Positions 1 through 64,000 of a DNA stretch of 64,000 nt are shown piece after piece. Made by a program: the position numbers and the translations under genes. Each line of letters opens with the position of its first letter. Position 1 is the stretch's first letter. The notes below the pieces were generated by a model, which made no database searches, had not been told where the DNA came from, and worked only from the letters and a program-made list of their open reading frames with translations. The DNA is from Sphingobacterium sp. UBA2700 (lineage in GTDB: Bacteria; Bacteroidota; Bacteroidia; Sphingobacteriales; Sphingobacteriaceae): assembly GCA_002354335.1 (NCBI GenBank), contig DELI01000029.1, positions 35,899-99,898 on the forward strand, written 5' to 3'.

Positions 1-142
1 GTATTCGTATAAGCATTTGGACTATGTTGCGGCAGCATTGAAGAATATCTTCGACCGTCGGGATGAGATTCGTAGCGGACTAGAGATCGTTTGGGAGTCG
101 GAGATTCTGCGACACTTTACAATTCTGTTGAAGAAGAAATAA
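1..142 (+). CDS. tnaA: Tryptophanase (beta-eliminating lyase), C-terminal end only
   Basis: Only the last 46 codons are inside the window; the gene enters from the left edge and stops with TAA at 140-142. The tail contains LRHFT followed by a basic end, which matches the C-terminus of tryptophanases (LRHFTAKL in E. coli TnaA). The family is a PLP enzyme that splits tryptophan into indole, pyruvate and ammonia. Tyrosine phenol-lyase is a close relative and cannot be excluded from the tail alone. A strong hairpin follows directly. Confidence 0.7.
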   Translation, partial: YSYKHLDYVAAALKNIFDRRDEIRSGLEIVWESEILRHFTILLKKK

Positions 143-160
143 GGAGAGCTAACCCCCTAA

Positions 161-196
161 AAAAGCGGCGTTCATTTATTAAGGAACGCCGCTTTT
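161..196. terminator. Bidirectional terminator between convergent genes
   Basis: A perfect 13-bp stem (161-173 with 184-196) containing GCGGCGTTC, with a 10-nt loop and A/T tracts on both sides. It lies between the tryptophanase end and the convergent lipoprotein gene, so it can stop transcription from both directions. Confidence 0.85.
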
Positions 197-229
197 CGTA
201 TTGTTGATATGTAATTTATAAAGCTTGGA

Positions 230-3200
230 TTACTTCATGGTTTTATAGGAATCTGGCAGCGACTTCAAGTAGGCCATCAGATCGGAGAGCTCTTCATTGC
301 TTAAGCCTTTTTCTAAACCTGGCGGCATCATCGAGACACTGTGCTGTTCAGAAGATATGATTTCATTCTTTGGAATGCGCACCTCCGCTCCAGGACCTAC
401 AGCGAGAATTATCTGATCAGGGAATTGTTCTTTTATCACACCCATGTAGGTTTTGGATTTCGTTTTAATTTGATAAGTATCATATTCTCTTGCAAAGCTC
501 ACACTCGGATAGACGATTGCCTCTAAGATATCGTGCTTCGATCTAATTTCACCGATATTGCTTAGATCGGGTCCAAAGTGTGCCCCTTCCTGCCCGACCG
601 CATGGCAGGTAAAGCATGCTGATTTCCCGAAGAAGATTTTCTTTCCTCGATCGAGGTCTCCACGACTTAAGCTCGCTTCGAGTTCTTCCAGCTTAGCTAA
701 TCGTTCGGCATGTCGTTTTTTCAATTCTTCCATCAACGGCTGCCCCTCTTTTTGTACATCCGCAGGATAGTTTGCCAACAATTTCTGCATATCCTGTTCA
801 GAGAGATTGTCCAATCGGTCGGTACTCTGACCAAGGGCTTTGATTAGGGCTCTGCCCACCTTTTCGCTTTTACTAACTTCAAAAGCACTCATGAGGCTTG
901 GCAGTAGAAATAAATCGGCTTTAGCGACGTGCTGTTCGGCAAGTACTGTCAGCTGCGCTTCATTTAATTTGGATCGGCCTATCAAGCGCGCCGCGGCTTG
1001 TCGGATGGGCGATTCGGCTGGTGGTTTCAAGAAACCTGTCAGTATATCGAATTCCTTATCGGATAGTTCCGGAACGGTCATCGCACGAGCACCCAATGCT
1101 CCTATTCTGAAGTCAGCGTCGATAGACCCATCCAAAATGATCTTTTGTAACTCGTTGTTCAGTGAAGATAGTCTTCGCGATTCAACAAGGTTCAAAACAC
1201 TGCGTTTCAAGACGTCGTTGTCGGAACGAAGCATATTACCAAGTTGGGTTGTCCATATATTCGGGAAGTCCGTTATTGGGCTTTCGGAGATCACATTGAG
1301 GAGCATTTGTTTCCAAGCTATGGAGGCTTGTTTGCTTGCAAGTTCATTTGCGATATAAGTTTGTAACTTGTTGTCTTTACTGAAGGTAATCAACATTTTC
1401 TGGATGGCATTTGATTCCTCCTTTTCGAGATCGTCGATATTCAGACCATTCTTCAGGAAGGTAATCACCATGTCTGCCCATTGGGGTCTATGCGATGCAA
1501 TCCAAACACCTGTATTACGAAGAACCGGATCTTTACTTTGCAGAAATGCCAATACTTGTTCCTGACGCAGAGGTGAGTTATCCATTTGATCTAGCGCGAT
1601 TAAAGCCGCTCGCTTTGTACCTTGTTGAGGGCTCTGCAATGCAGGAATTAAAAGCTCTGGTTTTTGAAGTGTCGTTAAACTATGGATAATTGCATGTTCG
1701 ACAAAACGGTCATTTGGATTCGCCGCCGCGTTCAACAAGGCCGATATACAGCTTGGGTCAGCGATTTGTCCGAGGGCTGTTGCGGCTTGTCGGCGTACGG
1801 ATGCAGAATCACGCTGTACCATCTGCATTAGCGTTTGTACAGATTTCCGGTCTGCAGCTAGTCCCACACTGCGAGCTGCCGCTGTTCGAACAATGGGGCT
1901 GTTATCCGCGAGCGCAGACCTTACCCCCACCAATGCTTCTTCCTTTCCGATGCGTGCCAAAGCAAATACGGTAGCAATGCGGGCATCCTCTGCTTTATCT
2001 TGAAGCAATCCTACTAACGAAGGTACTGCTTGCTGACCTTTGCTTACCAATTGCTCAACCGCAGCATCCTTCACCATGATACGCGGATCGTTGATATATT
2101 TTACCAGTTCTTCGGGACTTCTTTTATTGAGTGCGATCTGTTTTCCCCAAGGGTCATCAACTTTCTTCGCATCCTTTCTTCGTATTCTGTAGATCCCGCC
2201 AGCTACTTCGGGCTTCGCCACACGCGATAGCGGGCACCCCTCAATAAACCATCCTCCTGTGATGATGACCAAGAGGCTACCATCGGCATCTTGGAGTACG
2301 TCTGTCGGATGGGTATCTGGATTTTTAGAAGTCATAAAATCTTCTTCTACGGTTTTGAAAGTCGCACCGGATGGGGTGATTTTATGTCGGGTAATTTTCC
2401 CTGTATTGAATACCGCGCTAAACAAATTGCCATCATAACCTTCCCCAAGACCATCTCCGCGATAGCGCAAGAGTCCTGAGTGCGCAATTCTCGGCAGCTT
2501 TGTCATCACGGGCATTAAATCGCCGGTTAGTTTTAACTGATCCTCATCAATCACGCTGTTATATTTAGGATATACGCCGCCTTCGACCCAGTGCATAAGT
2601 GCATCGCGTTGGCCATTTTGAGGGTCGGTGAAATAGGTCATCGTACCTATTGTTTCGCCGCCCGGCATGAACACCATTTCGATCGTATTATCAAAACCTC
2701 CGCCCGACATCGCCTCTAGTCCCGTACCGTCGGGGCGACACCTCCAAATTCGCGCACTCTTTCCTTTCAATTGTGCACCTTCTTTCGACTTTATATCGAA
2801 GCCTCGACGGGCATCACACAGATAAAGCCAACCATCCGGCCCCATGAACGGGCCGTGCAAGGTCGCTGCATTCGCATTCAGCACCCAACCATTTAAAATC
2901 ACTTCTTCCTTATCCGCTTTTCCATCATTATCCGTGTCTGTATAGCGCATCAAGTTGGGAGGTGCTGCAGCGTATAAGCTCCCCTGATAAAAGGCTCCGC
3001 CCATGGGCAATGGCACCTTATCTACATAGATGCTGCTCTTATCAAACTTGCCATCAGCGTCGGTATCTTCCAATAACCGGATATGATAGCTGGGTTCTGC
3101 CAACATCTTTTCCGTTCCCATGGTATTTACACCAGTTGACTCAAATACGAACAAGCGTCCCTGATCGTCAAAGCTAGCGAACATCGGAAAGGATATCAGA

Positions 3201-3403
3201 TCTGCAGAGACCGCTTCTTCGATCACGAAACCATCCGGCACCTGCAGGTAGGACATTGGGCTAGTATCTTCGCTTTCAGCTTTCCGATCGCAGCTTGATA
3301 TGGATAATAGGCAGAGAGCGAAGAGGGCGAGTAAAAGCAGCCGCACTCTGGATGTGAAAGAAGCAAACAGCTGTGCATCAGTACATTCACTTAATAAGGT
3401 CAT
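230..3403 (-). CDS. PVC-type dehydrogenase / HEAT-repeat / cytochrome c lipoprotein
   Basis: A 1057-residue multidomain protein. The N-terminus has a hydrophobic stretch ending in a lipobox (SISSC near residue 38), so it should be a lipoprotein outside the cytoplasm. Residues ~50-390 resemble the propeller-like membrane-bound dehydrogenase domain common in Planctomycetes and Bacteroidota. Residues ~430-650 are helical repeats of HEAT type. Residues ~915-1050 form a cytochrome c domain with heme motif CFTCH at 930-934 and a likely axial Met in the SMMPPG segment. The family is thought to oxidise sugars or related polyols and pass electrons to the heme; the substrate is unknown. It stands alone, without a partner gene. 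ATG at 3403 was used; a GTG 19 codons downstream would still leave the signal intact. Confidence 0.8.
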   Translation of the reverse strand: MTLLSECTDAQLFASFTSRVRLLLLALFALCLLSISSCDRKAESEDTSPMSYLQVPDGFVIEEAVSADLISFPMFASFDDQGRLFVFESTGVNTMGTEKMLAEPSYHIRLLEDTDADGKFDKSSIYVDKVPLPMGGAFYQGSLYAAAPPNLMRYTDTDNDGKADKEEVILNGWVLNANAATLHGPFMGPDGWLYLCDARRGFDIKSKEGAQLKGKSARIWRCRPDGTGLEAMSGGGFDNTIEMVFMPGGETIGTMTYFTDPQNGQRDALMHWVEGGVYPKYNSVIDEDQLKLTGDLMPVMTKLPRIAHSGLLRYRGDGLGEGYDGNLFSAVFNTGKITRHKITPSGATFKTVEEDFMTSKNPDTHPTDVLQDADGSLLVIITGGWFIEGCPLSRVAKPEVAGGIYRIRRKDAKKVDDPWGKQIALNKRSPEELVKYINDPRIMVKDAAVEQLVSKGQQAVPSLVGLLQDKAEDARIATVFALARIGKEEALVGVRSALADNSPIVRTAAARSVGLAADRKSVQTLMQMVQRDSASVRRQAATALGQIADPSCISALLNAAANPNDRFVEHAIIHSLTTLQKPELLIPALQSPQQGTKRAALIALDQMDNSPLRQEQVLAFLQSKDPVLRNTGVWIASHRPQWADMVITFLKNGLNIDDLEKEESNAIQKMLITFSKDNKLQTYIANELASKQASIAWKQMLLNVISESPITDFPNIWTTQLGNMLRSDNDVLKRSVLNLVESRRLSSLNNELQKIILDGSIDADFRIGALGARAMTVPELSDKEFDILTGFLKPPAESPIRQAAARLIGRSKLNEAQLTVLAEQHVAKADLFLLPSLMSAFEVSKSEKVGRALIKALGQSTDRLDNLSEQDMQKLLANYPADVQKEGQPLMEELKKRHAERLAKLEELEASLSRGDLDRGKKIFFGKSACFTCHAVGQEGAHFGPDLSNIGEIRSKHDILEAIVYPSVSFAREYDTYQIKTKSKTYMGVIKEQFPDQIILAVGPGAEVRIPKNEIISSEQHSVSMMPPGLEKGLSNEELSDLMAYLKSLPDSYKTMK

Positions 3404-3669
3404 TATGAAAAGTTTAGGTTCTGTCTATATCTTGTCTACACAAGACAATCAAATATAGCAAAACTATTCTTATAAACAAGAAGCGAACAAGACAATAAAA
3501 GTCTAGCAATCAGATGATAGAAAATGAAAGGTGGGGAATAACATGAGCCGGAAAACTGGAGACGCTTTCCTATTTTGTTGGATTAGAGATTGGTTTAAAG
3601 ATGAAGAAAATGCTGATCGAGTTGCGATGAAAGTTGGTATTTTAGCAGCTCGAGCAGCATAGGATTATC

Positions 3670-4200
3670 TTATTGTACTCGCATATTTAACTTATTAATC
3701 ATATTTGCCATCCACACGTCTTGATCCTCGAAAGTTGACAGCTCATCATTATCTCCTGCTTCATCGAGACTTTCGATAATTTCTTCCGCATATTTAAGGT
3801 TCAACAACTCAGCGAGATGCATGATGCTGTCCTCATCGAATTCTGATTCATACCAGAAAACTACCTCTTCCAGAAATACGCCATCCCAATTTAAAACAAT
3901 TGGATCTTCAATTTCCTCTTCCAATCCATAGCCAATAAAACCCTTCCGCTCGGTATCATACGCGATAATATCAGAACTTCTTAGCTCGAGGATCGGCTTA
4001 AAGCGATCAACACGATACGTCTTCTGCTCTTCCGCAGATAAGTCTAAAATGCTTAATGGCTTCGAATATTCGTAACCTAATGCCTCCTCGAATACATCAT
4101 CAGAAACATTCTCGTCATAGATATCTGTCACAATCTTAGGAAGCCCCAGTTTGTGAATCAGTTCCCTTAACTCTACTTCAGTTAGTTGATAAGCAGCCAT
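3670..4200 (-). CDS. Hypothetical acidic protein
   Basis: A 176-residue, strongly acidic protein rich in Glu, Asp and Leu, with no signal peptide or membrane segment, so probably cytoplasmic. The middle (residues ~85-130) has a Trp/Phe/Tyr-rich stretch between acidic runs that faintly recalls SMI1/KNR4 (SUKH) folds, but I see no diagnostic motif. Single gene; the 262 bp upstream hold no other gene. I do not recognise it. Confidence 0.6.
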   Translation of the reverse strand: MAAYQLTEVELRELIHKLGLPKIVTDIYDENVSDDVFEEALGYEYSKPLSILDLSAEEQKTYRVDRFKPILELRSSDIIAYDTERKGFIGYGLEEEIEDPIVLNWDGVFLEEVVFWYESEFDEDSIMHLAELLNLKYAEEIIESLDEAGDNDELSTFEDQDVWMANMINKLNMRVQ

Positions 4201-4463
4201 ATTTTTTGTTTTATCGGTTTATGTTAATAACGACTAATAACTTGAAGTCGTATAACGTAAAAGTACTTTTGAACATACTTTTATCTTTGGCTTCAAATTA
4301 ACGAATAAACAATTTGTGGCTAAATATTTTACCAAGTGGAATTATATAATTAAACAAGTGGAGCGTTGAAATAGCGGTAACTTCTAATACCATGCTACTT
4401 TCACAAGTCCAATTGGATTTGTGAAATGAATTTTACATAACTTTACCGTTTTAATCAGCACCC

Positions 4464-5591
4464 ATGATCTACTTCCATATTCCTTTTTGCAAGCAAGCGT
4501 GTTACTACTGCGATTTCCACTTTAGCACTTCCATGCAATACAAAGACGAAATGCTGCAGGCTATGCACAAGGAATTGAGCATGCGTACCAACTATCTCGA
4601 AAACAAAACCATCCATTCCATTTACTTCGGCGGAGGCACCCCTTCCACACTTACGGCCGAGGAAATCGACCGCCTTATTGGAAAAGTTGCTGATCACTAT
4701 GAAATAGCCCCCGATGCGGAAATCACCTTGGAAGCCAATCCTGACGACCTCGACAAAAACAAAGTCAATGCATTAAGACAAACTGCTGTCAACCGCTTCT
4801 CGATAGGCATCCAATCCTTTTATGAGGAAGATTTGCGATGGATGAATAGGGCGCATAATGCTGAAGAGGCGAAATCTGCAATTATGCGCGTGCAAGATGC
4901 GGGCTTTGAAAATATCACTTGTGACCTGATCTATGGATACCCCCTATTGACCGATCTGAAGTGGAAAGCTAACATGCAGCAGCTCATTGATTTTCAGATA
5001 CCGCACATCTCCTCTTATGCGATGACTGTAGAAAAGAAAACAGCGCTGGATCATTTGATAAAGAAAGGAAAAACTGCCCCGATCAACGAAGGCCAAAGTG
5101 CAGAGCAGATGCTTATGCTGATTTCCCACTTCACCGACAACGGCTATGAGCAGTATGAAATATCTAATTTTGCAAAGCCCGGAAAACATGCTATCCACAA
5201 CAGCAATTATTGGAAGGGAAAACACTATTTAGGCATCGGCCCCTCCGCGCACTCCTTTAACGGCGTATCGCGCTCGTGGAATATCGCCAATAATGCACTG
5301 TACACGAAACAGCTATTCCAAAACGAATTGGCATTAGAAACCGAAGAGCTAAGCCTAGACGATCGATTCAACGAGTATGTCATGACATCCCTCCGAACAA
5401 AATGGGGAGTAGACTACGAATACCTCAAAACCAACTTTGATAGCGACTACCTATCCTACCTGAAAAAAGAAGTGCAGGACTATCTACAACAGGAAATGCT
5501 GCAAATAAAAGAGGAGCGATATTTAGTATTAACGCCATCAGGAAAGCTGATTGCAGATCAAATCGCCTCTGATTTGTTCATCGTTTCTTAA
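4464..5591 (+). CDS. hemW: Radical SAM heme chaperone HemW (HemN-like)
   Basis: A 375-residue radical SAM protein. The cluster motif near the start is CKQACYYC (C-x3-C-x2-C), followed by D-F. In true coproporphyrinogen dehydrogenases (HemN) a fourth cysteine stands where Phe is here, so this belongs to the HemW group, which inserts heme into respiratory proteins. The YFGGGTPS and EANPDD segments fit the SAM-binding barrel. Length matches HemW, which lacks the HemN N-terminal extension. ATG at 4464 places the motif eight residues in, as usual for the family. Databases often mislabel it as oxygen-independent coproporphyrinogen oxidase. Confidence 0.9.
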   Translation: MIYFHIPFCKQACYYCDFHFSTSMQYKDEMLQAMHKELSMRTNYLENKTIHSIYFGGGTPSTLTAEEIDRLIGKVADHYEIAPDAEITLEANPDDLDKNKVNALRQTAVNRFSIGIQSFYEEDLRWMNRAHNAEEAKSAIMRVQDAGFENITCDLIYGYPLLTDLKWKANMQQLIDFQIPHISSYAMTVEKKTALDHLIKKGKTAPINEGQSAEQMLMLISHFTDNGYEQYEISNFAKPGKHAIHNSNYWKGKHYLGIGPSAHSFNGVSRSWNIANNALYTKQLFQNELALETEELSLDDRFNEYVMTSLRTKWGVDYEYLKTNFDSDYLSYLKKEVQDYLQQEMLQIKEERYLVLTPSGKLIADQIASDLFIVS

Positions 5592-5722
5592 CGTTGCAGT
5601 TTAATATTTTGCTTTATGTCAACAATAACATGAATTCATTAGCAAATAAAATCCATTAACTAGCATTTGTTAGCAAATCCCTAATTTTTAAAAACCCGCC
5701 TGATTACCAGCATTATAATTCA

Positions 5723-5730
5723 TATTTTTG
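5723..5730 (+). promoter_or_regulatory. Bacteroidota -7 box upstream of GAPDH
   Basis: TATTTTTG matches TAnnTTTG exactly, 27 nt before the GAPDH start codon. No clear -33 TTG was seen at the expected distance. Confidence 0.5.
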
Positions 5731-5756
5731 CGCCAAAATAATCTATTATAATCGAT

Positions 5757-7205
5757 ATGGTACAATCTTCTACTTTTGAGAACCAAATCAAAAGTTACAA
5801 AGTCAAGCAGAACGCTTGCGTAAAGCTTATTCAAGTAGTAAGCGACCTATGGTTCAATCAATCCATTGAACTGGTTCTATTCCGCAATCAACTGATTGAT
5901 CGTCGCGTAAGTTTCATCCTTAATTTACATCAAAAGACGAAAGAGTTAGCAGAGAAAGAAATTAGTATTGAGGAAACTCTTCAAATTGCTGAGATTATCC
6001 AAACGCTAGAATTAACTCCTTCACGAATTGACATTGGTAAATTAGCGTTGGAAGTACGCAAGCAGAACGTTCAACTCGAAGATTTAGAAGCTTTCCTTTC
6101 CAAGGAACTCGCGCCTGCACATCAGCATCAAACCTTCGAACCAAGAGACGTTGTTCTCTATGGATTTGGTCGAATTGGTCGCTTATTAGCAAGAGAATTA
6201 ATCAGCAAAGCAGCTGCTGGTCGTCAATTACGTTTACGAGCCATTGTGACCAGAGATCAGTTAGACGAAAAAACGCTCGAAAAAAGAGCGAGCTTATTAC
6301 GTCAAGATTCTATCCACGGAGACTTCGAAGGCGAAGTAGATATCGATGTAGAAAAAGGTGCATTGATCATCAATGGCGTACCTGTTTACATCATCTCTGC
6401 CAAGAATCCTGAAGACATCGATTATATACAATACGACATCAATAACGCCTTAGTAATCGATAATACAGGGGCTTTTAGAGATCAACAAGAGCTTAGTCGC
6501 CATCTAACTTCTAAGGGTGCAACACAAGTTTTATTGACTGCGCCGGGCAAAGGCGTTCCAAATATCGTTTATGGCGTAAATGAATATGATGCCGACAATA
6601 AAAAGGATAATATATTCTCCGCTGCTTCTTGTACCACCAATGCTATTTCACCAGTTTTAGCGGTATTAGAGAAACGTATCGGAATTGTGAAAGGCCATAT
6701 CGAAACCATCCACTCCTACACCAACGACCAAAACTTAGTTGATAACTTCCATAAGAAGTCTAGAAGAGGACGTGCAGCGGCATTAAACATGGTAATCACG
6801 GAGACTGGAGCAGGAAGCGCAGTCGCGAAAGTATTACCTGTATTGGCAGGAAAGCTAACCTCCAATGCGATTCGCGTGCCTGTTCCTAATGGTTCCCTAG
6901 CGATCTTGAATCTAGAACTGAAGTCCATCACTACGGTTGAAGAGGTGAACGGTCTTTTAAAGAAAGCAGCATTAGAAGGCGATCTAGTCGAACAAATTCA
7001 ATACGCAAATAACGCAGAACTTGTATCATCTGATATCGTGGGCACTACGGCCGCTTCTGTGGTGGATGCACCTGCAACAATCGTATCAGCAGATGGCAAA
7101 AACGTCGTAATTTACGTATGGTATGATAATGAATACGGCTATACACATCAAGTAATGCGCCTAGCAAGACATATCGCTGGAGTAAGAAGATATACTTATT
7201 ATTAA
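5757..7205 (+). CDS. Glyceraldehyde-3-phosphate dehydrogenase, long form
   Basis: A 482-residue protein. Residues ~130-470 carry the GAPDH fold: the Rossmann motif GFGRIGR, the active-site segment ASCTTNAISP with catalytic Cys at 292, and the conserved C-terminal WYDNEYGY. It is about 140 residues longer than classical GAPDH because of an N-terminal helical extension, a form seen in many Bacteroidota. It catalyses the NAD(P)-dependent oxidation and phosphorylation of glyceraldehyde-3-phosphate in glycolysis or the reverse step in gluconeogenesis. Single gene with its own promoter box and a hairpin behind it. The role of the extension is unknown. Confidence 0.92.
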   Translation: MVQSSTFENQIKSYKVKQNACVKLIQVVSDLWFNQSIELVLFRNQLIDRRVSFILNLHQKTKELAEKEISIEETLQIAEIIQTLELTPSRIDIGKLALEVRKQNVQLEDLEAFLSKELAPAHQHQTFEPRDVVLYGFGRIGRLLARELISKAAAGRQLRLRAIVTRDQLDEKTLEKRASLLRQDSIHGDFEGEVDIDVEKGALIINGVPVYIISAKNPEDIDYIQYDINNALVIDNTGAFRDQQELSRHLTSKGATQVLLTAPGKGVPNIVYGVNEYDADNKKDNIFSAASCTTNAISPVLAVLEKRIGIVKGHIETIHSYTNDQNLVDNFHKKSRRGRAAALNMVITETGAGSAVAKVLPVLAGKLTSNAIRVPVPNGSLAILNLELKSITTVEEVNGLLKKAALEGDLVEQIQYANNAELVSSDIVGTTAASVVDAPATIVSADGKNVVIYVWYDNEYGYTHQVMRLARHIAGVRRYTYY

Positions 7206-7324
7206 GATTCTCTTGTACGGTCGCAAAAGTGCATTGTCTAGGAATAGAGCAAGTCATCTGACTCAAGAAAACGGCGAGAAATTTGATATCGAAATTTAAT
7301 TAACCACGGACAGCTATACAAAAT

Positions 7325-7378
7325 AGCATGGATAAAATTTGGTGCGGCAGCTAGCGCAGCTTTAACTTTATCCATGCT
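7325..7378. terminator. Hairpin between convergent GAPDH and waaA
   Basis: A 12-bp stem (7325-7336 with 7367-7378, AGCATGGATAAA) with a 30-nt insert that may fold further. It ends next to the stop codon of waaA, so it can serve both genes. The T-runs are short. Confidence 0.65.
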
Positions 7379-7379
7379 T

Positions 7380-8636
7380 TTAAGATCCGTTTTCACCTAT
7401 CAGTTTCTCCGTTTCCAAATATTTCATAATGATCTGCGTAGCCCCAGCACGCGTATGCACATAATTCTTAGCTGATTCTCCCGCCATGTTCAACTTTGCA
7501 GGATCCTGCAAAGCCGCAAATATGTTGGAAAGCTCCTCCTTGCTGCTGACCGGAAAACCAGCACCCAGTTCCAGCAGATCCATCGCTTCCTTAAACTTCT
7601 CATACTTCGGACCGAATATCACCGGAATACCGTAAGTAGCGGCCTCCAAGGTATTATGTATTCCCGCACCAAAACCGCCACCAATGTAGGCGATATCGCC
7701 ATAATAATAAAGCGATGACAACATACCAATATTGTCAATAATCAATACCTGCTCTCGAGCAATTTCTTCAGCAGAATAACGCCCGAATTGCGAGAAACGT
7801 AAGGCCGAAGGAAAGAGCTTTAAAAGCTGTGCAATATGTTCATCATGAATTTCATGAGGCGCGATAATCGCTTTCCAATCCTGATATTCGGACAACAAGT
7901 CTTGGATCAGCGCTTCATCAGCTGGCCAGGTGCTTCCCCCGACCAATACCCGCTTATTCGCTACAAATTCTTTAACCGGCTCGATTGCCTTATGCGTCCT
8001 CGGAAGCTCCACCACACGATCAAACCGCGTATCTCCGGCTAGACCCGCTTTGGTGATCCCAATCCACTTCAACATATGCACACTTTCCATATTCTGAGTA
8101 AAGAAAAAGGACACCTTTTTCAAAATCTTACGATAAAACCCTCCATGTCGCTTAAAAAACAATTGTTCCTCCCGAAAGATCGCCGAAATCATCAGTAAAC
8201 GAACTCCACGCTTTTCCAGCGCATCGAAGTAGTGATACCAGTATTCGTACTTCGTGAAGATCGCTAATTTCGGTCGGATCGCGTCCAGAAACTTGCGCGC
8301 ATTACCCGCTGTATCCTCCGGCAAATAGAACACATAATCGGCCAAGGCCGTGTTCTTCCGGATTTCGTAGCCCGATGGCGAAAAAAATGTTACAATTATT
8401 TTTTCAGTAGGATAACGTTGCTTAATCTGCTCCATAACAGATCGCCCCTGCTCAAATTCGCCCAGGGAAGCAAAGTGAAACCAGATGTGTTCCTGACTGG
8501 AATCAACCGTTTGACTGATCTGCTTCAACAAGCCCTTACGACCCGCAACCCATAGCTTCGCTTTTGCATGAAAAGGCGCAATCAGACGAAGTAATGTGCC
8601 GTAGAGGAATATGCCCAGATCGTAAAGTAAACGCAT
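7380..8636 (-). CDS. waaA: 3-deoxy-D-manno-octulosonic acid (Kdo) transferase
   Basis: About 418 residues. The IWFHFASLGEFEQGR segment near residues 50-65 matches the conserved N-terminal region of WaaA (KdtA), and the C-terminal half has the glycosyltransferase GT30 signature region IAYIGGGFGAGIHNTLE. It transfers Kdo from CMP-Kdo onto lipid A precursor at the inner face of the inner membrane. The N-terminal hydrophobic stretch (MRLLYDLGIFLYG) is the usual membrane anchor. I chose ATG at 8636: a TTG 10 codons upstream is in frame but overlaps the predicted promoter box. Confidence 0.9.
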   Translation of the reverse strand: MRLLYDLGIFLYGTLLRLIAPFHAKAKLWVAGRKGLLKQISQTVDSSQEHIWFHFASLGEFEQGRSVMEQIKQRYPTEKIIVTFFSPSGYEIRKNTALADYVFYLPEDTAGNARKFLDAIRPKLAIFTKYEYWYHYFDALEKRGVRLLMISAIFREEQLFFKRHGGFYRKILKKVSFFFTQNMESVHMLKWIGITKAGLAGDTRFDRVVELPRTHKAIEPVKEFVANKRVLVGGSTWPADEALIQDLLSEYQDWKAIIAPHEIHDEHIAQLLKLFPSALRFSQFGRYSAEEIAREQVLIIDNIGMLSSLYYYGDIAYIGGGFGAGIHNTLEAATYGIPVIFGPKYEKFKEAMDLLELGAGFPVSSKEELSNIFAALQDPAKLNMAGESAKNYVHTRAGATQIIMKYLETEKLIGENGS

Positions 8637-8663
8637 AATATTAAAAGTAATGTTTATCTTCGT

Positions 8664-8671
8664 CAAAGATA
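8664..8671 (-). promoter_or_regulatory. -7 box for waaA
   Basis: On the minus strand TATCTTTG matches TAnnTTTG, 27 nt before the chosen ATG. It argues against the upstream TTG start of waaA. Confidence 0.5.
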
Positions 8672-8695
8672 TTAAACCTTTTCAAATTCACTATT

Positions 8696-9670
8696 GTGCA
8701 AAAGGATAAGCCCAAACGAATATTGATTACTGGAGCGGCGGGATTCCTAGGCTCTCACCTCTGTGACCACTTTATCAAAGAGGAATTCCACGTAATTGGT
8801 ATGGATAATTTGATAACCGGGGATATCAAAAACATCGAACATCTATTCCACCTCCCCGACTTTGAATTCTATCATCACGATGTAAGCAAATTCGTGCACG
8901 TACCGGGCGAGCTGCACTACATCTTACACTTTGCATCACCAGCAAGTCCCATCGATTACCTGAAGATACCCATTCAAACCCTCAAAGTAGGATCCCTAGG
9001 TACGCACAACCTGCTGGGACTGGCAAAGAGCAAGAAAGCACGCATATTAGTCGCCTCCACATCGGAGGTATATGGCGACCCTTTGGTATCTCCGCAATCG
9101 GAAGAATACTGGGGAAATGTAAACCCCGTCGGACCCCGCGGGGTCTACGATGAAGCAAAACGCTTTCAGGAAGCCATGACCATGGCTTATCACAATGCGC
9201 ATTCCTTAGAAACAAGAATAGCAAGGATATTCAACACCTTCGGACCACGCATGCGTCTCAACGACGGTAGAGCATTGCCAACCTTCATTTCGCAGGCTTT
9301 GCAAGGCAAAGATTTGACCGTCTTTGGAAACGGCATGCAAACGCGTTCTTTTTGCTACGTCACAGATCAAATTGAGGGCATCTGCAAGCTCCTCCTTAGC
9401 GATTACCCGCTACCGGTAAACATTGGAAATCCAGATGAGATGACACTCTTGGACATGGCCAAGGAGATCATCGACCTCACAAATAGCTCTTCAAAGATTG
9501 TTTTTGAAGAACTACCGATCGACGATCCTAAGCAGCGGAGACCCGACATTCGAAAAGCCAAAGAATTGCTCAACTGGGAACCCAAAGTGGGCAGACGAGA
9601 AGGGCTGGAGAAAACAATAGCCTATTACAAGACATTATTTAACGATCAACAGTATAAACTTAGCACATAA
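8696..9670 (+). CDS. UDP-glucuronate decarboxylase-type SDR (UXS-like)
   Basis: A 324-residue extended short-chain dehydrogenase. The NAD-binding motif is GAAGFLGSH (residues 13-21), the catalytic Ser/Thr lies in STSEVYGD (~121-128), and the YxxxK pair is Y151/K155. The motifs [16 protein letters not shown] and QTRSFCYV are those of UDP-xylose synthases, which convert UDP-glucuronate to UDP-xylose. The start codon is GTG. Divergent from waaA and 8 bp upstream of galE, so it is probably part of a nucleotide-sugar operon for surface glycans. A related epimerase/dehydratase activity cannot be excluded. Confidence 0.82.
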
Positions 9671-9678
9671 TAAAGCAT

Positions 9679-10704
9679 ATGAGTAAAATATTAGTAACCG
9701 GAGGAACGGGATTCATTGGATCGCACACCGTAGTAGAATTGCACAACGCAGGCTATACCCCTGTTTTAATCGACAATCTGTCCAATTCGAATATCAGGAT
9801 CTTAGATCAGATCGAGAAAATTATTGGCGTGAAACCCGAGTTTCACCAATTTGACCTATGCGATACGGCTAAAGTAAACGAATTTGTCGCTTCAAATCCG
9901 GATATCAAAGGTATCATTCATTTTGCCGCATCTAAAGCGGTAGGCGAGTCGGTACAAGATCCGTTGAAGTATTATCATAACAACTTCTACTCGTTAATCA
10001 ACTTGTTAGAAGCTTATCGCCAAAAACCGATCAACTTCGTATTTTCATCCAGCTGTACCGTCTATGGCGAGCCGGATGTATTACCGGTGAACGAAGCTGC
10101 ACCGGTAAAACGCGCAACCTCTCCGTACGGAAACACCAAACAAATCGCCGAAGAGATTCTACAAGAGTCTGCAAGCGCATATGACAACTACCAAGTAATC
10201 GCTCTTCGCTACTTCAACCCGGTGGGAGCACATGAATCAGCACTGATCGGCGAATTGCCAATCGGAGTACCACAGAACTTATTACCATTCATTACGCAGA
10301 CAGCCATCGGAAAACGCGAAAAATTAACGGTATTTGGCGATGACTATGAAACGCCGGACGGTTCTGCAGTACGCGATTATATCCACGTGGTCGACCTAGC
10401 AAAAGCACACGTAGCAGCCATCAAATTATTGGAAAAAGGAAATCCAAACGGCAACTACGATGTATTTAATGTGGGTACAGGAAATGGCTATTCAGTATTA
10501 GAAGCTATCGCAGCTTTCGAAAAAGCCTCAGGCCAAAAACTAAACTACGTAATCGGTCCGCGTCGCGAAGGTGATATCATCAAAGTATGGGGCGATGTAA
10601 CCAAATCAACCAATGAATTAGGCTGGAAAGCGGAGCTGGGAATCGAAGAAATGATGGCTTCAGCATGGGCATGGGAGAAATATTTATCGGAAAACACGTT
10701 GTAG
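9679..10704 (+). CDS. galE: UDP-glucose 4-epimerase
   Basis: A 341-residue SDR epimerase. It has GGTGFIGSH at residues 8-16, SSSCTVYGEP near 123-132 and the YxxxK pair Y150/K154, all typical of GalE, and the normal GalE length. It interconverts UDP-glucose and UDP-galactose. It sits 8 bp behind the UXS-like gene and is probably co-transcribed. It supplies the Leloir step missing from the galT-galK-galM operon at 30.7-35.8 kb. A 14-bp tandem repeat begins at its stop codon and a terminator follows. Confidence 0.92.
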   Translation: MSKILVTGGTGFIGSHTVVELHNAGYTPVLIDNLSNSNIRILDQIEKIIGVKPEFHQFDLCDTAKVNEFVASNPDIKGIIHFAASKAVGESVQDPLKYYHNNFYSLINLLEAYRQKPINFVFSSSCTVYGEPDVLPVNEAAPVKRATSPYGNTKQIAEEILQESASAYDNYQVIALRYFNPVGAHESALIGELPIGVPQNLLPFITQTAIGKREKLTVFGDDYETPDGSAVRDYIHVVDLAKAHVAAIKLLEKGNPNGNYDVFNVGTGNGYSVLEAIAAFEKASGQKLNYVIGPRREGDIIKVWGDVTKSTNELGWKAELGIEEMMASAWAWEKYLSENTL

Positions 10705-10746
10705 TAGTTAGTGCTTAGTAGTTAGTAATTAGTACTTAGTAGTTAG
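10702..10746. repeat. Three 14-bp tandem repeats at the galE stop codon
   Basis: Units 10702-10715, 10716-10729 and 10730-10743 are variants of TAGTAGTTAGTGCT, followed by one more TAG. The first unit contains the galE stop codon. Confidence 0.7.
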
Positions 10747-10773
10747 ACCTATAGCGGGTTACATAAGGATATA

Positions 10774-10805
10774 AAAAAGGCTAGGACATTCGTTCTAGCC
10801 TTTTT
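10774..10805 (+). terminator. Rho-independent terminator after galE
   Basis: An 11-bp stem AAAAAGGCTAG (10774-10784) with CTAGCCTTTTT (10795-10805); the T-run is part of the stem's 3' arm. Confidence 0.85.
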
Positions 10806-10866
10806 GTTTACTCTTTTCTGGGCAATGGCAAGCTCGATCTTTCATCGGGACTGCTTCGGCATAAAC

Positions 10867-10941
10867 CCCTTGTAAAGCCCTTTCAAACCCAATGCATAAC
10901 CCTTTTAAACCCGTCTGGAAAGGGCTATGTATTGGGTTTGA
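10867..10941. repeat. REP-like element with imperfect 23-bp inverted repeats
   Basis: Arms 10883-10905 and 10919-10941 pair at 21 of 23 positions around a 13-nt loop. The core is CAAACCCAATGCATAACCC. The first 27 bases (10867-10893) recur exactly at 63959-63985, 53 kb away. This suggests a dispersed intergenic repeat family. Confidence 0.65.
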
Positions 10942-10991
10942 TTTGGGTAAGAAAATTGATTGACTGCTTGGAGCTAGGATGTTCTCCATAC

Positions 10992-11021
10992 AAAGGGGCT
11001 TCCTATACGGAAAGCCCCTTT
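10992..11021 (-). terminator. Terminator behind the DUF983 gene
   Basis: A 10-bp stem AAAGGGGCTT (10992-11001) with 11012-11021. On the minus strand it follows the DUF983 stop codon at 24 bp. Confidence 0.7.
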
Positions 11022-11044
11022 AAAAAATCTAAAAATTAAGCTTA

Positions 11045-11485
11045 TTACTTCTGATCGAAATTTTTAACTTCTTGATATATTTTGGGGTTGAATTTGAATT
11101 GTGGAGTCATCCAATACAACAAAATAATCCTTGAATAGCGGTTGTTGAACGGCGCAAAAATCAGGGTTGCCGCCAATGCCACAATAACATATAACCAAGG
11201 ACTCTCCATATTTCCTGTAATGAGGTATGTTGCTACGCAGGATGCGACCAGCTCGGCTACGCTCATGGCATAGCTAATGTACATCGCTACATAGAAATAG
11301 CCCGGCTCCTTTTCAAATTTCAAGTCGCAGGCAGGGCATTTCACATTCATTTTCGCCGATTTAAAGCTCAATAAAGAACCCTTAAACATATTACCGGTTC
11401 TGCATCGTGGGCATTTGCCGTCGATTGCACTTTTTATTTCTGAGGGGATTTGATAGTTAGTCTCCATTTTTGCATTTACTTCCAT
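11045..11485 (-). CDS. DUF983 family membrane protein
   Basis: A 146-residue protein with two CxxC pairs (CPRCR and CPACD near residues 25-55) that look like a zinc-ribbon, followed by two hydrophobic segments (~65-85 and ~95-115). This order is that of DUF983 proteins, whose function is unknown. Its start overlaps the end of the AraC gene by 10 bp, so the two are translationally linked. A second ATG six codons in is equally possible. Confidence 0.8.
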   Translation of the reverse strand: MEVNAKMETNYQIPSEIKSAIDGKCPRCRTGNMFKGSLLSFKSAKMNVKCPACDLKFEKEPGYFYVAMYISYAMSVAELVASCVATYLITGNMESPWLYVIVALAATLIFAPFNNRYSRIILLYWMTPQFKFNPKIYQEVKNFDQK

Positions 11486-12336
11486 TGTGATTTCCTAAAT
11501 TCTTCGGGGGTCATCCCAGCTACCTTTTTAAAAAATTTGGTGAAATAGGAGTTGTCGCTAAACTGTAACTCATAAGCCACCTGTGATATCGTCCAGTCAG
11601 GCAAAATTAGTAAGCGTTTTGCCTCTAAATGTATTCTATTGCGAATGACCTCGCCAGCTTGCAAGCCTAAATATTCCTTGCAGACACCGTTGAGGTGATT
11701 GGGTGTGACAAATAATAACTCAGCGTATTCCTTCGGCAGGTGCAAGTCCTTATAGCGCATATCGACCAGCGCAATAAAGTTCTTGATCAGCACCATTTGA
11801 TAGTCCATCGTTTTCGTCGGAAAACTCGGCATGTAATCCTGCTCCAATTTCAATAAAATATAGAGCAATAAAGACTTCTTTAGATCGTCTTCTGCAGGTC
11901 CATTCTTCAAACCGACCAGCTGTTCAAATAAAGGTACAACCTGCTTTAAAGTTTCCTCCGTTAATGAAAAAACCGAGTCGTTCAGCGTCGAGAATATCGA
12001 CAAGTTTTCAATATAGTCGGGACGAAGCAACAGCGATTTAAAATAGTCTATATCGAAATTGATGATATAGCCCTGCATATTGCCGTCGAACATCCAGGAA
12101 TGTACCTGCCCCGGTCCCATGCAATAGACCTGGCCTATAGAAACGGGATACGTTTTAAAGTCGATTTCATGCGAACCCGATCCTTCCAGGAAAAGTACCA
12201 AATGGTAAAAATTATGCCTATGTGGAAATACGAGGTTCCTATTGTTCAGCAAATATACGTCTAAGCGATCCGCAAGAAGGTGTTTATCCTCCTTGTAGGA
12301 AACCGTACATTGCTCTATAACAGGTATCTTTGCCAT
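11476..12336 (-). CDS. AraC family transcriptional regulator
   Basis: About 286 residues. The N-terminal half has a cupin-like sensor domain (RHNFYHLVLFLEGSGSHEID region, His-rich as in AraC ligand pockets); the C-terminal ~100 residues hold two helix-turn-helix segments ending in FSDNSYFTKFFKK and AGMTPEEFRK, the classic AraC signature. I chose the ATG at 12336: the longer reading, three codons upstream, begins inside a perfect TAACTTTG box. With that box the mRNA would be almost leaderless. Its target may be the overlapping DUF983 gene, but no operator was identified. Confidence 0.88.
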   Translation of the reverse strand: MAKIPVIEQCTVSYKEDKHLLADRLDVYLLNNRNLVFPHRHNFYHLVLFLEGSGSHEIDFKTYPVSIGQVYCMGPGQVHSWMFDGNMQGYIINFDIDYFKSLLLRPDYIENLSIFSTLNDSVFSLTEETLKQVVPLFEQLVGLKNGPAEDDLKKSLLLYILLKLEQDYMPSFPTKTMDYQMVLIKNFIALVDMRYKDLHLPKEYAELLFVTPNHLNGVCKEYLGLQAGEVIRNRIHLEAKRLLILPDWTISQVAYELQFSDNSYFTKFFKKVAGMTPEEFRKSQWK

Positions 12337-12342
12337 ACAACA

Positions 12343-12350
12343 CAAAGTTA
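12343..12350 (-). promoter_or_regulatory. -7 box for the AraC gene
   Basis: TAACTTTG on the minus strand, 6 nt before the chosen ATG. At the usual -7 spacing transcription would begin at or next to the start codon. Confidence 0.55.
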
Positions 12351-12544
12351 GGCAATTACTACCATCAAGTGTGGTAATAAAACATTTCTTAATGGTGTTT
12401 TTTACTTATTCGATAAAATTGTCTAGCAAATAATACCATAAAAATCCCGATAGCTAATTAATACCGACCACTCATTAGCTAAGATATGTCTATCATATTC
12501 GCGTAATAATAAACCGTCAATTACGGCTTTGAGTTATATTATTT

Positions 12545-12552
12545 TACTTTTG
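12545..12552 (+). promoter_or_regulatory. -7 box for the phosphoesterase lipoprotein
   Basis: TACTTTTG matches TAnnTTTG, 19 nt before the ATG at 12572. Confidence 0.5.
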
Positions 12553-12571
12553 CGTTCAAATAGTCAGTAAA

Positions 12572-13381
12572 ATGAGAGTAAGACATTCCTTTTGGTTTCT
12601 CCTGTTAGGAGCCATACTAATCAGCGGTTGTGAGATGTTCGATGTGCACCCTTATGACGGCGATATCAAAGGCAAACGCGACATCAACCCCCGCAATATA
12701 CAACGCATTGAAGAAGAGACGCAGGATAAAGATACCATTCGCTATGCGTTAATCAGCGATTCTCAACGCTGGTATGATGAGCTTGATGATTTTGTAGATT
12801 TTGCGAACAAGCGGAATGATTTAGATTTTATAATCCATGCGGGCGATCTAACTGACTTTGGCGTTACTAAGGAGTTTTTATTGCAGCGGGACATTCTTGA
12901 GGGTTTGCATAGACCCTATGTGGCGCTGATTGGTAATCACGATGTTCTTGCCAATGGTGATGATATCTTTCGTATTGTTTTCGGCCCCTTGAACTTCAGC
13001 TTTATCGCTGGGCGAACGAAGTTCGTATGTTTAAATACAAACGCCCTAGAGTCTGATTACTCCAATCCGATCCCTGATTTTTCATTTATCCAAGCCGAAC
13101 GCGATGCTGATCGGGACAAATTTGACAAAACCGTTTTTGTCATGCATGCGAAGCCTACTTCCGAGCAGTTTAACAACAATGTAAAGGATGTTTTCCAATA
13201 CAGCATCAAGCTATACCCAAACCTGCTTTATGCAAATCATGGGCATGACCACCGTTATCAGAATGAGGACATCTTTCATGACGGCATCACTTATTACGGA
13301 ACGCCGAATATAGGAAAACGCCAATTTCTACTTTTCACGATTACCAAGAACAGCTACAGCCATGAAATCATCTCTTTTTAA
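12572..13381 (+). CDS. Metallophosphoesterase lipoprotein
   Basis: A 269-residue protein with an N-terminal hydrophobic segment and lipobox ILISGC (Cys 20), so lipid-anchored in the envelope. The calcineurin-like phosphoesterase motifs appear in order: a Asp in ISDSQ, GDLTD, GNHD, a His in VMHAK and GHDH near residue 223. These bind two metal ions and cleave phosphoesters; the substrate is unknown. The next gene overlaps by 20 bp, indicating co-translation. Confidence 0.85.
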   Translation: MRVRHSFWFLLLGAILISGCEMFDVHPYDGDIKGKRDINPRNIQRIEEETQDKDTIRYALISDSQRWYDELDDFVDFANKRNDLDFIIHAGDLTDFGVTKEFLLQRDILEGLHRPYVALIGNHDVLANGDDIFRIVFGPLNFSFIAGRTKFVCLNTNALESDYSNPIPDFSFIQAERDADRDKFDKTVFVMHAKPTSEQFNNNVKDVFQYSIKLYPNLLYANHGHDHRYQNEDIFHDGITYYGTPNIGKRQFLLFTITKNSYSHEIISF

Positions 13382-14039
13382 CGGTAAATTCTTCGCTCCA
13401 ATTTTCATTTTACTGTTCTGGTCAAGTTTCGCATCAGCCTCAGTAAAAGATACCGTTATCCACGACTCAACAGGTCGAGCCATTAAGAAAACACGTCAAT
13501 TAAAAAAAACAGCCTTTACTTTGGTTCCTTCGACTTATATCACGCAGTTTGCTGGGTCGATTGGTTTGATATCTGTCGGTGCCGGTTGGGATTACGGACG
13601 TAGAGATCAATGGGCTACCGAGTTTATGGCAGGTATTGTTCCTCGTTATGATACTGATCGCGCAAAAGTTACTCTTACCCTTCGACAAACCTATACGCCT
13701 TGGAGCATCCCGATTAACAAGCATTTCAACTACCAGCCTTTACGTACCGGCCTGTACATCAACACCATGATCGGGAACCAATTCTGGTTCAATGCACCCG
13801 ATCGATACCCCGGCGACTATTACACCTTCTCGACAAAATTGCGCTTCAACGCATTTATAGGGCAGGAAATTACCTATAAGATCCCGTCGGACAACTTCTA
13901 CTTTGAAGGCATCAAATTCTATTACGACCTGCATACCAATGATCTGATGCTGATCAGCAGGATACAAAATCGATATTTAAAAGGGCAGGACTACCTGGGT
14001 TTAGCACTCGGATTAAAACTTCAGATTAGAAGGCGTTAA
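13362..14039 (+). CDS. Predicted outer-membrane beta-barrel protein
   Basis: A 225-residue protein with a Sec signal peptide (hydrophobic residues 10-25 ending ASA). The rest alternates polar and aromatic residues and ends in short amphipathic strands, as in an 8- to 10-stranded outer-membrane barrel. It overlaps the phosphoesterase gene by 20 bp and probably works in the same envelope pathway. I recognise no named family. Confidence 0.65.
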   Translation: MKSSLFNGKFFAPIFILLFWSSFASASVKDTVIHDSTGRAIKKTRQLKKTAFTLVPSTYITQFAGSIGLISVGAGWDYGRRDQWATEFMAGIVPRYDTDRAKVTLTLRQTYTPWSIPINKHFNYQPLRTGLYINTMIGNQFWFNAPDRYPGDYYTFSTKLRFNAFIGQEITYKIPSDNFYFEGIKFYYDLHTNDLMLISRIQNRYLKGQDYLGLALGLKLQIRRR

Positions 14040-14060
14040 AAATATTCTGTATTTTTAAAA

Positions 14061-14603
14061 ATGTCATTATACAAAGATCAAACCCTGAAGGAAGCTGTCC
14101 TTAATCTTCCGCAGAAAGAGAAGGACAAATTGTTGATCCGACTGATCAACAAGGACAAGATGCTGGTCAAACAGCTTCATTATGAACTTTTGGAGGATGA
14201 GATGGATCTGGAAGACCGCATCAATGATCTGAAAAATCGGCTAGATCGACATTTTGAGCTAGCGCAAGCGTCTATCAAGAACCTGCCGATGTATAGTAAT
14301 TACAAACAACTGCACGCTTATTTACGTCAAGCCTCGGGTCTGGTGAATGAGCATGAGAAAATTACAAAGGATAAATTTAGTGTGGTCGAGTGCAGGCTGA
14401 TTATCCTGGAAGATGCGTTCGACCTTTTCCCCCGCCTCTTCGAACCCTCGGCATTAGCGCCCGCATTGAAGTTACATAAATACATACAGGGACGTATCAA
14501 AAATGCGATGACTTCCTTTGACAAACTGCATGAGGATCTGCAATTTGACCTACAAGATCAAATGACCCGCGTAATAGACTTTGCCCAGGAGCACCGCCTA
14601 TAG
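14061..14603 (+). CDS. Hypothetical helical protein
   Basis: A 180-residue, highly charged, almost wholly alpha-helical cytoplasmic protein without Cys-rich or membrane segments. It lies 21 bp behind the barrel gene and just before mfd. Its start LPQKEKDKLLIRLINKDK reads like a helical repeat. I do not recognise it. Confidence 0.65.
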   Translation: MSLYKDQTLKEAVLNLPQKEKDKLLIRLINKDKMLVKQLHYELLEDEMDLEDRINDLKNRLDRHFELAQASIKNLPMYSNYKQLHAYLRQASGLVNEHEKITKDKFSVVECRLIILEDAFDLFPRLFEPSALAPALKLHKYIQGRIKNAMTSFDKLHEDLQFDLQDQMTRVIDFAQEHRL

Positions 14604-14629
14604 CGTCGGTAGCAAAACATAAATTTTTG

Positions 14630-14637
14630 TAACTTTG
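14630..14637 (+). promoter_or_regulatory. -7 box for mfd
   Basis: TAACTTTG, an exact TAnnTTTG match, 17 nt before the GTG start of mfd. Confidence 0.55.
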
Positions 14638-14654
14638 CAAAAATATTCTCACAC

Positions 14655-17600
14655 GTGAACATCCAAGACCTCTTAGAAAAATACAGTCAATCCGAACAAG
14701 TTCATTCCATCAAGGAAAATTTACAAGCTCGAAATCCTAAGATTCAGCTAAAAGGGCTTATCGGTTCTTCCGATGCCATGCTTGCCGCAGCCTTATATGC
14801 GGAAGAAAAAAGGATGAACGTCTTTGTTCTCCCCAATCATGAGGATGCTTCCTTCTTTTTGAGCGACCTGGAAAGTCTGTTTGATAAGCAGATCCTATTT
14901 TTCCCCGCTTCCTACAAGAAAGCTTTCGATATCAGCATTATCGATAGTGCGCATGTTTTGCAACGTGCCGAGACGCTAAGCTCCTTGAACCATAACTCGG
15001 AATTACCGCGAATTGTGGTTACTTATCCGGAAGCGATTTCAGAGAAAGTGATCAACAGGCAGGACTTGGAAAAGAACACGCTGGAGATTACGCAGAATAT
15101 TAAACTCAGCATTGATTTCATCAATGAGTTCCTCTATGAATACGATTTCGAACGAGTAGATTTCGTTTATGAACCTGGGCAGTTTGCCATTCGCGGTGGA
15201 ATCGTGGATATTTTCTCCTTCTCCAATGACCTTCCCTATCGTATTGAGTTCTTTGGTGATGAGATTGAAAGTATCCGGACCTTCGATATCGAATCTCAAC
15301 TTTCGGTCAGCAAAATACATACGGTTACTATCGTGCCGAATGTTCAGGCTAAGTTTCTATCGGCCAATCATATTTCGTTATTGGAATACATAGACAAGAA
15401 CGCCATCATATGGGTAAAGGATGTGCAGTATAGCTTAGACATCATTAAAGAAGGCTATCATGGTGCTTCCAAATTCTGGAAGGCGCTTTCGGAACAGGAT
15501 ATACAACGCAATCCCGACTGGATAGATCCCCGTTTTACCTTTACCGATGAGAAGAATTTTGCAGCCATGCTGTTCGAATTTCCGATCATCGAATTTGGGA
15601 AGCAGTTTTACTATAAAGCCGATCATACGATTAGCTTCGACATACATCCGCAGCCATCTTTCAATAAGGATTTCAATTTATTGATTCATAATTTCCATGA
15701 AAATGAGAAGAATGCGATCAAGAACCTGATCTTCTCTGATTCGACCAAGCAAATCGAACGTATCTATGCCATCTTGGACGATTTGGACAAGACCATTAGC
15801 TTTACGCCGGTTTACAAAGCTTTGCGCGAAGGATTCCGTGATGATGAGCAAAAGTTGGCATGTTATACTGATCATCAAATCTTTGATCGCTATTATAAAT
15901 ATAAACGCCGCAAAGGCTATGAGCGTTCGCAAGCGATTACCTTAAAAGAGCTGAGCGAACTGAAACCAGGCGATTACATTACCCATATTGACCATGGAGT
16001 CGGTAAATATGCAGGTTTGGAAAAGATTGATGTGAACGGCAAGACCCAAGAGATGATTCGCTTGATCTATGCAGACAATGACTTGCTTTATGTCAATATC
16101 AACTCCCTAAACCGTATCTCCAAGTACTCCGGGAAAGAAGGCACTGTTCCGAAGATGAATAAACTAGGGACAGATGCTTGGGAAAAACTGAAGAAAACAA
16201 CGAAGAGGAAGGTTAAGGATATTGCCCGCGACCTGATTCAATTATACGCCAAGCGTAAGGCCCAAACCGGGAATGCGTTTAGCCCCGACACCTACTTGCA
16301 GCGCGAGCTGGAGGCTTCCTTTATTTATGAAGACACTCCTGACCAGGAAAAGGCTACCAACGATGTCAAGAAGGATATGGAGTCTCCACATCCGATGGAT
16401 AGATTGGTCTGTGGGGATGTTGGTTTCGGCAAGACGGAGGTGGCAATACGCGCCGCGTTTAAAGCGGTTGCCGATAGTAAGCAGGTTGCTGTATTGGTTC
16501 CGACGACCATCCTTGCCCTGCAACATTACAGGACGTTCTCTGAGCGCTTGAAAGGATTGCCGGCTAACATTGACTACATCAACCGTTTTAAGTCTTCAAA
16601 ACAGATTAAAGACAGCTTAAAACGCTTGGAAGAAGGCAAGATCGATATCATCATCGGTACGCATCGATTGGTAAGCAAAGATGTGAAGTTTAAGGACTTG
16701 GGACTGATGATTATTGATGAGGAGCAGAAATTCGGCGTTTCGGTGAAAGAGAAGCTGAAGGTGATGCGCGCCAATGTGGATTCATTGACATTGACGGCTA
16801 CTCCCATTCCTCGAACCCTGCACTTCTCACTGATGGGTGCTCGCGATTTGAGCATTATCTCCACGCCACCACCAAACAGGCAGCCCGTGCAAACGGAACT
16901 GCATGTTTTTAACGATGCTTTGATCAAGGAGGCTGTAAGTTATGAGCTAGATCGTGGCGGACAGGTCTTCTTTATCCACAACCGTGTTGCTGACCTTCCG
17001 CAACTAGGCCTGCTTATTCGTAAGCTGGTACCCGGAGCAAGAGTCGGTATAGCACATGGACAGCTTGAAGGCGATGAACTGGAGGATGTGATGTTAAAAT
17101 TCATCAACCATGACTACGATGTGCTGATTGCAACAACCATTATCGAAGCAGGCCTGGACATCCCGAATGCGAATACGATTATCATCAACCAGGCGCATAT
17201 GTTCGGCTTGAGCGATCTGCACCAGATGCGCGGACGAGTGGGACGCTCCAACAAAAAGGCATTCTGTTATTTATTGAGCCCACCATTATCGACATTAACG
17301 AACGAGGCCTACAAACGCCTTTCGGCAATTGAAGAGTTTTCGGAACTGGGATCGGGCTTTAATGTGGCGATGCGCGACTTGGATATCCGTGGTTCCGGTA
17401 ACCTATTGGGTGCGGAGCAGTCTGGATTTATTGCAGAGATCGGGTTCGAGATGTATAATAAGATATTGGACGAAGCCGTACAGGAGCTGAAAGACGATGA
17501 GTTCGGCGACCTCTTTGCAGACGATAAGGATAGAAAGTATGTGACTTTTACACAGATAGATACCGATTTGGAAGTACTGATCCCGGATGAGTATGTGACG

Positions 17601-17990
17601 AATATCTCCGAACGCTATAATCTATATAATGATATCGCCAAGTTAAAGAATGAGACTGAATTGCAGGCATTTGAACAGGAACTGGTTGATCGTTTCGGAC
17701 CTATCCCGGCCCCTGTTTTTGAGCTTTTCAATACGTTGCGCTTGCAGTGGCTAGGTAAAGAGATCGGCTTAGAAAAGATTTCCTACAAGAAAGAAACATT
17801 GAAAGGATTCTTTGTGAGCAATACCAAGTCCAGCTATTATCAATCTGAGCAGTTTGGAAAGGTATTGGCCTTTGTTCAACGACATGCTAGCATCAGCAAC
17901 CTCAAAGAGGTTAAAGGGCAGCTCCGCATTGCGATCAGCAATGTGAACAGCATAGAATATGCGATCAGCTTGTTGTCTGAAATGAAGTAA
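14655..17990 (+). CDS. mfd: Transcription-repair coupling factor Mfd
   Basis: An 1111-residue protein, close to the family's usual ~1150. In order: a UvrB-like N-terminal region with FVYEPGQFAIRGGIVDIF (~170-190), the RNA polymerase-interacting CarD-like domain (~435-505, GDYITHIDHGVGKYAGLE), and a RecG-type helicase core with Walker A GDVGFGKT (Lys 593) and DEEQ box, then the TRG and C-terminal domains. Mfd pushes stalled RNA polymerase off DNA lesions and recruits UvrA. The start is GTG, with no Shine-Dalgarno sequence and a -7 box just upstream. Confidence 0.96.
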   Translation: MNIQDLLEKYSQSEQVHSIKENLQARNPKIQLKGLIGSSDAMLAAALYAEEKRMNVFVLPNHEDASFFLSDLESLFDKQILFFPASYKKAFDISIIDSAHVLQRAETLSSLNHNSELPRIVVTYPEAISEKVINRQDLEKNTLEITQNIKLSIDFINEFLYEYDFERVDFVYEPGQFAIRGGIVDIFSFSNDLPYRIEFFGDEIESIRTFDIESQLSVSKIHTVTIVPNVQAKFLSANHISLLEYIDKNAIIWVKDVQYSLDIIKEGYHGASKFWKALSEQDIQRNPDWIDPRFTFTDEKNFAAMLFEFPIIEFGKQFYYKADHTISFDIHPQPSFNKDFNLLIHNFHENEKNAIKNLIFSDSTKQIERIYAILDDLDKTISFTPVYKALREGFRDDEQKLACYTDHQIFDRYYKYKRRKGYERSQAITLKELSELKPGDYITHIDHGVGKYAGLEKIDVNGKTQEMIRLIYADNDLLYVNINSLNRISKYSGKEGTVPKMNKLGTDAWEKLKKTTKRKVKDIARDLIQLYAKRKAQTGNAFSPDTYLQRELEASFIYEDTPDQEKATNDVKKDMESPHPMDRLVCGDVGFGKTEVAIRAAFKAVADSKQVAVLVPTTILALQHYRTFSERLKGLPANIDYINRFKSSKQIKDSLKRLEEGKIDIIIGTHRLVSKDVKFKDLGLMIIDEEQKFGVSVKEKLKVMRANVDSLTLTATPIPRTLHFSLMGARDLSIISTPPPNRQPVQTELHVFNDALIKEAVSYELDRGGQVFFIHNRVADLPQLGLLIRKLVPGARVGIAHGQLEGDELEDVMLKFINHDYDVLIATTIIEAGLDIPNANTIIINQAHMFGLSDLHQMRGRVGRSNKKAFCYLLSPPLSTLTNEAYKRLSAIEEFSELGSGFNVAMRDLDIRGSGNLLGAEQSGFIAEIGFEMYNKILDEAVQELKDDEFGDLFADDKDRKYVTFTQIDTDLEVLIPDEYVTNISERYNLYNDIAKLKNETELQAFEQELVDRFGPIPAPVFELFNTLRLQWLGKEIGLEKISYKKETLKGFFVSNTKSSYYQSEQFGKVLAFVQRHASISNLKEVKGQLRIAISNVNSIEYAISLLSEMK

Positions 17991-18006
17991 TAAGAGTTAT
18001 TTTCAA

Positions 18007-18056
18007 ATACGATGTTCTATTGATTGGCTAGTTTTGCGATCAATAGAACATCGTAT
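18007..18056. terminator. Long perfect hairpin between convergent genes
   Basis: An 18-bp perfect stem (18007-18024 with 18039-18056; arm starts ATACGATGTTCTATTGAT) with a 14-nt loop. It lacks a good T-run, so it may be a transcript-end stabiliser or protein-binding dyad as much as a terminator. Confidence 0.6.
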
Positions 18057-18076
18057 CATGCATTAAAAAGCCCCCT

Positions 18077-20572
18077 TTAGTCTGCAGTAAGAAATACCGC
18101 ATTCGCCATTATCACTTTTCCGTTTTCCCAGAAATTACGGAACAACACATTATCGGTTAAGTAGATAACCGAACCCTGCCCTACTTTCTGCTCGCCAAAT
18201 ACTAGCCCATTCTTTAGTTTCTTTGCAAGATTGTTTCCTACGAAACCGCTCATCTTTGCTCCTTCGTTGATATAGCCCACATTCCAGCCTTTGCCTGCTT
18301 CGAAGTATTGATATAGGTTTGCATCCTGTTTCAACGTGAAGTAATCTTTGACGCCGAACATTAAAGGATGTGAGCTATCAAAAGTTACTTTGTAGATGGC
18401 TCCGGCCGTGTATTCTTTTAGCGACTCGCGCTCGCGATCGCTATATTTCAGCAATGGACTCGCTTTGCTTTTAGCCACAGAGTCCTGCTTCAATGGCTTC
18501 AACGCACTCCACTCCTGCGATGCTAACTGTCCTACTGCAGATTCTAGCGCGATTACTTTTCCTCCCGCACTTAACCAGGAAGCGAACCTTGCGGCTTGCT
18601 CTTTATCCTTGAGAAAGGGATGTGTACCGTTCGCTAACACGACGACGTCGATTTCGTCCCATTTAACACGTGAAAAATCCAAGGGATTGACAAGGGCAAT
18701 CGGATAATCTAATTGCTCATCAAAATAATGCCATACCTCGCCAACATTGGTCGCACGAAGCCCCTCGCCAGCAAACATCATGATCTTCGGTGCTTTCAAA
18801 GTTTTCACATCCGAGCTTCCTAAATCCTTGCCTCCTTCTACGATTCCTGAACTTAGGTTATGGACTTTCACTTGCAAGCGGTCAGCATTTTCTTTCAATA
18901 GCTGATCCAGCTTCACCGTCTGATTGGCATTCTTCATAATCAGGATAGAGCCTCTCGGAAACTCTTCATTGCCAATCTTGAAAGATTGTTCGGAGGATTT
19001 TAAACTGACTTTGTTCTTCAACAAGGCCGCGGTTAGCTGTGCTGCCGAGAAACCATCCCATTTTATGGCGTATCCAAATCCAGTGCTGCTCTCATTGCTG
19101 ATCTTGGCAAGCTGATAGGGTTTTAAATTGCTAGCTTTCGTATGAGATGCAATCGCCGGGATGCCATAGACGTAAGGCAAGGACCAAGCGGTAATATCAT
19201 AAGTAACAGAGTCTGTTAATTTAGCTTCCGGTTCAAATAGAACCCGTATCAAGGCAGCCTTCGCTTGATTGCCCGGGATTACGACGTCATTGGCTGTTAA
19301 ACTATGCGACTGCTCTTTCTTACTGAAGTAATCCAAGCCCTTAACAGATCCTGTTGAACTGTAGTAGTTGATTTTATTCTTATCCAGCAGGTTCAATAAG
19401 GCTCTGATTCTTCCATCCCTAGCCTGATCATATTTGAGCACATAGGTATGATACGAAGACAGTTTTCCAGCAACAGCATCATCACCAAACTTCTTGAATT
19501 CCTGAACTACCTTTTCCGCATGTGTCGACACGACGTCCACAACATTGAGTCCAGAGGCATGATGTTGAATGGCACGATCTACTAAAGTTAAAGTATCGCG
19601 ATCGTCCATATAAACTCCTAAACCTGCGGAACCATTTCCCGCCTTCTCATAGGTCATACCAATAGAACCGGAATACAGGGGATAGGTATCTCCATAGGAT
19701 GGATAGAACAAATCGAAGCGCTCTTTAGTGAAATAAAGCCATCCTTTTGAATCGAAGTAATTTGCATTATGCTTCCCAATGGTCGTTTGAAACTCCCGTT
19801 GCCACGGCGTAATTACTTCATGGAAAGGCTCTGCAGCCGGTGGAAAATAATAAGGCGCATTGATTCCTTGTTCATGGAAATCCACGTGGATATGGGGAAG
19901 CCATTTATTGTAAATAACGGCGCGCTGCGTGCTTTCCGCCTGTGTTTGCCATGCCCAATCTCTATTCAAATCAAAGTAATAATGGTTGTATCGACCACCT
20001 GGCCAGGGTTCGCGGTGCTCACGAGCATATAAATCAGGATTGTAGTTCTTGCCGACCACGCCATTATGGAAGTTCGCATATCGCTCGGTTCCATCCGGAT
20101 TTAAACAGGGGTCGATAATGATTAAGGACTTATCCAACCAGGCTTTAGCTTTCGTATTTGCTGGGTTCACTAATTCGTACAGCGTCATCATAGATGCTTC
20201 AGCCGACGATGTTTCATTGCCATGCACATTGTTGCTCATCCAGATAATAGCGGGAATATTAGTTTGCCCTGTCCCTTCGATCGCATGTGCCAATCGAAGA
20301 TTATTGTTTCGGATGTCTTCGAGCTTACTGATGTTGCTCGGGGATGATACGTAATATACACGCATCGGACGCCCTTCTACGGAAGTGCCATATGCTTCTG
20401 ATTTTACCTGGTTAGGAACCTGCTCAGCAATATGATCGTAATAAGCCAATATTTTCCAATGGGGAGTCACCCGGGTCCCGACTTGATAGCCAAGAAAATC
20501 CGCCGGTGATTTTATTTGCGCATAGCTCAAAAAACTGCAAGCACATAGCAAGCAAAGTAAGAGATTTTTCAT
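18077..20572 (-). CDS. Secreted M14 family zinc carboxypeptidase
   Basis: An 831-residue protein with a Sec signal peptide (residues 1-18, ending SYA). The M14 domain covers ~30-380: zinc ligands H117 and E120 in VHGNE, a third His in HIHVDFHEQ (~227-233), LNPDGTERY for substrate binding and a probable catalytic Glu in MTYEKAG. The remaining ~450 residues contain a glutamine amidotransferase-like Rossmann region (KIMMFAGEG, VVVLANGTHPF) common in large Bacteroidota M14 proteins. It probably trims peptides in the periplasm or outside the cell. Single gene. Confidence 0.88.
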   Translation of the reverse strand: MKNLLLCLLCACSFLSYAQIKSPADFLGYQVGTRVTPHWKILAYYDHIAEQVPNQVKSEAYGTSVEGRPMRVYYVSSPSNISKLEDIRNNNLRLAHAIEGTGQTNIPAIIWMSNNVHGNETSSAEASMMTLYELVNPANTKAKAWLDKSLIIIDPCLNPDGTERYANFHNGVVGKNYNPDLYAREHREPWPGGRYNHYYFDLNRDWAWQTQAESTQRAVIYNKWLPHIHVDFHEQGINAPYYFPPAAEPFHEVITPWQREFQTTIGKHNANYFDSKGWLYFTKERFDLFYPSYGDTYPLYSGSIGMTYEKAGNGSAGLGVYMDDRDTLTLVDRAIQHHASGLNVVDVVSTHAEKVVQEFKKFGDDAVAGKLSSYHTYVLKYDQARDGRIRALLNLLDKNKINYYSSTGSVKGLDYFSKKEQSHSLTANDVVIPGNQAKAALIRVLFEPEAKLTDSVTYDITAWSLPYVYGIPAIASHTKASNLKPYQLAKISNESSTGFGYAIKWDGFSAAQLTAALLKNKVSLKSSEQSFKIGNEEFPRGSILIMKNANQTVKLDQLLKENADRLQVKVHNLSSGIVEGGKDLGSSDVKTLKAPKIMMFAGEGLRATNVGEVWHYFDEQLDYPIALVNPLDFSRVKWDEIDVVVLANGTHPFLKDKEQAARFASWLSAGGKVIALESAVGQLASQEWSALKPLKQDSVAKSKASPLLKYSDRERESLKEYTAGAIYKVTFDSSHPLMFGVKDYFTLKQDANLYQYFEAGKGWNVGYINEGAKMSGFVGNNLAKKLKNGLVFGEQKVGQGSVIYLTDNVLFRNFWENGKVIMANAVFLTAD

Positions 20573-20678
20573 TCAAATAGGTTAATAAGCAATATTCAGT
20601 GAATATTTAGGACTTTAAATTAACGATTTGCGTGCAATTTTTGCTAATTTCCATCTCATTTATTTCAATCTACCGTTC

Positions 20679-21863
20679 ATGGCACATTTAGAAACTGACC
20701 TTATACATCAAGGATGTGGCTTCAACGACAGTAAGGCTGTTGTCACGCCCATATATCAAACTTCCACCTACTATGCTGACGAAGACTTGCAGCAGTATAT
20801 CGTCGCGGCGACAGAAACTAAACACCCGACGTTCTACCATCGTCATGGCAACCCCACAAATTCGCAGGCTGCTGCGATCTTGGCAAGTCTGGAGAAAACA
20901 GAAGATGCTTTATTATTGGCAACGGGAATGGCTGCGATCAGCACCGCGATCCTTGCCGTAGTAAAAGAAGGAGATCATATCGTTACACAAAACTCGCTTT
21001 ATTCGGGCGCGATGTTATTCTTTAAAGAATTTCTGAACGACTACGGCATATCCGTCACGCATGTTGATCAAAAGGATAACACTGCGTTTGAGCGAGCGAT
21101 TCAGCAGAACACCAAGTTGATTTATGTGGAAACACCTTCCAATCCGAATCTGGATGTGACCGACTTGGAATACATCGGACAGTTGGGTAAGAAACATGGA
21201 ATCACCACGATGGTAGACAATACTTTCGCTTCGCCCATCAACCAAACGCCTGCGGAGTATGGCATCGACATCGTTGTGCACAGCGCAACGAAATACCTTG
21301 GCGGCCATAGTGATTTAACGGCAGGCGCAATATGCGGAAGCAAGGAATTTATTCATAAGGCATGGCGCAGGTCGCTGGTTTTAGGAGCATCGCTTAGTCC
21401 ATTTGACTCCTGGCTTCTGCTTCGTGGCATGAAGACCCTTGCTATGCGCGTAAAACAGATCAATAGCAATGCGCTTGCAATCGCGGAATGGTTTGAAAAA
21501 CATCCTGCGATTAAGCATGTGGCTTATATTGGCTTGCAATCGCATCCTCAATATGAATTGGCGGCAAAGCAGATGCGTGGAGGAACAGGCATGCTGTGTA
21601 TCGAAATTGTCGGCGATGAGGATCAGGCCTATCAACATGCTCAACAGGTACTTAATAAGTTACAAATCTTTGCCAATGCGGCAAGCTTGGGCGGTGTGGA
21701 ATCTTTAGTAGTCCATCCTGCAAGCATGTGGGGCAGCCACCATGATAAATCGCAAAAGAAGACATCGGGAATTACGCCAGGAATGTTGCGGATATCGGTA
21801 GGGATTGAACATATCGATGACCTAATTGGCGATTTTGAAGCAGCGCTGGAAGGGATAAAATAA
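20679..21863 (+). CDS. Cys/Met metabolism PLP enzyme (cystathionine gamma-synthase/lyase type)
   Basis: About 394 residues. It has the fold-type I transsulfuration signature: YHRHGNPT near the N-terminus, ATGMAAIS, VDNTFASP and the PLP lysine in SATKYLGGH. The family includes cystathionine gamma-synthase, gamma-lyase, methionine gamma-lyase and O-acetylhomoserine sulfhydrylase; the residues visible do not decide among them. An in-frame TTG lies 17 codons upstream, but the ATG at 20679 begins where family members begin. A terminator follows at 18 bp. Confidence 0.87.
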   Translation: MAHLETDLIHQGCGFNDSKAVVTPIYQTSTYYADEDLQQYIVAATETKHPTFYHRHGNPTNSQAAAILASLEKTEDALLLATGMAAISTAILAVVKEGDHIVTQNSLYSGAMLFFKEFLNDYGISVTHVDQKDNTAFERAIQQNTKLIYVETPSNPNLDVTDLEYIGQLGKKHGITTMVDNTFASPINQTPAEYGIDIVVHSATKYLGGHSDLTAGAICGSKEFIHKAWRRSLVLGASLSPFDSWLLLRGMKTLAMRVKQINSNALAIAEWFEKHPAIKHVAYIGLQSHPQYELAAKQMRGGTGMLCIEIVGDEDQAYQHAQQVLNKLQIFANAASLGGVESLVVHPASMWGSHHDKSQKKTSGITPGMLRISVGIEHIDDLIGDFEAALEGIK

Positions 21864-21880
21864 GTTGAAAAAAGATATTT

Positions 21881-21911
21881 AAGGGAGTTGGTTTCTACAG
21901 CCAACTCCTTT
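21881..21911 (+). terminator. Terminator behind the transsulfuration gene
   Basis: An 11-bp stem (21881-21891 with 21901-21911, core GGAGTTGG) with a 9-nt loop and T-rich 3' flank. Confidence 0.85.
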
Positions 21912-22015
21912 TGTGTTTTCTGAAAGGAATAATATTCTTTGCATTTTATTAAACTTGAATTAACAATTCATTTATCTTTAAAATGTTTCTTTGACCAAGA
22001 ATTGCCTAGCCAAGA

Positions 22016-22597
22016 ATGAAAGCACATGATTTAGATCTTAATGACTATCAGTTTCAACTTTTTCAAGATGGAGATGAAATCGTATTCAAGTTGGTCTTCG
22101 ATCGATATCACAAAATTCTATTCCGTTACACCTATGCTACGCTAAACGACGTTTACAAAAGCGAGGAGATTGTCCAAACAGCCTTTATTCAATTGTTTAA
22201 GAACAAATCACGGATCAGTAGTCCTGATGCCCTATATCCCTATATTTTTGTTATCACCAAACGATTAGTAGCCAAAGCCTTCAAAGCACAAATTCTCAAC
22301 CTTACTGATCAATTGGAACAAAACAATGCATTGGAAGTCGCTTGTGAAGAGACGGAACAAGAATTGAAGTCAAGAGATCTTAAGGGCATACTAAATAAAT
22401 TGATCGATCAATTACCGCAGAAGCAAAGCGAAATCTACCGCTTGAGTAAACTCCAAGGCTATTCTTATGAGGAGATTTCTTTGATCACCGGGAGTTCTCG
22501 GAACACCGTGAAGAATCAGCTCATCACAGCATCGAAAAAAATAAAAAGCAATCTCGAAAAGCTATATCTGCTTATTTTTTACTTTTTTTTCATGTAG
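22016..22597 (+). CDS. ECF-type RNA polymerase sigma factor
   Basis: A 193-residue sigma-70 family protein. Region 2 lies at ~20-90 (FDRYHKILFRYTY, EEIVQTAFIQLF) and region 4 at ~125-180 with the helix-turn-helix YSYEEISLITGSSRNTVKNQ. It has only regions 2 and 4, as extracytoplasmic-function sigmas do. The next gene is a FecR anti-sigma factor and then a SusC receptor with an N-terminal signalling (STN) domain. This order is the standard trans-envelope switch of Bacteroidota, so it should turn on the uptake genes behind it. Confidence 0.92.
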   Translation: MKAHDLDLNDYQFQLFQDGDEIVFKLVFDRYHKILFRYTYATLNDVYKSEEIVQTAFIQLFKNKSRISSPDALYPYIFVITKRLVAKAFKAQILNLTDQLEQNNALEVACEETEQELKSRDLKGILNKLIDQLPQKQSEIYRLSKLQGYSYEEISLITGSSRNTVKNQLITASKKIKSNLEKLYLLIFYFFFM

Positions 22598-22647
22598 ACT
22601 AGTCCTCTTTCTTTTCGATTGCCTTTATAGTGTAAAAGCAAGACCAA

Positions 22648-23829
22648 TTGAAAAAAGAGGAACTAAAAGACTTAATCCAAAAACACAAGAACCATCAATT
22701 AACTGCAACTGAGTTGCAGCGGCTTAAGGAATTTTTCCATTCGGAAGAGTTTGATGCTGTTTTTGATCGGGCCAGCGAGGAACTATTTCTTGAAAATAGC
22801 AATTCTGGTGTGGACATGGAATCTGAGAAGATTTATCGTCGTATAGCGGAGGAAATCCTTCCTCAAGAAAAGCGCAGCATTAAATCAAGGAACTGGCTTT
22901 ACATCACTACAGTATCTGTCGCCGCTGCCTTGCTACTATTCTTTTACTTGACTCCATCGATTCTTCCAAACTCAACTGATGATGTTGTCTCAGCGAAAAG
23001 AGAACAGATTGACATCCTTCCTGGAGGAGCAAAAGCAAAGCTGGTACTGGAAGATGGGAAGATAGTTGATCTTGCGAATTTACGCTCCGACACGACTTTA
23101 CAACTTGCGGGCTACAAGATATACAAGAATGCTAAAGGTGAGCTCACTTATACTTTGACGGATGAAAATATCAGTTCTGCGGGTCTTTACAATACGATAG
23201 TCACGCCAAAGGGTGGCGAATATAACCTGCAGCTTCCCGACGGCAGCAAGATATTCGTGAATGCCTCCTCGACCATTCGTTACCCACTTCAATTCGATAA
23301 AGCCAAAAGAGAAGTCGAGCTTGATGGAGAAGCTTATTTTGAAGTAAGGCAAATGGTTCAAAACAATAATAAGATTCCCTTCATCGTAAAAACCCGGGAA
23401 CAGACATTGAAGGTCCTCGGAACTTCGTTCAACATCAACTCTTACAGCGACCGAATCGAAACGACCTTGGTAGAAGGAAAGGTTCAGTTAAGCTATCCAA
23501 ACAAAAAAGGTGGCTTGCTAGCTCCTAACCAACAAAGCAGCTATCATTCCAAGCATCAGTCTTTTGACATTAAAGATGTTGATCCGTTTTATACCATCGC
23601 CTGGAAAGATGGGAATTTCGCATTCGAAAATACTTCGTTAAGCACGGTTATGAAAGATCTGGAGCGCTGGTATGATGTGGAAGTTGAGTATCGCGGTAAC
23701 TTTTCGAAGATTAAGTTTTCAGGAACAATTTCAAAATACGAGAAAATAGATAAAGTTTTAAAAGCCATAGAGCTGACAGGAAGTGTGAAGTTTAAGATTG
23801 AAGAAAGGAGGATAATCGTAATGAGTTAA
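22648..23829 (+). CDS. FecR family anti-sigma factor
   Basis: A 393-residue inner-membrane protein. The N-terminal ~80 residues are cytoplasmic and would hold the sigma factor; one membrane helix lies at ~83-101; the periplasmic part contains the FecR domain (~185-280, VTPKGGEYNLQLPDGSKIFV) and the C-terminal DUF4974 domain (~318-390). The start codon is TTG, 50 bp after the sigma gene. It passes the signal from the loaded SusC receptor to the sigma factor. Confidence 0.92.
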   Translation: MKKEELKDLIQKHKNHQLTATELQRLKEFFHSEEFDAVFDRASEELFLENSNSGVDMESEKIYRRIAEEILPQEKRSIKSRNWLYITTVSVAAALLLFFYLTPSILPNSTDDVVSAKREQIDILPGGAKAKLVLEDGKIVDLANLRSDTTLQLAGYKIYKNAKGELTYTLTDENISSAGLYNTIVTPKGGEYNLQLPDGSKIFVNASSTIRYPLQFDKAKREVELDGEAYFEVRQMVQNNNKIPFIVKTREQTLKVLGTSFNINSYSDRIETTLVEGKVQLSYPNKKGGLLAPNQQSSYHSKHQSFDIKDVDPFYTIAWKDGNFAFENTSLSTVMKDLERWYDVEVEYRGNFSKIKFSGTISKYEKIDKVLKAIELTGSVKFKIEERRIIVMS

Positions 23830-23942
23830 ACTTACTTTTTCACATTTATCGAAAAAACAGGAGCGTTAGGACCGCCCCTGAAAAATTGATAAATAGTTCG
23901 ACTGATAGTACGCTAATTATTAACTAATCAACCGATTTACAA

Positions 23943-26900
23943 ATGTATAAAAAAAACAAAATTATCTCCTCCATGGGAGATATTGTGCATCGAAAACCTA
24001 AATATCTATCGATGAAACTAGCTATTGCCCTCATGTTTGCCTCTGTGTTTCAAGCTAGCGCTTTCACATTCGGCCAAACGGTCACCCTAAAGAAGAAGAA
24101 CGTTAGGATAACTAATGTTCTTAAAGACATTCAAAAGCAAAGTGGCTACAACATCTTCTACGACAGTTCATTTTTTCCGAGCAACTTGTTACTCAGCGTG
24201 GATTTTGACAAAAAGCCCTTTGACAAAGCGCTAGAAAGCCTATTAAAGGATTATGCAATTGATTACAACATTATTGATAAGAATGTGATCTTACGCAGGA
24301 AGCCTACAGCTGCAAGAACGCTCAATACTATTTCAAAAGCGACTTCTTCGATACAGCAATCTCTGATTCGCGGAACAGTGAAGAGCGCCGAAGGCGAACC
24401 CCTTTCCAATGTGTCCGTAACGGAGAAAGGCGGTACTGCCAGTACGATGAGTGATCAACAAGGAAACTTTGAAATTACTGTTTCGAAAGCAGATGCCATC
24501 CTTCTAATCAGCAATATAGGCTTTGAAAAACAAGAGATTGCTCTGGCAAATCGCAGTTCGGTACAAGTGACGCTTCAACCTGCTATGACCGAAGTTGATG
24601 AGGTTGTCGTGGTAGGCTATGGTGAACAGAAAAAAGTCAACTTAACGGGAGCTGTAAGCCAAATTTCCGGAGAAGAATTTGAAGATAGACCAGTTACGCA
24701 GCTTACGCAAGCTCTTCAGGGAAATGTTCCGAACTTAAATATTGTTTTCGGTTCCGGACAGCCAGGAACCAGTGGCTCTGTTAATATCCGAGGAAATACG
24801 TCGATTAATGGTGGTGAGCCCCTAATCCTTATCGATGGTATCCTAGGCACACTGGACCGTGTCAATGTCAATGACGTAGAATCGGTGACTGTTCTTAAAG
24901 ATGCATCGGCAGCAGCAGTATATGGTGCTAGAGGTGCTTTTGGTGTAATCCTCGTGACTACGAAAAAAGGAAAAGTCGACGGCAAAGCATCGATTGATTA
25001 TTCTGCCAACTTCGGATTTACGACTCATGCAACAAATACAGATTTTATCACATCGGGATATTGGAACGCAAAGATCAATGATGATGCAATGTACAATGCC
25101 TTAGGTTATAGAACGACCCGTTATACCGATGAAGACTACGAAGAGCTTTTGGCCCGCGTGAATGATAAGACGGAAGATCCTTCAAGACCTTGGGTAGTCG
25201 TGAAGAAAGATGCCAGTGGAAATGACATCTATCGTTATTATGCAAATTTTGATTGGTTCAATTACCTTTACGATAATAACCGTCCGAAATCTGATCACAA
25301 CCTATCGTTAAGCGGGAAGTCAGGAAAGACCAATTATGCACTATCTGGCGCCATCTCCAACGAGCAAGGTATTTTTAATATTCAACCGGATAAATTTAAG
25401 CGCTATAACTTAAGAGCGAACCTTTCAACAGAAATTAAACCTTGGTTAACTGTAAGCAATGGCACCCATTTCTTTAAATCATCGTACGATTGGGCCGGGC
25501 TTTCAACAAACTTCAATAAGGTTGCAAACAACGTGAGTAACAGTGCGACGTACCATTATCACGCGATGTATGTACCTAGAAACCCTGACGGGACATTGAC
25601 TGGTTATTCAGGAATCAATAGTTATCCAATCGGTTATGGATTACACAACGCTTTAGAAAGCGGAACGATGAAGGGTTATGATAATGGCACCGAATTTACG
25701 AACAAGACCGAAGCCATTATTAATTTTGGAAAAGGCCTGACCCTAACAGGTAACTATTCATACCGCGAATTCAGAGGTGAAAACAGTTATCGCCAGACCA
25801 AGCAATATTACTCGAAATACCCTGGTGTAATGGAATTGTCTTCGTTAGGAGCTTTAAATCAGGATAGATTGACCGAAGCTATGACGAAATATTCATGGCA
25901 TTTTATCAACGTCTTTGCAAATTATCAAAAGAGCTTCGGCGATCATAACGTCGTTGCAATGGCAGGTTTCAACCAAGAAGACCGCAAGTATAAACGAATT
26001 GGTGGAGTGGGACAAGACCTGTTATCCGAGACTTTAAATGATTTGGATCTTGTTATCGGTGAAAAACAATTCAATGCGGGAGCTGATGAATGGGCAGTTC
26101 GCGGTGGATTCTATCGTTTGAACTACGATTATAAAGGCAAATATTTATTCGAAACCAGTGGTCGTTATGATGGCACCTCTCGTTTCCCTAAATCAAGTCG
26201 CTTTGGATTTTTCCCATCCTTCTCTGCTGGGTGGAGAGTTAGTGAAGAAGCATTCTTCCAGCCGATCAAGAATTCCATCAACAACTTGAAAGTTCGCTAT
26301 TCATACGGTTCGCTAGGAAACCAGGAAGTCGACACCTACGCATATATCGCTTCTATGGGAACAGGGCAGATCAACTATTTAGTGGATGGTCAAAAATTAA
26401 ACGTGACTTACAATCCTGCGCCAGTTGCACCAACCTTAACTTGGGAAAAAATCAGCACGAGCAATATAGGATTAGATTTCTCACTACTAAACAACCGCTT
26501 AAGCGTGGAATCGGACTATTATGTTCGTAATACGATAGGCATGTTAAGTATCGGAGAAACACTTCCTGAAGTATTTGGGGCTGGCGAACCAAAGGTTAAT
26601 GCGGCCGATTTAAAAACAAAAGGCTTTGACCTCTCGCTAATGTGGCGCGATCAGTTGAACTTAGGCAGCAAGCCCTTCAATTACTCGGTTAGAGCAATTC
26701 TATCAGATTATACATCCGAAATCACCAAGTTTAGTAATCCAGCCGGCTTATTGAATACGTACTACGAGGGTCAGCAATTAGGTGAAATATGGGGTTATCG
26801 CTACGATGGATTCTTCAAAACAACCGAAGAGGCACAAGAATATGCGAAAATTGTTAACCAAGACCAGATCAACAGACGAAGAGTACAGGCACCTACCGAG

Positions 26901-27530
26901 GATTTACGGAGGTTACAAGCTGGTGATATCAAGATCAAAGATCTAAATGGCGATGGAATTATCAATGCCGGGAAAAGTACGCTTGCTGATCCGGGAGATA
27001 GAGAAATAATCGGTAATAGCCAACCGCGCTATTCTTATGGATTAACGCTTAGTGCAAACTGGAATGGGATCGATGCTTCTATATTTTTCCAAGGAATCGG
27101 TAAAAGACACTGGTATCCAAACTTGGAAGCACAAGCGTTCTGGTCGGTATATGCAAGACCATATGATTCGTTTATTCCTAGCGACTTCCCGGACAAAATC
27201 TGGTCGCCAGAAAACCCGAATGCGTACTTCCCATTCCTCCGTGGATACACGGCACAAAACTCCGAACTATCGGTTAATAACGACATGTATCTACAAGATC
27301 TATCCTACTTAAAGATTAGAAACTTAACCGTCGGATACACTTTCCCAACAAGTCTAACAAATAGGATTCACGTCAATAAATTCAGACTGTTCATGAGCGG
27401 TGAAAACTTGGTTACCTGGACGAAGTTAAAAACGGACTATATCGATCCTGAGCAAGTGATGACAGATAATACAGGTAGAAGCTATCCGATGGGTAAAGTT
27501 GTGTCTTTCGGTGCCCAATTATCCTTTTAA
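23943..27530 (+). CDS. SusC/RagA TonB-dependent receptor with STN domain
   Basis: A 1195-residue outer-membrane transporter. After a signal peptide (hydrophobic ~26-45) come the STN secretin/TonB domain (~50-115), a carboxypeptidase-like beta-sandwich (~140-215), a TonB-box region (DEVVVVGYGEQKK, ~220), the plug (~235-345) and a large barrel. The STN domain marks receptors that signal through FecR, fitting the two genes upstream. With the SusD gene 22 bp on, it forms the outer-membrane uptake complex. The substrate cannot be told from the sequence. Confidence 0.95.
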   Translation: MYKKNKIISSMGDIVHRKPKYLSMKLAIALMFASVFQASAFTFGQTVTLKKKNVRITNVLKDIQKQSGYNIFYDSSFFPSNLLLSVDFDKKPFDKALESLLKDYAIDYNIIDKNVILRRKPTAARTLNTISKATSSIQQSLIRGTVKSAEGEPLSNVSVTEKGGTASTMSDQQGNFEITVSKADAILLISNIGFEKQEIALANRSSVQVTLQPAMTEVDEVVVVGYGEQKKVNLTGAVSQISGEEFEDRPVTQLTQALQGNVPNLNIVFGSGQPGTSGSVNIRGNTSINGGEPLILIDGILGTLDRVNVNDVESVTVLKDASAAAVYGARGAFGVILVTTKKGKVDGKASIDYSANFGFTTHATNTDFITSGYWNAKINDDAMYNALGYRTTRYTDEDYEELLARVNDKTEDPSRPWVVVKKDASGNDIYRYYANFDWFNYLYDNNRPKSDHNLSLSGKSGKTNYALSGAISNEQGIFNIQPDKFKRYNLRANLSTEIKPWLTVSNGTHFFKSSYDWAGLSTNFNKVANNVSNSATYHYHAMYVPRNPDGTLTGYSGINSYPIGYGLHNALESGTMKGYDNGTEFTNKTEAIINFGKGLTLTGNYSYREFRGENSYRQTKQYYSKYPGVMELSSLGALNQDRLTEAMTKYSWHFINVFANYQKSFGDHNVVAMAGFNQEDRKYKRIGGVGQDLLSETLNDLDLVIGEKQFNAGADEWAVRGGFYRLNYDYKGKYLFETSGRYDGTSRFPKSSRFGFFPSFSAGWRVSEEAFFQPIKNSINNLKVRYSYGSLGNQEVDTYAYIASMGTGQINYLVDGQKLNVTYNPAPVAPTLTWEKISTSNIGLDFSLLNNRLSVESDYYVRNTIGMLSIGETLPEVFGAGEPKVNAADLKTKGFDLSLMWRDQLNLGSKPFNYSVRAILSDYTSEITKFSNPAGLLNTYYEGQQLGEIWGYRYDGFFKTTEEAQEYAKIVNQDQINRRRVQAPTEDLRRLQAGDIKIKDLNGDGIINAGKSTLADPGDREIIGNSQPRYSYGLTLSANWNGIDASIFFQGIGKRHWYPNLEAQAFWSVYARPYDSFIPSDFPDKIWSPENPNAYFPFLRGYTAQNSELSVNNDMYLQDLSYLKIRNLTVGYTFPTSLTNRIHVNKFRLFMSGENLVTWTKLKTDYIDPEQVMTDNTGRSYPMGKVVSFGAQLSF

Positions 27531-27552
27531 CTATTAATAGATTTTGACCAGT

Positions 27553-29304
27553 ATGAAAACCAGAAAAATATTACCTATTATAACATTATTCGGATTGCTG
27601 ACGGCATGTAATGATGATTACTTAGAGCGTTATCCGTTATCCGAATTAGCACCTGAGAACTATTTCTTAACCGCTGCGGAGCTGCAGAACTATACCAATG
27701 CCTTCTACTCGGAACTTCCAGATGCGTTAGCCATTCACTATAACAATCCGACGCAAGCGGATGATGAAGCGCGCAATACGTTAGCCGCTGAGATACAAGG
27801 AACACGAGAAACCCCCTCGAGCGGTGCGGGCTGGGATTGGGCGGAACTACGTCAGATCAACTTCTTCCTCGAAAATTCGCATAAATGTACCGACGAAGCT
27901 GCGCGTCTGAAATACGAAGGTGTAGCACGTTTCTTCCGTGCCTATTTTTACTATGAAAAAGTCGTTCGCTTTGGCGATGTGCCTTGGTATGATAGTGTAC
28001 TTGAATTAGACGATGAAGGACTTTTTAAGGCGAGAGATTCTAGAAAAGTGATCTTCGAAAAAATGTTAGAAGACATCGACTTTGCGATCGCTCACTGTCA
28101 AACTGAAAAAAGCACCACATTAATCACCAAATGGACAGCCTTGGCTTTTAAATCGAGAATTTGTCTTTTTGAAGGAACATTCCGTAAATATCATGGATTA
28201 GGCGATTCAGACGCGATATTGGCAGCAGCAGCTGCAGCAGCAGAGGAACTCATGAACACAGGACCTTATACCATCTACAAAAGCACAACAGACAAAGCAT
28301 ATCATGAACTGTTTATAGCTGAGAATGCTATTCCTAGTGAGATGATTCTTGCAAGACAGTATGATGCATCCGTACCATTTGTACATTCTGCGAACTTCTA
28401 TATTCTCTCAGCCTCTTACGGAAGACCAGGCATGCAAAAGTCACTTGTCAACAGCTACTTAATGAAAGACGGCTCGCGCTTCACCGATCAAGCGAACTAT
28501 CAAACGATGCAGTTCTATGATGAAATGCAGAACAGAGATCCTCGTTTAGCACAGACCATTCGCACACCTGGCTACAAAAGAATTGGAAGCAATAGCAGCA
28601 CTGTTCCCGACTTTGCGACCTCGGTTACAGGATATCAGTACAGTAAGTATATATTGGCGCCTGCTTTCGATGCTGGACAATCAACCAACGATATGCCAAT
28701 CTTTCGCTATGCGGAAGTGCTCTTAAATTTTGCAGAAGCAAAGGCGGAATTAGGGACTTTGACGCAAGCAGATATCGATAAGAGTATCAAGTTATTGCGC
28801 GATCGCGTGGGCATGCCGAATTTAAACCTTCAAGCTGCCAACGCTAATCCTGACCCTTATCTATTATCGGAGTATCCCAATGTTACGAAAAGCAGTTTCA
28901 CTGGCGCTATCCTTGAGGTTCGCCGCGAAAGACGTATCGAACTCGTAAAAGAAGGTCAACGATATAATGACTTAATGCGCTGGAAAGAAGGCGCTCGTTT
29001 ATCGAAGCGTTTTTATGGACAATATTTTCCAGGGGCAGGTGAGTATGATTTAGATAAGAATGGAACAATAGATTTAGTGATTTACGAAGGTACTGCACCA
29101 ACGAGAAAACCAGGCGTTCAATACCAAAAACTGGGTGAATTAGTGCTTGAGAACGGCAATAAAGGTGGACGTATCGTCAATCTCCCAGATATTGTTAAGA
29201 AATGGGATGAAGGAAAAGATTATCTATATCCTATTCCAACGCAAGAACTCGAATTAAACCCACAATTAAAACAAAACCCAGGATGGGCGTCATCAGGAAC
29301 TTAA
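27553..29304 (+). CDS. SusD/RagB substrate-binding lipoprotein
   Basis: About 583 residues with lipobox LLTAC at the N-terminus, followed by the typical SusD beginning DDYLERYPLSEL. TPR-like helices at ~80-300 and a C-terminal region with RRERRIELVKEGQRYNDLMRW, a strong SusD signature. It caps the SusC barrel and binds ligand outside the cell. An in-frame TTG three codons upstream was rejected in favour of ATG. Poly-Ala run near residue 225. Followed at 10 bp by the EEP hydrolase, so one operon. Confidence 0.94.
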   Translation: MKTRKILPIITLFGLLTACNDDYLERYPLSELAPENYFLTAAELQNYTNAFYSELPDALAIHYNNPTQADDEARNTLAAEIQGTRETPSSGAGWDWAELRQINFFLENSHKCTDEAARLKYEGVARFFRAYFYYEKVVRFGDVPWYDSVLELDDEGLFKARDSRKVIFEKMLEDIDFAIAHCQTEKSTTLITKWTALAFKSRICLFEGTFRKYHGLGDSDAILAAAAAAAEELMNTGPYTIYKSTTDKAYHELFIAENAIPSEMILARQYDASVPFVHSANFYILSASYGRPGMQKSLVNSYLMKDGSRFTDQANYQTMQFYDEMQNRDPRLAQTIRTPGYKRIGSNSSTVPDFATSVTGYQYSKYILAPAFDAGQSTNDMPIFRYAEVLLNFAEAKAELGTLTQADIDKSIKLLRDRVGMPNLNLQAANANPDPYLLSEYPNVTKSSFTGAILEVRRERRIELVKEGQRYNDLMRWKEGARLSKRFYGQYFPGAGEYDLDKNGTIDLVIYEGTAPTRKPGVQYQKLGELVLENGNKGGRIVNLPDIVKKWDEGKDYLYPIPTQELELNPQLKQNPGWASSGT

Positions 29305-29314
29305 ATCTAACACT

Positions 29315-30193
29315 ATGAAAAACATCGTAAAATATTTAGCGATTATGGCTATTGCTTGTGTCTCCACACAAGCAATAGCACAAAAAAAGATCAAGATCTT
29401 ATCTTATAATGTGCTATACGGATTACAAAAAGACTCAACAGCCAACATCGATCGCTACGTCGAACTGGTGAAAGAGCTAGACCCGGATATCGTTGCTACG
29501 CAAGAGATGAATGGTTGGAAACAAAAAACATTGGAAGACTTAGCAAAACGCTACAACCATCCCTATGCTTTACAATCAAAAGAAGAGGGCTTTCCGACTG
29601 CGCTGACATCAAAAAAGCCGATGGTAAACTTCAAAAAAGTGACCGAGAATATGTGGCACAGCTATATCTACGCAAAGATAGAAGGTATACATATCTTCGT
29701 CATTCACTTCTCGCCGTTTAGCTATAAGAAGCGCTTGGAAGAGGTGGAGAACATTATTGCACAAACCAAAGAGCTCAATCCTAAAGAACCGATCCTAATC
29801 ATGGGCGATTTCAACTCCTTATCTGAATCGGACAGCAAAAACTATGACCAGGCGGTGCTAGCATCCATGAAGGAACAGGAAATGAAGCGCGAACAGGTTC
29901 GCAACCTGAACAATGGGGCGATTGATTATTCCGTGTTAAAAAAATTGGAAGACGCAGGATTTTATGACTCCTACAAGGTATTGAACAAGAATTTTGAAAG
30001 CTCCGTTCCAACCTTCAAAAGTGGGGAAGCTAAGATTAAGCAGTCTAATGCAGGAATCGGAAAGCGAATAGACTTTCTTTGGGCAAACGAAAAAGCAAAG
30101 AAGATGCTTACCAAGAGTATTGTGCTCAAAAATGAGAAAACACACATCATTTCCGACCATTACCCAGTATACGTTGAGCTAGAGCTACGCTAA
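29315..30193 (+). CDS. Secreted endonuclease/exonuclease/phosphatase-fold hydrolase
   Basis: A 292-residue protein with a Sec signal peptide (residues 1-22, ending AIAQ). EEP-family motifs: LSYNVLYGL, the metal-binding Glu in VATQEMNGW (~66), HFSPF, GDFNSLSES (~168) and the C-terminal SDHYPV. Family members cleave phosphodiester or phosphomonoester bonds (DNases, sphingomyelinases, inositol phosphatases). As the last gene of the SusCD operon it probably processes the imported or surface-bound substrate, pointing to a phosphate ester as the locus target; this is inference. Confidence 0.87.
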   Translation: MKNIVKYLAIMAIACVSTQAIAQKKIKILSYNVLYGLQKDSTANIDRYVELVKELDPDIVATQEMNGWKQKTLEDLAKRYNHPYALQSKEEGFPTALTSKKPMVNFKKVTENMWHSYIYAKIEGIHIFVIHFSPFSYKKRLEEVENIIAQTKELNPKEPILIMGDFNSLSESDSKNYDQAVLASMKEQEMKREQVRNLNNGAIDYSVLKKLEDAGFYDSYKVLNKNFESSVPTFKSGEAKIKQSNAGIGKRIDFLWANEKAKKMLTKSIVLKNEKTHIISDHYPVYVELELR

Positions 30194-30204
30194 AAAATAT
30201 CAAC

Positions 30205-30240
30205 AAGCTCCCTTAGAAGAAAACATCGCTAAGGGAGCTT
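30205..30240 (+). terminator. Terminator of the SusCD operon
   Basis: An 11-bp perfect stem AAGCTCCCTTA (30205-30215) with 30230-30240; the 3' arm ends in TT and is followed by ATTT. Confidence 0.8.
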
Positions 30241-30301
30241 ATTTAACAGTTCCTTTCGGAAAACCATCGAATCCTTATTAAGCCATTATTACAGCCAATG
30301 G

Positions 30302-30535
30302 CTATACAAAATGACCATAGCTTTCTTGCACCAACCTCGCCAATTCCTCTACCGGAATTGAAGGCTGATGTTCCCCGGTCACAAACCAAGACCTATTCGA
30401 AGGATCGAACCTAAGTTGGTAAGAAATTCGATCATCCTCGGTAATATTAAAACCGTGGCTCTTAAGATCATATGTTGCATGGAAAGTGATCGTCCGATCT
30501 GAAAGCTGCTTCTCAAATATTCTAGTTAAATCCAT
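30302..30535 (-). CDS. Small hypothetical protein
   Basis: A 77-residue protein without signal or membrane segment, with a mixed strand/helix pattern and several aromatic residues (Phe, Tyr, Trp). It lies beyond the end of the galactose operon on the same strand, 168 bp after the symporter gene, so it may have its own promoter. I do not recognise it. Confidence 0.5.
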   Translation of the reverse strand: MDLTRIFEKQLSDRTITFHATYDLKSHGFNITEDDRISYQLRFDPSNRSWFVTGEHQPSIPVEELARLVQESYGHFV

Positions 30536-30703
30536 AGACGGTTTTATTTTTTTTTGTTTTTTATATGTTCATTTGCACGACAGGCCGAAAGATAAAAACG
30601 GCACTTAGCAAGTTGATTTAAATTGAAGACACCATTAACATCATTCACAAACACCATGCCCTCCCTCGCCCGATATGCGCAAATGCTACGCTAAATTACT
30701 TCC

Positions 30704-32362
30704 TTACCAAAATATCGTGTACAAGGCCGCTGTAATTCCCAACACCAGCAATGCGCCTACCGCAAAACCAGTCTTTGTCTTGAACATCATTGTATCCACT
30801 TCCAATCCATTGGGAACGACGCCACGTTTATTCTCATAAATACTGATAAAATACATTCCGATCACGCAGAACAAGAATACAAAACCAACGCGGTCGATAA
30901 ATGGTATTTCATAAATACCATTCACCGGAACGGCGAAACCCGTAGATGCCAGGAAAGAAAGATCCACAAACTGAGGCAAGAACTTCAGAACGATCGACAT
31001 CAAGAATCCGCCGATAGTCGCGAAAAGGGCAGCATTTGACGTTGTTTTCTTCCAAAAGAAACCCAGCAAGAACATCGCAAAAATACCTGGCGAAACAAAA
31101 CCGGTATACTCCTGAATATATTGGAAACCACCCTTCTTATCAATTCCCAAATGCGGTGCGATAATAATCGCTAAGATCATGGAAACGATGATAGTGATCT
31201 TTCCCACGTTCACCAATCTCCGCTCCGAAGCGTTCTTATCAAATAACTTTTGGTAAATATCTAGCGAGAAAATCGTCGCAACCGAGTTTGCTTTGCCGGC
31301 AAGCGATGCTACAACAGCAGCCGTTAATGCCGCAAACGACAAGCCTTTTAGACCCGTAGGCAACAAACTTAACAACACCGGATAAGCTCTATCCGGATTT
31401 AGCTCCCCGCTTGCCATCATTTCCTGTTGGAACAAGCCATCATTGTACAGCACGAATGCTGCAACTCCAGGTAATACCACAATGATCGGCATCAATAATT
31501 TTAATACCGCAGCAAATAAAAGTCCGTTTCTTGCTGTTCCTAGATCAGCTCCTAATGCGCGCTGCGTGATGTATTGATTACAGCCCCAATAACTAAGATT
31601 GATCACCCACATACCACCGATCAAGACACTTAAGCCCGGAAGATCGATGTAATTCGGATTATCAGGTTTTAAGATCATATGGAAATGATCGGCAGCTTTT
31701 TCATGCACGATATCGAAGCCCTGTAGGATCCCTTCGCCACCAAAGTGGTCAGAAACCAAATTTAAGGCAAGATACGTGGTAGCAAGCCCACCCAGGATAA
31801 GGAAAAATACTTGGATGACATCGGTATACCCAATTACTTTCATCCCCCCTAAGGTGATAACGATGGCAAAAACCGCCAATCCGATCATACAAAGTTGAAA
31901 ATCTAAACCCGATATACTCGACACCGCTAATGCCCCTAAAAACAAGATGGAAGTAAGGTTAACAACGATATAAAGCAATAACCAAAAGACAGCCATAATC
32001 ATCGATACCGTTCCATTATATCGCACATTCAGGAACTGCGGCATGGTGAATATCTTGTTCTTAAGGTAGACAGGCAAGAAAAACACCGCAACGACAATTA
32101 AAGTCGCTGCAGCCATCCATTCATAAGTCGCTATCGCCAACCCGATCTTAAAACCCGAGCCGCTCATTCCGATAAATTGCTCCGCCGAAATATTGGACGC
32201 AATAAGCGAGGCTCCAATTGCCCACCAGGTTAATGAGCCTTCGGCAAGAAAATAATCCTTAGAATCGCCTGAAGCTGATTTCTTCTTATAATAAATGTAA
32301 AGTCCATAGCCCGCAACAATGGCGAAATAGCATAGGAATACGATATAATCTTTAGTTTCCAT
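30704..32362 (-). CDS. Sodium/solute symporter (SSS family), probable galactose carrier
   Basis: A 552-residue membrane protein with about 14 hydrophobic helices. The GSGFKIGLAIATYEW and SNISAEQFIGMSG segments near residues 55-80 match the SGLT-like sodium/sugar symporter family. It is the last gene of the galT-galK-galM operon, 3 bp behind galM, so galactose (or a galactoside) is the likely cargo. Sodium coupling is taken from the family. Confidence 0.88.
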   Translation of the reverse strand: METKDYIVFLCYFAIVAGYGLYIYYKKKSASGDSKDYFLAEGSLTWWAIGASLIASNISAEQFIGMSGSGFKIGLAIATYEWMAAATLIVVAVFFLPVYLKNKIFTMPQFLNVRYNGTVSMIMAVFWLLLYIVVNLTSILFLGALAVSSISGLDFQLCMIGLAVFAIVITLGGMKVIGYTDVIQVFFLILGGLATTYLALNLVSDHFGGEGILQGFDIVHEKAADHFHMILKPDNPNYIDLPGLSVLIGGMWVINLSYWGCNQYITQRALGADLGTARNGLLFAAVLKLLMPIIVVLPGVAAFVLYNDGLFQQEMMASGELNPDRAYPVLLSLLPTGLKGLSFAALTAAVVASLAGKANSVATIFSLDIYQKLFDKNASERRLVNVGKITIIVSMILAIIIAPHLGIDKKGGFQYIQEYTGFVSPGIFAMFLLGFFWKKTTSNAALFATIGGFLMSIVLKFLPQFVDLSFLASTGFAVPVNGIYEIPFIDRVGFVFLFCVIGMYFISIYENKRGVVPNGLEVDTMMFKTKTGFAVGALLVLGITAALYTIFW

Positions 32363-32365
32363 GGA

Positions 32366-33532
32366 TTATTGAACTGAGAATTTATAAACAGATTTGGTCG
32401 AATAAGTCTCGCCGGGATTAAGGATGGTCGAGGGGAAGTTAGGTTGGTTTGGCGAGTCCGGGAAATGCTGCGGCTCAAGACAGAAGCCCGTTCTGAAACT
32501 GTCTTTATTGCCATTCTTCAGGGTTACTTTTTCTGCCATAAAGTTTCCGGAGTAAAACTGAATGCCCGGCTCTTCTGTATAGATATCCATCACAATGCCA
32601 GACTGATCTCCAACAACCTTGGCAGCATGATTCAGACCGTTGACTTTCGTGCCATTCAACACAAAATTATGATCATAGCCTTTGCCAAAAGTCAGTTGCT
32701 CATTAGCAACTTCAATGTCTTTGCCAATGCTTTTCGCGCTCGTAAAATCAAATGGCGTTCCTTTAACTGAGCTAATCGCTCCAGTTGGAATCAGTGTGCT
32801 GTCCACCGGTGTTATCTGATCAGCAAATAGCGTCAGTTGATGATTCAAGATGGAACCACTACCCTCTCCATTTAAATTGAAATAAGCGTGGTTGGTCAGG
32901 TTGATAACCGTCTTTTTATCAGTCGTAGCATGGTAAGCAATCGTCAGTTCATCATGATCAGACAGACTGTAAGTCACTTCGATTTTGATATTACCAGGAA
33001 AACCCTCATATCTATCGGGCAGGGTGTGCGAGAAAACAACGCTTTTCTCGTCGATTTGTTTAGCCTCCCAATTCGCAAAATGCAAGCCCTTAGATCCACC
33101 ATGCAAAGTATTCTTACCATTGTTCGTAGGCGTCGTGTATTGCTCCCCATCAATGCTGAACTTCCCATTTGCAATTCGGTTGCCGAAAGGGCCAACGATT
33201 GGCCCAAAGTAGGGCTCTTCGGGATTGTTATACAGCGAAGCCTTGCTAAACCCCAAAACAACATCAGTCATAGCGCCATCTTTATTCGGAACTACAAGTC
33301 CAACAAGGCGGGCGCCAAAATTCGTCAAATAGGCCGTGGCTCCCTTAGCATTCTTTAAAATAAATAATTTTGCCGCTTTGCCGTCTATTTCTTCGTTAAA
33401 CTGCGCGGAGTCGACTAGCTCTTTACTTGCCGTGGGTGATGGGCTGCTTTTATCTTGTTTTGCACCCTGCTGGCAAGATAATAGTGCCAACAAAGCACAA
33501 CCCAGGAATAGGTTGATTAGTTTCTCATTCAT
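32366..33532 (-). CDS. galM: Aldose 1-epimerase (mutarotase), lipoprotein form
   Basis: About 388 residues. The N-terminus has a lipobox (ALLSC, Cys 20), so the enzyme sits in the envelope. GalM features: NRIANGKF, TLHGGSKGLH, LTNHAYFNL with catalytic His, and a C-terminal Glu in CLEPQHFPDSPN. It interconverts alpha and beta anomers of galactose before import or phosphorylation. A longer in-frame start would overlap galK and spoil the signal, so ATG at 33532 was chosen. Confidence 0.92.
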   Translation of the reverse strand: MNEKLINLFLGCALLALLSCQQGAKQDKSSPSPTASKELVDSAQFNEEIDGKAAKLFILKNAKGATAYLTNFGARLVGLVVPNKDGAMTDVVLGFSKASLYNNPEEPYFGPIVGPFGNRIANGKFSIDGEQYTTPTNNGKNTLHGGSKGLHFANWEAKQIDEKSVVFSHTLPDRYEGFPGNIKIEVTYSLSDHDELTIAYHATTDKKTVINLTNHAYFNLNGEGSGSILNHQLTLFADQITPVDSTLIPTGAISSVKGTPFDFTSAKSIGKDIEVANEQLTFGKGYDHNFVLNGTKVNGLNHAAKVVGDQSGIVMDIYTEEPGIQFYSGNFMAEKVTLKNGNKDSFRTGFCLEPQHFPDSPNQPNFPSTILNPGETYSTKSVYKFSVQ

Positions 33533-33554
33533 AAGCTTGTTTATAATCGTGTAT

Positions 33555-34712
33555 TTAATATACGACTTCCGTTCCATTATCGATGGCAACGAAAATAGCC
33601 GTTAATTCCAAATCAAATCTCGAGCGGTATCCTTCGGAAAGGGCATCAACTAGTTGAATACCAAATCCTTTTTCTACGATATTGATGGTGCAACCACCAA
33701 AACCGCCACCCATCATTCTTGCCCCTTTCACTTGTTCAAACAGCTTCGCCTGCTCAACCAGGTAGTCTAGCTCTGCACAGCTCACTTCATATTCCCTGCT
33801 CAATCCCTCATGCGCTAGAAATAACTGCTCGCCAAGTGCAGTAATATCGCCTGCCTGTAAGGCTTCGCATGCATTATTTAGACGTTCATTTTCTTCTAAT
33901 ACAAATCTAGCCTTCGCATAGGCTTCCGGATCAACAGGCTTTACCAGTTCGTCCAACTGCGCTATGCTGACATCGCGCAAGCTCTTCACCTGCGGGTATT
34001 TAGCCTGCAGCAGACCTACCGCATGCTCGCAAGCATGACGACGGTCATTGTATGCAGAAGATGCTAAAGCATGCTTTACATTGGTATTAAGGAGCACAAT
34101 CTCATGATTCCCCAAGTCCAGGGGCACATAAGTATAGCTAAGGTCGCGACAGTCTAAACGGATTACATGAGCTGCCTTGCTCAATACCGAGGCGAATTGA
34201 TCCATAATCCCACATTTCACCCCTGCATAGGTATGCTCTGCCAATTGCCCCATTTTAGCAATTGTTACGCGATCAAGATTCCACCCATACAATTCGTTCA
34301 ACGCATAACCCGTTGCACACTCTACTGCCGCCGAGGACGATAGACCTGCCCCTACAGGGATATCTCCGTCGATATATAAGTCAAATCCAGATAGCCTAAG
34401 CCCCTTATCCTTTATTTGTTGCACTACACCCAAAATATAGTTCGGCCAGCTTTGCTCCGTCGGCGCAATGTCTTTCAATGCTATCGCATAATGTGATTTA
34501 AAATCTTCCGCATAGAGGTTGATGAGATCATCATTGCGTTTCCCCACCGCTACATATATGGCTTTATCGATGGCAGCTGGCAATACAAATCCCTCATTAT
34601 AATCCGTATGCTCACCAATAATATTGATTCGCCCGGGCGATTTCACAATAAGGTCAGGATTCTTTCCAAAAACTTCCTTAAAACGCGTTTCGAGTATATT
34701 CCCAGCGATCAT
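33555..34712 (-). CDS. galK: Galactokinase
   Basis: A 385-residue GHMP kinase. It has the galactokinase signature GRINIIGEHTDYNEG (~26-40), the ATP-binding loop VGAGLSSSAAVE (~115-127) and the C-terminal motif ARMMGGGFGG. It phosphorylates alpha-galactose at C1. It starts at the base next to the galT stop codon and is followed by galM at 22 bp. Confidence 0.96.
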   Translation of the reverse strand: MIAGNILETRFKEVFGKNPDLIVKSPGRINIIGEHTDYNEGFVLPAAIDKAIYVAVGKRNDDLINLYAEDFKSHYAIALKDIAPTEQSWPNYILGVVQQIKDKGLRLSGFDLYIDGDIPVGAGLSSSAAVECATGYALNELYGWNLDRVTIAKMGQLAEHTYAGVKCGIMDQFASVLSKAAHVIRLDCRDLSYTYVPLDLGNHEIVLLNTNVKHALASSAYNDRRHACEHAVGLLQAKYPQVKSLRDVSIAQLDELVKPVDPEAYAKARFVLEENERLNNACEALQAGDITALGEQLFLAHEGLSREYEVSCAELDYLVEQAKLFEQVKGARMMGGGFGGCTINIVEKGFGIQLVDALSEGYRSRFDLELTAIFVAIDNGTEVVY

Positions 34713-35759
34713 CTATTGAGCCTTATAATGAGTAGTACTTTGTTCTTTAATGATTTCTGCAGCACGTTCTGCGGTTATATCTCGCTGCGGATTGGCCAAC
34801 ATCTCATAACCAACCATAAACTTTTTAACCGAAGCAGACCGCAATAGTGGCGGATAAAAGTGCATATGCCAATGCCAATGCTGTTGATCTTCACTATTGA
34901 CAGGAGCCTGATGCATCCCGGCAGAGTATGGAAATGATGTTTTGAAAATATTGTCGTAACGGACAGTGAGTTCCTTTACGATCTTGGCAAGATCTTCCTT
35001 TTCTTGGTCAGTAAACTGACTAATATCTTGTACATGTCTTCTCGAGACAATCATCGTCTCGAATGGCCAGGAGGCCCAATAGGGAACCAGTGCCACAAAG
35101 TGCTCATTAGCGATGATCACGCGTTCATCTTTTCGCTCTTCTAGATCTATATAATCGGCAAGTAAACTCCTTTGATGTTCTTCGAAGTATGCACGCAGTT
35201 GTATATCTTCTTTTATAATTTCTACAGGAAGGCTACTCTGTGCCCATATCTGACCATGCGGATGCGGGTTGCTGCAGCCCATGATCGCCCCTTTATTTTC
35301 GAAAATCTGTATGTATTTGATCCAATCATTGCGGCGCAATTCCACAAATTCCTGCTGCCATAAATTCACGACCTTCTTAATATCCTGAACTTCCATTTCT
35401 GGCAAGGTAAGATCATGTCGAGGACTAAAAGCAATGACTTTACAGATTCCCCGTTCGGTCTCTGCAATCAATAGACCATCCTCATCGATGAATGTGCTTT
35501 GGGTATTGGGAAGCAAGGCAGAGAAATCATTTACAAAAACAAAACTATCCTTATAATCCGGATTTAAGGTGCCATCAGCGCGTTGATTCCCGGGACACAA
35601 GTAACAATTAGGGTCATATTCAGGGCGCTGATCTGCAGAGGTTTTCTCCACTTGCCCTTGCCAAGGCCGTTTACTTCGATGCGGCGATACGAGAATAAAT
35701 TCACCCGTAAGTAAGTTTAATCGTTTGTGTGGATTTTCGTTTATTGTCGGTTCAGGCAT
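34713..35759 (-). CDS. galT: Galactose-1-phosphate uridylyltransferase
   Basis: A 348-residue HIT-superfamily enzyme. The catalytic His motif HPHGQIW is near residue 165, a zinc-site CYLCPGN near 52, and the C-terminal half carries HWHWHMHFYPP. It swaps UMP between UDP-glucose and galactose-1-phosphate. First gene of the operon galT-galK-galM-symporter; together with galE at 9.7 kb the pathway is complete. No exact TAnnTTTG box was found upstream, only near matches. Confidence 0.95.
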   Translation of the reverse strand: MPEPTINENPHKRLNLLTGEFILVSPHRSKRPWQGQVEKTSADQRPEYDPNCYLCPGNQRADGTLNPDYKDSFVFVNDFSALLPNTQSTFIDEDGLLIAETERGICKVIAFSPRHDLTLPEMEVQDIKKVVNLWQQEFVELRRNDWIKYIQIFENKGAIMGCSNPHPHGQIWAQSSLPVEIIKEDIQLRAYFEEHQRSLLADYIDLEERKDERVIIANEHFVALVPYWASWPFETMIVSRRHVQDISQFTDQEKEDLAKIVKELTVRYDNIFKTSFPYSAGMHQAPVNSEDQQHWHWHMHFYPPLLRSASVKKFMVGYEMLANPQRDITAERAAEIIKEQSTTHYKAQ

Positions 35760-35848
35760 CGGTTTGTGCTCTTCTTTTATCTAAAATACAAAATACAATG
35801 ATAAGTCGAAGAACTAAGTGTTTATTTTACACTTTAGTAGTAGTTAGA

Positions 35849-36255
35849 ATGTACACAGCATATAACGCAGATGCTTTTGTATGGAAGGCTGCACGCTGTT
35901 TTTAGGCGTACCATCAAAACAAATACTTCTTCGAAGGGAGAGCCAAATCTTTGCTTCAGCAAGAGGAATTTCTTGACAAATTATACGATAAACTTGAAAC
36001 CCCTATTTTGGATCTCAAATAATTTGACTACGCGATGAATTGTTATGAATTTACGCAACATGTGTCACCTGAATTACAAGCATCACTAACTTGGAAAGGC
36101 AATCCCCAAGATTGGGTGAGTTTGTTATTGGTAAAATCTCGAGGCGATTTTCAAGGGGGAGATGCTGGAGATTTGTTTTTGTAATCCACAAAAGCGATTT
36201 GGCTAAAGAAGACTTCAGCAAATATTTGTCACAATGGAAAGTAGTTAGCAACTAA
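35849..36255 (+). pseudogene. Decayed hypothetical gene (two stops, one frameshift)
   Basis: One reading frame runs from ATG at 35849 but is broken by TAG at 35903-35905 and TAA at 36020-36022. Near 36179, in a run of five T, the frame shifts by one base; after it the reading continues as VIHKSDLAKEDFSKYLSQW to TAA at 36253-36255. Joined, it would give ~135 residues with coding-like sequence between the lesions. I do not recognise the protein. It sits in the spacer between the galactose operon and the GMC gene. Confidence 0.5.
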
Positions 36256-36596
36256 ATAACTTGTGGGGAACAACTAAAAAGCAACTACAGTCATGGTTTT
36301 CAATCGTTTCTGTTGAATGATTCAACGCTTTAATTGTTGAAGCGATGTTCCCGAGATAAACAATCCGATACGCTCTTTTCAATTGGCATTTGCAAGTTCG
36401 TGCACATTCTTTAGAACCTTGCCTAGAAGAAATCTGTGCTTTATTCCGCTATCATAATCATGAATTAAACCCGACTACCCCCCTACTACCTTATTGACTT
36501 TAGAGAATATTTTCCTATATTCAACTCAACTAAAAAGTGTTAGCAAAATAACAGCTAACGCTGCTAAACCTTAATTATCATATCATTCTTTATCTA
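36256..36596. other. Intergenic stretch with a small dyad
   Basis: No gene seen. A dyad GTTAGC (36539-36544) / GCTAAC (36554-36559) lies about 40 bp before the GMC start and could be an operator; the evidence is only the symmetry. Confidence 0.3.
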
Positions 36597-38333
36597 ATGA
36601 GTGCTTTTCAAATAAAAGAAAACCCAGAAGTTTATGATGCTATTGTTGTCGGCTCGGGTGCTGGTGGTGGCATGGCGGGCTATATTCTAGCGAATGCTGG
36701 TTTAAAGGTATTGATGCTGGAAGCCGGTCCTTTCTTTGACCCAGCCAAAGATGCCTTACAGATGCGCTGGCCTTGGGAGTCTCCACGTCGCGGCGCAGCG
36801 ACTACTCGTCCCTTTGGCGACTTTGATGCTGCCTATGGCGGATGGCAACTCGATGGTGAACCCTATAGCACCGTCGCTGGAACCGAATTCGAATGGTTCA
36901 GAGCGCGGATGCTCGGCGGAAGAACAAACCATTGGGGCCGTATTTCCTTACGTATGGGTCCTGACGATTTCCAACCCACGGACGGCATCACCGATCCCTG
37001 GCCCATCAGCTATGAGGAAGTGAAACCATTTTACGACCGAGTAGACCGTATGATCGGCATCTATGGAACTGTTGAAGGGATACATAACGAACCGGACGGA
37101 ATCTTTATGAAACCGCCAAAACCGCGTTTAAATGAACTTTACATTGCGCGCGGAGCTCGCAAAGCAGGAGTTCCTGTTATTCCTGGCCGGGGCGCTGTCC
37201 TTACCGAAGCCTCCTCCGAGATCAAAGGCAGAGGAACCTGTTTCTACTGCGGACAATGCGGAAGGGCCTGTAAAGTCTATGGCGACTTCTCCTCATCCTC
37301 CTGTCTTGTTATACCGGCTATGAAAACCGGCAATCTAAAAGTCATCGACAATGCGATGGTTCGTGAGGTGTTGACCAATGATGAAGGACTAGCAACCGGA
37401 GTTTCCTATATGAATACCAAGGACTTACAAGAATATACAGCAAAGGGCAAAACAGTTATTTTAGGCGCCAGTGCCTGCGAAAGTGCGAGGCTGATGCTCA
37501 ACTCGAAGTCCGCGACACATCCGGCCGGTGTTGGAAATAGTAGCGGACTGGTCGGCAAGTACTTGCACGATTCCACCGGAGCCAGCTTATCCGGCTTTTT
37601 ACCACAGTTATTGGATAGAAAGCGCTATAACGAAGATGGCACGGGCAGTGTACATATTTACTCGCCATGGTGGGGTGACCATAGCAAACTCAACTTTCCG
37701 CGAGGCTATCATATCGAATATGGTGGCGGGATGCGCATGCCATCGTATGGCTCTTTCAACGGTGTACCGAGCATCAACGGAAAAGTGCCTGACAAAAATG
37801 GAGAACCAAAAGATGGCGGAGGTTATGGTGCTTCATTGAAGCAAGACTATCGCCGGTTCTATGGTGCAAACGTGGGGATGGCCGGGCGTGGTACGGCTCT
37901 AGCCCGCAAGGATAACTATTGCGAGATTGATCCCAGCCGCGTCGATAAGTTTGGAATCCCGGTACTGCGCTTCCACTATAAATGGGCAAACGAAGAAATA
38001 GCGCAGGCGAAACATATGCAGGAGACTTTTCAGGCGATCATGCATGAAATGGGCGCTATCATCACCTCCTCTATCCATGGTGCAGATACCCTATATGGCT
38101 TAGAAGCTCCCGGAAAGATTATCCATGAAGGCGGAACGACCCGGATGGGCAACGACCCGAAATCATCGGTCTTGAATAAATGGGGACAGGCACATGATTG
38201 CAATAATCTCTACGTAGTTGATGCGGGTCCTTTCGTGCAACAAGGCGATAAGAACCTGACCTGGACGATCCTAGCCTTATCCATGCGTACGGCAGAATAC
38301 ATCTTAGAACAAAAAAACAAATTAAACAGCTAA
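36597..38333 (+). CDS. GMC-type FAD-dependent sugar dehydrogenase, catalytic subunit
   Basis: A 578-residue flavoprotein. The FAD-binding motif GSGAGGGMAGYILA lies at residues 19-32; the GMC region GGRTNHWGR at ~107; the C-terminal segment with EGGTTRMG and the catalytic HN/HN-type residues follows. Cysteines 215, 221 and 225 have the same spacing (6 and 4) as the [3Fe-4S] ligands known from Burkholderia FAD glucose dehydrogenase, so an iron-sulfur relay is likely. The next gene encodes the small subunit. Relatives in Sphingobacterium oxidise glucosides at C3. No cytochrome c subunit is adjacent. Confidence 0.85.
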   Translation: MSAFQIKENPEVYDAIVVGSGAGGGMAGYILANAGLKVLMLEAGPFFDPAKDALQMRWPWESPRRGAATTRPFGDFDAAYGGWQLDGEPYSTVAGTEFEWFRARMLGGRTNHWGRISLRMGPDDFQPTDGITDPWPISYEEVKPFYDRVDRMIGIYGTVEGIHNEPDGIFMKPPKPRLNELYIARGARKAGVPVIPGRGAVLTEASSEIKGRGTCFYCGQCGRACKVYGDFSSSSCLVIPAMKTGNLKVIDNAMVREVLTNDEGLATGVSYMNTKDLQEYTAKGKTVILGASACESARLMLNSKSATHPAGVGNSSGLVGKYLHDSTGASLSGFLPQLLDRKRYNEDGTGSVHIYSPWWGDHSKLNFPRGYHIEYGGGMRMPSYGSFNGVPSINGKVPDKNGEPKDGGGYGASLKQDYRRFYGANVGMAGRGTALARKDNYCEIDPSRVDKFGIPVLRFHYKWANEEIAQAKHMQETFQAIMHEMGAIITSSIHGADTLYGLEAPGKIIHEGGTTRMGNDPKSSVLNKWGQAHDCNNLYVVDAGPFVQQGDKNLTWTILALSMRTAEYILEQKNKLNS

Positions 38334-38340
38334 TCGAGCG

Positions 38341-38979
38341 ATGAACAGAAGAGATTCATTAAAAGCCTTAGGGCTTATTGCTGCAGGCTCTAGCTTAATG
38401 GCAGGAGCATGTAAAGACGATAAAACAAATGCGAAGAATGCTACGGTAAATGCCGGCGATAAACTTCCGGGTGTGCAAGACTTCGAACATGAGCGCACGC
38501 AGGAACTCTTGGACGAAACCTTCTTTACTCAACATGAAATGGCGACCATCACGGTGCTTGCCGATATTATCATTCCAAAGGATGAAATCTCCGGATCTGC
38601 CTCTGAGGCGGGCGTACCGGCTTTCATCGAATTTATGGTCAAAGATATTCCAAGCAATCAGGTACCGATGCGTGGCGGATTACGCTGGTTGGATATACAG
38701 TCGCAGAAGCGTTTTTCCAACCCGTTTATCAAATGCAAAAAAGATGAACAACTGGCCTTAGTCGATGATATCGCCTATCCGGAAAAAGCAAAACCGGAGA
38801 TGATGCAGGGCGTCGCGTTTTTCACTTTGATGCGCAATTTCACATCCTCAGGCTTCTTCACCAGCGAAATGGGAATTAAGGACTTGGGTTATGTCGGGAA
38901 TAAGCCCAACCTGTGGAACGGTGTACCGGACGACATCATGCTCGCTCATGGTTTCGACCCTTCAAAATTTCTGGGCTAG
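38341..38979 (+). CDS. Gluconate 2-dehydrogenase subunit 3 family protein
   Basis: A 212-residue protein, 7 bp behind the dehydrogenase. The N-terminus has RRDSLKALGLIAAGSSLMAG, a twin-arginine (Tat) signal, possibly also lipidated at Cys 24. The rest matches the small helical subunit (subunit 3) that partners GMC sugar dehydrogenases and takes the folded flavoprotein across the membrane with it by a shared Tat signal. The large subunit has no signal of its own, which supports this hitch-hiker export. Confidence 0.85.
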   Translation: MNRRDSLKALGLIAAGSSLMAGACKDDKTNAKNATVNAGDKLPGVQDFEHERTQELLDETFFTQHEMATITVLADIIIPKDEISGSASEAGVPAFIEFMVKDIPSNQVPMRGGLRWLDIQSQKRFSNPFIKCKKDEQLALVDDIAYPEKAKPEMMQGVAFFTLMRNFTSSGFFTSEMGIKDLGYVGNKPNLWNGVPDDIMLAHGFDPSKFLG

Positions 38980-38993
38980 TCTTACAGTTTGCA

Positions 38994-39021
38994 AGAACGA
39001 ACAGGGATAGCTGTTCGTTCT
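38994..39021 (+). terminator. Terminator of the dehydrogenase operon
   Basis: An 11-bp stem (38994-39004 with 39011-39021, arm AGAACGAACAG) with a 6-nt loop, then ATTTTT. Confidence 0.88.
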
Positions 39022-39284
39022 ATTTTTCATGTTAACTATTTGATTCCTTCTGCTCGATTTATTATCTGGGGAGATTATTCAAATTAAATTTTGCTCCTCC
39101 TATGTTTGTATTGTATAATCTAAGTGAAGATGGGTGAGAGCAGATTTTGCTATAAATAACCTTGTGGTATATTCAAGAAAAGAGACTGCCTCCTCTTCTT
39201 TAACCTTTTAGAATCTGAACAGAATGTAAGGAATTCGCTCAATATTATGAGTTTTATAGCCAGTATATCCAGTTAGGAGAAAAG

Positions 39285-40373
39285 ATGAAGAAAGGTTATC
39301 ACTTACTTAAAATAGACATGATGAAGGTATTATTAAAGCAGACAGTAGGAATTGATGTTGCACAAAATGAATTAGTTGTATCTCTTGGTAGAATGGATGA
39401 GCAGATCAACATAGAAGTCTATGCCTACAAAGTATTTCCAAATACTAAAAAAGGTTTTTCAAGTCTTGTATCATGGGTCAATAAACAGACATCAACTGGA
39501 ACAGTAGTACGTTATGCAATGGAAGCAACAGGAGTTTACCATGAATCCTTAGCCTACTATCTTTGCAGTATTAAAATACAAGTCAGTATCGTTTTGCCAA
39601 ACAAGATCAGTAATTATGCAAAAACACTTGACATAAAAACTATTACTGACAAGAGCGCTTCACAAGCCATTGCGAGATTTGGTTTGGAAAGGCAATTAGA
39701 AGTGTGGCAACCTCCATTAAAAATATTCAATGATTTGAGACAGCTTTGTCGGGAACGTGAGCAACTTGTACATGAGCGTACAATGTTAAAAAACCAACTG
39801 CATGCAGAAAGTGCTTCTGCAACTTCGAGCGAAAGCTCAGTTAAACGAACTAAAAAAAGAATAGCCCTTATTGATTTGCAGGAAAAGCAAATAAAAGAAG
39901 AAATTAATCTCCTTATCAAAGAAGATCAAACTCTAATAGAAAAGATGAAAATAGTATCTTCTATTCCTGGAATTGGAAATCTGACCGCTGTAACCATTAT
40001 CGCGGAAACCAACGGATTCGAGTTAATAAAAAATAAAAGACAGTTGGTCAGTTATGCAGGATTAGATGTAAGAGAAAAGACATCTGGGACCTCAGTAAAA
40101 TCCAAACCCCGAATATCCAAGCGGGGTAATCGAAATTTAAGGAAAGTAATGCACTTTCCGGCACTCGCTGCAATAAGAACAGATGAAAGATTTAGAGATG
40201 TTTTCTTAAGATTAGTTTCAAATCATGGTGTTAAAATGAAGGCTATAGTTGCCATACAGCGAAAGTTACTGGAGCTGACATTTATCTTATGGAAAACTGA
40301 TTCGTATTATAATTCAGATTATGAGGATCATATTTTGCGTCCCAGATTGCTGAATAAAAAGGCCTTAAATTGA
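39285..40373 (+). CDS. IS110 family transposase
   Basis: A 362-residue IS110-type recombinase. The N-terminal RuvC-like DEDD domain starts with GIDVAQNELVV; the C-terminal Transposase_20 region contains SIPGIGNLTAVTIIAE and the serine-containing segment SKRGNRNLRKVMH. It looks intact. IS110 elements lack clear terminal inverted repeats, and I could not mark the ends; flanks ~39.02-39.28 and 40.37-40.45 kb hold no other gene and may include the non-coding ends and bridge RNA. It marks the left edge of an AT-rich island. Confidence 0.88.
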   Translation: MKKGYHLLKIDMMKVLLKQTVGIDVAQNELVVSLGRMDEQINIEVYAYKVFPNTKKGFSSLVSWVNKQTSTGTVVRYAMEATGVYHESLAYYLCSIKIQVSIVLPNKISNYAKTLDIKTITDKSASQAIARFGLERQLEVWQPPLKIFNDLRQLCREREQLVHERTMLKNQLHAESASATSSESSVKRTKKRIALIDLQEKQIKEEINLLIKEDQTLIEKMKIVSSIPGIGNLTAVTIIAETNGFELIKNKRQLVSYAGLDVREKTSGTSVKSKPRISKRGNRNLRKVMHFPALAAIRTDERFRDVFLRLVSNHGVKMKAIVAIQRKLLELTFILWKTDSYYNSDYEDHILRPRLLNKKALN

Positions 40374-40449
40374 AAGTTTGTTTTCTTTGTAATCTTCAAG
40401 TTTTATTTGCTCGCTATTTGCAACACCACATAGAAAATTAATGAAATTG

Positions 40450-41928
40450 TTAGATCAGCGCTGTAAGAATTTCTACACTTTTAGTCAAATCTTCTTTAGT
40501 AGAAGAAGCAAAACCTAACCTAATGCCATTTGCGTTATAGGTGGGATATGTATGTAGTTTACCATCTGAAAAGTATAGTCCTTTATTATACGCTTTTTGG
40601 GCTAAACTTTCAAGATTTATAGACTTCTCAAATTCAGTCCATACAGTCATACCTCCATAAGGGATAGAGAAATTTACAGCATTCCCTAATTCACTGTATA
40701 ACAGATTACAAAAATGGTTTCGTCTTTCTTCATATATGGTTAAAGTTTTTCTAAGGTAACGCTGTACCGTTCCATCATTTAAGAGGTCTGCCATAGCATT
40801 ATCCAAAACGTGGTCGCCTTGCCTGTCAAGCAATATTCTTACATTGGTCAAATGTTTAATTACATTTTCTGAAGCAGCTAAATACCCCATACGAAATGCA
40901 GGCGAAAAACTTTTACTAAAAGAGCCACAATAAATGACCATTCCGTTTTCGTCAGCACTTGCAAGAGGAAGTAAAGGACGATGGTTGTAATGGAAATCGA
41001 AATCATAGTCATCTTCAAAAATGATAAAACCATATTCGTTAGCCAACCGTAATAATTCTAATCTTCGGTCGATTCGAAGTGACACTGTTGTAGGGTAATG
41101 ATGATGAGGTGTGACATATACCATTCTAACCTTTTTTCGCTTACATATTTTCCTTAGTTCATCAACAATCAACCCATACTCATCTATCGGGATGCCAATA
41201 TGTTCTGCCTTGGCGTGTACGAAATTATGTTCGGCACGTTGCCATCCTGGAATACCTGAGACAACAACATCTCCAGGATTGATTAGTGCAGTACAAACAA
41301 GGTTAATCCCCATCAAAGTACCACGAACTGATAAGACATTTTTGGAGGTAGTTTTTAGTCCTCTTGTTTCATTCAAGTAATGGGATATTGCTTCCTTATA
41401 AACTCCTGAACCATCAGGCGAACCGTAACTTCCAAATTTATAATATAGTCCGCTTCGAGTAAGTTGGTTACGGTATGCCCAGTATAACTCTTTAAGCGGG
41501 GCTAATTTAGGGTCTGGATAGCCATCATCCAAATGAAATTCTGCTGTGGGAACAAAGTAGGAGTTAAATAAATACTGTTTTTCATTAAGCAAAAAGCCCG
41601 CAATTTTTTGAGCTTTATTGATAGCTTCATTTTGAAGTTTTTTAGGTTCAAACTCCGGAATATGCGATGAAACAAAAGTGCCACGCCCAACAAAACTTTG
41701 AAGCCAGCCTTGCATCTGTAATTCTTCAAATGCTTTTGCCACAGTAATACGGTTAATCTTCAGTAAACTTGCAACATCTCTTGTTGAGGGGAGTTTCTGA
41801 CCTGTCGTGAGTTGTCCGCGTTTAATCAAAATCAGTATCTCGTCAGACAATTGCAGATAAATTGCTCTTTCGTTTTCCTGATTTAATTTTATACAGCTAA
41901 AGATGTTATTGATAATTGGACTATCCAT
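40450..41928 (-). CDS. MocR/PdxR-type GntR regulator with aminotransferase domain
   Basis: A 492-residue fusion. Residues ~18-88 are a GntR winged helix (LPSTRDVASLLKINRITVAKAFEELQ split across two helices); residues ~130-490 are a fold-type I aminotransferase domain with PLP lysine K339 in GSFSKSFSPAFRMGYL. MocR proteins bind PLP and regulate neighbouring genes, often for vitamin B6, amines or amino acids. It is divergent from the GNAT gene at 42002 with a 73-bp gap, so it probably controls that cluster. Confidence 0.9.
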   Translation of the reverse strand: MDSPIINNIFSCIKLNQENERAIYLQLSDEILILIKRGQLTTGQKLPSTRDVASLLKINRITVAKAFEELQMQGWLQSFVGRGTFVSSHIPEFEPKKLQNEAINKAQKIAGFLLNEKQYLFNSYFVPTAEFHLDDGYPDPKLAPLKELYWAYRNQLTRSGLYYKFGSYGSPDGSGVYKEAISHYLNETRGLKTTSKNVLSVRGTLMGINLVCTALINPGDVVVSGIPGWQRAEHNFVHAKAEHIGIPIDEYGLIVDELRKICKRKKVRMVYVTPHHHYPTTVSLRIDRRLELLRLANEYGFIIFEDDYDFDFHYNHRPLLPLASADENGMVIYCGSFSKSFSPAFRMGYLAASENVIKHLTNVRILLDRQGDHVLDNAMADLLNDGTVQRYLRKTLTIYEERRNHFCNLLYSELGNAVNFSIPYGGMTVWTEFEKSINLESLAQKAYNKGLYFSDGKLHTYPTYNANGIRLGFASSTKEDLTKSVEILTALI

Positions 41929-42001
41929 TTTATTTAAATTGGACTACAAATGTAATCCAATTTAAATTTAGATTTGCATCATAAAGTAAAATAATCGGAG
42001 T

Positions 42002-42466
42002 ATGAAAAATAAAGAGATAGCTATCCGCAGAGCCAATGAAGCAGATAGTGAAAAAGTTTGGGTGCTGATGAGAGATTTAGCAGTATTTGAAAATTATATT
42101 GATGCTTTTGCCATTACACCACAGATTGTAAAGGAAAGTGGTTTCCGCAAAACCCCTCCAGATTTTCATTGCATTGTTGCAGATGACAATAATGATATAG
42201 CTGGAATATTAGTGTATTATTTTCTTCCGTACACTGCTCAGAATAGACCTGCAATTTATATGAAAGAGCTTTATGTGAATGATAAGTATAGAGGACAACA
42301 AATTGGCGAACATTTAATGAATGCTTTAAAGGAAGAAGCACAAATAAATAACTGTGGAATAATTAAATGGACTGTTGCCCCTTGGAACGAGGGCGGAAAA
42401 AAATTTTATGAACGTTTGGGAGCAAAGCAAAATACAGAGTGGATAAATTATGAATGGAGTGTCTAA
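42002..42466 (+). CDS. GNAT N-acetyltransferase (diamine/polyamine acetyltransferase-like)
   Basis: A 154-residue GNAT protein. The acetyl-CoA loop is in KYRGQQIGEHLMNAL (~98-112) preceded by the strand IYMKELYV. The pattern VAPWNEGGKKFYERLGA resembles spermidine/spermine acetyltransferases of the SAT1 type. First gene on the right of the MocR regulator; polyamine acetylation fits the paiAB-like pair that follows, but the substrate is inferred. Confidence 0.8.
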   Translation: MKNKEIAIRRANEADSEKVWVLMRDLAVFENYIDAFAITPQIVKESGFRKTPPDFHCIVADDNNDIAGILVYYFLPYTAQNRPAIYMKELYVNDKYRGQQIGEHLMNALKEEAQINNCGIIKWTVAPWNEGGKKFYERLGAKQNTEWINYEWSV

Positions 42467-42568
42467 AAGCAAATAACATCATATGAACTGGATAACCTTA
42501 ATCATCGGACTGTAAGCTCTTCCTCATTAAAAACATATAACATCTGTAAACTACTAAATTAAGAATAT

Positions 42569-43078
42569 ATGGAAATAAGAAAAACAACGCTGAACGACAT
42601 CAAGCTGTTACAGGACATAGGCAGAAAAACATTTTTTGAAACATTTTCTGAAAGTAATTCTGAAGAAAATATGAGAAAATATTTGGAGGATGGTTTTTCT
42701 ATCGAAAAGCTGACTGAAGAATTGAACAACAAACATTCGGAGTTTTACTTTGCCGTTATGGATGAAAAAGTTCTCGGTTATCTAAAACTAAACTTTGGAG
42801 CTTCACAAACCGAACTGAAAGACACCAATAGCCTTGAAATAGAAAGAATTTATGTATTGCAGGAATACCACGGCAAAAAGGTCGGACAGGTATTGTACGA
42901 AAAAGCAATTCAGGTAGCCTATGAAAAAGAAGCCATCTATGTATGGTTGGGTGTGTGGGAGGAAAACCCGAGGGCTATCCGTTTTTACGAGAAAAACGGA
43001 TTTGTGGAATTTGACAAGCACATTTTCAAGTTGGGCGACGATGAACAGACCGATATAATGATGAAAAAGTTTTTGTAA
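42569..43078 (+). CDS. PaiA-like GNAT N-acetyltransferase
   Basis: A 169-residue GNAT protein. The core LEIERIYVLQEYHGKKVGQ gives the acetyl-CoA-binding loop, followed by WLGVWEENPRAIRFYEKNGF. Length and order resemble B. subtilis PaiA, which acetylates spermidine and spermine. It stands 14 bp before a PaiB homologue, the same pairing as in the pai operon. Confidence 0.83.
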   Translation: MEIRKTTLNDIKLLQDIGRKTFFETFSESNSEENMRKYLEDGFSIEKLTEELNNKHSEFYFAVMDEKVLGYLKLNFGASQTELKDTNSLEIERIYVLQEYHGKKVGQVLYEKAIQVAYEKEAIYVWLGVWEENPRAIRFYEKNGFVEFDKHIFKLGDDEQTDIMMKKFL

Positions 43079-43092
43079 AATATATTCTGTAT

Positions 43093-43698
43093 ATGTATAT
43101 ACCCAGCCATTTTCAGTTTCAGGATAATGCCGAGAAGATTGCTTTTATGAAACGATATAGCTTTGCTACTATTGTTACCGTTAAAGACAATCTTCCCATT
43201 GCAACCCACCTACCGTTTTTTATAGACGACCTTTCGGACAAACTACTATTGAGTTCCCATTTTGCCAAAGCTAATGAACAGCATAAATACATTGAGGAAA
43301 ATATATCATTGGTAATTTTTTCAGAGCCACATGCCTATATCTCACCCGCAAATTATGACAAGCGGGAAAGTGTGCCAACCTGGGATTATATTGCGGTTCA
43401 TGCCTACGGTAAAGCAAAAATATTAGAAGACGAAACTGCCAAAGCTGCTGTATTAGAGCAGATGATACATTTTTATGAAGAGGACTATATGCAACAATGG
43501 GAAAACCTTAATGATAAATTCAAAAAAGGAATGATGAAAGGCATTGTAGGCTTTGAAATAGAAATAACCGATTTGCAAGGACAAAAAAAATTGAGCCAAA
43601 ACAAAACGGAAACAGAAAAACATCGTATTGCACAAAATTTATCCAAAAGCATAAATATGGAGGAAAGGGTCATTGCAGATTACATTAAAAAATTATAG
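43093..43698 (+). CDS. FMN-binding negative transcriptional regulator (PaiB family)
   Basis: A 201-residue protein that begins MYIPSHF, the family's hallmark start, and contains HLPF, HFAKANEQ and YISPANYDKRESVPTWDY, all conserved in PaiB split-barrel FMN-binding proteins. Members are annotated as negative regulators but the barrel resembles flavin reductases. With the PaiA-like gene it probably handles polyamine stress. Confidence 0.9.
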   Translation: MYIPSHFQFQDNAEKIAFMKRYSFATIVTVKDNLPIATHLPFFIDDLSDKLLLSSHFAKANEQHKYIEENISLVIFSEPHAYISPANYDKRESVPTWDYIAVHAYGKAKILEDETAKAAVLEQMIHFYEEDYMQQWENLNDKFKKGMMKGIVGFEIEITDLQGQKKLSQNKTETEKHRIAQNLSKSINMEERVIADYIKKL

Positions 43699-43702
43699 AT
43701 AT

Positions 43703-44246
43703 ATGAAGTTTAATATTCAACCTACGTTAGAAAATGAAATTGCAATCCTTTGCCCTTTGCAGGAAAAGGATTTTGAAGATTTATATGCAGCAGCATCCAA
43801 CCCGAAAATATGGGAGCAGCATCCCAATAAAGACCTTTGGAAAAGAGAGATATTCAAAACCTTCTTTGAGGGAGCCATACAGAGCGAAGGTGCTTTTAAA
43901 ATTGTAGATAAAGTCACAGGGAAAATAATGGGAAGCACACGCTACTATGATTTTAATGAACAGGAAAACAGCATTTTTATTGGCTATACATTTTACGCTG
44001 TTGAATATTGGGGCAAAGGCATTAACAATTCGGTAAAAAACTCTGATTTTGGATTATATTTTTCAGTTTGTTTCCAAAGTAAATTTCCATATCGGGGCGG
44101 ACAATATCCGCTCGCAGATTGCAATTGGAAGAATTGGTGCAGAGAAAATTGACGAGCAAGAAGTAACCTATTTTGGCGAAGTATCGAAATTAAATTTTGT
44201 GTATGAAATAAAGAATGCTAATTGGAAATTAAAGAACAAGATTTAA
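43703..44246 (+). pseudogene. RimJ/RimL-type GNAT acetyltransferase, frameshifted at an A6 run
   Basis: The first part (from ATG 43703, 4 bp after paiB) reads as a GNAT_3 domain up to YWGKGINNSVK. At the six A at 44035-44040 the frame is lost; if one A is removed, the reading continues as LDYIFQFVSKVNFHIGADN and IRSQIAIGRIGAEKIDEQE to the stop at 44244-44246, giving ~180 residues, the family's normal length. So it is either a recent pseudogene or a gene with slippage at the A-run. Confidence 0.8.
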
Positions 44247-44723
44247 ATAATTTAAGCAACTGGCATAGTACGTTGATTATTGATGCAAACAAAGGAACCG
44301 ATTTCTAACTTTTCATCTTATTGATAAGCTATTCCGGGATATCGTCAAACTTTCAAAAGCGTTGACGATTTGTTTAATGTGTCTTTATGTATTTGTGTTT
44401 TTGTAACTGTTATTTAGATTGCAATATTAAATTCAGAAATAAAAAGTTTCATTTATTAATGAGTTTCAATAATAACTCCTCAACCTCAATTTTAAAAAAA
44501 ACTTACAAATAAATTTTGATCATAACACAGAATCTTTTCTTATAACTGATGAGCTTCTAGAGAACGGTGGCTTGGAGAGTGCATAAATTTGAAAAAAAAT
44601 ATTTTTGCAAAATCAGCCTCAGTTTTCTAAATTCGGACCTGCGGACTCTGTATTTAACAGCCTTTGTCGCAAAATTTGAAACTATCATTGTGATCGCCAT
44701 ATATTTTAGTTCTGAATTCTGTT
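44247..44723. other. AT-rich intergenic stretch
   Basis: No convincing gene. It closes the AT-rich island on the right; base composition becomes richer in G and C after ~44.8 kb. The TATATTTTAG near 44700 is a near match to the -7 box for the next gene. Confidence 0.4.
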
Positions 44724-45563
44724 ATGAAAACTATTATTTACAAAACCAAAAACCAAAAAAATCAATTTATTGTTGCTTTTTTCCTCTTTTTAGCTTTTTG
44801 CGCCGGCTTAATGCCTACCGTCGCACAAAAAGGCATCTTATCAGCGAATCTAATCAACTTAGAAGCAAGTGCTGCGGAAGTGTTCCGCTATCAGTTGGAG
44901 CTCCGACAGGGGTACCAAAACCCGACGACTTATGAACTGAGCGCAGTTCTGCCGGATGGCTGGCAGGCAAATTTTACGGCGCAAGGAAGTGCGGTCCGCG
45001 CTATCCAAGTTAATAATAAGAATCCTTATCCAATTAGCGTGGAGATCTACCCCTCGCATTCCGTCAAAGCAGGCACCTATCCTATTCGGATCATTGCAAG
45101 GGCAGGTGCAGACACACTCTCGGTGGAACTCCAAGCAGTGATCAAGGGCAATTATAAGGTCTCCCTCAGCACGCCAGATTCGCGCCTTAATGAGACTGTG
45201 GTCGCCGGAGGCACGAAAACCCTCAAACTCCTGTTAAAAAATGAAGGATCGTTAGATCTTAAAGACATCGATCTGAGTTCTAAAGTTCCTTCCAACTGGG
45301 AAGCACAGATTAATCCGGCCAAAGTCGAAGCGCTTGTGTCTGGAGCCACGCAGGAAGTCACGGTGAGTTTCAAAACGCCGGAGAGAACGATTGTCGGCGA
45401 CTACATGGCGACTGTCGAGGCAAAGAACACGCACGTCAATGACCACAAGGATATTCGAATAACTGTTAAGGCTTCCCTTTTATCGGGATGGTTGGGGATA
45501 TTGGCCATTCTGATTGCCGTGAGCTTAGTCTATCTGCTGATTAAAAAGTATGGTCGCCGCTAA
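44724..45563 (+). CDS. NEW3-domain membrane protein
   Basis: A 279-residue protein with a signal/anchor helix (~17-35), two immunoglobulin-like beta domains, the second (~160-250, with LLLKNEGSLDLKDIDL and GDYMATVEA) of the NEW3 type found in alpha-galactosidase-associated and surface proteins, and a C-terminal membrane helix (~255-273) ending in Lys/Arg. It is thus a periplasmic domain tethered to the inner membrane. It heads an operon with an ABC ATPase and permease, so it is probably an exporter accessory or sensor. Confidence 0.72.
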   Translation: MKTIIYKTKNQKNQFIVAFFLFLAFCAGLMPTVAQKGILSANLINLEASAAEVFRYQLELRQGYQNPTTYELSAVLPDGWQANFTAQGSAVRAIQVNNKNPYPISVEIYPSHSVKAGTYPIRIIARAGADTLSVELQAVIKGNYKVSLSTPDSRLNETVVAGGTKTLKLLLKNEGSLDLKDIDLSSKVPSNWEAQINPAKVEALVSGATQEVTVSFKTPERTIVGDYMATVEAKNTHVNDHKDIRITVKASLLSGWLGILAILIAVSLVYLLIKKYGRR

Positions 45564-45605
45564 CGGTGGTCGATCTGGGAGTCTGTAAAACCTTAAACAT
45601 CAGAA

Positions 45606-46580
45606 ATGCAAGAGACGATCATTGAATTCCAATCCGTGAGCAAACGTTACGGCAATCACCATGCAGTGCAAGACTTGGATCTGCAGATTACCAAAGGTGA
45701 AATTTTTGGTCTACTTGGGCCCAACGGAGCAGGTAAAACCACGACCATGTTCATGATTCTAGGACTGATAGAACCTACCCAAGGCCAAATCAATGTGATG
45801 GGCCGTTCTCCTTATCGCTCTGCCATCCATGTCAAGCGCAAGATTGGTTATCTGGCCGATACTATAGGATTTTATGAGCAAATGAGCGCAAAGGACAACC
45901 TTTCTTTCATCGCTAGGCTCAATCAGGTTCCTAGCCAACATTTGGACAGACGTGTGGAGGATCTGTTGGATTTAGTGGGGCTATCAAATGCTGCAAATAA
46001 TAAAACTGGCACATATTCCAGGGGAATGAAACAACGTTTAGGAATTGCGCAAGCACTAATCAAGCGTCCCCAAATTTTGATTCTGGACGAACCGACATTG
46101 GGCTTGGATCCGCGGGGAGTTGAAGAGTTGCTAAATCTAGTGCAGCAATTGAACCAACAGTATGGTATGACAGTAATCATTTCCTCGCACCAACTTGATC
46201 AAGTGCAAAAAATCTGTCATCGAGTTGGGATTTTTGTGCATGGAAAACTCCAGGCCATTGGAAGTATCAAAGAGCTTTCTGAACAGCTCTCACTACAACT
46301 GGGGCATAACTGCATTATCAAGTGGCATAAAGAAGCGACAGTGGACACCAAAGCGCTCGATGGTTTGCTCAGGTCGCGTTTTACATGTTCGCAGATAAGT
46401 TGGGAACAGAACAGCCTAAGCATTACCACAACCGAATATTTGACTCCACAGTTGGTAGCCTGGTGTTCAAGTCAAGGCTTACCTATCATGCAAGTACAAA
46501 GTAATGAATTGACATTACAAGAAATCTACGGCAAGTATTTTGAAAATGAAAAAAGCAGAACAAAAAGCACCGCTGTTTGA
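45606..46580 (+). CDS. ABC transporter ATP-binding protein
   Basis: A 324-residue ATPase. Walker A GPNGAGKTTT (~38-47), signature YSRGMKQRLG, Walker B LILDEPTLGLDP and the switch His in ISSHQLDQ are all present. The last ~90 residues form a C-terminal extension typical of ABC-2 drug/antibiotic or NosF-like exporters. Its end overlaps the permease gene by 41 bp, which indicates coupled translation. Confidence 0.93.
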   Translation: MQETIIEFQSVSKRYGNHHAVQDLDLQITKGEIFGLLGPNGAGKTTTMFMILGLIEPTQGQINVMGRSPYRSAIHVKRKIGYLADTIGFYEQMSAKDNLSFIARLNQVPSQHLDRRVEDLLDLVGLSNAANNKTGTYSRGMKQRLGIAQALIKRPQILILDEPTLGLDPRGVEELLNLVQQLNQQYGMTVIISSHQLDQVQKICHRVGIFVHGKLQAIGSIKELSEQLSLQLGHNCIIKWHKEATVDTKALDGLLRSRFTCSQISWEQNSLSITTTEYLTPQLVAWCSSQGLPIMQVQSNELTLQEIYGKYFENEKSRTKSTAV

Positions 46581-47586
46581 TGTCGGCACGTTATTTATGA
46601 CGCGTAACATCTGGCGCGGTTCAGATTCAGATCCACGTACAAAAGCGCCTATCGTCACTCTAGTGAGCAAAGAAATCCGCACGGCCATCCGGAGCTGGAA
46701 GTTTATTATATTAGTCGCACTGATCACACTGATTTTTATAGGTTCAACCTATGTATCGCTGTTAGCGATCGCAAAATTTAGGGAGGCGACAAGCAACGAA
46801 AACTTCCACCTATATCTTAAGCTATTCACCGCCAGCGAACAGTCGATCCCCCCTTTTTATGTATTTCTTAATTTCTTAGCACCACTGCTTGGCATTGCTT
46901 TAGGTTTCGATGCAATCAATGCAGAGCGCAACAACGGAACCTTGATACCTTTACTCTCTCAACCGATCTATCGTGACAATGTGCTACTGAGCAAATTTTT
47001 TGGACCGTTAAGCGTAACTGCTGTGCTATTCCTTTCGATTACCTTATTGATGTTAGGGACCGTGATGCTACTGACCGGTGTTGCGGTCAGCCCTGCGGAA
47101 TTCATTCGTATCCTACTCTTCGTGTTGGTAAGTATAGTGTATGTTGGGTTTTGGTTAAGCCTGTCCATCTTATGCTCCATTATTTTTTCCCAACCATCTA
47201 CCTCAGCAATGGCAGGGATTGGATGTTGGTTGTTTTTTTCGGTATTCTACCCGATGCTGGTCAGTTTGCTGATGAGCTTTCTAGTTGGCAATCCGGCTAA
47301 TTTTTCCGAGCAGCAGTATCTCCATTATGCAGATGTCGCATTAAACATATCGAGGATCTCTCCGAGTCAGCTCTATAATGATGCTACAGCAGCACTGTTA
47401 ACTCCATCCATCAGAAGTCTAGGACCAATGAGCCTACAGCAAAGTTTCGGTGCCTTGCCTACGGATCTCACGATCGGCAATTCGCTAGCGGTCATCTTTC
47501 CACAGCTCAGCGGGCTCATGGCGAGCACAGTCATCTTATTTGCAGGATGCTACTTCTTATTTATGCGCAAAGAGGTCCGTGTTTAG
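46540..47586 (+). CDS. ABC-2 type transporter permease
   Basis: A 348-residue membrane protein with about six hydrophobic helices, the first at ~64-84 and an extended extracytoplasmic loop after it (~85-115). The segment GFDAINAERNNGTLIPLLSQPI is characteristic of ABC-2/NosY permeases. It overlaps the ATPase gene; an ATG two codons downstream is also possible. With the NEW3 protein it would form an exporter of unknown cargo. Confidence 0.87.
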   Translation: MKMKKAEQKAPLFDVGTLFMTRNIWRGSDSDPRTKAPIVTLVSKEIRTAIRSWKFIILVALITLIFIGSTYVSLLAIAKFREATSNENFHLYLKLFTASEQSIPPFYVFLNFLAPLLGIALGFDAINAERNNGTLIPLLSQPIYRDNVLLSKFFGPLSVTAVLFLSITLLMLGTVMLLTGVAVSPAEFIRILLFVLVSIVYVGFWLSLSILCSIIFSQPSTSAMAGIGCWLFFSVFYPMLVSLLMSFLVGNPANFSEQQYLHYADVALNISRISPSQLYNDATAALLTPSIRSLGPMSLQQSFGALPTDLTIGNSLAVIFPQLSGLMASTVILFAGCYFLFMRKEVRV

Positions 47587-47617
47587 CCTTCCGGTAGCAG
47601 ATTTGTCGCTAAGAGAA

Positions 47618-47654
47618 ATCAGAAAGCTAGCCAACTTTTGGCTTCCTTTCTGAT
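47618..47654 (+). terminator. Hairpin behind the ABC permease
   Basis: A 9-bp outer stem ATCAGAAAG (47618-47626) with 47646-47654 and a 4-bp inner stem (47629-47632 with 47640-47643). No T-run follows, so termination is only probable. Confidence 0.5.
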
Positions 47655-47706
47655 CTCATACAACCAATGATTTCTCGACAGTTCACTCCAGATTCACTCA
47701 TAAGGA

Positions 47707-47865
47707 TCACCTAATTAACTTAATGAGTTTTTTTAAATCTGTAGGATATTCCTTTAGCGTCTCTAGAATGAAGTCTTCTGCTTTTTCTTGAGAGTAGTTC
47801 TCTTTTAGGTATTGCGCATGTTTCAGAATAAACGCGTTTAAGTTTAATTTCTTTGATTGGTGCAT
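47707..47865 (-). CDS. Small hypothetical protein, 52 residues
   Basis: An ORF from ATG at 47865 to TGA at 47707-47709. The predicted peptide starts MHQSKKLNLNAFILKHAQYL and is lysine-rich and amphipathic-helical throughout, like a small basic DNA- or RNA-associated protein. The coding-like composition is the only support; I do not recognise it. Confidence 0.4.
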   Translation of the reverse strand: MHQSKKLNLNAFILKHAQYLKENYSQEKAEDFILETLKEYPTDLKKLIKLIR

Positions 47866-48674
47866 GTGAATTTTAAAGAAAAACAATTCAAAACGTTAAT
47901 CGTGCATTTTCTTTGAAAATCTAGTAGTTATACGTTCAGGCCCGAATTAATCTCAAGCGTTCAAGTAGAACTCGATGGAAAATATGCTTAAGGTATCCTA
48001 CCGTTAAAGTACTGAATAAGATTAATGGACCTTCTCAACACCTCTAATGCTGAAATGTGCAAATTGTCTTTTGTCTATCGACTAAAAGCGAAAATAAACT
48101 TCTCCATTTGTACATTCTTATTAAGTTTAACTTAGAACCTAACGTTCATGAATCGCGGTTTAGCCGCCATGCATATTCCCTATCTTTAGCTTAATTTGTT
48201 CAATTAACCCTATATTCCAAAACAATTGCAAAAACCATTATTTCCCTTGGGAAGTTTGAAATGTAATATTTCAATTTACATCGACCATCAAATATGATTT
48301 AAAAACATTGTACTAATTCGACAAAGAACCCGCCACCTACGGCGGAATAGATCCGTTCAATGCAGTGTGCGATAATAAGTAGAAAAAAACTTCAATTCGC
48401 TCAATAATGCGCAATTACACTGTTCAGTACACCCATGTATGGTTGAACGAAAAAAAGGGATATCAAGAATAATAATTAGACGACAGTTTTCCCAACCTGT
48501 CGCCGTCGTTTTGTTTTCATAGTTTGCACCAAACTACTTTTTTCTGCCTTAGCTTATTTAAGTAGTTCGTGACTGTAATCAAATCGCCTAGCAACCCAAA
48601 TGCAGTACAAATTATGAAAAACGTGTTCATATTTCAATTATACTAATTATTTTGGTATTTATACTCAACAAGTT
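47866..48674. other. Long intergenic stretch without a clear gene
   Basis: About 800 bp. Short hairpins occur (CCGCC...GGCGG near 48330-48345; GACGACAG...CTGTCGCCGTC near 48480-48508). A broken reading at ~48340-48475 contains YGGIDPFNAVCDNK, a stop, and later YTVQYTHVWLNEKKGYQE, which might be a gene remnant. Nothing firm. Confidence 0.35.
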
Positions 48675-49176
<502 letters not shown>

Positions 49177-49265
49177 GCTTTACTATACAACCGCCAACAA
49201 GCCATCGAGAAAGCTATTGAAAGGGCGCTAAAAATCTTCAATGAAAATCATTAATTTTATAAATA

Positions 49266-49529
49266 ATGGCACATAAAGAGAAGATATTCAAATTAGCTAA
49301 TGGCAATCGTTTAAAAGTTGAAATTTCATTCCACTTTGATAGTTTTAGATATGAATATAATAAATCAAAGGAAAACATGTCATACTATGCTTTTGTAACT
49401 TACTTAGAAAGGGGTAAAAGGAAAGGAATAAGAGTAAACAATGAAGATTGGTTACCTCAAATACAAGAAACTGCCATAGCACTATGGCAAGATTTTAAAC
49501 CAAAATTCACTAGACAAACCCATCGTTAG
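49266..49529 (+). CDS. Small hypothetical protein
   Basis: An 87-residue, basic, aromatic-rich protein without signal or membrane helix. It follows the GIY-YIG-like gene on the same strand. Not recognised. Confidence 0.5.
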   Translation: MAHKEKIFKLANGNRLKVEISFHFDSFRYEYNKSKENMSYYAFVTYLERGKRKGIRVNNEDWLPQIQETAIALWQDFKPKFTRQTHR

Positions 49530-49584
49530 ACTTTTTCATATATATTGACTAAATTTAACATAATCAAAAACTGATCATTAAGTT

Positions 49585-49893
49585 ATGTTTGAGATTGTCG
49601 ATATTGTAATGTTTGGCATTCTAGGAATCATAGTTGCCATCAAAGGAATTGAAATTACAAAAGTATTAAATGGCAAAGGCGGGATTAAACGAGCCTTTAA
49701 CCTTACCCCATCAGAGCGAAAGATGATGTTTTCCATCCTCACTTTGACCTTCTTATGTAATCTTTTTTTCTGCTTAGGCGCTTTTGGATTGGACTTCAAA
49801 ACGTGGAAAGCTCAATATTATGCGATTCTCTTTGGCGTTCCTTTCGTCGTAAGTTGGGGTGTTGCAATATTGTCTCATAAGGATGCGGGTTAG
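49585..49893 (+). CDS. Small two- to three-helix membrane protein
   Basis: A 102-residue protein with hydrophobic segments at ~3-20, ~48-67 and ~80-96, joined by a basic loop (KGGIKRAFNLTPSERK). Probably in the inner membrane. Its stop overlaps the convergent gene's stop by 4 bp. Function unknown. Confidence 0.55.
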   Translation: MFEIVDIVMFGILGIIVAIKGIEITKVLNGKGGIKRAFNLTPSERKMMFSILTLTFLCNLFFCLGAFGLDFKTWKAQYYAILFGVPFVVSWGVAILSHKDAG

Positions 49894-50078
49894 GCTTTGT
49901 TAATAATTGCAAGCCCCTCATCGCTCCATGTCAGCAAATCCGACAGCACTAGCACTCCCGAGTCGTCATCTAAACTATCAAGGTATTCCCAAAGATCGCC
50001 TTCTATCACTGCAGGGACTCCACTAAGAATGATATGATATCCGTCGTGAATAAGTCGCTGTATTTCTTCTCTTTTCAT
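49890..50078 (-). CDS. Small hypothetical protein
   Basis: About 62 residues from ATG at 50078; a longer reading begins at 50117 but its first 13 residues look non-coding. Acidic, with a helical start (MKREEIQRLIHDGYHIILSG) and a Leu/Asp-rich end. No signal. Not recognised. Confidence 0.4.
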   Translation of the reverse strand: MKREEIQRLIHDGYHIILSGVPAVIEGDLWEYLDSLDDDSGVLVLSDLLTWSDEGLAIINKA

Positions 50079-50312
50079 ATCAAGTAAACCGCGATAGATA
50101 AAAATAGTTTGCACCAACTTCTTGACGAATTACTAATGTTTACAGTCGAATTAGTTAAGTACCTTTCTTGCAAAATGCTGTTCGACAATCAAGTTTAGTT
50201 TACTTTCATCCAGATCGATATTTGAAACAACATTTTCCAAAGGACACACTAAAATTAACGCCCATCCTAAGGAATGGGCATTGGTCGACGTATAAAGTAG
50301 AAAATGAATCCG

Positions 50313-50906
50313 TTATTCTTTCTCCGCCTCTGGATTAATATGGGATTCCGCAATATCCGTTAAGGATTCGTCTGTTTCTTCCTCTTCTTGCAATGTCTTT
50401 TCCAAAATATCTGCAACTTTTTCAAGCCCCAATGTAATTGCAATTTGAGCGAGCCCCCCATATGAAGCGATTTCGTAATGTTCAACTTTTTGAGCAGCAA
50501 TAATCAATCCCACATCCCTTGTTACGGAACCTTCTTCTGTAGATTTTATAATTTCTTTGGCTTCTTCAATAAGTCCATCTATTGCTTTACACTCCTTGCT
50601 TTCCTCTTGCTCTCCAAGTTTTTCGAAAACTTTTTTCAATCTGCTGACGTGCTTTTTGGTCAGGAGGTGGTGATCTTCAAAAGCGTCTTTGAGCTCCTCG
50701 GTGGTGGCCGCTCGCTCCATTTCCTGAAGAGCATCTACCAGTTTGTTCTCTGCATATAATAAATCTTTCAATCCAGACAAAAAGAAGTCATATAACGGGG
50801 TTCTCTTATCGTTATTTTTAGATGCGGATAATTTCGTACCATCAGCATCTTGTTCGGAGTCATCTGATCCTTTTTTTATTTTTTCTTGCAATTCTTTCTT
50901 TGCCAT
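50313..50906 (-). CDS. DUF892 (YciF-type) ferritin-like stress protein
   Basis: A 197-residue protein. After a charged N-terminal tail (~1-35) it has the DUF892 four-helix bundle: LYDFFLSGLKDLLYAENKLV, an EDHH segment, and VGLIIAAQKVEHYEIASYGG with ferritin-like Glu/His metal ligands. The family is induced by stress in many bacteria; its exact role is unknown. It lies beside the KGG-motif protein on the same strand, forming a stress cluster. Confidence 0.88.
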   Translation of the reverse strand: MAKKELQEKIKKGSDDSEQDADGTKLSASKNNDKRTPLYDFFLSGLKDLLYAENKLVDALQEMERAATTEELKDAFEDHHLLTKKHVSRLKKVFEKLGEQEESKECKAIDGLIEEAKEIIKSTEEGSVTRDVGLIIAAQKVEHYEIASYGGLAQIAITLGLEKVADILEKTLQEEEETDESLTDIAESHINPEAEKE

Positions 50907-50975
50907 AACTGTTGTTATTTGTCAAGGTAAAAAGTGCCCCTACTAATTAGGGGCACATGTTAAAAAATGGATTTA

Positions 50976-51545
50976 TTAAGAGTTTCTTCTACCGCCAATT
51001 CCGGAACGTCCGGAGCGTCGGCCTCCACTATGGGAAGCTTCACCGCCCATCCGGGCAATCCTGGTTCTTTCAGCCTTACTCATTGAAGCAAAGCCTCGCT
51101 TACTTGTTCCTGAACTAGAATTTCTTGATGAGCCCGAACCTGATGATGAGCTGGACGAGCTTGAGCGACCTCTAGACGAGGAACTCCGACCCGAATTACT
51201 TCGTCCACTACTTCCAGAGCTATTTTTCCCTCTACCGGATGAAGATCTTGAGCTTCCAGATGTGAATCGTCCGTCACTATCCCTTCTTCTATTAGAACGT
51301 CTGTCGTCTGAGTCTTCATCATCATCTTCATCCTCTTCATCATAGTCGCGATCATAATCATCATAATCCTCATCATCATAATCGTCGAAATCGTCTTCAT
51401 CGAAATCGTCATCATATTCTTCATCGTTGGATGCATCTCGGAACCCATGGCTATATCCCAACTGATAGATATCTTCCATTGAATGTTCTTGGTTTCCTGT
51501 TGAAGAACTTCTTGAATTGCTTCTGCTTGAATTTTTCCTGTTCAT
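50976..51545 (-). CDS. KGG-motif stress protein with Asp-rich and Ser/Arg/Gly-rich tracts
   Basis: A 189-residue low-complexity protein. Residues ~40-80 are almost only Asp, Glu and Tyr; residues ~85-150 are a Ser/Arg/Gly tract; the end holds RGFASMSKAERTRIARMGGE, which matches the stress-induced KGG (Gsi-B-like) motif GFASMDPEKQREIASKGG in a variant form with MGGE in place of KGGK. Such proteins are hydrophilic and disordered and protect during desiccation or stress. It lies 70 bp upstream of the DUF892 gene on the same strand. Confidence 0.7.
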   Translation of the reverse strand: MNRKNSSRSNSRSSSTGNQEHSMEDIYQLGYSHGFRDASNDEEYDDDFDEDDFDDYDDEDYDDYDRDYDEEDEDDDEDSDDRRSNRRRDSDGRFTSGSSRSSSGRGKNSSGSSGRSNSGRSSSSRGRSSSSSSSSGSGSSRNSSSGTSKRGFASMSKAERTRIARMGGEASHSGGRRSGRSGIGGRRNS

Positions 51546-51902
51546 AATTATTGAAATTTATAATATTTCCCCTGATTATTACAGGGCACTTAACATGGAA
51601 ACAGTATCTAGAATTGTGCTTCCATATGATGAAACCTTTAGAAACAAAAAGGTTTACAATAATTAGATTTTCTTTTTGCCTATAATCTCGCTTCGCTTTT
51701 AAAGAAATTCTCTTTTTAAAAATAATATGGCAACTGAGCTGTATCCACTTTGCAGGGGAATCGTTTTTCAATTACTGTTACTCTGTGCGGTAAAACATTA
51801 TAATATAATGAGGGACAAGCATCTGGTGTTTGATTATTCTTGTTTATCCTTATCCGCGATGACGCGCCGGAATTTACTAATATTTTTAGTAAATTCGCAA
51901 GG
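51546..51902. other. Intergenic stretch with an AT-rich palindrome
   Basis: No gene seen apart from a possible TTG start at 51840 for the next ORF. A 10-bp stem (51870-51879 with 51887-51896, arm GAATTTACTA) lies just before the ATG at 51903 and could act on translation or bind a regulator. Confidence 0.4.
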
Positions 51903-52370
51903 ATGAAACCATTGGAGATCCATTGTCGAAATAGAGTGATGTATGCAAAGATATCAGTGCGTGGCCGCGGGTCAGGCCGCCGTGACTACGTATTGACCGG
52001 AAAGGATGGAGTTTCGCTATACGTTTACACCAAAGAAAAAGGCCATTGGAAATGTACATTAGGTTATCTCGATGAGGATATTAAAGAAGCTGTTATCAAC
52101 GCGCTTATTATTCGGTTCGACAAAACAATTTGCGATATATTCTATTACAAGAGAGAACGTAAATTGGTAGAAGTTCGCGAGAAGCAGGGCAATTTATGGC
52201 ATATTTATGTTAACCTTTCTCATGTAGCGACGCTCTCCTACGATAAATTTACTAAGAGATTCAAATACAACTTAGAAGATGAAAGTGGAGTGCTTACTGA
52301 CGATCACATCAGAAAGTATATCGGGAAGATTGGAACAGGCGAGATCTCCTGGTATAAGGGGGATAGGTAG
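51903..52370 (+). CDS. Hypothetical protein
   Basis: About 155 residues from ATG at 51903; a TTG at 51840 would add 21 residues. Basic, soluble, with alternating Tyr/Lys/Val strands, suggesting a beta-rich fold. No known motif. A bidirectional hairpin follows at once. Confidence 0.55.
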   Translation: MKPLEIHCRNRVMYAKISVRGRGSGRRDYVLTGKDGVSLYVYTKEKGHWKCTLGYLDEDIKEAVINALIIRFDKTICDIFYYKRERKLVEVREKQGNLWHIYVNLSHVATLSYDKFTKRFKYNLEDESGVLTDDHIRKYIGKIGTGEISWYKGDR

Positions 52371-52374
52371 TAGA

Positions 52375-52396
52375 AAAGCCCCTTAGTTGGGGCTTT
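52375..52396. terminator. Bidirectional terminator
   Basis: An 8-bp stem AAAGCCCC (52375-52382) with GGGGCTTT (52389-52396), T-run on both sides. It lies between convergent genes. Confidence 0.8.
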
Positions 52397-52401
52397 CTTT
52401 C

Positions 52402-52638
52402 TTAATCATGTCCTTCTGTCTTTACAATCTTGTTGTAAATTCCCAGAAGTAAAAACGGTGCTGCCCATTGCCCAATAAAAAGCGCATCTTTATCGTCTTT
52501 CCATCTGCTACATTTCAGAGCTGCTGATACGCCCATAGATAAAAGCGCAGCTCCTAAAAATACCACCGAAGGTATTTTCGCTGTCTGACTTTCAATAGCC
52601 TTGCTTACTTGGTCCTCGTTTGCTGTGTCTAGTGCCAT
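52402..52638 (-). CDS. Small membrane protein
   Basis: A 78-residue protein with two hydrophobic segments (~24-42 and ~53-68) and a polar N-terminus. Near the stress genes; possibly part of the same response. Not recognised. Confidence 0.55.
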   Translation of the reverse strand: MALDTANEDQVSKAIESQTAKIPSVVFLGAALLSMGVSAALKCSRWKDDKDALFIGQWAAPFLLLGIYNKIVKTEGHD

Positions 52639-52874
52639 AAGTTTATAATTTAATTGTAATTGTCTTTTACAACAAGCTGGACAATAATGTGTTTGAAAAA
52701 ATGTGAATTTTTATATGTCATGTATTTGCAAACTTTTACATAAACCGTTTGTAGTATAAATGATTACAACCATCTCAAAACATTGTTGTTCGGTACATAC
52801 AATGCTTATAGCTCAGCGATCGTGGGGCTTTTTTATTCATTTCACTGAGCAAAAATTGTTGATATAAAATAAAA

Positions 52875-52894
52875 AAGCCCCTTAACTGGGGCTT
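52875..52894 (-). terminator. Terminator facing left, after the phage-like genes
   Basis: A 7-bp stem AAGCCCC (52875-52881) with GGGGCTT (52888-52894); on the minus strand it is followed by a T6 run. It sits ~90 bp beyond the last phage-like reading and probably ends that module's transcript. The rest of 52639-52987 holds no gene I can support. Confidence 0.65.
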
Positions 52895-52987
52895 GTCACA
52901 AATATTGTCATAATTGTTACTGAAATCGCGCTGTTTCCTATTCATTTGAAAGAGGTTTAATAAAGAGCCTCTTCTTATCAAATCACT

Positions 52988-53194
52988 TTAAATTAAGCTA
53001 TCTAACTTGTCGGGGTTATCTGTAACAAAATCCCTGCTGATTAGCATCCACTTTGACAGGTCTGGTAATACTTGCGCCACTGCACCCCCCAATGTAACGC
53101 CATTCGAACTTACCATATATCGATAAGTCTTTGGGTGTATTTCTAAATCAGATTTAATTTCTATCAGTCAAATTCTTTTATTCAAATACAACAT
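52988..53194 (-). pseudogene. Small phage-module gene with an in-frame TGA
   Basis: From ATG at 53194 the frame reads eight codons, meets TGA at 53168-53170, and then continues as LIEIKSDLEIHPKTYRYMVS to TAA at 52988-52990, 68 codons in all. The downstream part is clearly coding-like (GVTLGGAVAQVLPDLSKW). Last gene of the decayed lysis cluster. Identity unknown. Confidence 0.55.
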
Positions 53195-53248
53195 ATTTAG
53201 CTATTCGACTTTGGATTTTAAGAATTCTTATTTAAATATAGTCTTACC

Positions 53249-53893
53249 TTACGCATTCAGTTTGTTAGGTCTAAATCCCAACCATAGGGCGATGCCAACT
53301 AATACACCAACGAAAGCAATGCCCCAGCCAATCTTGCTGAAGAATACTGCCTACACATTGGGTTTGCTTTCGCTGCTGTTAGATGACGGGGCCTGACTTC
53401 GGTGCTGTTCCTCAACACGGGCAACTTGCTTATTGGTCGAATCCTGGTTTTCCTCCTGTCGTTCCTTTGTAGCATCCTTTCGTTCGGTGATCTTTTCCTT
53501 TTCTACCTTTTCCACTCAATCCGGTTTAGTTTCTATTTCGATTGTCAGCGTTTTATTAAGTGTATCGAGAATAGCTTTGACCTGTTGACCGGCGGAACCT
53601 CTAAGGAAGTTTTCCCCAGGTTTAAAATCCTCCTTTTGTGCGGTAACCCGGATCCTGCTACCCTCACGAATTGTCGTGGTTGTCGTTTCCCTTTCCGTTA
53701 CGACAGTTCCTTTGTCGACTCCCTTTTCCGTAATCTCGGTTTTCGCGCCGGTGGATTCGGTTAAAGTCTGCTCAACCTCTGCCCCCTCAACAATCTTCAA
53801 AGAGGACGATTTCTTCTGTTTGTTGCGAAGCGTACCACATGATGCAGCGGCCATCACCCTGACAGCGATTGCTAATAATTTAACCCCTTTCAT
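53249..53893 (-). pseudogene. Unimolecular spanin-like lipoprotein, broken by TGA and TAG
   Basis: The reading starts at ATG 53893 with a short hydrophobic segment and lipobox-like AAASC, then ~160 residues of charged, helical sequence, and ends in one membrane helix (GWGIAFVGVLVGIALWLGF) followed by RPNKLNA. It is interrupted in frame by TGA (53516-53518) and TAG (53351-53353). Lipid anchor at one end and a membrane helix at the other is the layout of u-spanins, which join inner and outer membrane in phage lysis. It follows an endolysin and holin-like genes. Confidence 0.6.
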
Positions 53894-53922
53894 CTATCGC
53901 TATTTTTAGCCTGTCTAATGAA

Positions 53923-54048
53923 TTATTTAAACTGTCTAATGACTTTAATAAGTGTTGGTTGCTTACGTTGCTCTATCGGCTTGCTTTGCCTAGATGAGGT
54001 AATGATACCCCACCATATCAACATCAGTAATATTAATGTCTTTCTCAT
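53923..54048 (-). CDS. Very small membrane protein of the lysis cluster
   Basis: A 41-codon reading: M-R-K then a hydrophobic helix (LILLMLIWWGIITSS) and a basic tail. Its ATG overlaps the stop of the gene before (TAATG). After the TAA at 53923-53925 the frame continues for ten codons to a TGA that overlaps the next ATG (ATGA), suggesting the TAA is itself a nonsense mutation. Confidence 0.5.
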   Translation of the reverse strand: MRKTLILLMLIWWGIITSSRQSKPIEQRKQPTLIKVIRQFK

Positions 54049-54221
54049 TACTTACCTCCAATCTTTTGAACGATGGTATCGACCTTGTTTAATGCTTTGT
54101 CCACTCCTTTGCGGACTCCTTCCTGCTTATTTTCTACGACCGCAGGAGCGCTTTCCTCAACTGCCCTAGGAACTTGCCTGCGTACTTCTTCTACGATCTT
54201 CGCAACTAGGTCCTCATTCAT
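54048..54221 (-). CDS. Small helical protein of the lysis cluster
   Basis: A 57-residue amphipathic helical protein (MNEDLVAKIVEEVRRQV start, later KALNKVDTIVQKIGGK). It overlaps the holin-like gene by 8 bp and the next gene by its stop codon, as phage genes do. Function unknown. Confidence 0.5.
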   Translation of the reverse strand: MNEDLVAKIVEEVRRQVPRAVEESAPAVVENKQEGVRKGVDKALNKVDTIVQKIGGK

Positions 54222-54366
54222 GGTTATGGATCTTATACACCAAGTAGATATTGAGCAATATGGATAATGTTCCAACCAGAGCTACGACATCCTTATACGT
54301 TAGTCCAAATATCTTTACAACCCCGTCGACCTTTCTGTCGATCATATCTTGCTTAACCTCGCTCAT
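54214..54366 (-). CDS. Holin-like single-helix protein
   Basis: A 50-residue protein from ATG 54366 with a polar N-terminus and one membrane helix (DVVALVGTLSILLNIYLVY) followed by a short charged tail. Size, topology and position 4 bp behind the endolysin suggest a holin or antiholin; there is no sequence proof. A longer reading into the endolysin is a shadow. Confidence 0.5.
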   Translation of the reverse strand: MSEVKQDMIDRKVDGVVKIFGLTYKDVVALVGTLSILLNIYLVYKIHNHE

Positions 54367-54370
54367 TCTC

Positions 54371-54822
54371 TTACTTACTGAAATATAAATCTGCTTCCGC
54401 TTTTGTTCTTCTTCGCAATCCAGCGAAACCTTTTCCCCTTGCCTTGTTCTACTTCGCAAATTCTTCACGTGTGTTCGGATCGCTTGGGTTGATGTTGAAC
54501 TTCTTCAATAGCCTCGATTTGCTGAGATGTGCCCCGCCCAAATTAAATGTGAAACTTACTAGAGCATCAAATTGGTTTTGTGTCAGCTTGAACTTAACCA
54601 ACCGCAATAAATCCCCCTCATAACCTTTCAAAATCTCCTTCAGCATGCAAGCAGCCTGATGTTCTGTCTACGGTCGGTCCTGCATCGTTACCTTCGCCTG
54701 TTAGGCAGGCAATACGTAAACCCGTATCGGATCGTCGAGATATCAATCGGATCTTTGTATGGTTTACCGTAGAATCCCTCAAAGCTCTTAATGAGCGCTA
54801 ATCCCTTTTCCCCCGTTTTCAT
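54371..54822 (-). pseudogene. Phage endolysin (GH24 lysozyme-like), decayed
   Basis: The start MKTGEKGLALIKSFEGF with a downstream Tyr/Gly stretch matches GH24 lysozymes (catalytic Glu in FEGF). It has a good Shine-Dalgarno sequence (AAGGAG), unlike its host neighbours. The frame is then lost twice around 54650-54710 (segments TGEGNDAGPTVD and TEHQAACMLKEILKGYEGD lie in different frames). Near the end TAG at 54449-54451 stands where the family has Trp (FAK-W-NKARGKGFAGLRRR), and the reading goes on to TAA at 54371-54373. It would have cut peptidoglycan at phage release. Confidence 0.75.
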
Positions 54823-54975
54823 TTCTCTTTCTCCTTTATGATATTTCAACTTTTACTTATATTGTACCTTTATCATTAGTTTAGTGTGAAGAGTCCAAGA
54901 GCCTCCCAGCTCATTGGGCTTATTTTAACTTAGCGGAATAGTAGCAGCTAGGCTTTTTTCATTATCTTTGAAATA

Positions 54976-55038
54976 ACATTTCAATGATAAGTTAATTAGT
55001 GAGCCTAGCGGAGCCAGAAACCGCTGGGCTTGTTTTTT
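54976..55038 (+). ncRNA. Array unit 1
   Basis: Box TATCTTTG at 54963-54970. A 6-bp hairpin TGAAAT/ATTTCA (54969-54974 with 54978-54983) overlaps the box. Terminator stem 55002-55011 with 55021-55030 (AGCCTAGCGG arm) and a T6 run. RNA start assumed ~7 nt after the box. Confidence 0.45.
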
Positions 55039-55065
55039 AAAAGATTTTCCAGTACATTTATATAG

Positions 55066-55135
55066 GCATTGTTTTCGAAGAGCAATGTTTCCATTGAGCC
55101 TGACGTTTCGCAATTCGTCGGGCTCTACCTTTTTG
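55066..55135 (+). ncRNA. Array unit 2
   Basis: Box TACATTTA at 55053-55060. First hairpin CATTG (55067-55071) with CAATG (55083-55087), then ATGTTTCCATT. Terminator stem 55096-55105 with 55116-55125 (10 bp, one G-T pair), then TACCTTTTT. Confidence 0.5.
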
Positions 55136-55252
55136 ACCTTCTCTTCAAAAGCGAATCTTTTTAAAATTGGCCCGGTGTTTGTCAAATACTAATCGCTGCA
55201 CGTTCTAAATATTTATTTTAAAGCCTTAGAATTTTCACTAACTTTAAATATC

Positions 55253-55322
55253 CGTTTCCAATATTGGAAGTATATTTTATATTAGAGAGCCTAACAATAA
55301 GCAGCTGTTAGGCTTTCTTTTT
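55253..55322 (+). ncRNA. Array unit 3
   Basis: Box TAACTTTA at 55239-55246. First element is a perfect palindrome TTCCAATATTGGAA (55256-55269). Terminator stem 55288-55296 with 55306-55314 (AGCCTAACA arm), then a T-rich run. Confidence 0.5.
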
Positions 55323-55355
55323 TGGCGAACCATTTTTTTCAGTATATTTGAGATA

Positions 55356-55415
55356 GGATTTATATTCATATGTTTATTTATTAGCCTAGCGTTTCATTCA
55401 TGCTAGGCTTTTTTG
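55356..55415 (+). ncRNA. Array unit 4
   Basis: Box TATATTTG at 55343-55350, an exact promoter match. The first hairpin is weak. Linker ATGTTTATTTATT, terminator stem AGCCTAGC (55383-55390) with 55402-55409, then T6. Confidence 0.45.
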
Positions 55416-55443
55416 ATTAGAAATATTTCCCTACATTTACGCT

Positions 55444-55522
55444 CACACTAGTTTCATAGGGTTAGTGTAAATATTGCAAAGCGTGGGGCTTGTGCTTGGC
55501 TACAAACAAGCTCCCTTTTTTT
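55444..55522 (+). ncRNA. Array unit 5
   Basis: Box TACATTTA at 55432-55439. First hairpin ACACTA (55445-55450) with TAGTGT (55463-55468). The terminator arm differs from the others: GGGGCTTGT (55485-55493) with 55506-55514, then T7. Confidence 0.5.
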
Positions 55523-55611
55523 AACCTTCAGTAAAGCCGTATTAAAGATTCCTTCTAAATTTCCATCGGTTTAGCTTTTTTCCTTAATTTATTTCACTAC
55601 ATTTATATATT

Positions 55612-55680
55612 AAAATTTTGTTAATAGGGCAAATGTTTTGGTTTTATTAGCCTAGCGCTGTCGTTTGCGCTAGGTTTTTT
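55612..55680 (+). ncRNA. Array unit 6
   Basis: Box TACATTTA at 55598-55605. First hairpin weak (TTTG 55617-55620 with CAAA 55630-55633). Linker ATGTTTTGGTTTTATT. Terminator stem 55649-55658 with 55667-55676 (AGCCTAGCGC arm), then T-run. Confidence 0.45.
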
Positions 55681-55706
55681 GTTTTAAAATTTTATACCTT
55701 TGTTTT

Positions 55707-55778
55707 ACCGATTTACATAAACGATGTTAATTGGTATGTTTTACAGCCCTGACGTCTCGCAGATCGTCAGGCTTTATT
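55707..55778 (+). ncRNA. Array unit 7
   Basis: Box TACCTTTG at 55695-55702, an exact promoter match. First hairpin is strong: 55707-55718 with 55724-55735, 12 positions with one mismatch and one G-T pair, loop AAACG. Linker ATGTTTTAC. Terminator stem 55745-55754 with 55765-55773 (one bulged C). Confidence 0.55.
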
Positions 55779-55809
55779 ATATAAATATTTTCTTATATTT
55801 ATATATTGA

Positions 55810-55879
55810 CATTGCTTAACATAAGGCAACGTTAATGTTAAGTGTAAGCCTGACGTGGGGAAGACGTCGGGCATTTTTA
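55810..55879 (+). ncRNA. Array unit 8
   Basis: Box TATATTTA at 55794-55801. First hairpin CTTAACAT (55815-55822) with ATGTTAAG (55835-55842), 8 perfect pairs. Terminator stem 55848-55856 with 55864-55872, then ATTTTTATT. Confidence 0.55.
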
Positions 55880-57950
55880 TTAAACCCCTACCGAGATAGG
55901 GGCTGATTGATTTAGCCAATAATTAACTCTACAAACCCATTCGATTGTGACGAAGGGGGAAACAATTATACCGATCTCTGATGTAGTTACTTCCCCGGCT
56001 ACCTTAACGTTGTTCGATTTGTTATATACCGCAATAGGCCTATCATTCCATTTGCTATCCACCTTAAGTGTATCTACCCCTGCGGATGCGTAGTCGATAA
56101 ATACATATAGTTTCTCTCCAACTTCGTATTGAAAATAAATGGACCGAATCCCTGATGGTTGTGTAAATCCTCGGTAATTCACCCCTTAAATTCCATCCCC
56201 TACAGGATAAGTTCGCTTAACCTTATCGTCCATAACGATAGGGTATGTTTTGCGTGTTGAAGCTAGATAAAAAGCCCTGTCAACATCTTCATTTCGATCT
56301 TTAGATGTGCCAATCGTCGGAACTATAGCTATATTAAATCGCAGGTCGAGTGTAGTTCCATTAGAAAGTCCATCTACATTTCTAACAGGCGCAACACCGT
56401 TCTCCCAGTGTGCAGATCTCAAGTCCATATTAGTCGCATAGTTGGATGCTGCGATATTTACAGGTATTCTGAAATCGTACACCATATTTCCCTCGCTAAT
56501 ACGCAATGATTACGGAATCATTCTGTTGTATGTTGGTGACCACGCTGGCCTAACATAGGTGTTTTGAGTACCGTAATGATGGGAGAGTTCAAGAGTTTTT
56601 CTAACAATGTGACACCACGAAAGAAGTATTTTATTCTTATCCCCTCTTTCATATCTATTTTTTACGGTTAAAATAGCGTCACCCTGACCGAAAGAAGGTC
56701 CTGCTGTATATCCACCTACAGGCCTATTTTCAACGATGAACGCTACCATCGTAGTTACGTCAATAATATCGTAGCTTTCATTGATAGTAATCTTATCCGA
56801 AGCATAGTAAATGCCGTCGCTAACTTTTTGACAACATTCAAGTCGTCAGCCTTAATTTCCTGTATAAGATTTTTTATACAAGGGAATAGCTGAACTGCAC
56901 TAGCCGATCCAACAGCAGAGTTTGTCGTATTCGATGCGCCGATACATATATTAAAGACTTGCGCGAAGAAGAAACGAAAAGCCATCCATTATCAGTAGCG
57001 GTATTTTGCGAGATAAGAGTTAGTGTATTTGCATCCGGTACCTGTAAAAGATAGAATTTCAAACCGCTACCATCTCGTCAAACACTACCAACATCGGAAA
57101 CAGTCTTGCCGTGCCCTGGCACTGTAGCGTTAACTACGCCAAAATAACCGTGATTGCTCCTTAAATACCTTCCACTGAAGTTAATAGGTGATGCCTCGTC
57201 AGAGCTTCCTCCATTCAGCCCAAATACTGCCGTAGCTTCTACATTATCCTCTTTGTTGATCTATTTGTTAGATGCAATATTGACAACGTTATTTGCTGAT
57301 GATCGAAATCTTAATCCTGTAACGATGTCGTATTGACATGAAATTACAGTTCCTATATAGAGGTAGTCCCCGATAGAACGAATTTTATACTTCTTTTCGC
57401 TAGTAGCTACCTTTGGGAGATATTCAGGTCTTACCTACCCGCTTTTATTATAAGATTGATATATTGAATTTAACGGAGCTTTACCCAGCAGCGCCATTAC
57501 GCCATTTCCGTCACCTGTGTGATTGAATCTGATATTCTTTTCCAAGGATACCGCTCCTGTTGGAACTTTGAAAGTATCGTTTATTTGTTTCCCATTTTAT
57601 GTGAGTGAGTAATTTATAAATCGCTACCATCGTCATTTACAGTTTAAGCAAGCCGCCTACAGAATTTAGAAAACGTAAGTTACCGTTGGTCGCGTGCCTT
57701 CCTATAATCGTGATAACGTCATATCCTATAACGGATAATGGCTGAGAATACGATGAGTTCGCATCATTTTTAAGTGCGCCGGTGTATAAAAGCGCACAGA
57801 CTACCAATCAATTAAGAATCAGACCACTTAACACGAAAAAAACTACTGTAGGGACAATAGTTTAGAAAATATAAGGGATACATCAAATGGTTACTTTGCG
57901 AAATTCAATGCTGTCTCATTCATATCGTTGTTGATATAGTAGTTTATCAA
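55880..57950 (-). pseudogene. Long phage tail-fibre-like gene, heavily interrupted
   Basis: Read from ~57950 leftward, one protein of ~690 residues can be followed through three frames. In-frame stops: TAA 57891, TAG 57843, TAA 57812, TAA 57597, TAG 57435, TAG 57261, TGA 57078, TAA 56510, TAA 56186. One-base shifts fall near 57840 (T7 run), 57800, 57630, 56965 and 56830 (A5 run). Between lesions the sequence is plainly coding (KYKIRSIGDYLYIGTVISCQ; FYLLQVPDANTLTLISQNTA; GGYTAGPSFGQGDAILTVKN). Strand-rich, Gly/Asn/Thr-rich repeats and the lysis genes downstream suggest a tail fibre or host-binding protein. Confidence 0.6.
55885..55902 (-). terminator. Terminator at the end of the tail-like gene
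   Basis: A 6-bp stem CCCCTA (55885-55890) with TAGGGG (55897-55902) that overlaps the last codons; on the minus strand TTTAAT follows. Confidence 0.5.
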
Positions 57951-57964
57951 TTAACAGATCTGAT

Positions 57965-58083
57965 CGATACACTAAAGAAGAAATATTACATGAATCTTTA
58001 TATTTAAGTTTTTATCATCATCAAAACGTACATGGATATTGTATATCAGATTAAAGCAGATAAAATATCACCGATACACTAAA
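57965..58083. repeat. 12-bp direct repeat flanking the prophage edge
   Basis: CGATACACTAAA occurs at 57965-57976 and 58072-58083. The right copy spans the stop codon of the phosphoesterase gene. This is the kind of short repeat left by site-specific integration at a gene's 3' end, but no partner was found at the module's other end. Confidence 0.35.
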
Positions 58084-59335
58084 AAGCCGCCAACTCAAAG
58101 ACGGTAATCTCTGGTGCAATACCTACGCGGCCTGGGTATCCTAAGAACCCATAGCCCGTATTGACGTACAACTGGCTGTTTCCTTCTTTGTAAAGACCTG
58201 CCCATTCTTTGTAGATATACTTTGCCGGCGACCATTGGAAGTTCTCGCCACGTACACCAAACTGCATACCATGCGTATGGCCGGCAAACATAGCATCAAC
58301 ATCGGTGTTCAACACTTCCGCACGCCAATGAGAAGGGTCGTGCGATAGCAATAGTTTAACGGGTTTTTCGTCCGTTCCCATCAAAGCTTTCTTCAGATCG
58401 CCCTTTTTAGGGAATCTACCGGTACCCCAGTTTTGTACGCCTACGATTGATAACTCGTCGGACCCCATCTTGATGGTCCTATTTTCGTCCATCAATAAAT
58501 CCCAGCCCATCACTTTATGCGTATCAATAACGTCTTGAAGGTTCTTGCGCTTTGCCGGAGAATCCTCCTTGCCATAGTAATAATCGCCATAATCGTGATT
58601 TCCTAAAGTGGAGAACACTCCCAGATCGGCGTGTAACTTCGAGAAGATATCCTGGTAGTCTCTCATTTCGGAAGCCACATTGTTCACTAAGTCTCCAGTA
58701 AAAAAAATCATATCTGGCTTTTCGCCCAATAGCATCTCAACACCACCTAGCACGGCTTTCTTATTATAAAATGAACCCGAATGCACGTCGGATATCTGTG
58801 CAATCTTAAGTCCATGGAAGGCTTTCGGGAGGTTAGGCAATACTAATTTCTGACGACGGATTCTATAGTCATAAGCCGTTGAAATTACGCCCCATGCCAA
58901 GGGAAGCATCGGAAGTGCAGCGACTAATATCCCGGACTTCATAAGAAACTCCGATCGAGAGATTCCGTTTTTGGGAACTTCAGGAAGCGGCTTTTCTAGC
59001 TCTTCTATATTATCCTCCAAGTGTGTTATTTGTTTAGGCTTGAATACACGCGACAGCCATATCCCACCACGCCTGATATCATCAATAATCAATACCGCAG
59101 CAAAGATAAACTTGCTAACTGCCGTCATAAAGAAGGCAACGAGAATGATAGAGCGATACATCAGCGGGATGCTGTATTGGAAAGAAATATACAGTCCTAT
59201 CAGCAAGGTTATCGAATATCCCCACCATAAATAGGTAAACCATTTTGTTTTTACGAACTTGATATTTGTCGCACGTAGGGCGAAAAATATGTAAAAGTCC
59301 AGTATGAATAATAGAACTGTATTTAATTGTAACAT
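58079..59335 (-). CDS. Membrane-anchored metallophosphoesterase
   Basis: A 418-residue protein. Three to four hydrophobic helices in the first ~95 residues and another at ~130-150, then a calcineurin-like phosphoesterase domain: ISDVHSGSF, GDLVNN, GNHDYGDY, a His in LSHDP and GHTHGMQFG, the two-metal site in full. This order is shared by YkuE-like enzymes that act on lipid or cell-wall phosphoesters. It starts 2 bp behind hemH, so the two are co-transcribed. Confidence 0.87.
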   Translation of the reverse strand: MLQLNTVLLFILDFYIFFALRATNIKFVKTKWFTYLWWGYSITLLIGLYISFQYSIPLMYRSIILVAFFMTAVSKFIFAAVLIIDDIRRGGIWLSRVFKPKQITHLEDNIEELEKPLPEVPKNGISRSEFLMKSGILVAALPMLPLAWGVISTAYDYRIRRQKLVLPNLPKAFHGLKIAQISDVHSGSFYNKKAVLGGVEMLLGEKPDMIFFTGDLVNNVASEMRDYQDIFSKLHADLGVFSTLGNHDYGDYYYGKEDSPAKRKNLQDVIDTHKVMGWDLLMDENRTIKMGSDELSIVGVQNWGTGRFPKKGDLKKALMGTDEKPVKLLLSHDPSHWRAEVLNTDVDAMFAGHTHGMQFGVRGENFQWSPAKYIYKEWAGLYKEGNSQLYVNTGYGFLGYPGRVGIAPEITVFELAAF

Positions 59336-59337
59336 CT

Positions 59338-60372
59338 TTAATTATTATTTGCTAACACCAACCTGCGCAGCGTTTCAATCCATTTCGGATTTCTGTTCAA
59401 GCTTTCCACCATATGCACTTCTTCTCCACCCAATGCTTTAAACTCGTTAGCATATTCAACCTGAATCTCGTCGATCGTCTCAATACAATCAGCCACGAAT
59501 GCAGGACTGAATACTAAAATACGTTTTGCTCCGCTCTCCGCTAATTTGTGAAGGGTATCAGACGTGTATGGTTGAATCCAAGGCGTCTTACCCAAGCGAG
59601 ATTGGAAGCAAACGGTAAACTTATCTTTTGGTAGGTTTAATTTTTCTGTAATCGCCCTCGTTGTTGCATAACAGTGCGACAAGTAGCAATATGGATTTGC
59701 CTCTTTCTTACAATGATCACAACCAAAGTCTGGACATTTCACATCGCCACTTGCATGTACCTTGCCCAATTGACGAACCGGAAGACCATGATAACTAAAT
59801 AAGAAATGATCAAACGATTCCAAATCGTGCTTTAAAGCATGCTCTGCAATTACCTCAATCATTAAAGGATCATCGTAATAGCTGCTGACGAAGTTTATCT
59901 TCGGAATAAATTGCCAACTGCGCATAATCTCCATTACTTTATCAATAACAGAGCCGGTTGTTGCTGAGGCATACTGTGGAAATAAAGGAATAACGGTTAT
60001 TGACTCAAGCAGCATGGCCTCCATTTTCGCTAGCGCATTGTCTATCGAAGGATTCTGATACCGCATTGCCAATTCGACATGGTATTCATCGCCTAATACT
60101 TCCTGTAATTTCTGTTGTTGGTAGAGGCTGTAGGTCATTAAGGGTGAGCCGGCTTCATTATCCCAAATGCTTGAATACGTCGCTGCAGAGTTGCCCGAAC
60201 GTTTTGGAACAATAATACCTTTCACCAATAGTGTTCTGGAGATATAGGGAATATCCATAACACGCGGATCCATTAAAAACTGTGTTAAATAACGTTTAAC
60301 ATCACTTTTGGCAGGCGAGTCAGGCGTCCCCAATTGCACTAACAGTACCCCCTTTTTAGCTTTATTCCTCAT
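59338..60372 (-). CDS. hemH: Ferrochelatase
   Basis: A 344-residue enzyme that inserts iron into protoporphyrin IX. It has GVLLVQLGTPDSP at the N-terminus, the catalytic His 195 in FSYHGLP and the Glu-rich SPAFVADCIETIDEI. Five cysteines (213, 218, 221, 229, 234) cluster in the middle; an internal Cys cluster that binds [2Fe-2S] is known in some bacterial ferrochelatases, so it may be so here. Operon ispH? - hemH - phosphoesterase; with hemW at 4.5 kb it covers late heme supply. Confidence 0.94.
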   Translation of the reverse strand: MRNKAKKGVLLVQLGTPDSPAKSDVKRYLTQFLMDPRVMDIPYISRTLLVKGIIVPKRSGNSAATYSSIWDNEAGSPLMTYSLYQQQKLQEVLGDEYHVELAMRYQNPSIDNALAKMEAMLLESITVIPLFPQYASATTGSVIDKVMEIMRSWQFIPKINFVSSYYDDPLMIEVIAEHALKHDLESFDHFLFSYHGLPVRQLGKVHASGDVKCPDFGCDHCKKEANPYCYLSHCYATTRAITEKLNLPKDKFTVCFQSRLGKTPWIQPYTSDTLHKLAESGAKRILVFSPAFVADCIETIDEIQVEYANEFKALGGEEVHMVESLNRNPKWIETLRRLVLANNN

Positions 60373-60443
60373 ATGGAGAGTAAAAATAATTATTAATTAT
60401 AGCAAAAGAGGCCCTGCTATAGAATTTTAAAATAAGATGACGA

Positions 60444-61292
60444 TTAATAAGACTCAATGGTCTCTTTCACTTTCTTCATCAACCACATCGGAGTCGATGT
60501 AGCTCCACAAATACCTACGGTTTCATTCTCAGCAAATAAACTGCTTTCCAACTCAGCCGGATCGGAAATAAAGTGGGTTTCCGGATTAATTTGTTTACAA
60601 ACCTCAAACAAGACTTTACCGTTAGATGATTTTTTGCCCGATACAAAGATGATCTTGTCGTATTGTTGTGCAAAATTTCCAAGATCCTCATAACGATTGG
60701 AAACCTGCCGACAGATTGTATCATTTGCTTTCACCTCATAACCGCGACGCAAGAGTTCATCTTTAATCTGGTAGAAGCGATCTACCGACTTCGTTGTCTG
60801 GCTATAAAGCGTAAATTTTGCAGGCAATTCCACATTATCGAGCTCATCGATATCCTGAAATACTATGGCTTCATTGTTCGTCTGCCCTTGCAAGCCGATT
60901 ACCTCCGCGTGTCCGTGCTTTCCGAAAATCAGGATTTTCTCCTCGTCATCATGCGAGGTTTTGATACGGTTTTGAAGTTTCAACACCACCGGGCATGACG
61001 CATCAATCAGCGTAATATTGTTTTCCAGCGCGATTCGATAGGTTTCAGGCGCCTCTCCGTGAGCACGGATCAGCACCTTTTCATCTTGAAGGGTCTGCAA
61101 GTCATCATGCGAAATAATGCGAAGTCCCTTAGCTTTTAGCCTAGCGACTTCCTCATCATTGTGCACAATATCTCCCAAACAATAAAGATAGCCCTCTTCA
61201 TCAAGAATCTCTTCAGCCATATCAATGGCATACACAACTCCGAAACAAAAGCCGGAATCTTTATCTATGGTCACTTGCAGGTTCTTCGACAT
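60444..61292 (-). CDS. ispH: 4-hydroxy-3-methylbut-2-enyl diphosphate reductase
   Basis: A 282-residue iron-sulfur enzyme, last step of the MEP isoprenoid pathway. The three cluster cysteines lie in GFCFGV (Cys 16), DASCPVV (~99) and GICGATSTP (~265); GDIVHNDEEV and GKHGHAEVIG are further family marks. A perfect TAACTTTG lies 4 nt before the ATG, so the mRNA is probably leaderless. hemH follows 71 bp downstream. Confidence 0.96.
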   Translation of the reverse strand: MSKNLQVTIDKDSGFCFGVVYAIDMAEEILDEEGYLYCLGDIVHNDEEVARLKAKGLRIISHDDLQTLQDEKVLIRAHGEAPETYRIALENNITLIDASCPVVLKLQNRIKTSHDDEEKILIFGKHGHAEVIGLQGQTNNEAIVFQDIDELDNVELPAKFTLYSQTTKSVDRFYQIKDELLRRGYEVKANDTICRQVSNRYEDLGNFAQQYDKIIFVSGKKSSNGKVLFEVCKQINPETHFISDPAELESSLFAENETVGICGATSTPMWLMKKVKETIESY

Positions 61293-61296
61293 ACTA

Positions 61297-61304
61297 CAAA
61301 GTTA
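61297..61304 (-). promoter_or_regulatory. -7 box for ispH
   Basis: TAACTTTG on the minus strand, only 4 nt before the start codon. Confidence 0.55.
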
Positions 61305-61350
61305 CGGTTTAGCGTCTACTAAACAATATCCGGAACTATAATTCTGTTGT

Positions 61351-61878
61351 CTACTTCAGCACAAACTTGAATCCTAATGAAAATCTTCCTGGTTCAAAAT
61401 GTGAACTATGCGATAGATTCCACCAAGGTTTCCAGTCAAAATGCATGGCTAATGGTGTTGAAGGAATTCTGAATTCCAAACCCACTGCCGGGCGAATCGC
61501 CACATCAACATGATTATCGTCATCCCAATGATCATCCTCGTCAAACCAATCATCATCCCATTTTCCATGATCGATGAACGATAATTGTGGACCAACGCCA
61601 ATATACCATGATAGGCCCCTAGCACCCGATATACGCTGATTGTAAGAGTAATCAACGCCTACAACAGTGATATGATCACCGAACAATACTTGCGCATTAC
61701 CAGCGTTATAACCTCCAAAACTGTGTTTGATTTGCGGACCAAATAATGTTTGTCCATCTCCAGCGTCAATACCTAAGCCCAATGCAGTACGATAAGGCGT
61801 TTGTGCTTGTACCCCCGTAACAGCAAAAAGAAATCCGAATGACATTAAAACAGGTAAAATGATTTTCTTCATATCCAT
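61351..61878 (-). CDS. Predicted outer-membrane protein with an acidic Trp/His loop
   Basis: A 175-residue protein with a Sec signal peptide (residues ~1-25, ending VQAQ). The rest alternates as a small beta-barrel and ends in the terminal strand FSLGFKFVLK. Residues ~105-125 are a loop of Asp, Trp and His (KWDDDWFDEDDHWDDDNH) that could bind metal ions. Function unknown; a DUF of barrel type is likely. Confidence 0.7.
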   Translation of the reverse strand: MDMKKIILPVLMSFGFLFAVTGVQAQTPYRTALGLGIDAGDGQTLFGPQIKHSFGGYNAGNAQVLFGDHITVVGVDYSYNQRISGARGLSWYIGVGPQLSFIDHGKWDDDWFDEDDHWDDDNHVDVAIRPAVGLEFRIPSTPLAMHFDWKPWWNLSHSSHFEPGRFSLGFKFVLK

Positions 61879-62209
61879 TTATGGTGTTTGTGATTTATAA
61901 ACTTTGTGTATCAAAGTTTCCGCTGTTTAAACAAATAACTTGCCAAAATACGTTAAAACCGAGTTTTAAACCGGTAAAAAGCAGCAAATCAGTCTTTGAA
62001 TATTTAGCTTCCTACCTAGGTTGAGGATATGCTTCTATCTTCATCCATCGCAATCCGCTTTAAAAACAGACACTTTCAGAAAAACTTTCATCTTTCCATT
62101 GGAACCATCAACAAGGATGAATTTCTTGATGACCTTTGAAAACAAGCACGTTTAGAAAAAAAAGCGGGACATTTAACAGCATTCCTGTTTATTTATTGTA
62201 CGGAAAGCG

Positions 62210-62217
62210 TAACTTTG
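62210..62217 (+). promoter_or_regulatory. -7 box for ndk
   Basis: TAACTTTG, 20 nt before the ATG of ndk. The rest of the 358-bp gap (61879-62237) shows no gene. Confidence 0.55.
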
Positions 62218-62237
62218 CAAAAAATTTTTAGAGTAAA

Positions 62238-62657
62238 ATGGCTACAAACAGAACATTCACAATGATTAAACCAGATGCGGTTGCAAATGGTCACATTGGT
62301 GCTATCTTAAATGACATTATTGTTGGCGGTTTCAAAATCGTAGCAATGAAATACATTCACTTGACAGAAACTTCTGCGGGTAACTTCTACGCAGTTCACA
62401 AAGAGCGTCCTTTTTACGGCGATTTAGTAAGCTTCATGACTTCAGGTCCTATCGTAGCTGCTATCTTAGAAAAAGAAAACGCTGTTGAAGATTTCCGTAA
62501 ATTAATCGGCGCTACCGATCCAGCAAAAGCTGCTGAAGGTACTATTCGTAATAAATACGCGAAATCTATCGATGCGAATGCGGTTCACGGGTCAGACTCT
62601 GACGAAAACGCAGAAATCGAAGGAAACTTCTTCTTCAACCAATTCGAGAAGTTTTAA
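62238..62657 (+). CDS. ndk: Nucleoside-diphosphate kinase
   Basis: A 139-residue enzyme of normal NDK size. [11 protein letters not shown] at the start, [11 protein letters not shown] with substrate contacts, and the phosphorylated His in NAVHGSDS. It balances NTP and dNTP pools. Single gene with its own promoter box and terminator. Codons are strongly biased, as for a highly expressed gene. Confidence 0.96.
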
Positions 62658-62678
62658 CCTGCATTAAAATATTATCGT

Positions 62679-62701
62679 AAAAGGGAGCTGTGCTCCCTTT
62701 T
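62679..62701 (+). terminator. Terminator after ndk
   Basis: A 10-bp stem AAAAGGGAGC (62679-62688) with 62692-62701, a 3-nt loop TGT, T-run to 62703. Confidence 0.88.
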
Positions 62702-62868
62702 TTATTTATATACACCTCTTTTTAAGCAACATACAACTCTTTCAACCCTACCCCTGTCACCATAGCGTCAGCAAGGTTTCTCTACCTACAAGTTAGAAAA
62801 ACTGTTAAACCATATATTATATCAAGGATTCGCAAACGCGCGAAGCAGTTTCATTTAAAAAAAATGAG

Positions 62869-62876
62869 TATATTTG
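62869..62876 (+). promoter_or_regulatory. -7 box that decides the next gene's start
   Basis: TATATTTG matches the box exactly, 36 nt before the ATG at 62913. It shows that the longer in-frame reading, which begins inside it, is not used. Confidence 0.5.
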
Positions 62877-62912
62877 ATATTAACTACGACCAAACGGAAA
62901 ACCGCACACAAA

Positions 62913-63893
62913 ATGAAAACAAAACAATTATTTGCGCTATCCTCATTATTTGTTGTTCTGATCTTTCTACCGATTGCCAGTCATGCGCAATTTGGAGGTC
63001 TATTGGACAAAGCTGCGAAAGCAACGGGTGCCAAGGGAGCAAAGGTGCTTGGACTCGATAAAATGTTTAAAGCACCGGAAGCAATCAGCACGAATTTCGA
63101 GGATGTCAACCGTCAAGGCCAAGAGATGCCTGACTTTCAAAATGATGCGACTTATAAAGCATTAACCTCCCTTCCGAAGAAACCTGACGCTGGCTATGTG
63201 TTAGCTGCGGGACATTATGAGATCACCAACAAGAGTTATTGTCTAAAGGCCGGCACCTATGCCCCATCTTCGGGTGATGGCTATATGTATGCACCAACTT
63301 TGGGCAAGAAAGAGGAGCTCGTAATCGCTATCTTAAAGAGCGCAGAAAAGCACCCTGAGGTGAAACAAAGCGATATACAGATGCTATTATGGACCATCAT
63401 CGCTCGCACAAAGTTCAGTGATTATTCCGGCCCGGTAAAGGTGACGGCTTTAAAGTTATTGAGCCCGAAGCAGCTATTGCAATTGGAAGGCGGAGCCCTA
63501 GGTATCCTTCCGTTTGACGTTGTTCAAGAAGCAAAGAATAAACTGCCAAAAGAGATGCAGGCGGTATTTGAAGCGGAGAATCAGATTAGAAACCTAGTTT
63601 CATCTGGAAACTATTCTTATGCAGAGTTTGAGCAATATGCAATTCTAGCAGGCATGGCTCCCGTAAGAGAAGATACGCCGAGCGGCATTTGGACCTACCA
63701 CCCAGATGGTTATTACATCCGTTATTTCCCAAGCGGATACAGCCGTACGAAAACACAAATTTATGTGCCGGCGGAGACCATTGAAAGAAATGCGGGAAAA
63801 GAATTGATCTATGATGCCACAGACGATATTGCCTGCCCTGCGAACGCAGGATCGCAACGCCTAGCACAAACCAACGAAGTGGTTGAAGATTAA
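62913..63893 (+). CDS. Secreted hypothetical protein
   Basis: About 326 residues. Sec signal peptide (MKTKQLFALSSLFVVLIFLP, cleavage after SHA). The mature part starts with a Gly/Ala/Lys-rich helix (LLDKAAKATGAKGAK), then a globular domain with YVLAAGHYEITNKSYCLKAG and SGDGYMYAPTLG. No catalytic motif recognised; it resembles uncharacterised periplasmic proteins of Bacteroidota. Start chosen from the promoter box. Confidence 0.7.
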   Translation: MKTKQLFALSSLFVVLIFLPIASHAQFGGLLDKAAKATGAKGAKVLGLDKMFKAPEAISTNFEDVNRQGQEMPDFQNDATYKALTSLPKKPDAGYVLAAGHYEITNKSYCLKAGTYAPSSGDGYMYAPTLGKKEELVIAILKSAEKHPEVKQSDIQMLLWTIIARTKFSDYSGPVKVTALKLLSPKQLLQLEGGALGILPFDVVQEAKNKLPKEMQAVFEAENQIRNLVSSGNYSYAEFEQYAILAGMAPVREDTPSGIWTYHPDGYYIRYFPSGYSRTKTQIYVPAETIERNAGKELIYDATDDIACPANAGSQRLAQTNEVVED

Positions 63894-63958
63894 GCACTAA
63901 TATTGGATTATCATTCAGGATGGAGACCTACTATGGTCGTAACTCCTTTGACTCAAAT

Positions 63959-63985
63959 CCCTTGTAAAGCCCTTTCAAACCCAAT
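63959..63985 (+). repeat. Second copy of the 27-bp dispersed repeat
   Basis: Identical over 27 bases to 10867-10893. The element continues beyond the window edge, so its partner arm cannot be seen. Confidence 0.65.
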
Positions 63986-64000
63986 ACAAACCCCAAACAT

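Follow-up and report, generated by a model that had tools for sequence, protein, structure and literature searches.

A tandem row of predicted self-terminating small-RNA genes beside an endolysin remnant in a decayed Sphingobacterium prophage

Results

The array and its neighbours

The window examined in the present study (the whole 64-kb stretch of Sphingobacterium DNA that was analysed) carries, on the plus strand and within approximately 1 kb of A+T-rich DNA, an array of nine units arranged head to tail. The array is flanked on the left by the remnant of a phage lysozyme-type endolysin gene (54374..54822, minus strand) and on the right by broken open reading frames (55880..57062, minus strand). 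The G+C content of four segments of the array was 0.32-0.36 versus 0.39-0.47 in segments of 53250-54999 and 55750-57499; other low-G+C segments lie farther left, near 49 kb. The endolysin remnant was detected by tblastn using the endolysins of six related loci (L172, L014, L012, L007, L285, and L174) as queries, and an ORF within it (54449-54646) corresponded to phrog_7. The initial annotation, which placed the array inside a prophage with an endolysin on one side and a tail gene on the other, was correct regarding the endolysin, which lies on the left on the minus strand, and the phage origin of the DNA; however, the endolysin is split over two reading frames (54374-54733 and 54700-54822), and the host phage is a decayed remnant. 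The tail gene obtained no homology support: none of four right-hand ORFs matched a PHROG, the one ORF examined against Pfam had no match, and no ORF of at least 60 aa from the loci of seven relatives matched the right-hand region at E<=1e-6 in tblastn. A BLASTN search against phage records gave matches to two records, over the endolysin only.

TAnnTTTG is the -7 element of Bacteroidota (sigma-ABfr) promoters. Eight boxes of the form TAnnTTT[G/A] with a terminator behind them were found on the plus strand at 54963, 55053, 55239, 55343, 55432, 55598, 55695, and 55794, with start-to-start distances of 90, 186, 104, 89, 166, 97, and 99 nt, and those at 54963, 55343, and 55695 are exact TAnnTTTG. 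The terminator hairpins of these eight units are GC-rich, have 7-13 pairs, begin 36-54 nt after the start of the box, and are followed by a T-run on the same strand. A strict scan thus recovered the eight boxes described earlier, including the three exact ones, and the estimate of eight or more units was extended by a ninth at 54865-54959, immediately upstream of the others, which was missed in the earlier list and was reported by a covariance model at E=0.013. When this box-plus-terminator scan was applied to both strands of the whole window, 31 terminators and 138 boxes combined into only nine units, eight of which fall in a single 0.9-kb stretch on one strand, and the clustering is, therefore, more than expected by chance. 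A separate scan of 3 kb gave 7 terminator-like sites versus 1.9 +- 1.5 in shuffled sequences, while its count of sigma-70-type promoters, a class that does not cover those of Bacteroidota, was 11 and not above that of shuffles (9.4 +- 3.2). The promoter region upstream of a unit often includes the T-tract of the preceding terminator, and the upstream consensus of 54 units consists of T-rich stretches with no sharp -33 element. Since the boxes were used in choosing the units, their invariance in the alignment is no proof of conservation.

Unit 0 (type C, 54865..54959, plus strand, as are all the following) has the box TACCTTTA, a 5' stem round a C-rich loop, GCCTCCCAG, and a terminator, and look-alikes of this unit are present in L014, L005 (two), and L171. 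Unit 1 (type B, 54963..55037) has the box TATCTTTG and the terminator GAGCCTAGCGG..CCGCTGGGCTT without a 5' stem, and unit 4 (type B, 55343..55415), with the box TATATTTG and a terminator, has no stable 5' stem. Unit 2 (type A, 55053..55131) combines the box TACATTTA with a CATTG/CAATG 5' hairpin (z of the 5' region, -3.2) and a terminator, and unit 3 (55239..55321) combines the box TAACTTTA with a 5' hairpin and a terminator. Unit 5 (55432..55521; box TACATTTA, 5' hairpin with the loop GTTTCATAGGG, terminator; z of the 5' region, -0.2) was missed by the covariance model at E<=1, even though it is included in the alignment of the model. Unit 6 (55598..55683) again has the box TACATTTA, a 5' hairpin, and a terminator. 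Unit 7 (55695..55780; box TACCTTTG, terminator) has a long 5' hairpin, TACCGATT/AATTGGTA, and a diverged homologue at L005 8197-8280. Unit 8 (55794..55880) consists of the box TATATTTA, a 5' hairpin, and a terminator, and the model matched it at 55796-55880. By eye, the double-length gaps of the array, 55132-55238 and 55522-55597, have the appearance of decayed units.

The variable 5' part and the predicted RNAs

The variable part between the box and the terminator measures 28-46 nt in the window units and is longer in unit 0. Its minimum free energy indicated a 5' hairpin of -4.5 kcal/mol or lower in seven of the nine units (by a longer parse in those at 54865, 55598, and 55695) and none in those at 54963 and 55343. 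The earlier proposal of two stem-loops per unit consequently holds for these seven and does not hold as a rule: among 53 parsed units from all arrays, one L014 unit being misparsed, the 5' structure was moderately better than that of shuffles (mean z -1.03), with p<=0.05 in 14 units, or in 11 of 44 after the removal of near-copies. In many units, approximately 25-35 nt of unstructured 5' sequence precede the terminator. A linker beginning with ATGTT, previously ascribed to most units, was seen by eye in five of eight, and a pseudoknot between the 5' loop and the linker was seen by eye in one unit.

The estimated length of the RNA had a median of 67 nt (range 57-98) in the 53 parsed units. No coding signal was found in them; closed ORFs of at least 8 codons were present in 16, versus 50% of shuffles, and are thus depleted rather than enriched. 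Besides the terminator, no structural element common to all units was found. Comparison with related loci, described below, gives good support for the array as a tandem row of predicted self-terminating small-RNA genes.

Several other classes of repeated elements were considered. One hairpin, GCCTAAC..GTTAGGC, resembles an integron attC site when set against the generally known attC consensus; the remaining hairpins do not fit, and attC-like sites were ruled out. CRISPR arrays and RNA anti-CRISPRs contain near-identical direct repeats, which are absent here, where repeats are short and only partly alike. Type III toxin-antitoxin RNAs (ToxI-like) have one promoter, regular repeats, and an adjacent toxin gene, whereas the present units are irregular, each has a box and a terminator, and the neighbours are the endolysin remnant and unassigned ORFs. 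No match to Rfam was obtained in the window at the gathering cut-off, and six sub-threshold matches (E 0.054-0.98), far below gathering, were taken as chance.

Recurrence in other genomes and phages

The covariance-model search proposed with the initial annotation was performed with a model (R1) of 44 units, which gave 103 matches at E<=0.5 over 23 loci. Twelve distinct arrays with at least three model matches were identified in Sphingobacterium genomes and viral contigs: those of the window (the same as L004), L005, L172, L282, L283 (two), L284 (the same as L286), L285, L174, L011, L026, and L029, with L027 regarded as a near-copy of L026. The named relatives with arrays, S. cellulitidis R-53603 and S. 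mizutaii NCTC12149, belong to this genus. Nine of the twelve arrays (window, L172, L282, L283 10680-11090, L285, L174, L011, L026, and L029) lie directly upstream of an endolysin detected by homology, on the opposite strand, and the tandem set facing against an endolysin thus recurs in other phages, with covarying stems as described below. The endolysin itself varies in type, being of the phage-lysozyme type (PF00959) or, in L282, of the phrog_181 type, and in several arrays the first box is, by eye, only approximately 7-25 nt from the endolysin start. The arrays at L283 5080-5910 and in L284 adjoin an endolysin start that looks decayed by eye.

No recognisable endolysin was found near the arrays of L005 and L171. 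The L005 array is surrounded by genes for a kinase, a nuclease-like protein, and UDP-galactopyranose mutase. That of L171 (G029), with one model match and three units by eye, has a GntR regulator, a TonB receptor, DUF892, and a peroxidase as neighbours, and the adjacent 158-aa ORF has no family assignment. A looser scan revealed four-unit arrays with variable parts of up to 68 nt at L012 6150-6740 and L013 7690-8330, where the model had only one and two matches, respectively; these arrays lie downstream of the lysis genes instead of at the usual junction and run in the same direction as the neighbouring genes. In L007 (G093), the same junction is present and the array is absent.

Among the 80 viral loci listed, out of 594 relatives, the strict scan placed antisense units on the upstream side of the endolysin in six (L011, L014, L025, L026, L027, and L029) and one sense-strand unit on that side in three. 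Across 93 genomes of the genus, 24 had any match at E<=0.02, and clusters were present, under stricter filters, in four (G001, G013, G037, and G060); across 201 genomes of the family, 21 had a match at E<=0.005, and matches outside the genus were always single. Three unit-specific patterns retrieved 31 viral stretches, three of which were known arrays (L292, the contig of L014; L303, which is L011; and L311, which is L026); the other 28 had no model match at E<=0.1, and the exact loop pattern was not found in viral contigs. A homologous array lies in a remnant region in both G037 and G060 (L284 8680-9480 and L286 9184-9820), and in L284 it is a few kb from a TraG-type conjugative-transfer gene (L284 12757-14745). 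Solitary strong model matches at L287 8419-8500, L288 8551-8625, and L289 7513-7581 (G022, G054, and G091; E <1e-4 per genome) could be single small-RNA genes or plain terminators.

Covariation and orientation

Nine of the ten pairs of the terminator stem were changed on both sides, a value reached by 5 of 500 shuffles, with 68 double-changed cells versus 22 in shuffles (none of 500 as high) and a covariation score of 0.568 versus 0.326 in shuffles and at most 0.210 in a slid control. A second covarying stem was found in a unit type with a CCACACA loop, which is represented by five units in L011, L174, L284, and, twice, L026, with CCACGCA in L284 and a shorter loop in one L026 unit. In its 5' stem, both partners had changed in four of the six pairs, a value reached by 11 of 500 shuffles; the covariation score was 0.667 versus 0.318 in shuffles (1 of 500 as high), for a structure that was derived from the same five sequences, a small number, on which it was tested. 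Type C, with a constant C-rich loop, showed weak covariation in its 5' stem, with 2 of 11 pairs, a count equalled or exceeded in 39 of 500 shuffles; a control slid by one column had 5 such pairs and thereby gave no support for this stem. Loss of the hairpins or random spacing in homologous loci, which would speak against small-RNA genes, was looked for and not encountered; the stems are kept by compensatory changes.

The loop retained in one hairpin type, together with the variety of units and their setting in phages, would be expected if the units encoded RNA decoys or inhibitors of a host defence or of an RNA-binding protein, with variants covering variants of the target. We consider this improbable because only the terminator is structurally common to all units, there is no known partner, and arrays also occur in prophage remnants.

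Hairpin-plus-T signals in 14 stretches were strongly one-way, 76 in the direction of the array and 1 in the opposite direction. A stack of terminators and promoters may act as a directional barrier that halts or hampers antisense transcription toward the late genes and leaves the RNAs as by-products, in favour of which stand the one-way terminators; nevertheless, one or two terminators would be enough for this purpose, and a conserved loop on a covarying stem, distinct recurring unit types in a common order (by eye), and a promoter box before most terminators are not expected of it, so that we regard a barrier as similarly improbable.

The same asymmetry bears on a cis-antisense role in superinfection exclusion or lysis control, similar to that of STnc6030. 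The units are perfectly antisense to the leader of a putative late transcript running from the tail genes to the endolysin; the RNAs of a resident prophage would silence the endolysin of an incoming relative, and read-through upon induction would titrate them. This is a serious rival because position and orientation are fixed and terminators in the late direction are nearly absent, so that late-sense transcription would meet almost none. Its further merits are that the placement upstream of the endolysin holds despite two endolysin types, that the first box is close to the endolysin start in several arrays, and that STnc6030 provides a precedent, as described in a review (PMC12197685). The arrays of L012 and L013, which are located elsewhere and co-oriented with their neighbours, and those of L005 and L171, which persist with no recognised endolysin nearby, do not conform to it, and cis pairing does not require that a loop stay constant in different phages despite changes in its stem. 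We therefore judge a cis-antisense role to be rather unlikely overall, albeit the strongest of the rivals.

Turnover of units and divergence of the array

The endolysins of L025-L028 are 93-100% identical to that of L026 (itself included); despite this, the model matched 8 units in L026, 6 in L027, 2 in L025, and 0 in L028, with nine units visible by eye in L026. BLAST between arrays revealed blocks of approximately one to three units shared by otherwise unlike arrays (L011 and L174; L009 and L182; the window, L014, L005, and L006). By eye, the order C, B, A is common to the window, L014, L005, and L171, and a longer order is common to L011, L174, and L285. Judged from these comparisons, units are gained and lost as modules, and the arrays are accessory.

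In G001, the nearest relative genome compared, the array of the window recurs at 97-99% identity, and another, divergent array is present as well. By eye, the G001 copy is interrupted by an IS3-like element (L004 9000-10220), which the window copy does not have. Between the two copies, the array had 16/1040 differences (1.54%), versus 105/3651 (2.88%) in the near flanks together (p=0.015), 65/2120 in the right-hand remnant (p=0.011), 40/1531 on the near lysis side alone (p=0.07), and 252/5963 in host genes (p=6e-6). Among 37 overlapping 1040-nt segments of 53.3-63.7 kb, 16 or fewer differences were found only in two, inside or mostly inside the array, and their neighbours had 18-21; within the array, units and spacers diverged alike (12/752 and 4/264). 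This lower divergence is no more than suggestive of selection on the array, and recombination could also be its cause. A stronger claim of purifying selection, from a comparison with all decayed phage DNA (156/4148, p=1.4e-4), was discarded because part of that flank is a far more diverged block (51/497).

The weakness of this signal, the strong variation in the number of units, and the two gaps in the window that resemble decayed units by eye are what would be expected if remains of terminators and promoters had piled up neutrally at an intergenic hot spot. The covariation of the terminator and CCACACA-type stems and the one-way orientation oppose this, and the absence of any function appears highly improbable, the least probable of the explanations considered.

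Discussion

Sequence comparison demonstrates a one-way tandem layout, recurrence upstream of the endolysin in related phages, compensatory changes in stems, and modular gain and loss. The explanation that we favour, tentatively and at a little short of an even chance, is that the array is an accessory ('moron'-like) cassette of nine separate trans-acting small-RNA genes of a temperate Sphingobacterium phage, which remained in a decayed prophage. Each unit would be transcribed from its own sigma-ABfr-type promoter box into a variable 5' part, mostly of 25-46 nt and either single-stranded or folded into a hairpin with an exposed loop, and would be closed by a Rho-independent terminator to yield an RNA of mostly 60-75 nt or thereabouts. 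Ordinary promoters may drive the synthesis of these RNAs during the prophage state, independently of late transcription. The least certain part of the proposal is that the differing loops and 5' ends serve as base-pairing seeds for trans regulation, with host mRNAs as the most likely targets, in the manner of FopS or svsR.

Trans action is preferred because a loop is kept across phages while its stem changes, because the arrays of L012 and L013 lie elsewhere, and because arrays occur without phage genes nearby (L171 and L005); the persistence of the latter two without recognisable adjacent phage genes also fits poorly with a purely phage-internal role. On the other hand, the fixed orientation against the endolysin is a hint of a cis role and counts against trans action. 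A search for targets in the own phage by duplex energy (21 units, four loci, 25 shuffles each) yielded no consistent target: 19 units were equalled or beaten by at least three shuffles, and the two that were not matched by shuffles point to unrelated sites.

An extension of the cis-antisense role, which we regard as unlikely and less probable than that role itself, is that swappable rows of up to nine small-RNA genes, antisense to the tail-lysis junction, constitute a modular RNA immunity cassette of temperate phages, through which a lysogen would prevent incoming relatives from lysing the cell or expressing their late genes, and which its own late transcript would titrate on induction. If so, the rapid turnover of units would reflect an arms race among phages, and the rows would be kept for some time after decay of the phage.

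Returning to the trans-acting cassette that we favour, the closest known small RNAs are the FopS RNAs of Bacteroides. Their genes are described as lying behind canonical sigma-ABfr promoters, 9 of them intergenic, 4 antisense, and 1 derived from a 3' UTR; the RNAs, multicopy paralogues of approximately 65-70 nt, share one common seed and are bound by RbpB, and a FopS sequence was also seen in a phage (PMC11697453). The present units resemble them in combining a predicted sigma-ABfr-type promoter, a 5' part, and a Rho-independent terminator, with an estimated median length of 67 nt; they differ in being arranged head to tail with different 5' ends. The FopS-type layout, a single-stranded 5' seed followed by the terminator, fits the units without a 5' hairpin, not those with one. 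No FopS match was obtained at E<=1 in 54700-55950, from a library that may not include FopS. A further difference from the RbpB-bound FopS RNAs is that an RRM_1 protein (RbpB-type) was detected in none of three Sphingobacterium genomes (G001, G013, and G029), with a positive control in Bacteroides ihuae, and Hfq was likewise not detected in these three genomes; both results weigh against the trans-acting reading.

Among prophage-encoded small RNAs of enterobacteria, the Pas genes have diverged in sequence after integration and occur mostly as one gene per prophage region with copies that are not tandem duplicates, while the array here has nine in tandem (PMC13192938). The prophage RNA svsR, which is reported to change the expression of host genes and to restrict infection by other phages, is a single small RNA instead of a row of units (PMC12803456). 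STnc6030 of phage BTP1 is a prophage RNA antisense to a late-gene region, a position that 9 of 12 arrays here would share with respect to a putative late transcript; it is described as one antisense RNA directed against the tailspike gene, in contrast to many short self-terminating units by an endolysin (PMC12197685). A cyanophage with Rfam-type RNA genes has also been described. As a rule, the prophage small RNAs in the literature found are single genes or one per prophage, and no description of tandem arrays of self-contained small-RNA genes in a phage was found in the open-access literature searched.

The arrays also resemble morons, which are extra DNA in the late region with its own promoters and terminators and a different base composition, even though morons are described as genes that benefit the host and the units here look non-coding (PMC8065619). 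At the sequence level, each unit has its own promoter and terminator; the base composition differs from that of the surroundings (G+C 0.32-0.36 versus 0.39-0.47); and most arrays (9 of 12) are located by the endolysin, at a junction that is empty in L007. We suggest that the array represents a new variety of prophage-encoded small RNAs and that the arrays beside the cell-bursting gene of related phages point to a previously undescribed set of putative phage regulatory RNAs.

Little is known about RNA regulation without Hfq in Bacteroidota. If our reading is correct, up to nine different RNA genes in a row, each with a promoter and a terminator of its own, would represent a novel form of packaging for phage regulation, and the arrays provide a natural set of variants for probing the roles of phage RNAs in this phylum. 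Two named strains with arrays beside an endolysin, S. mizutaii NCTC12149 and S. cellulitidis R-53603, would allow this to be tested directly. The genome of S. cellulitidis (G013) contains four separate arrays with different sets of units in four places: L283 5080-5910, L283 10680-11090, L282 9110-9500, and L172 10480-11005.
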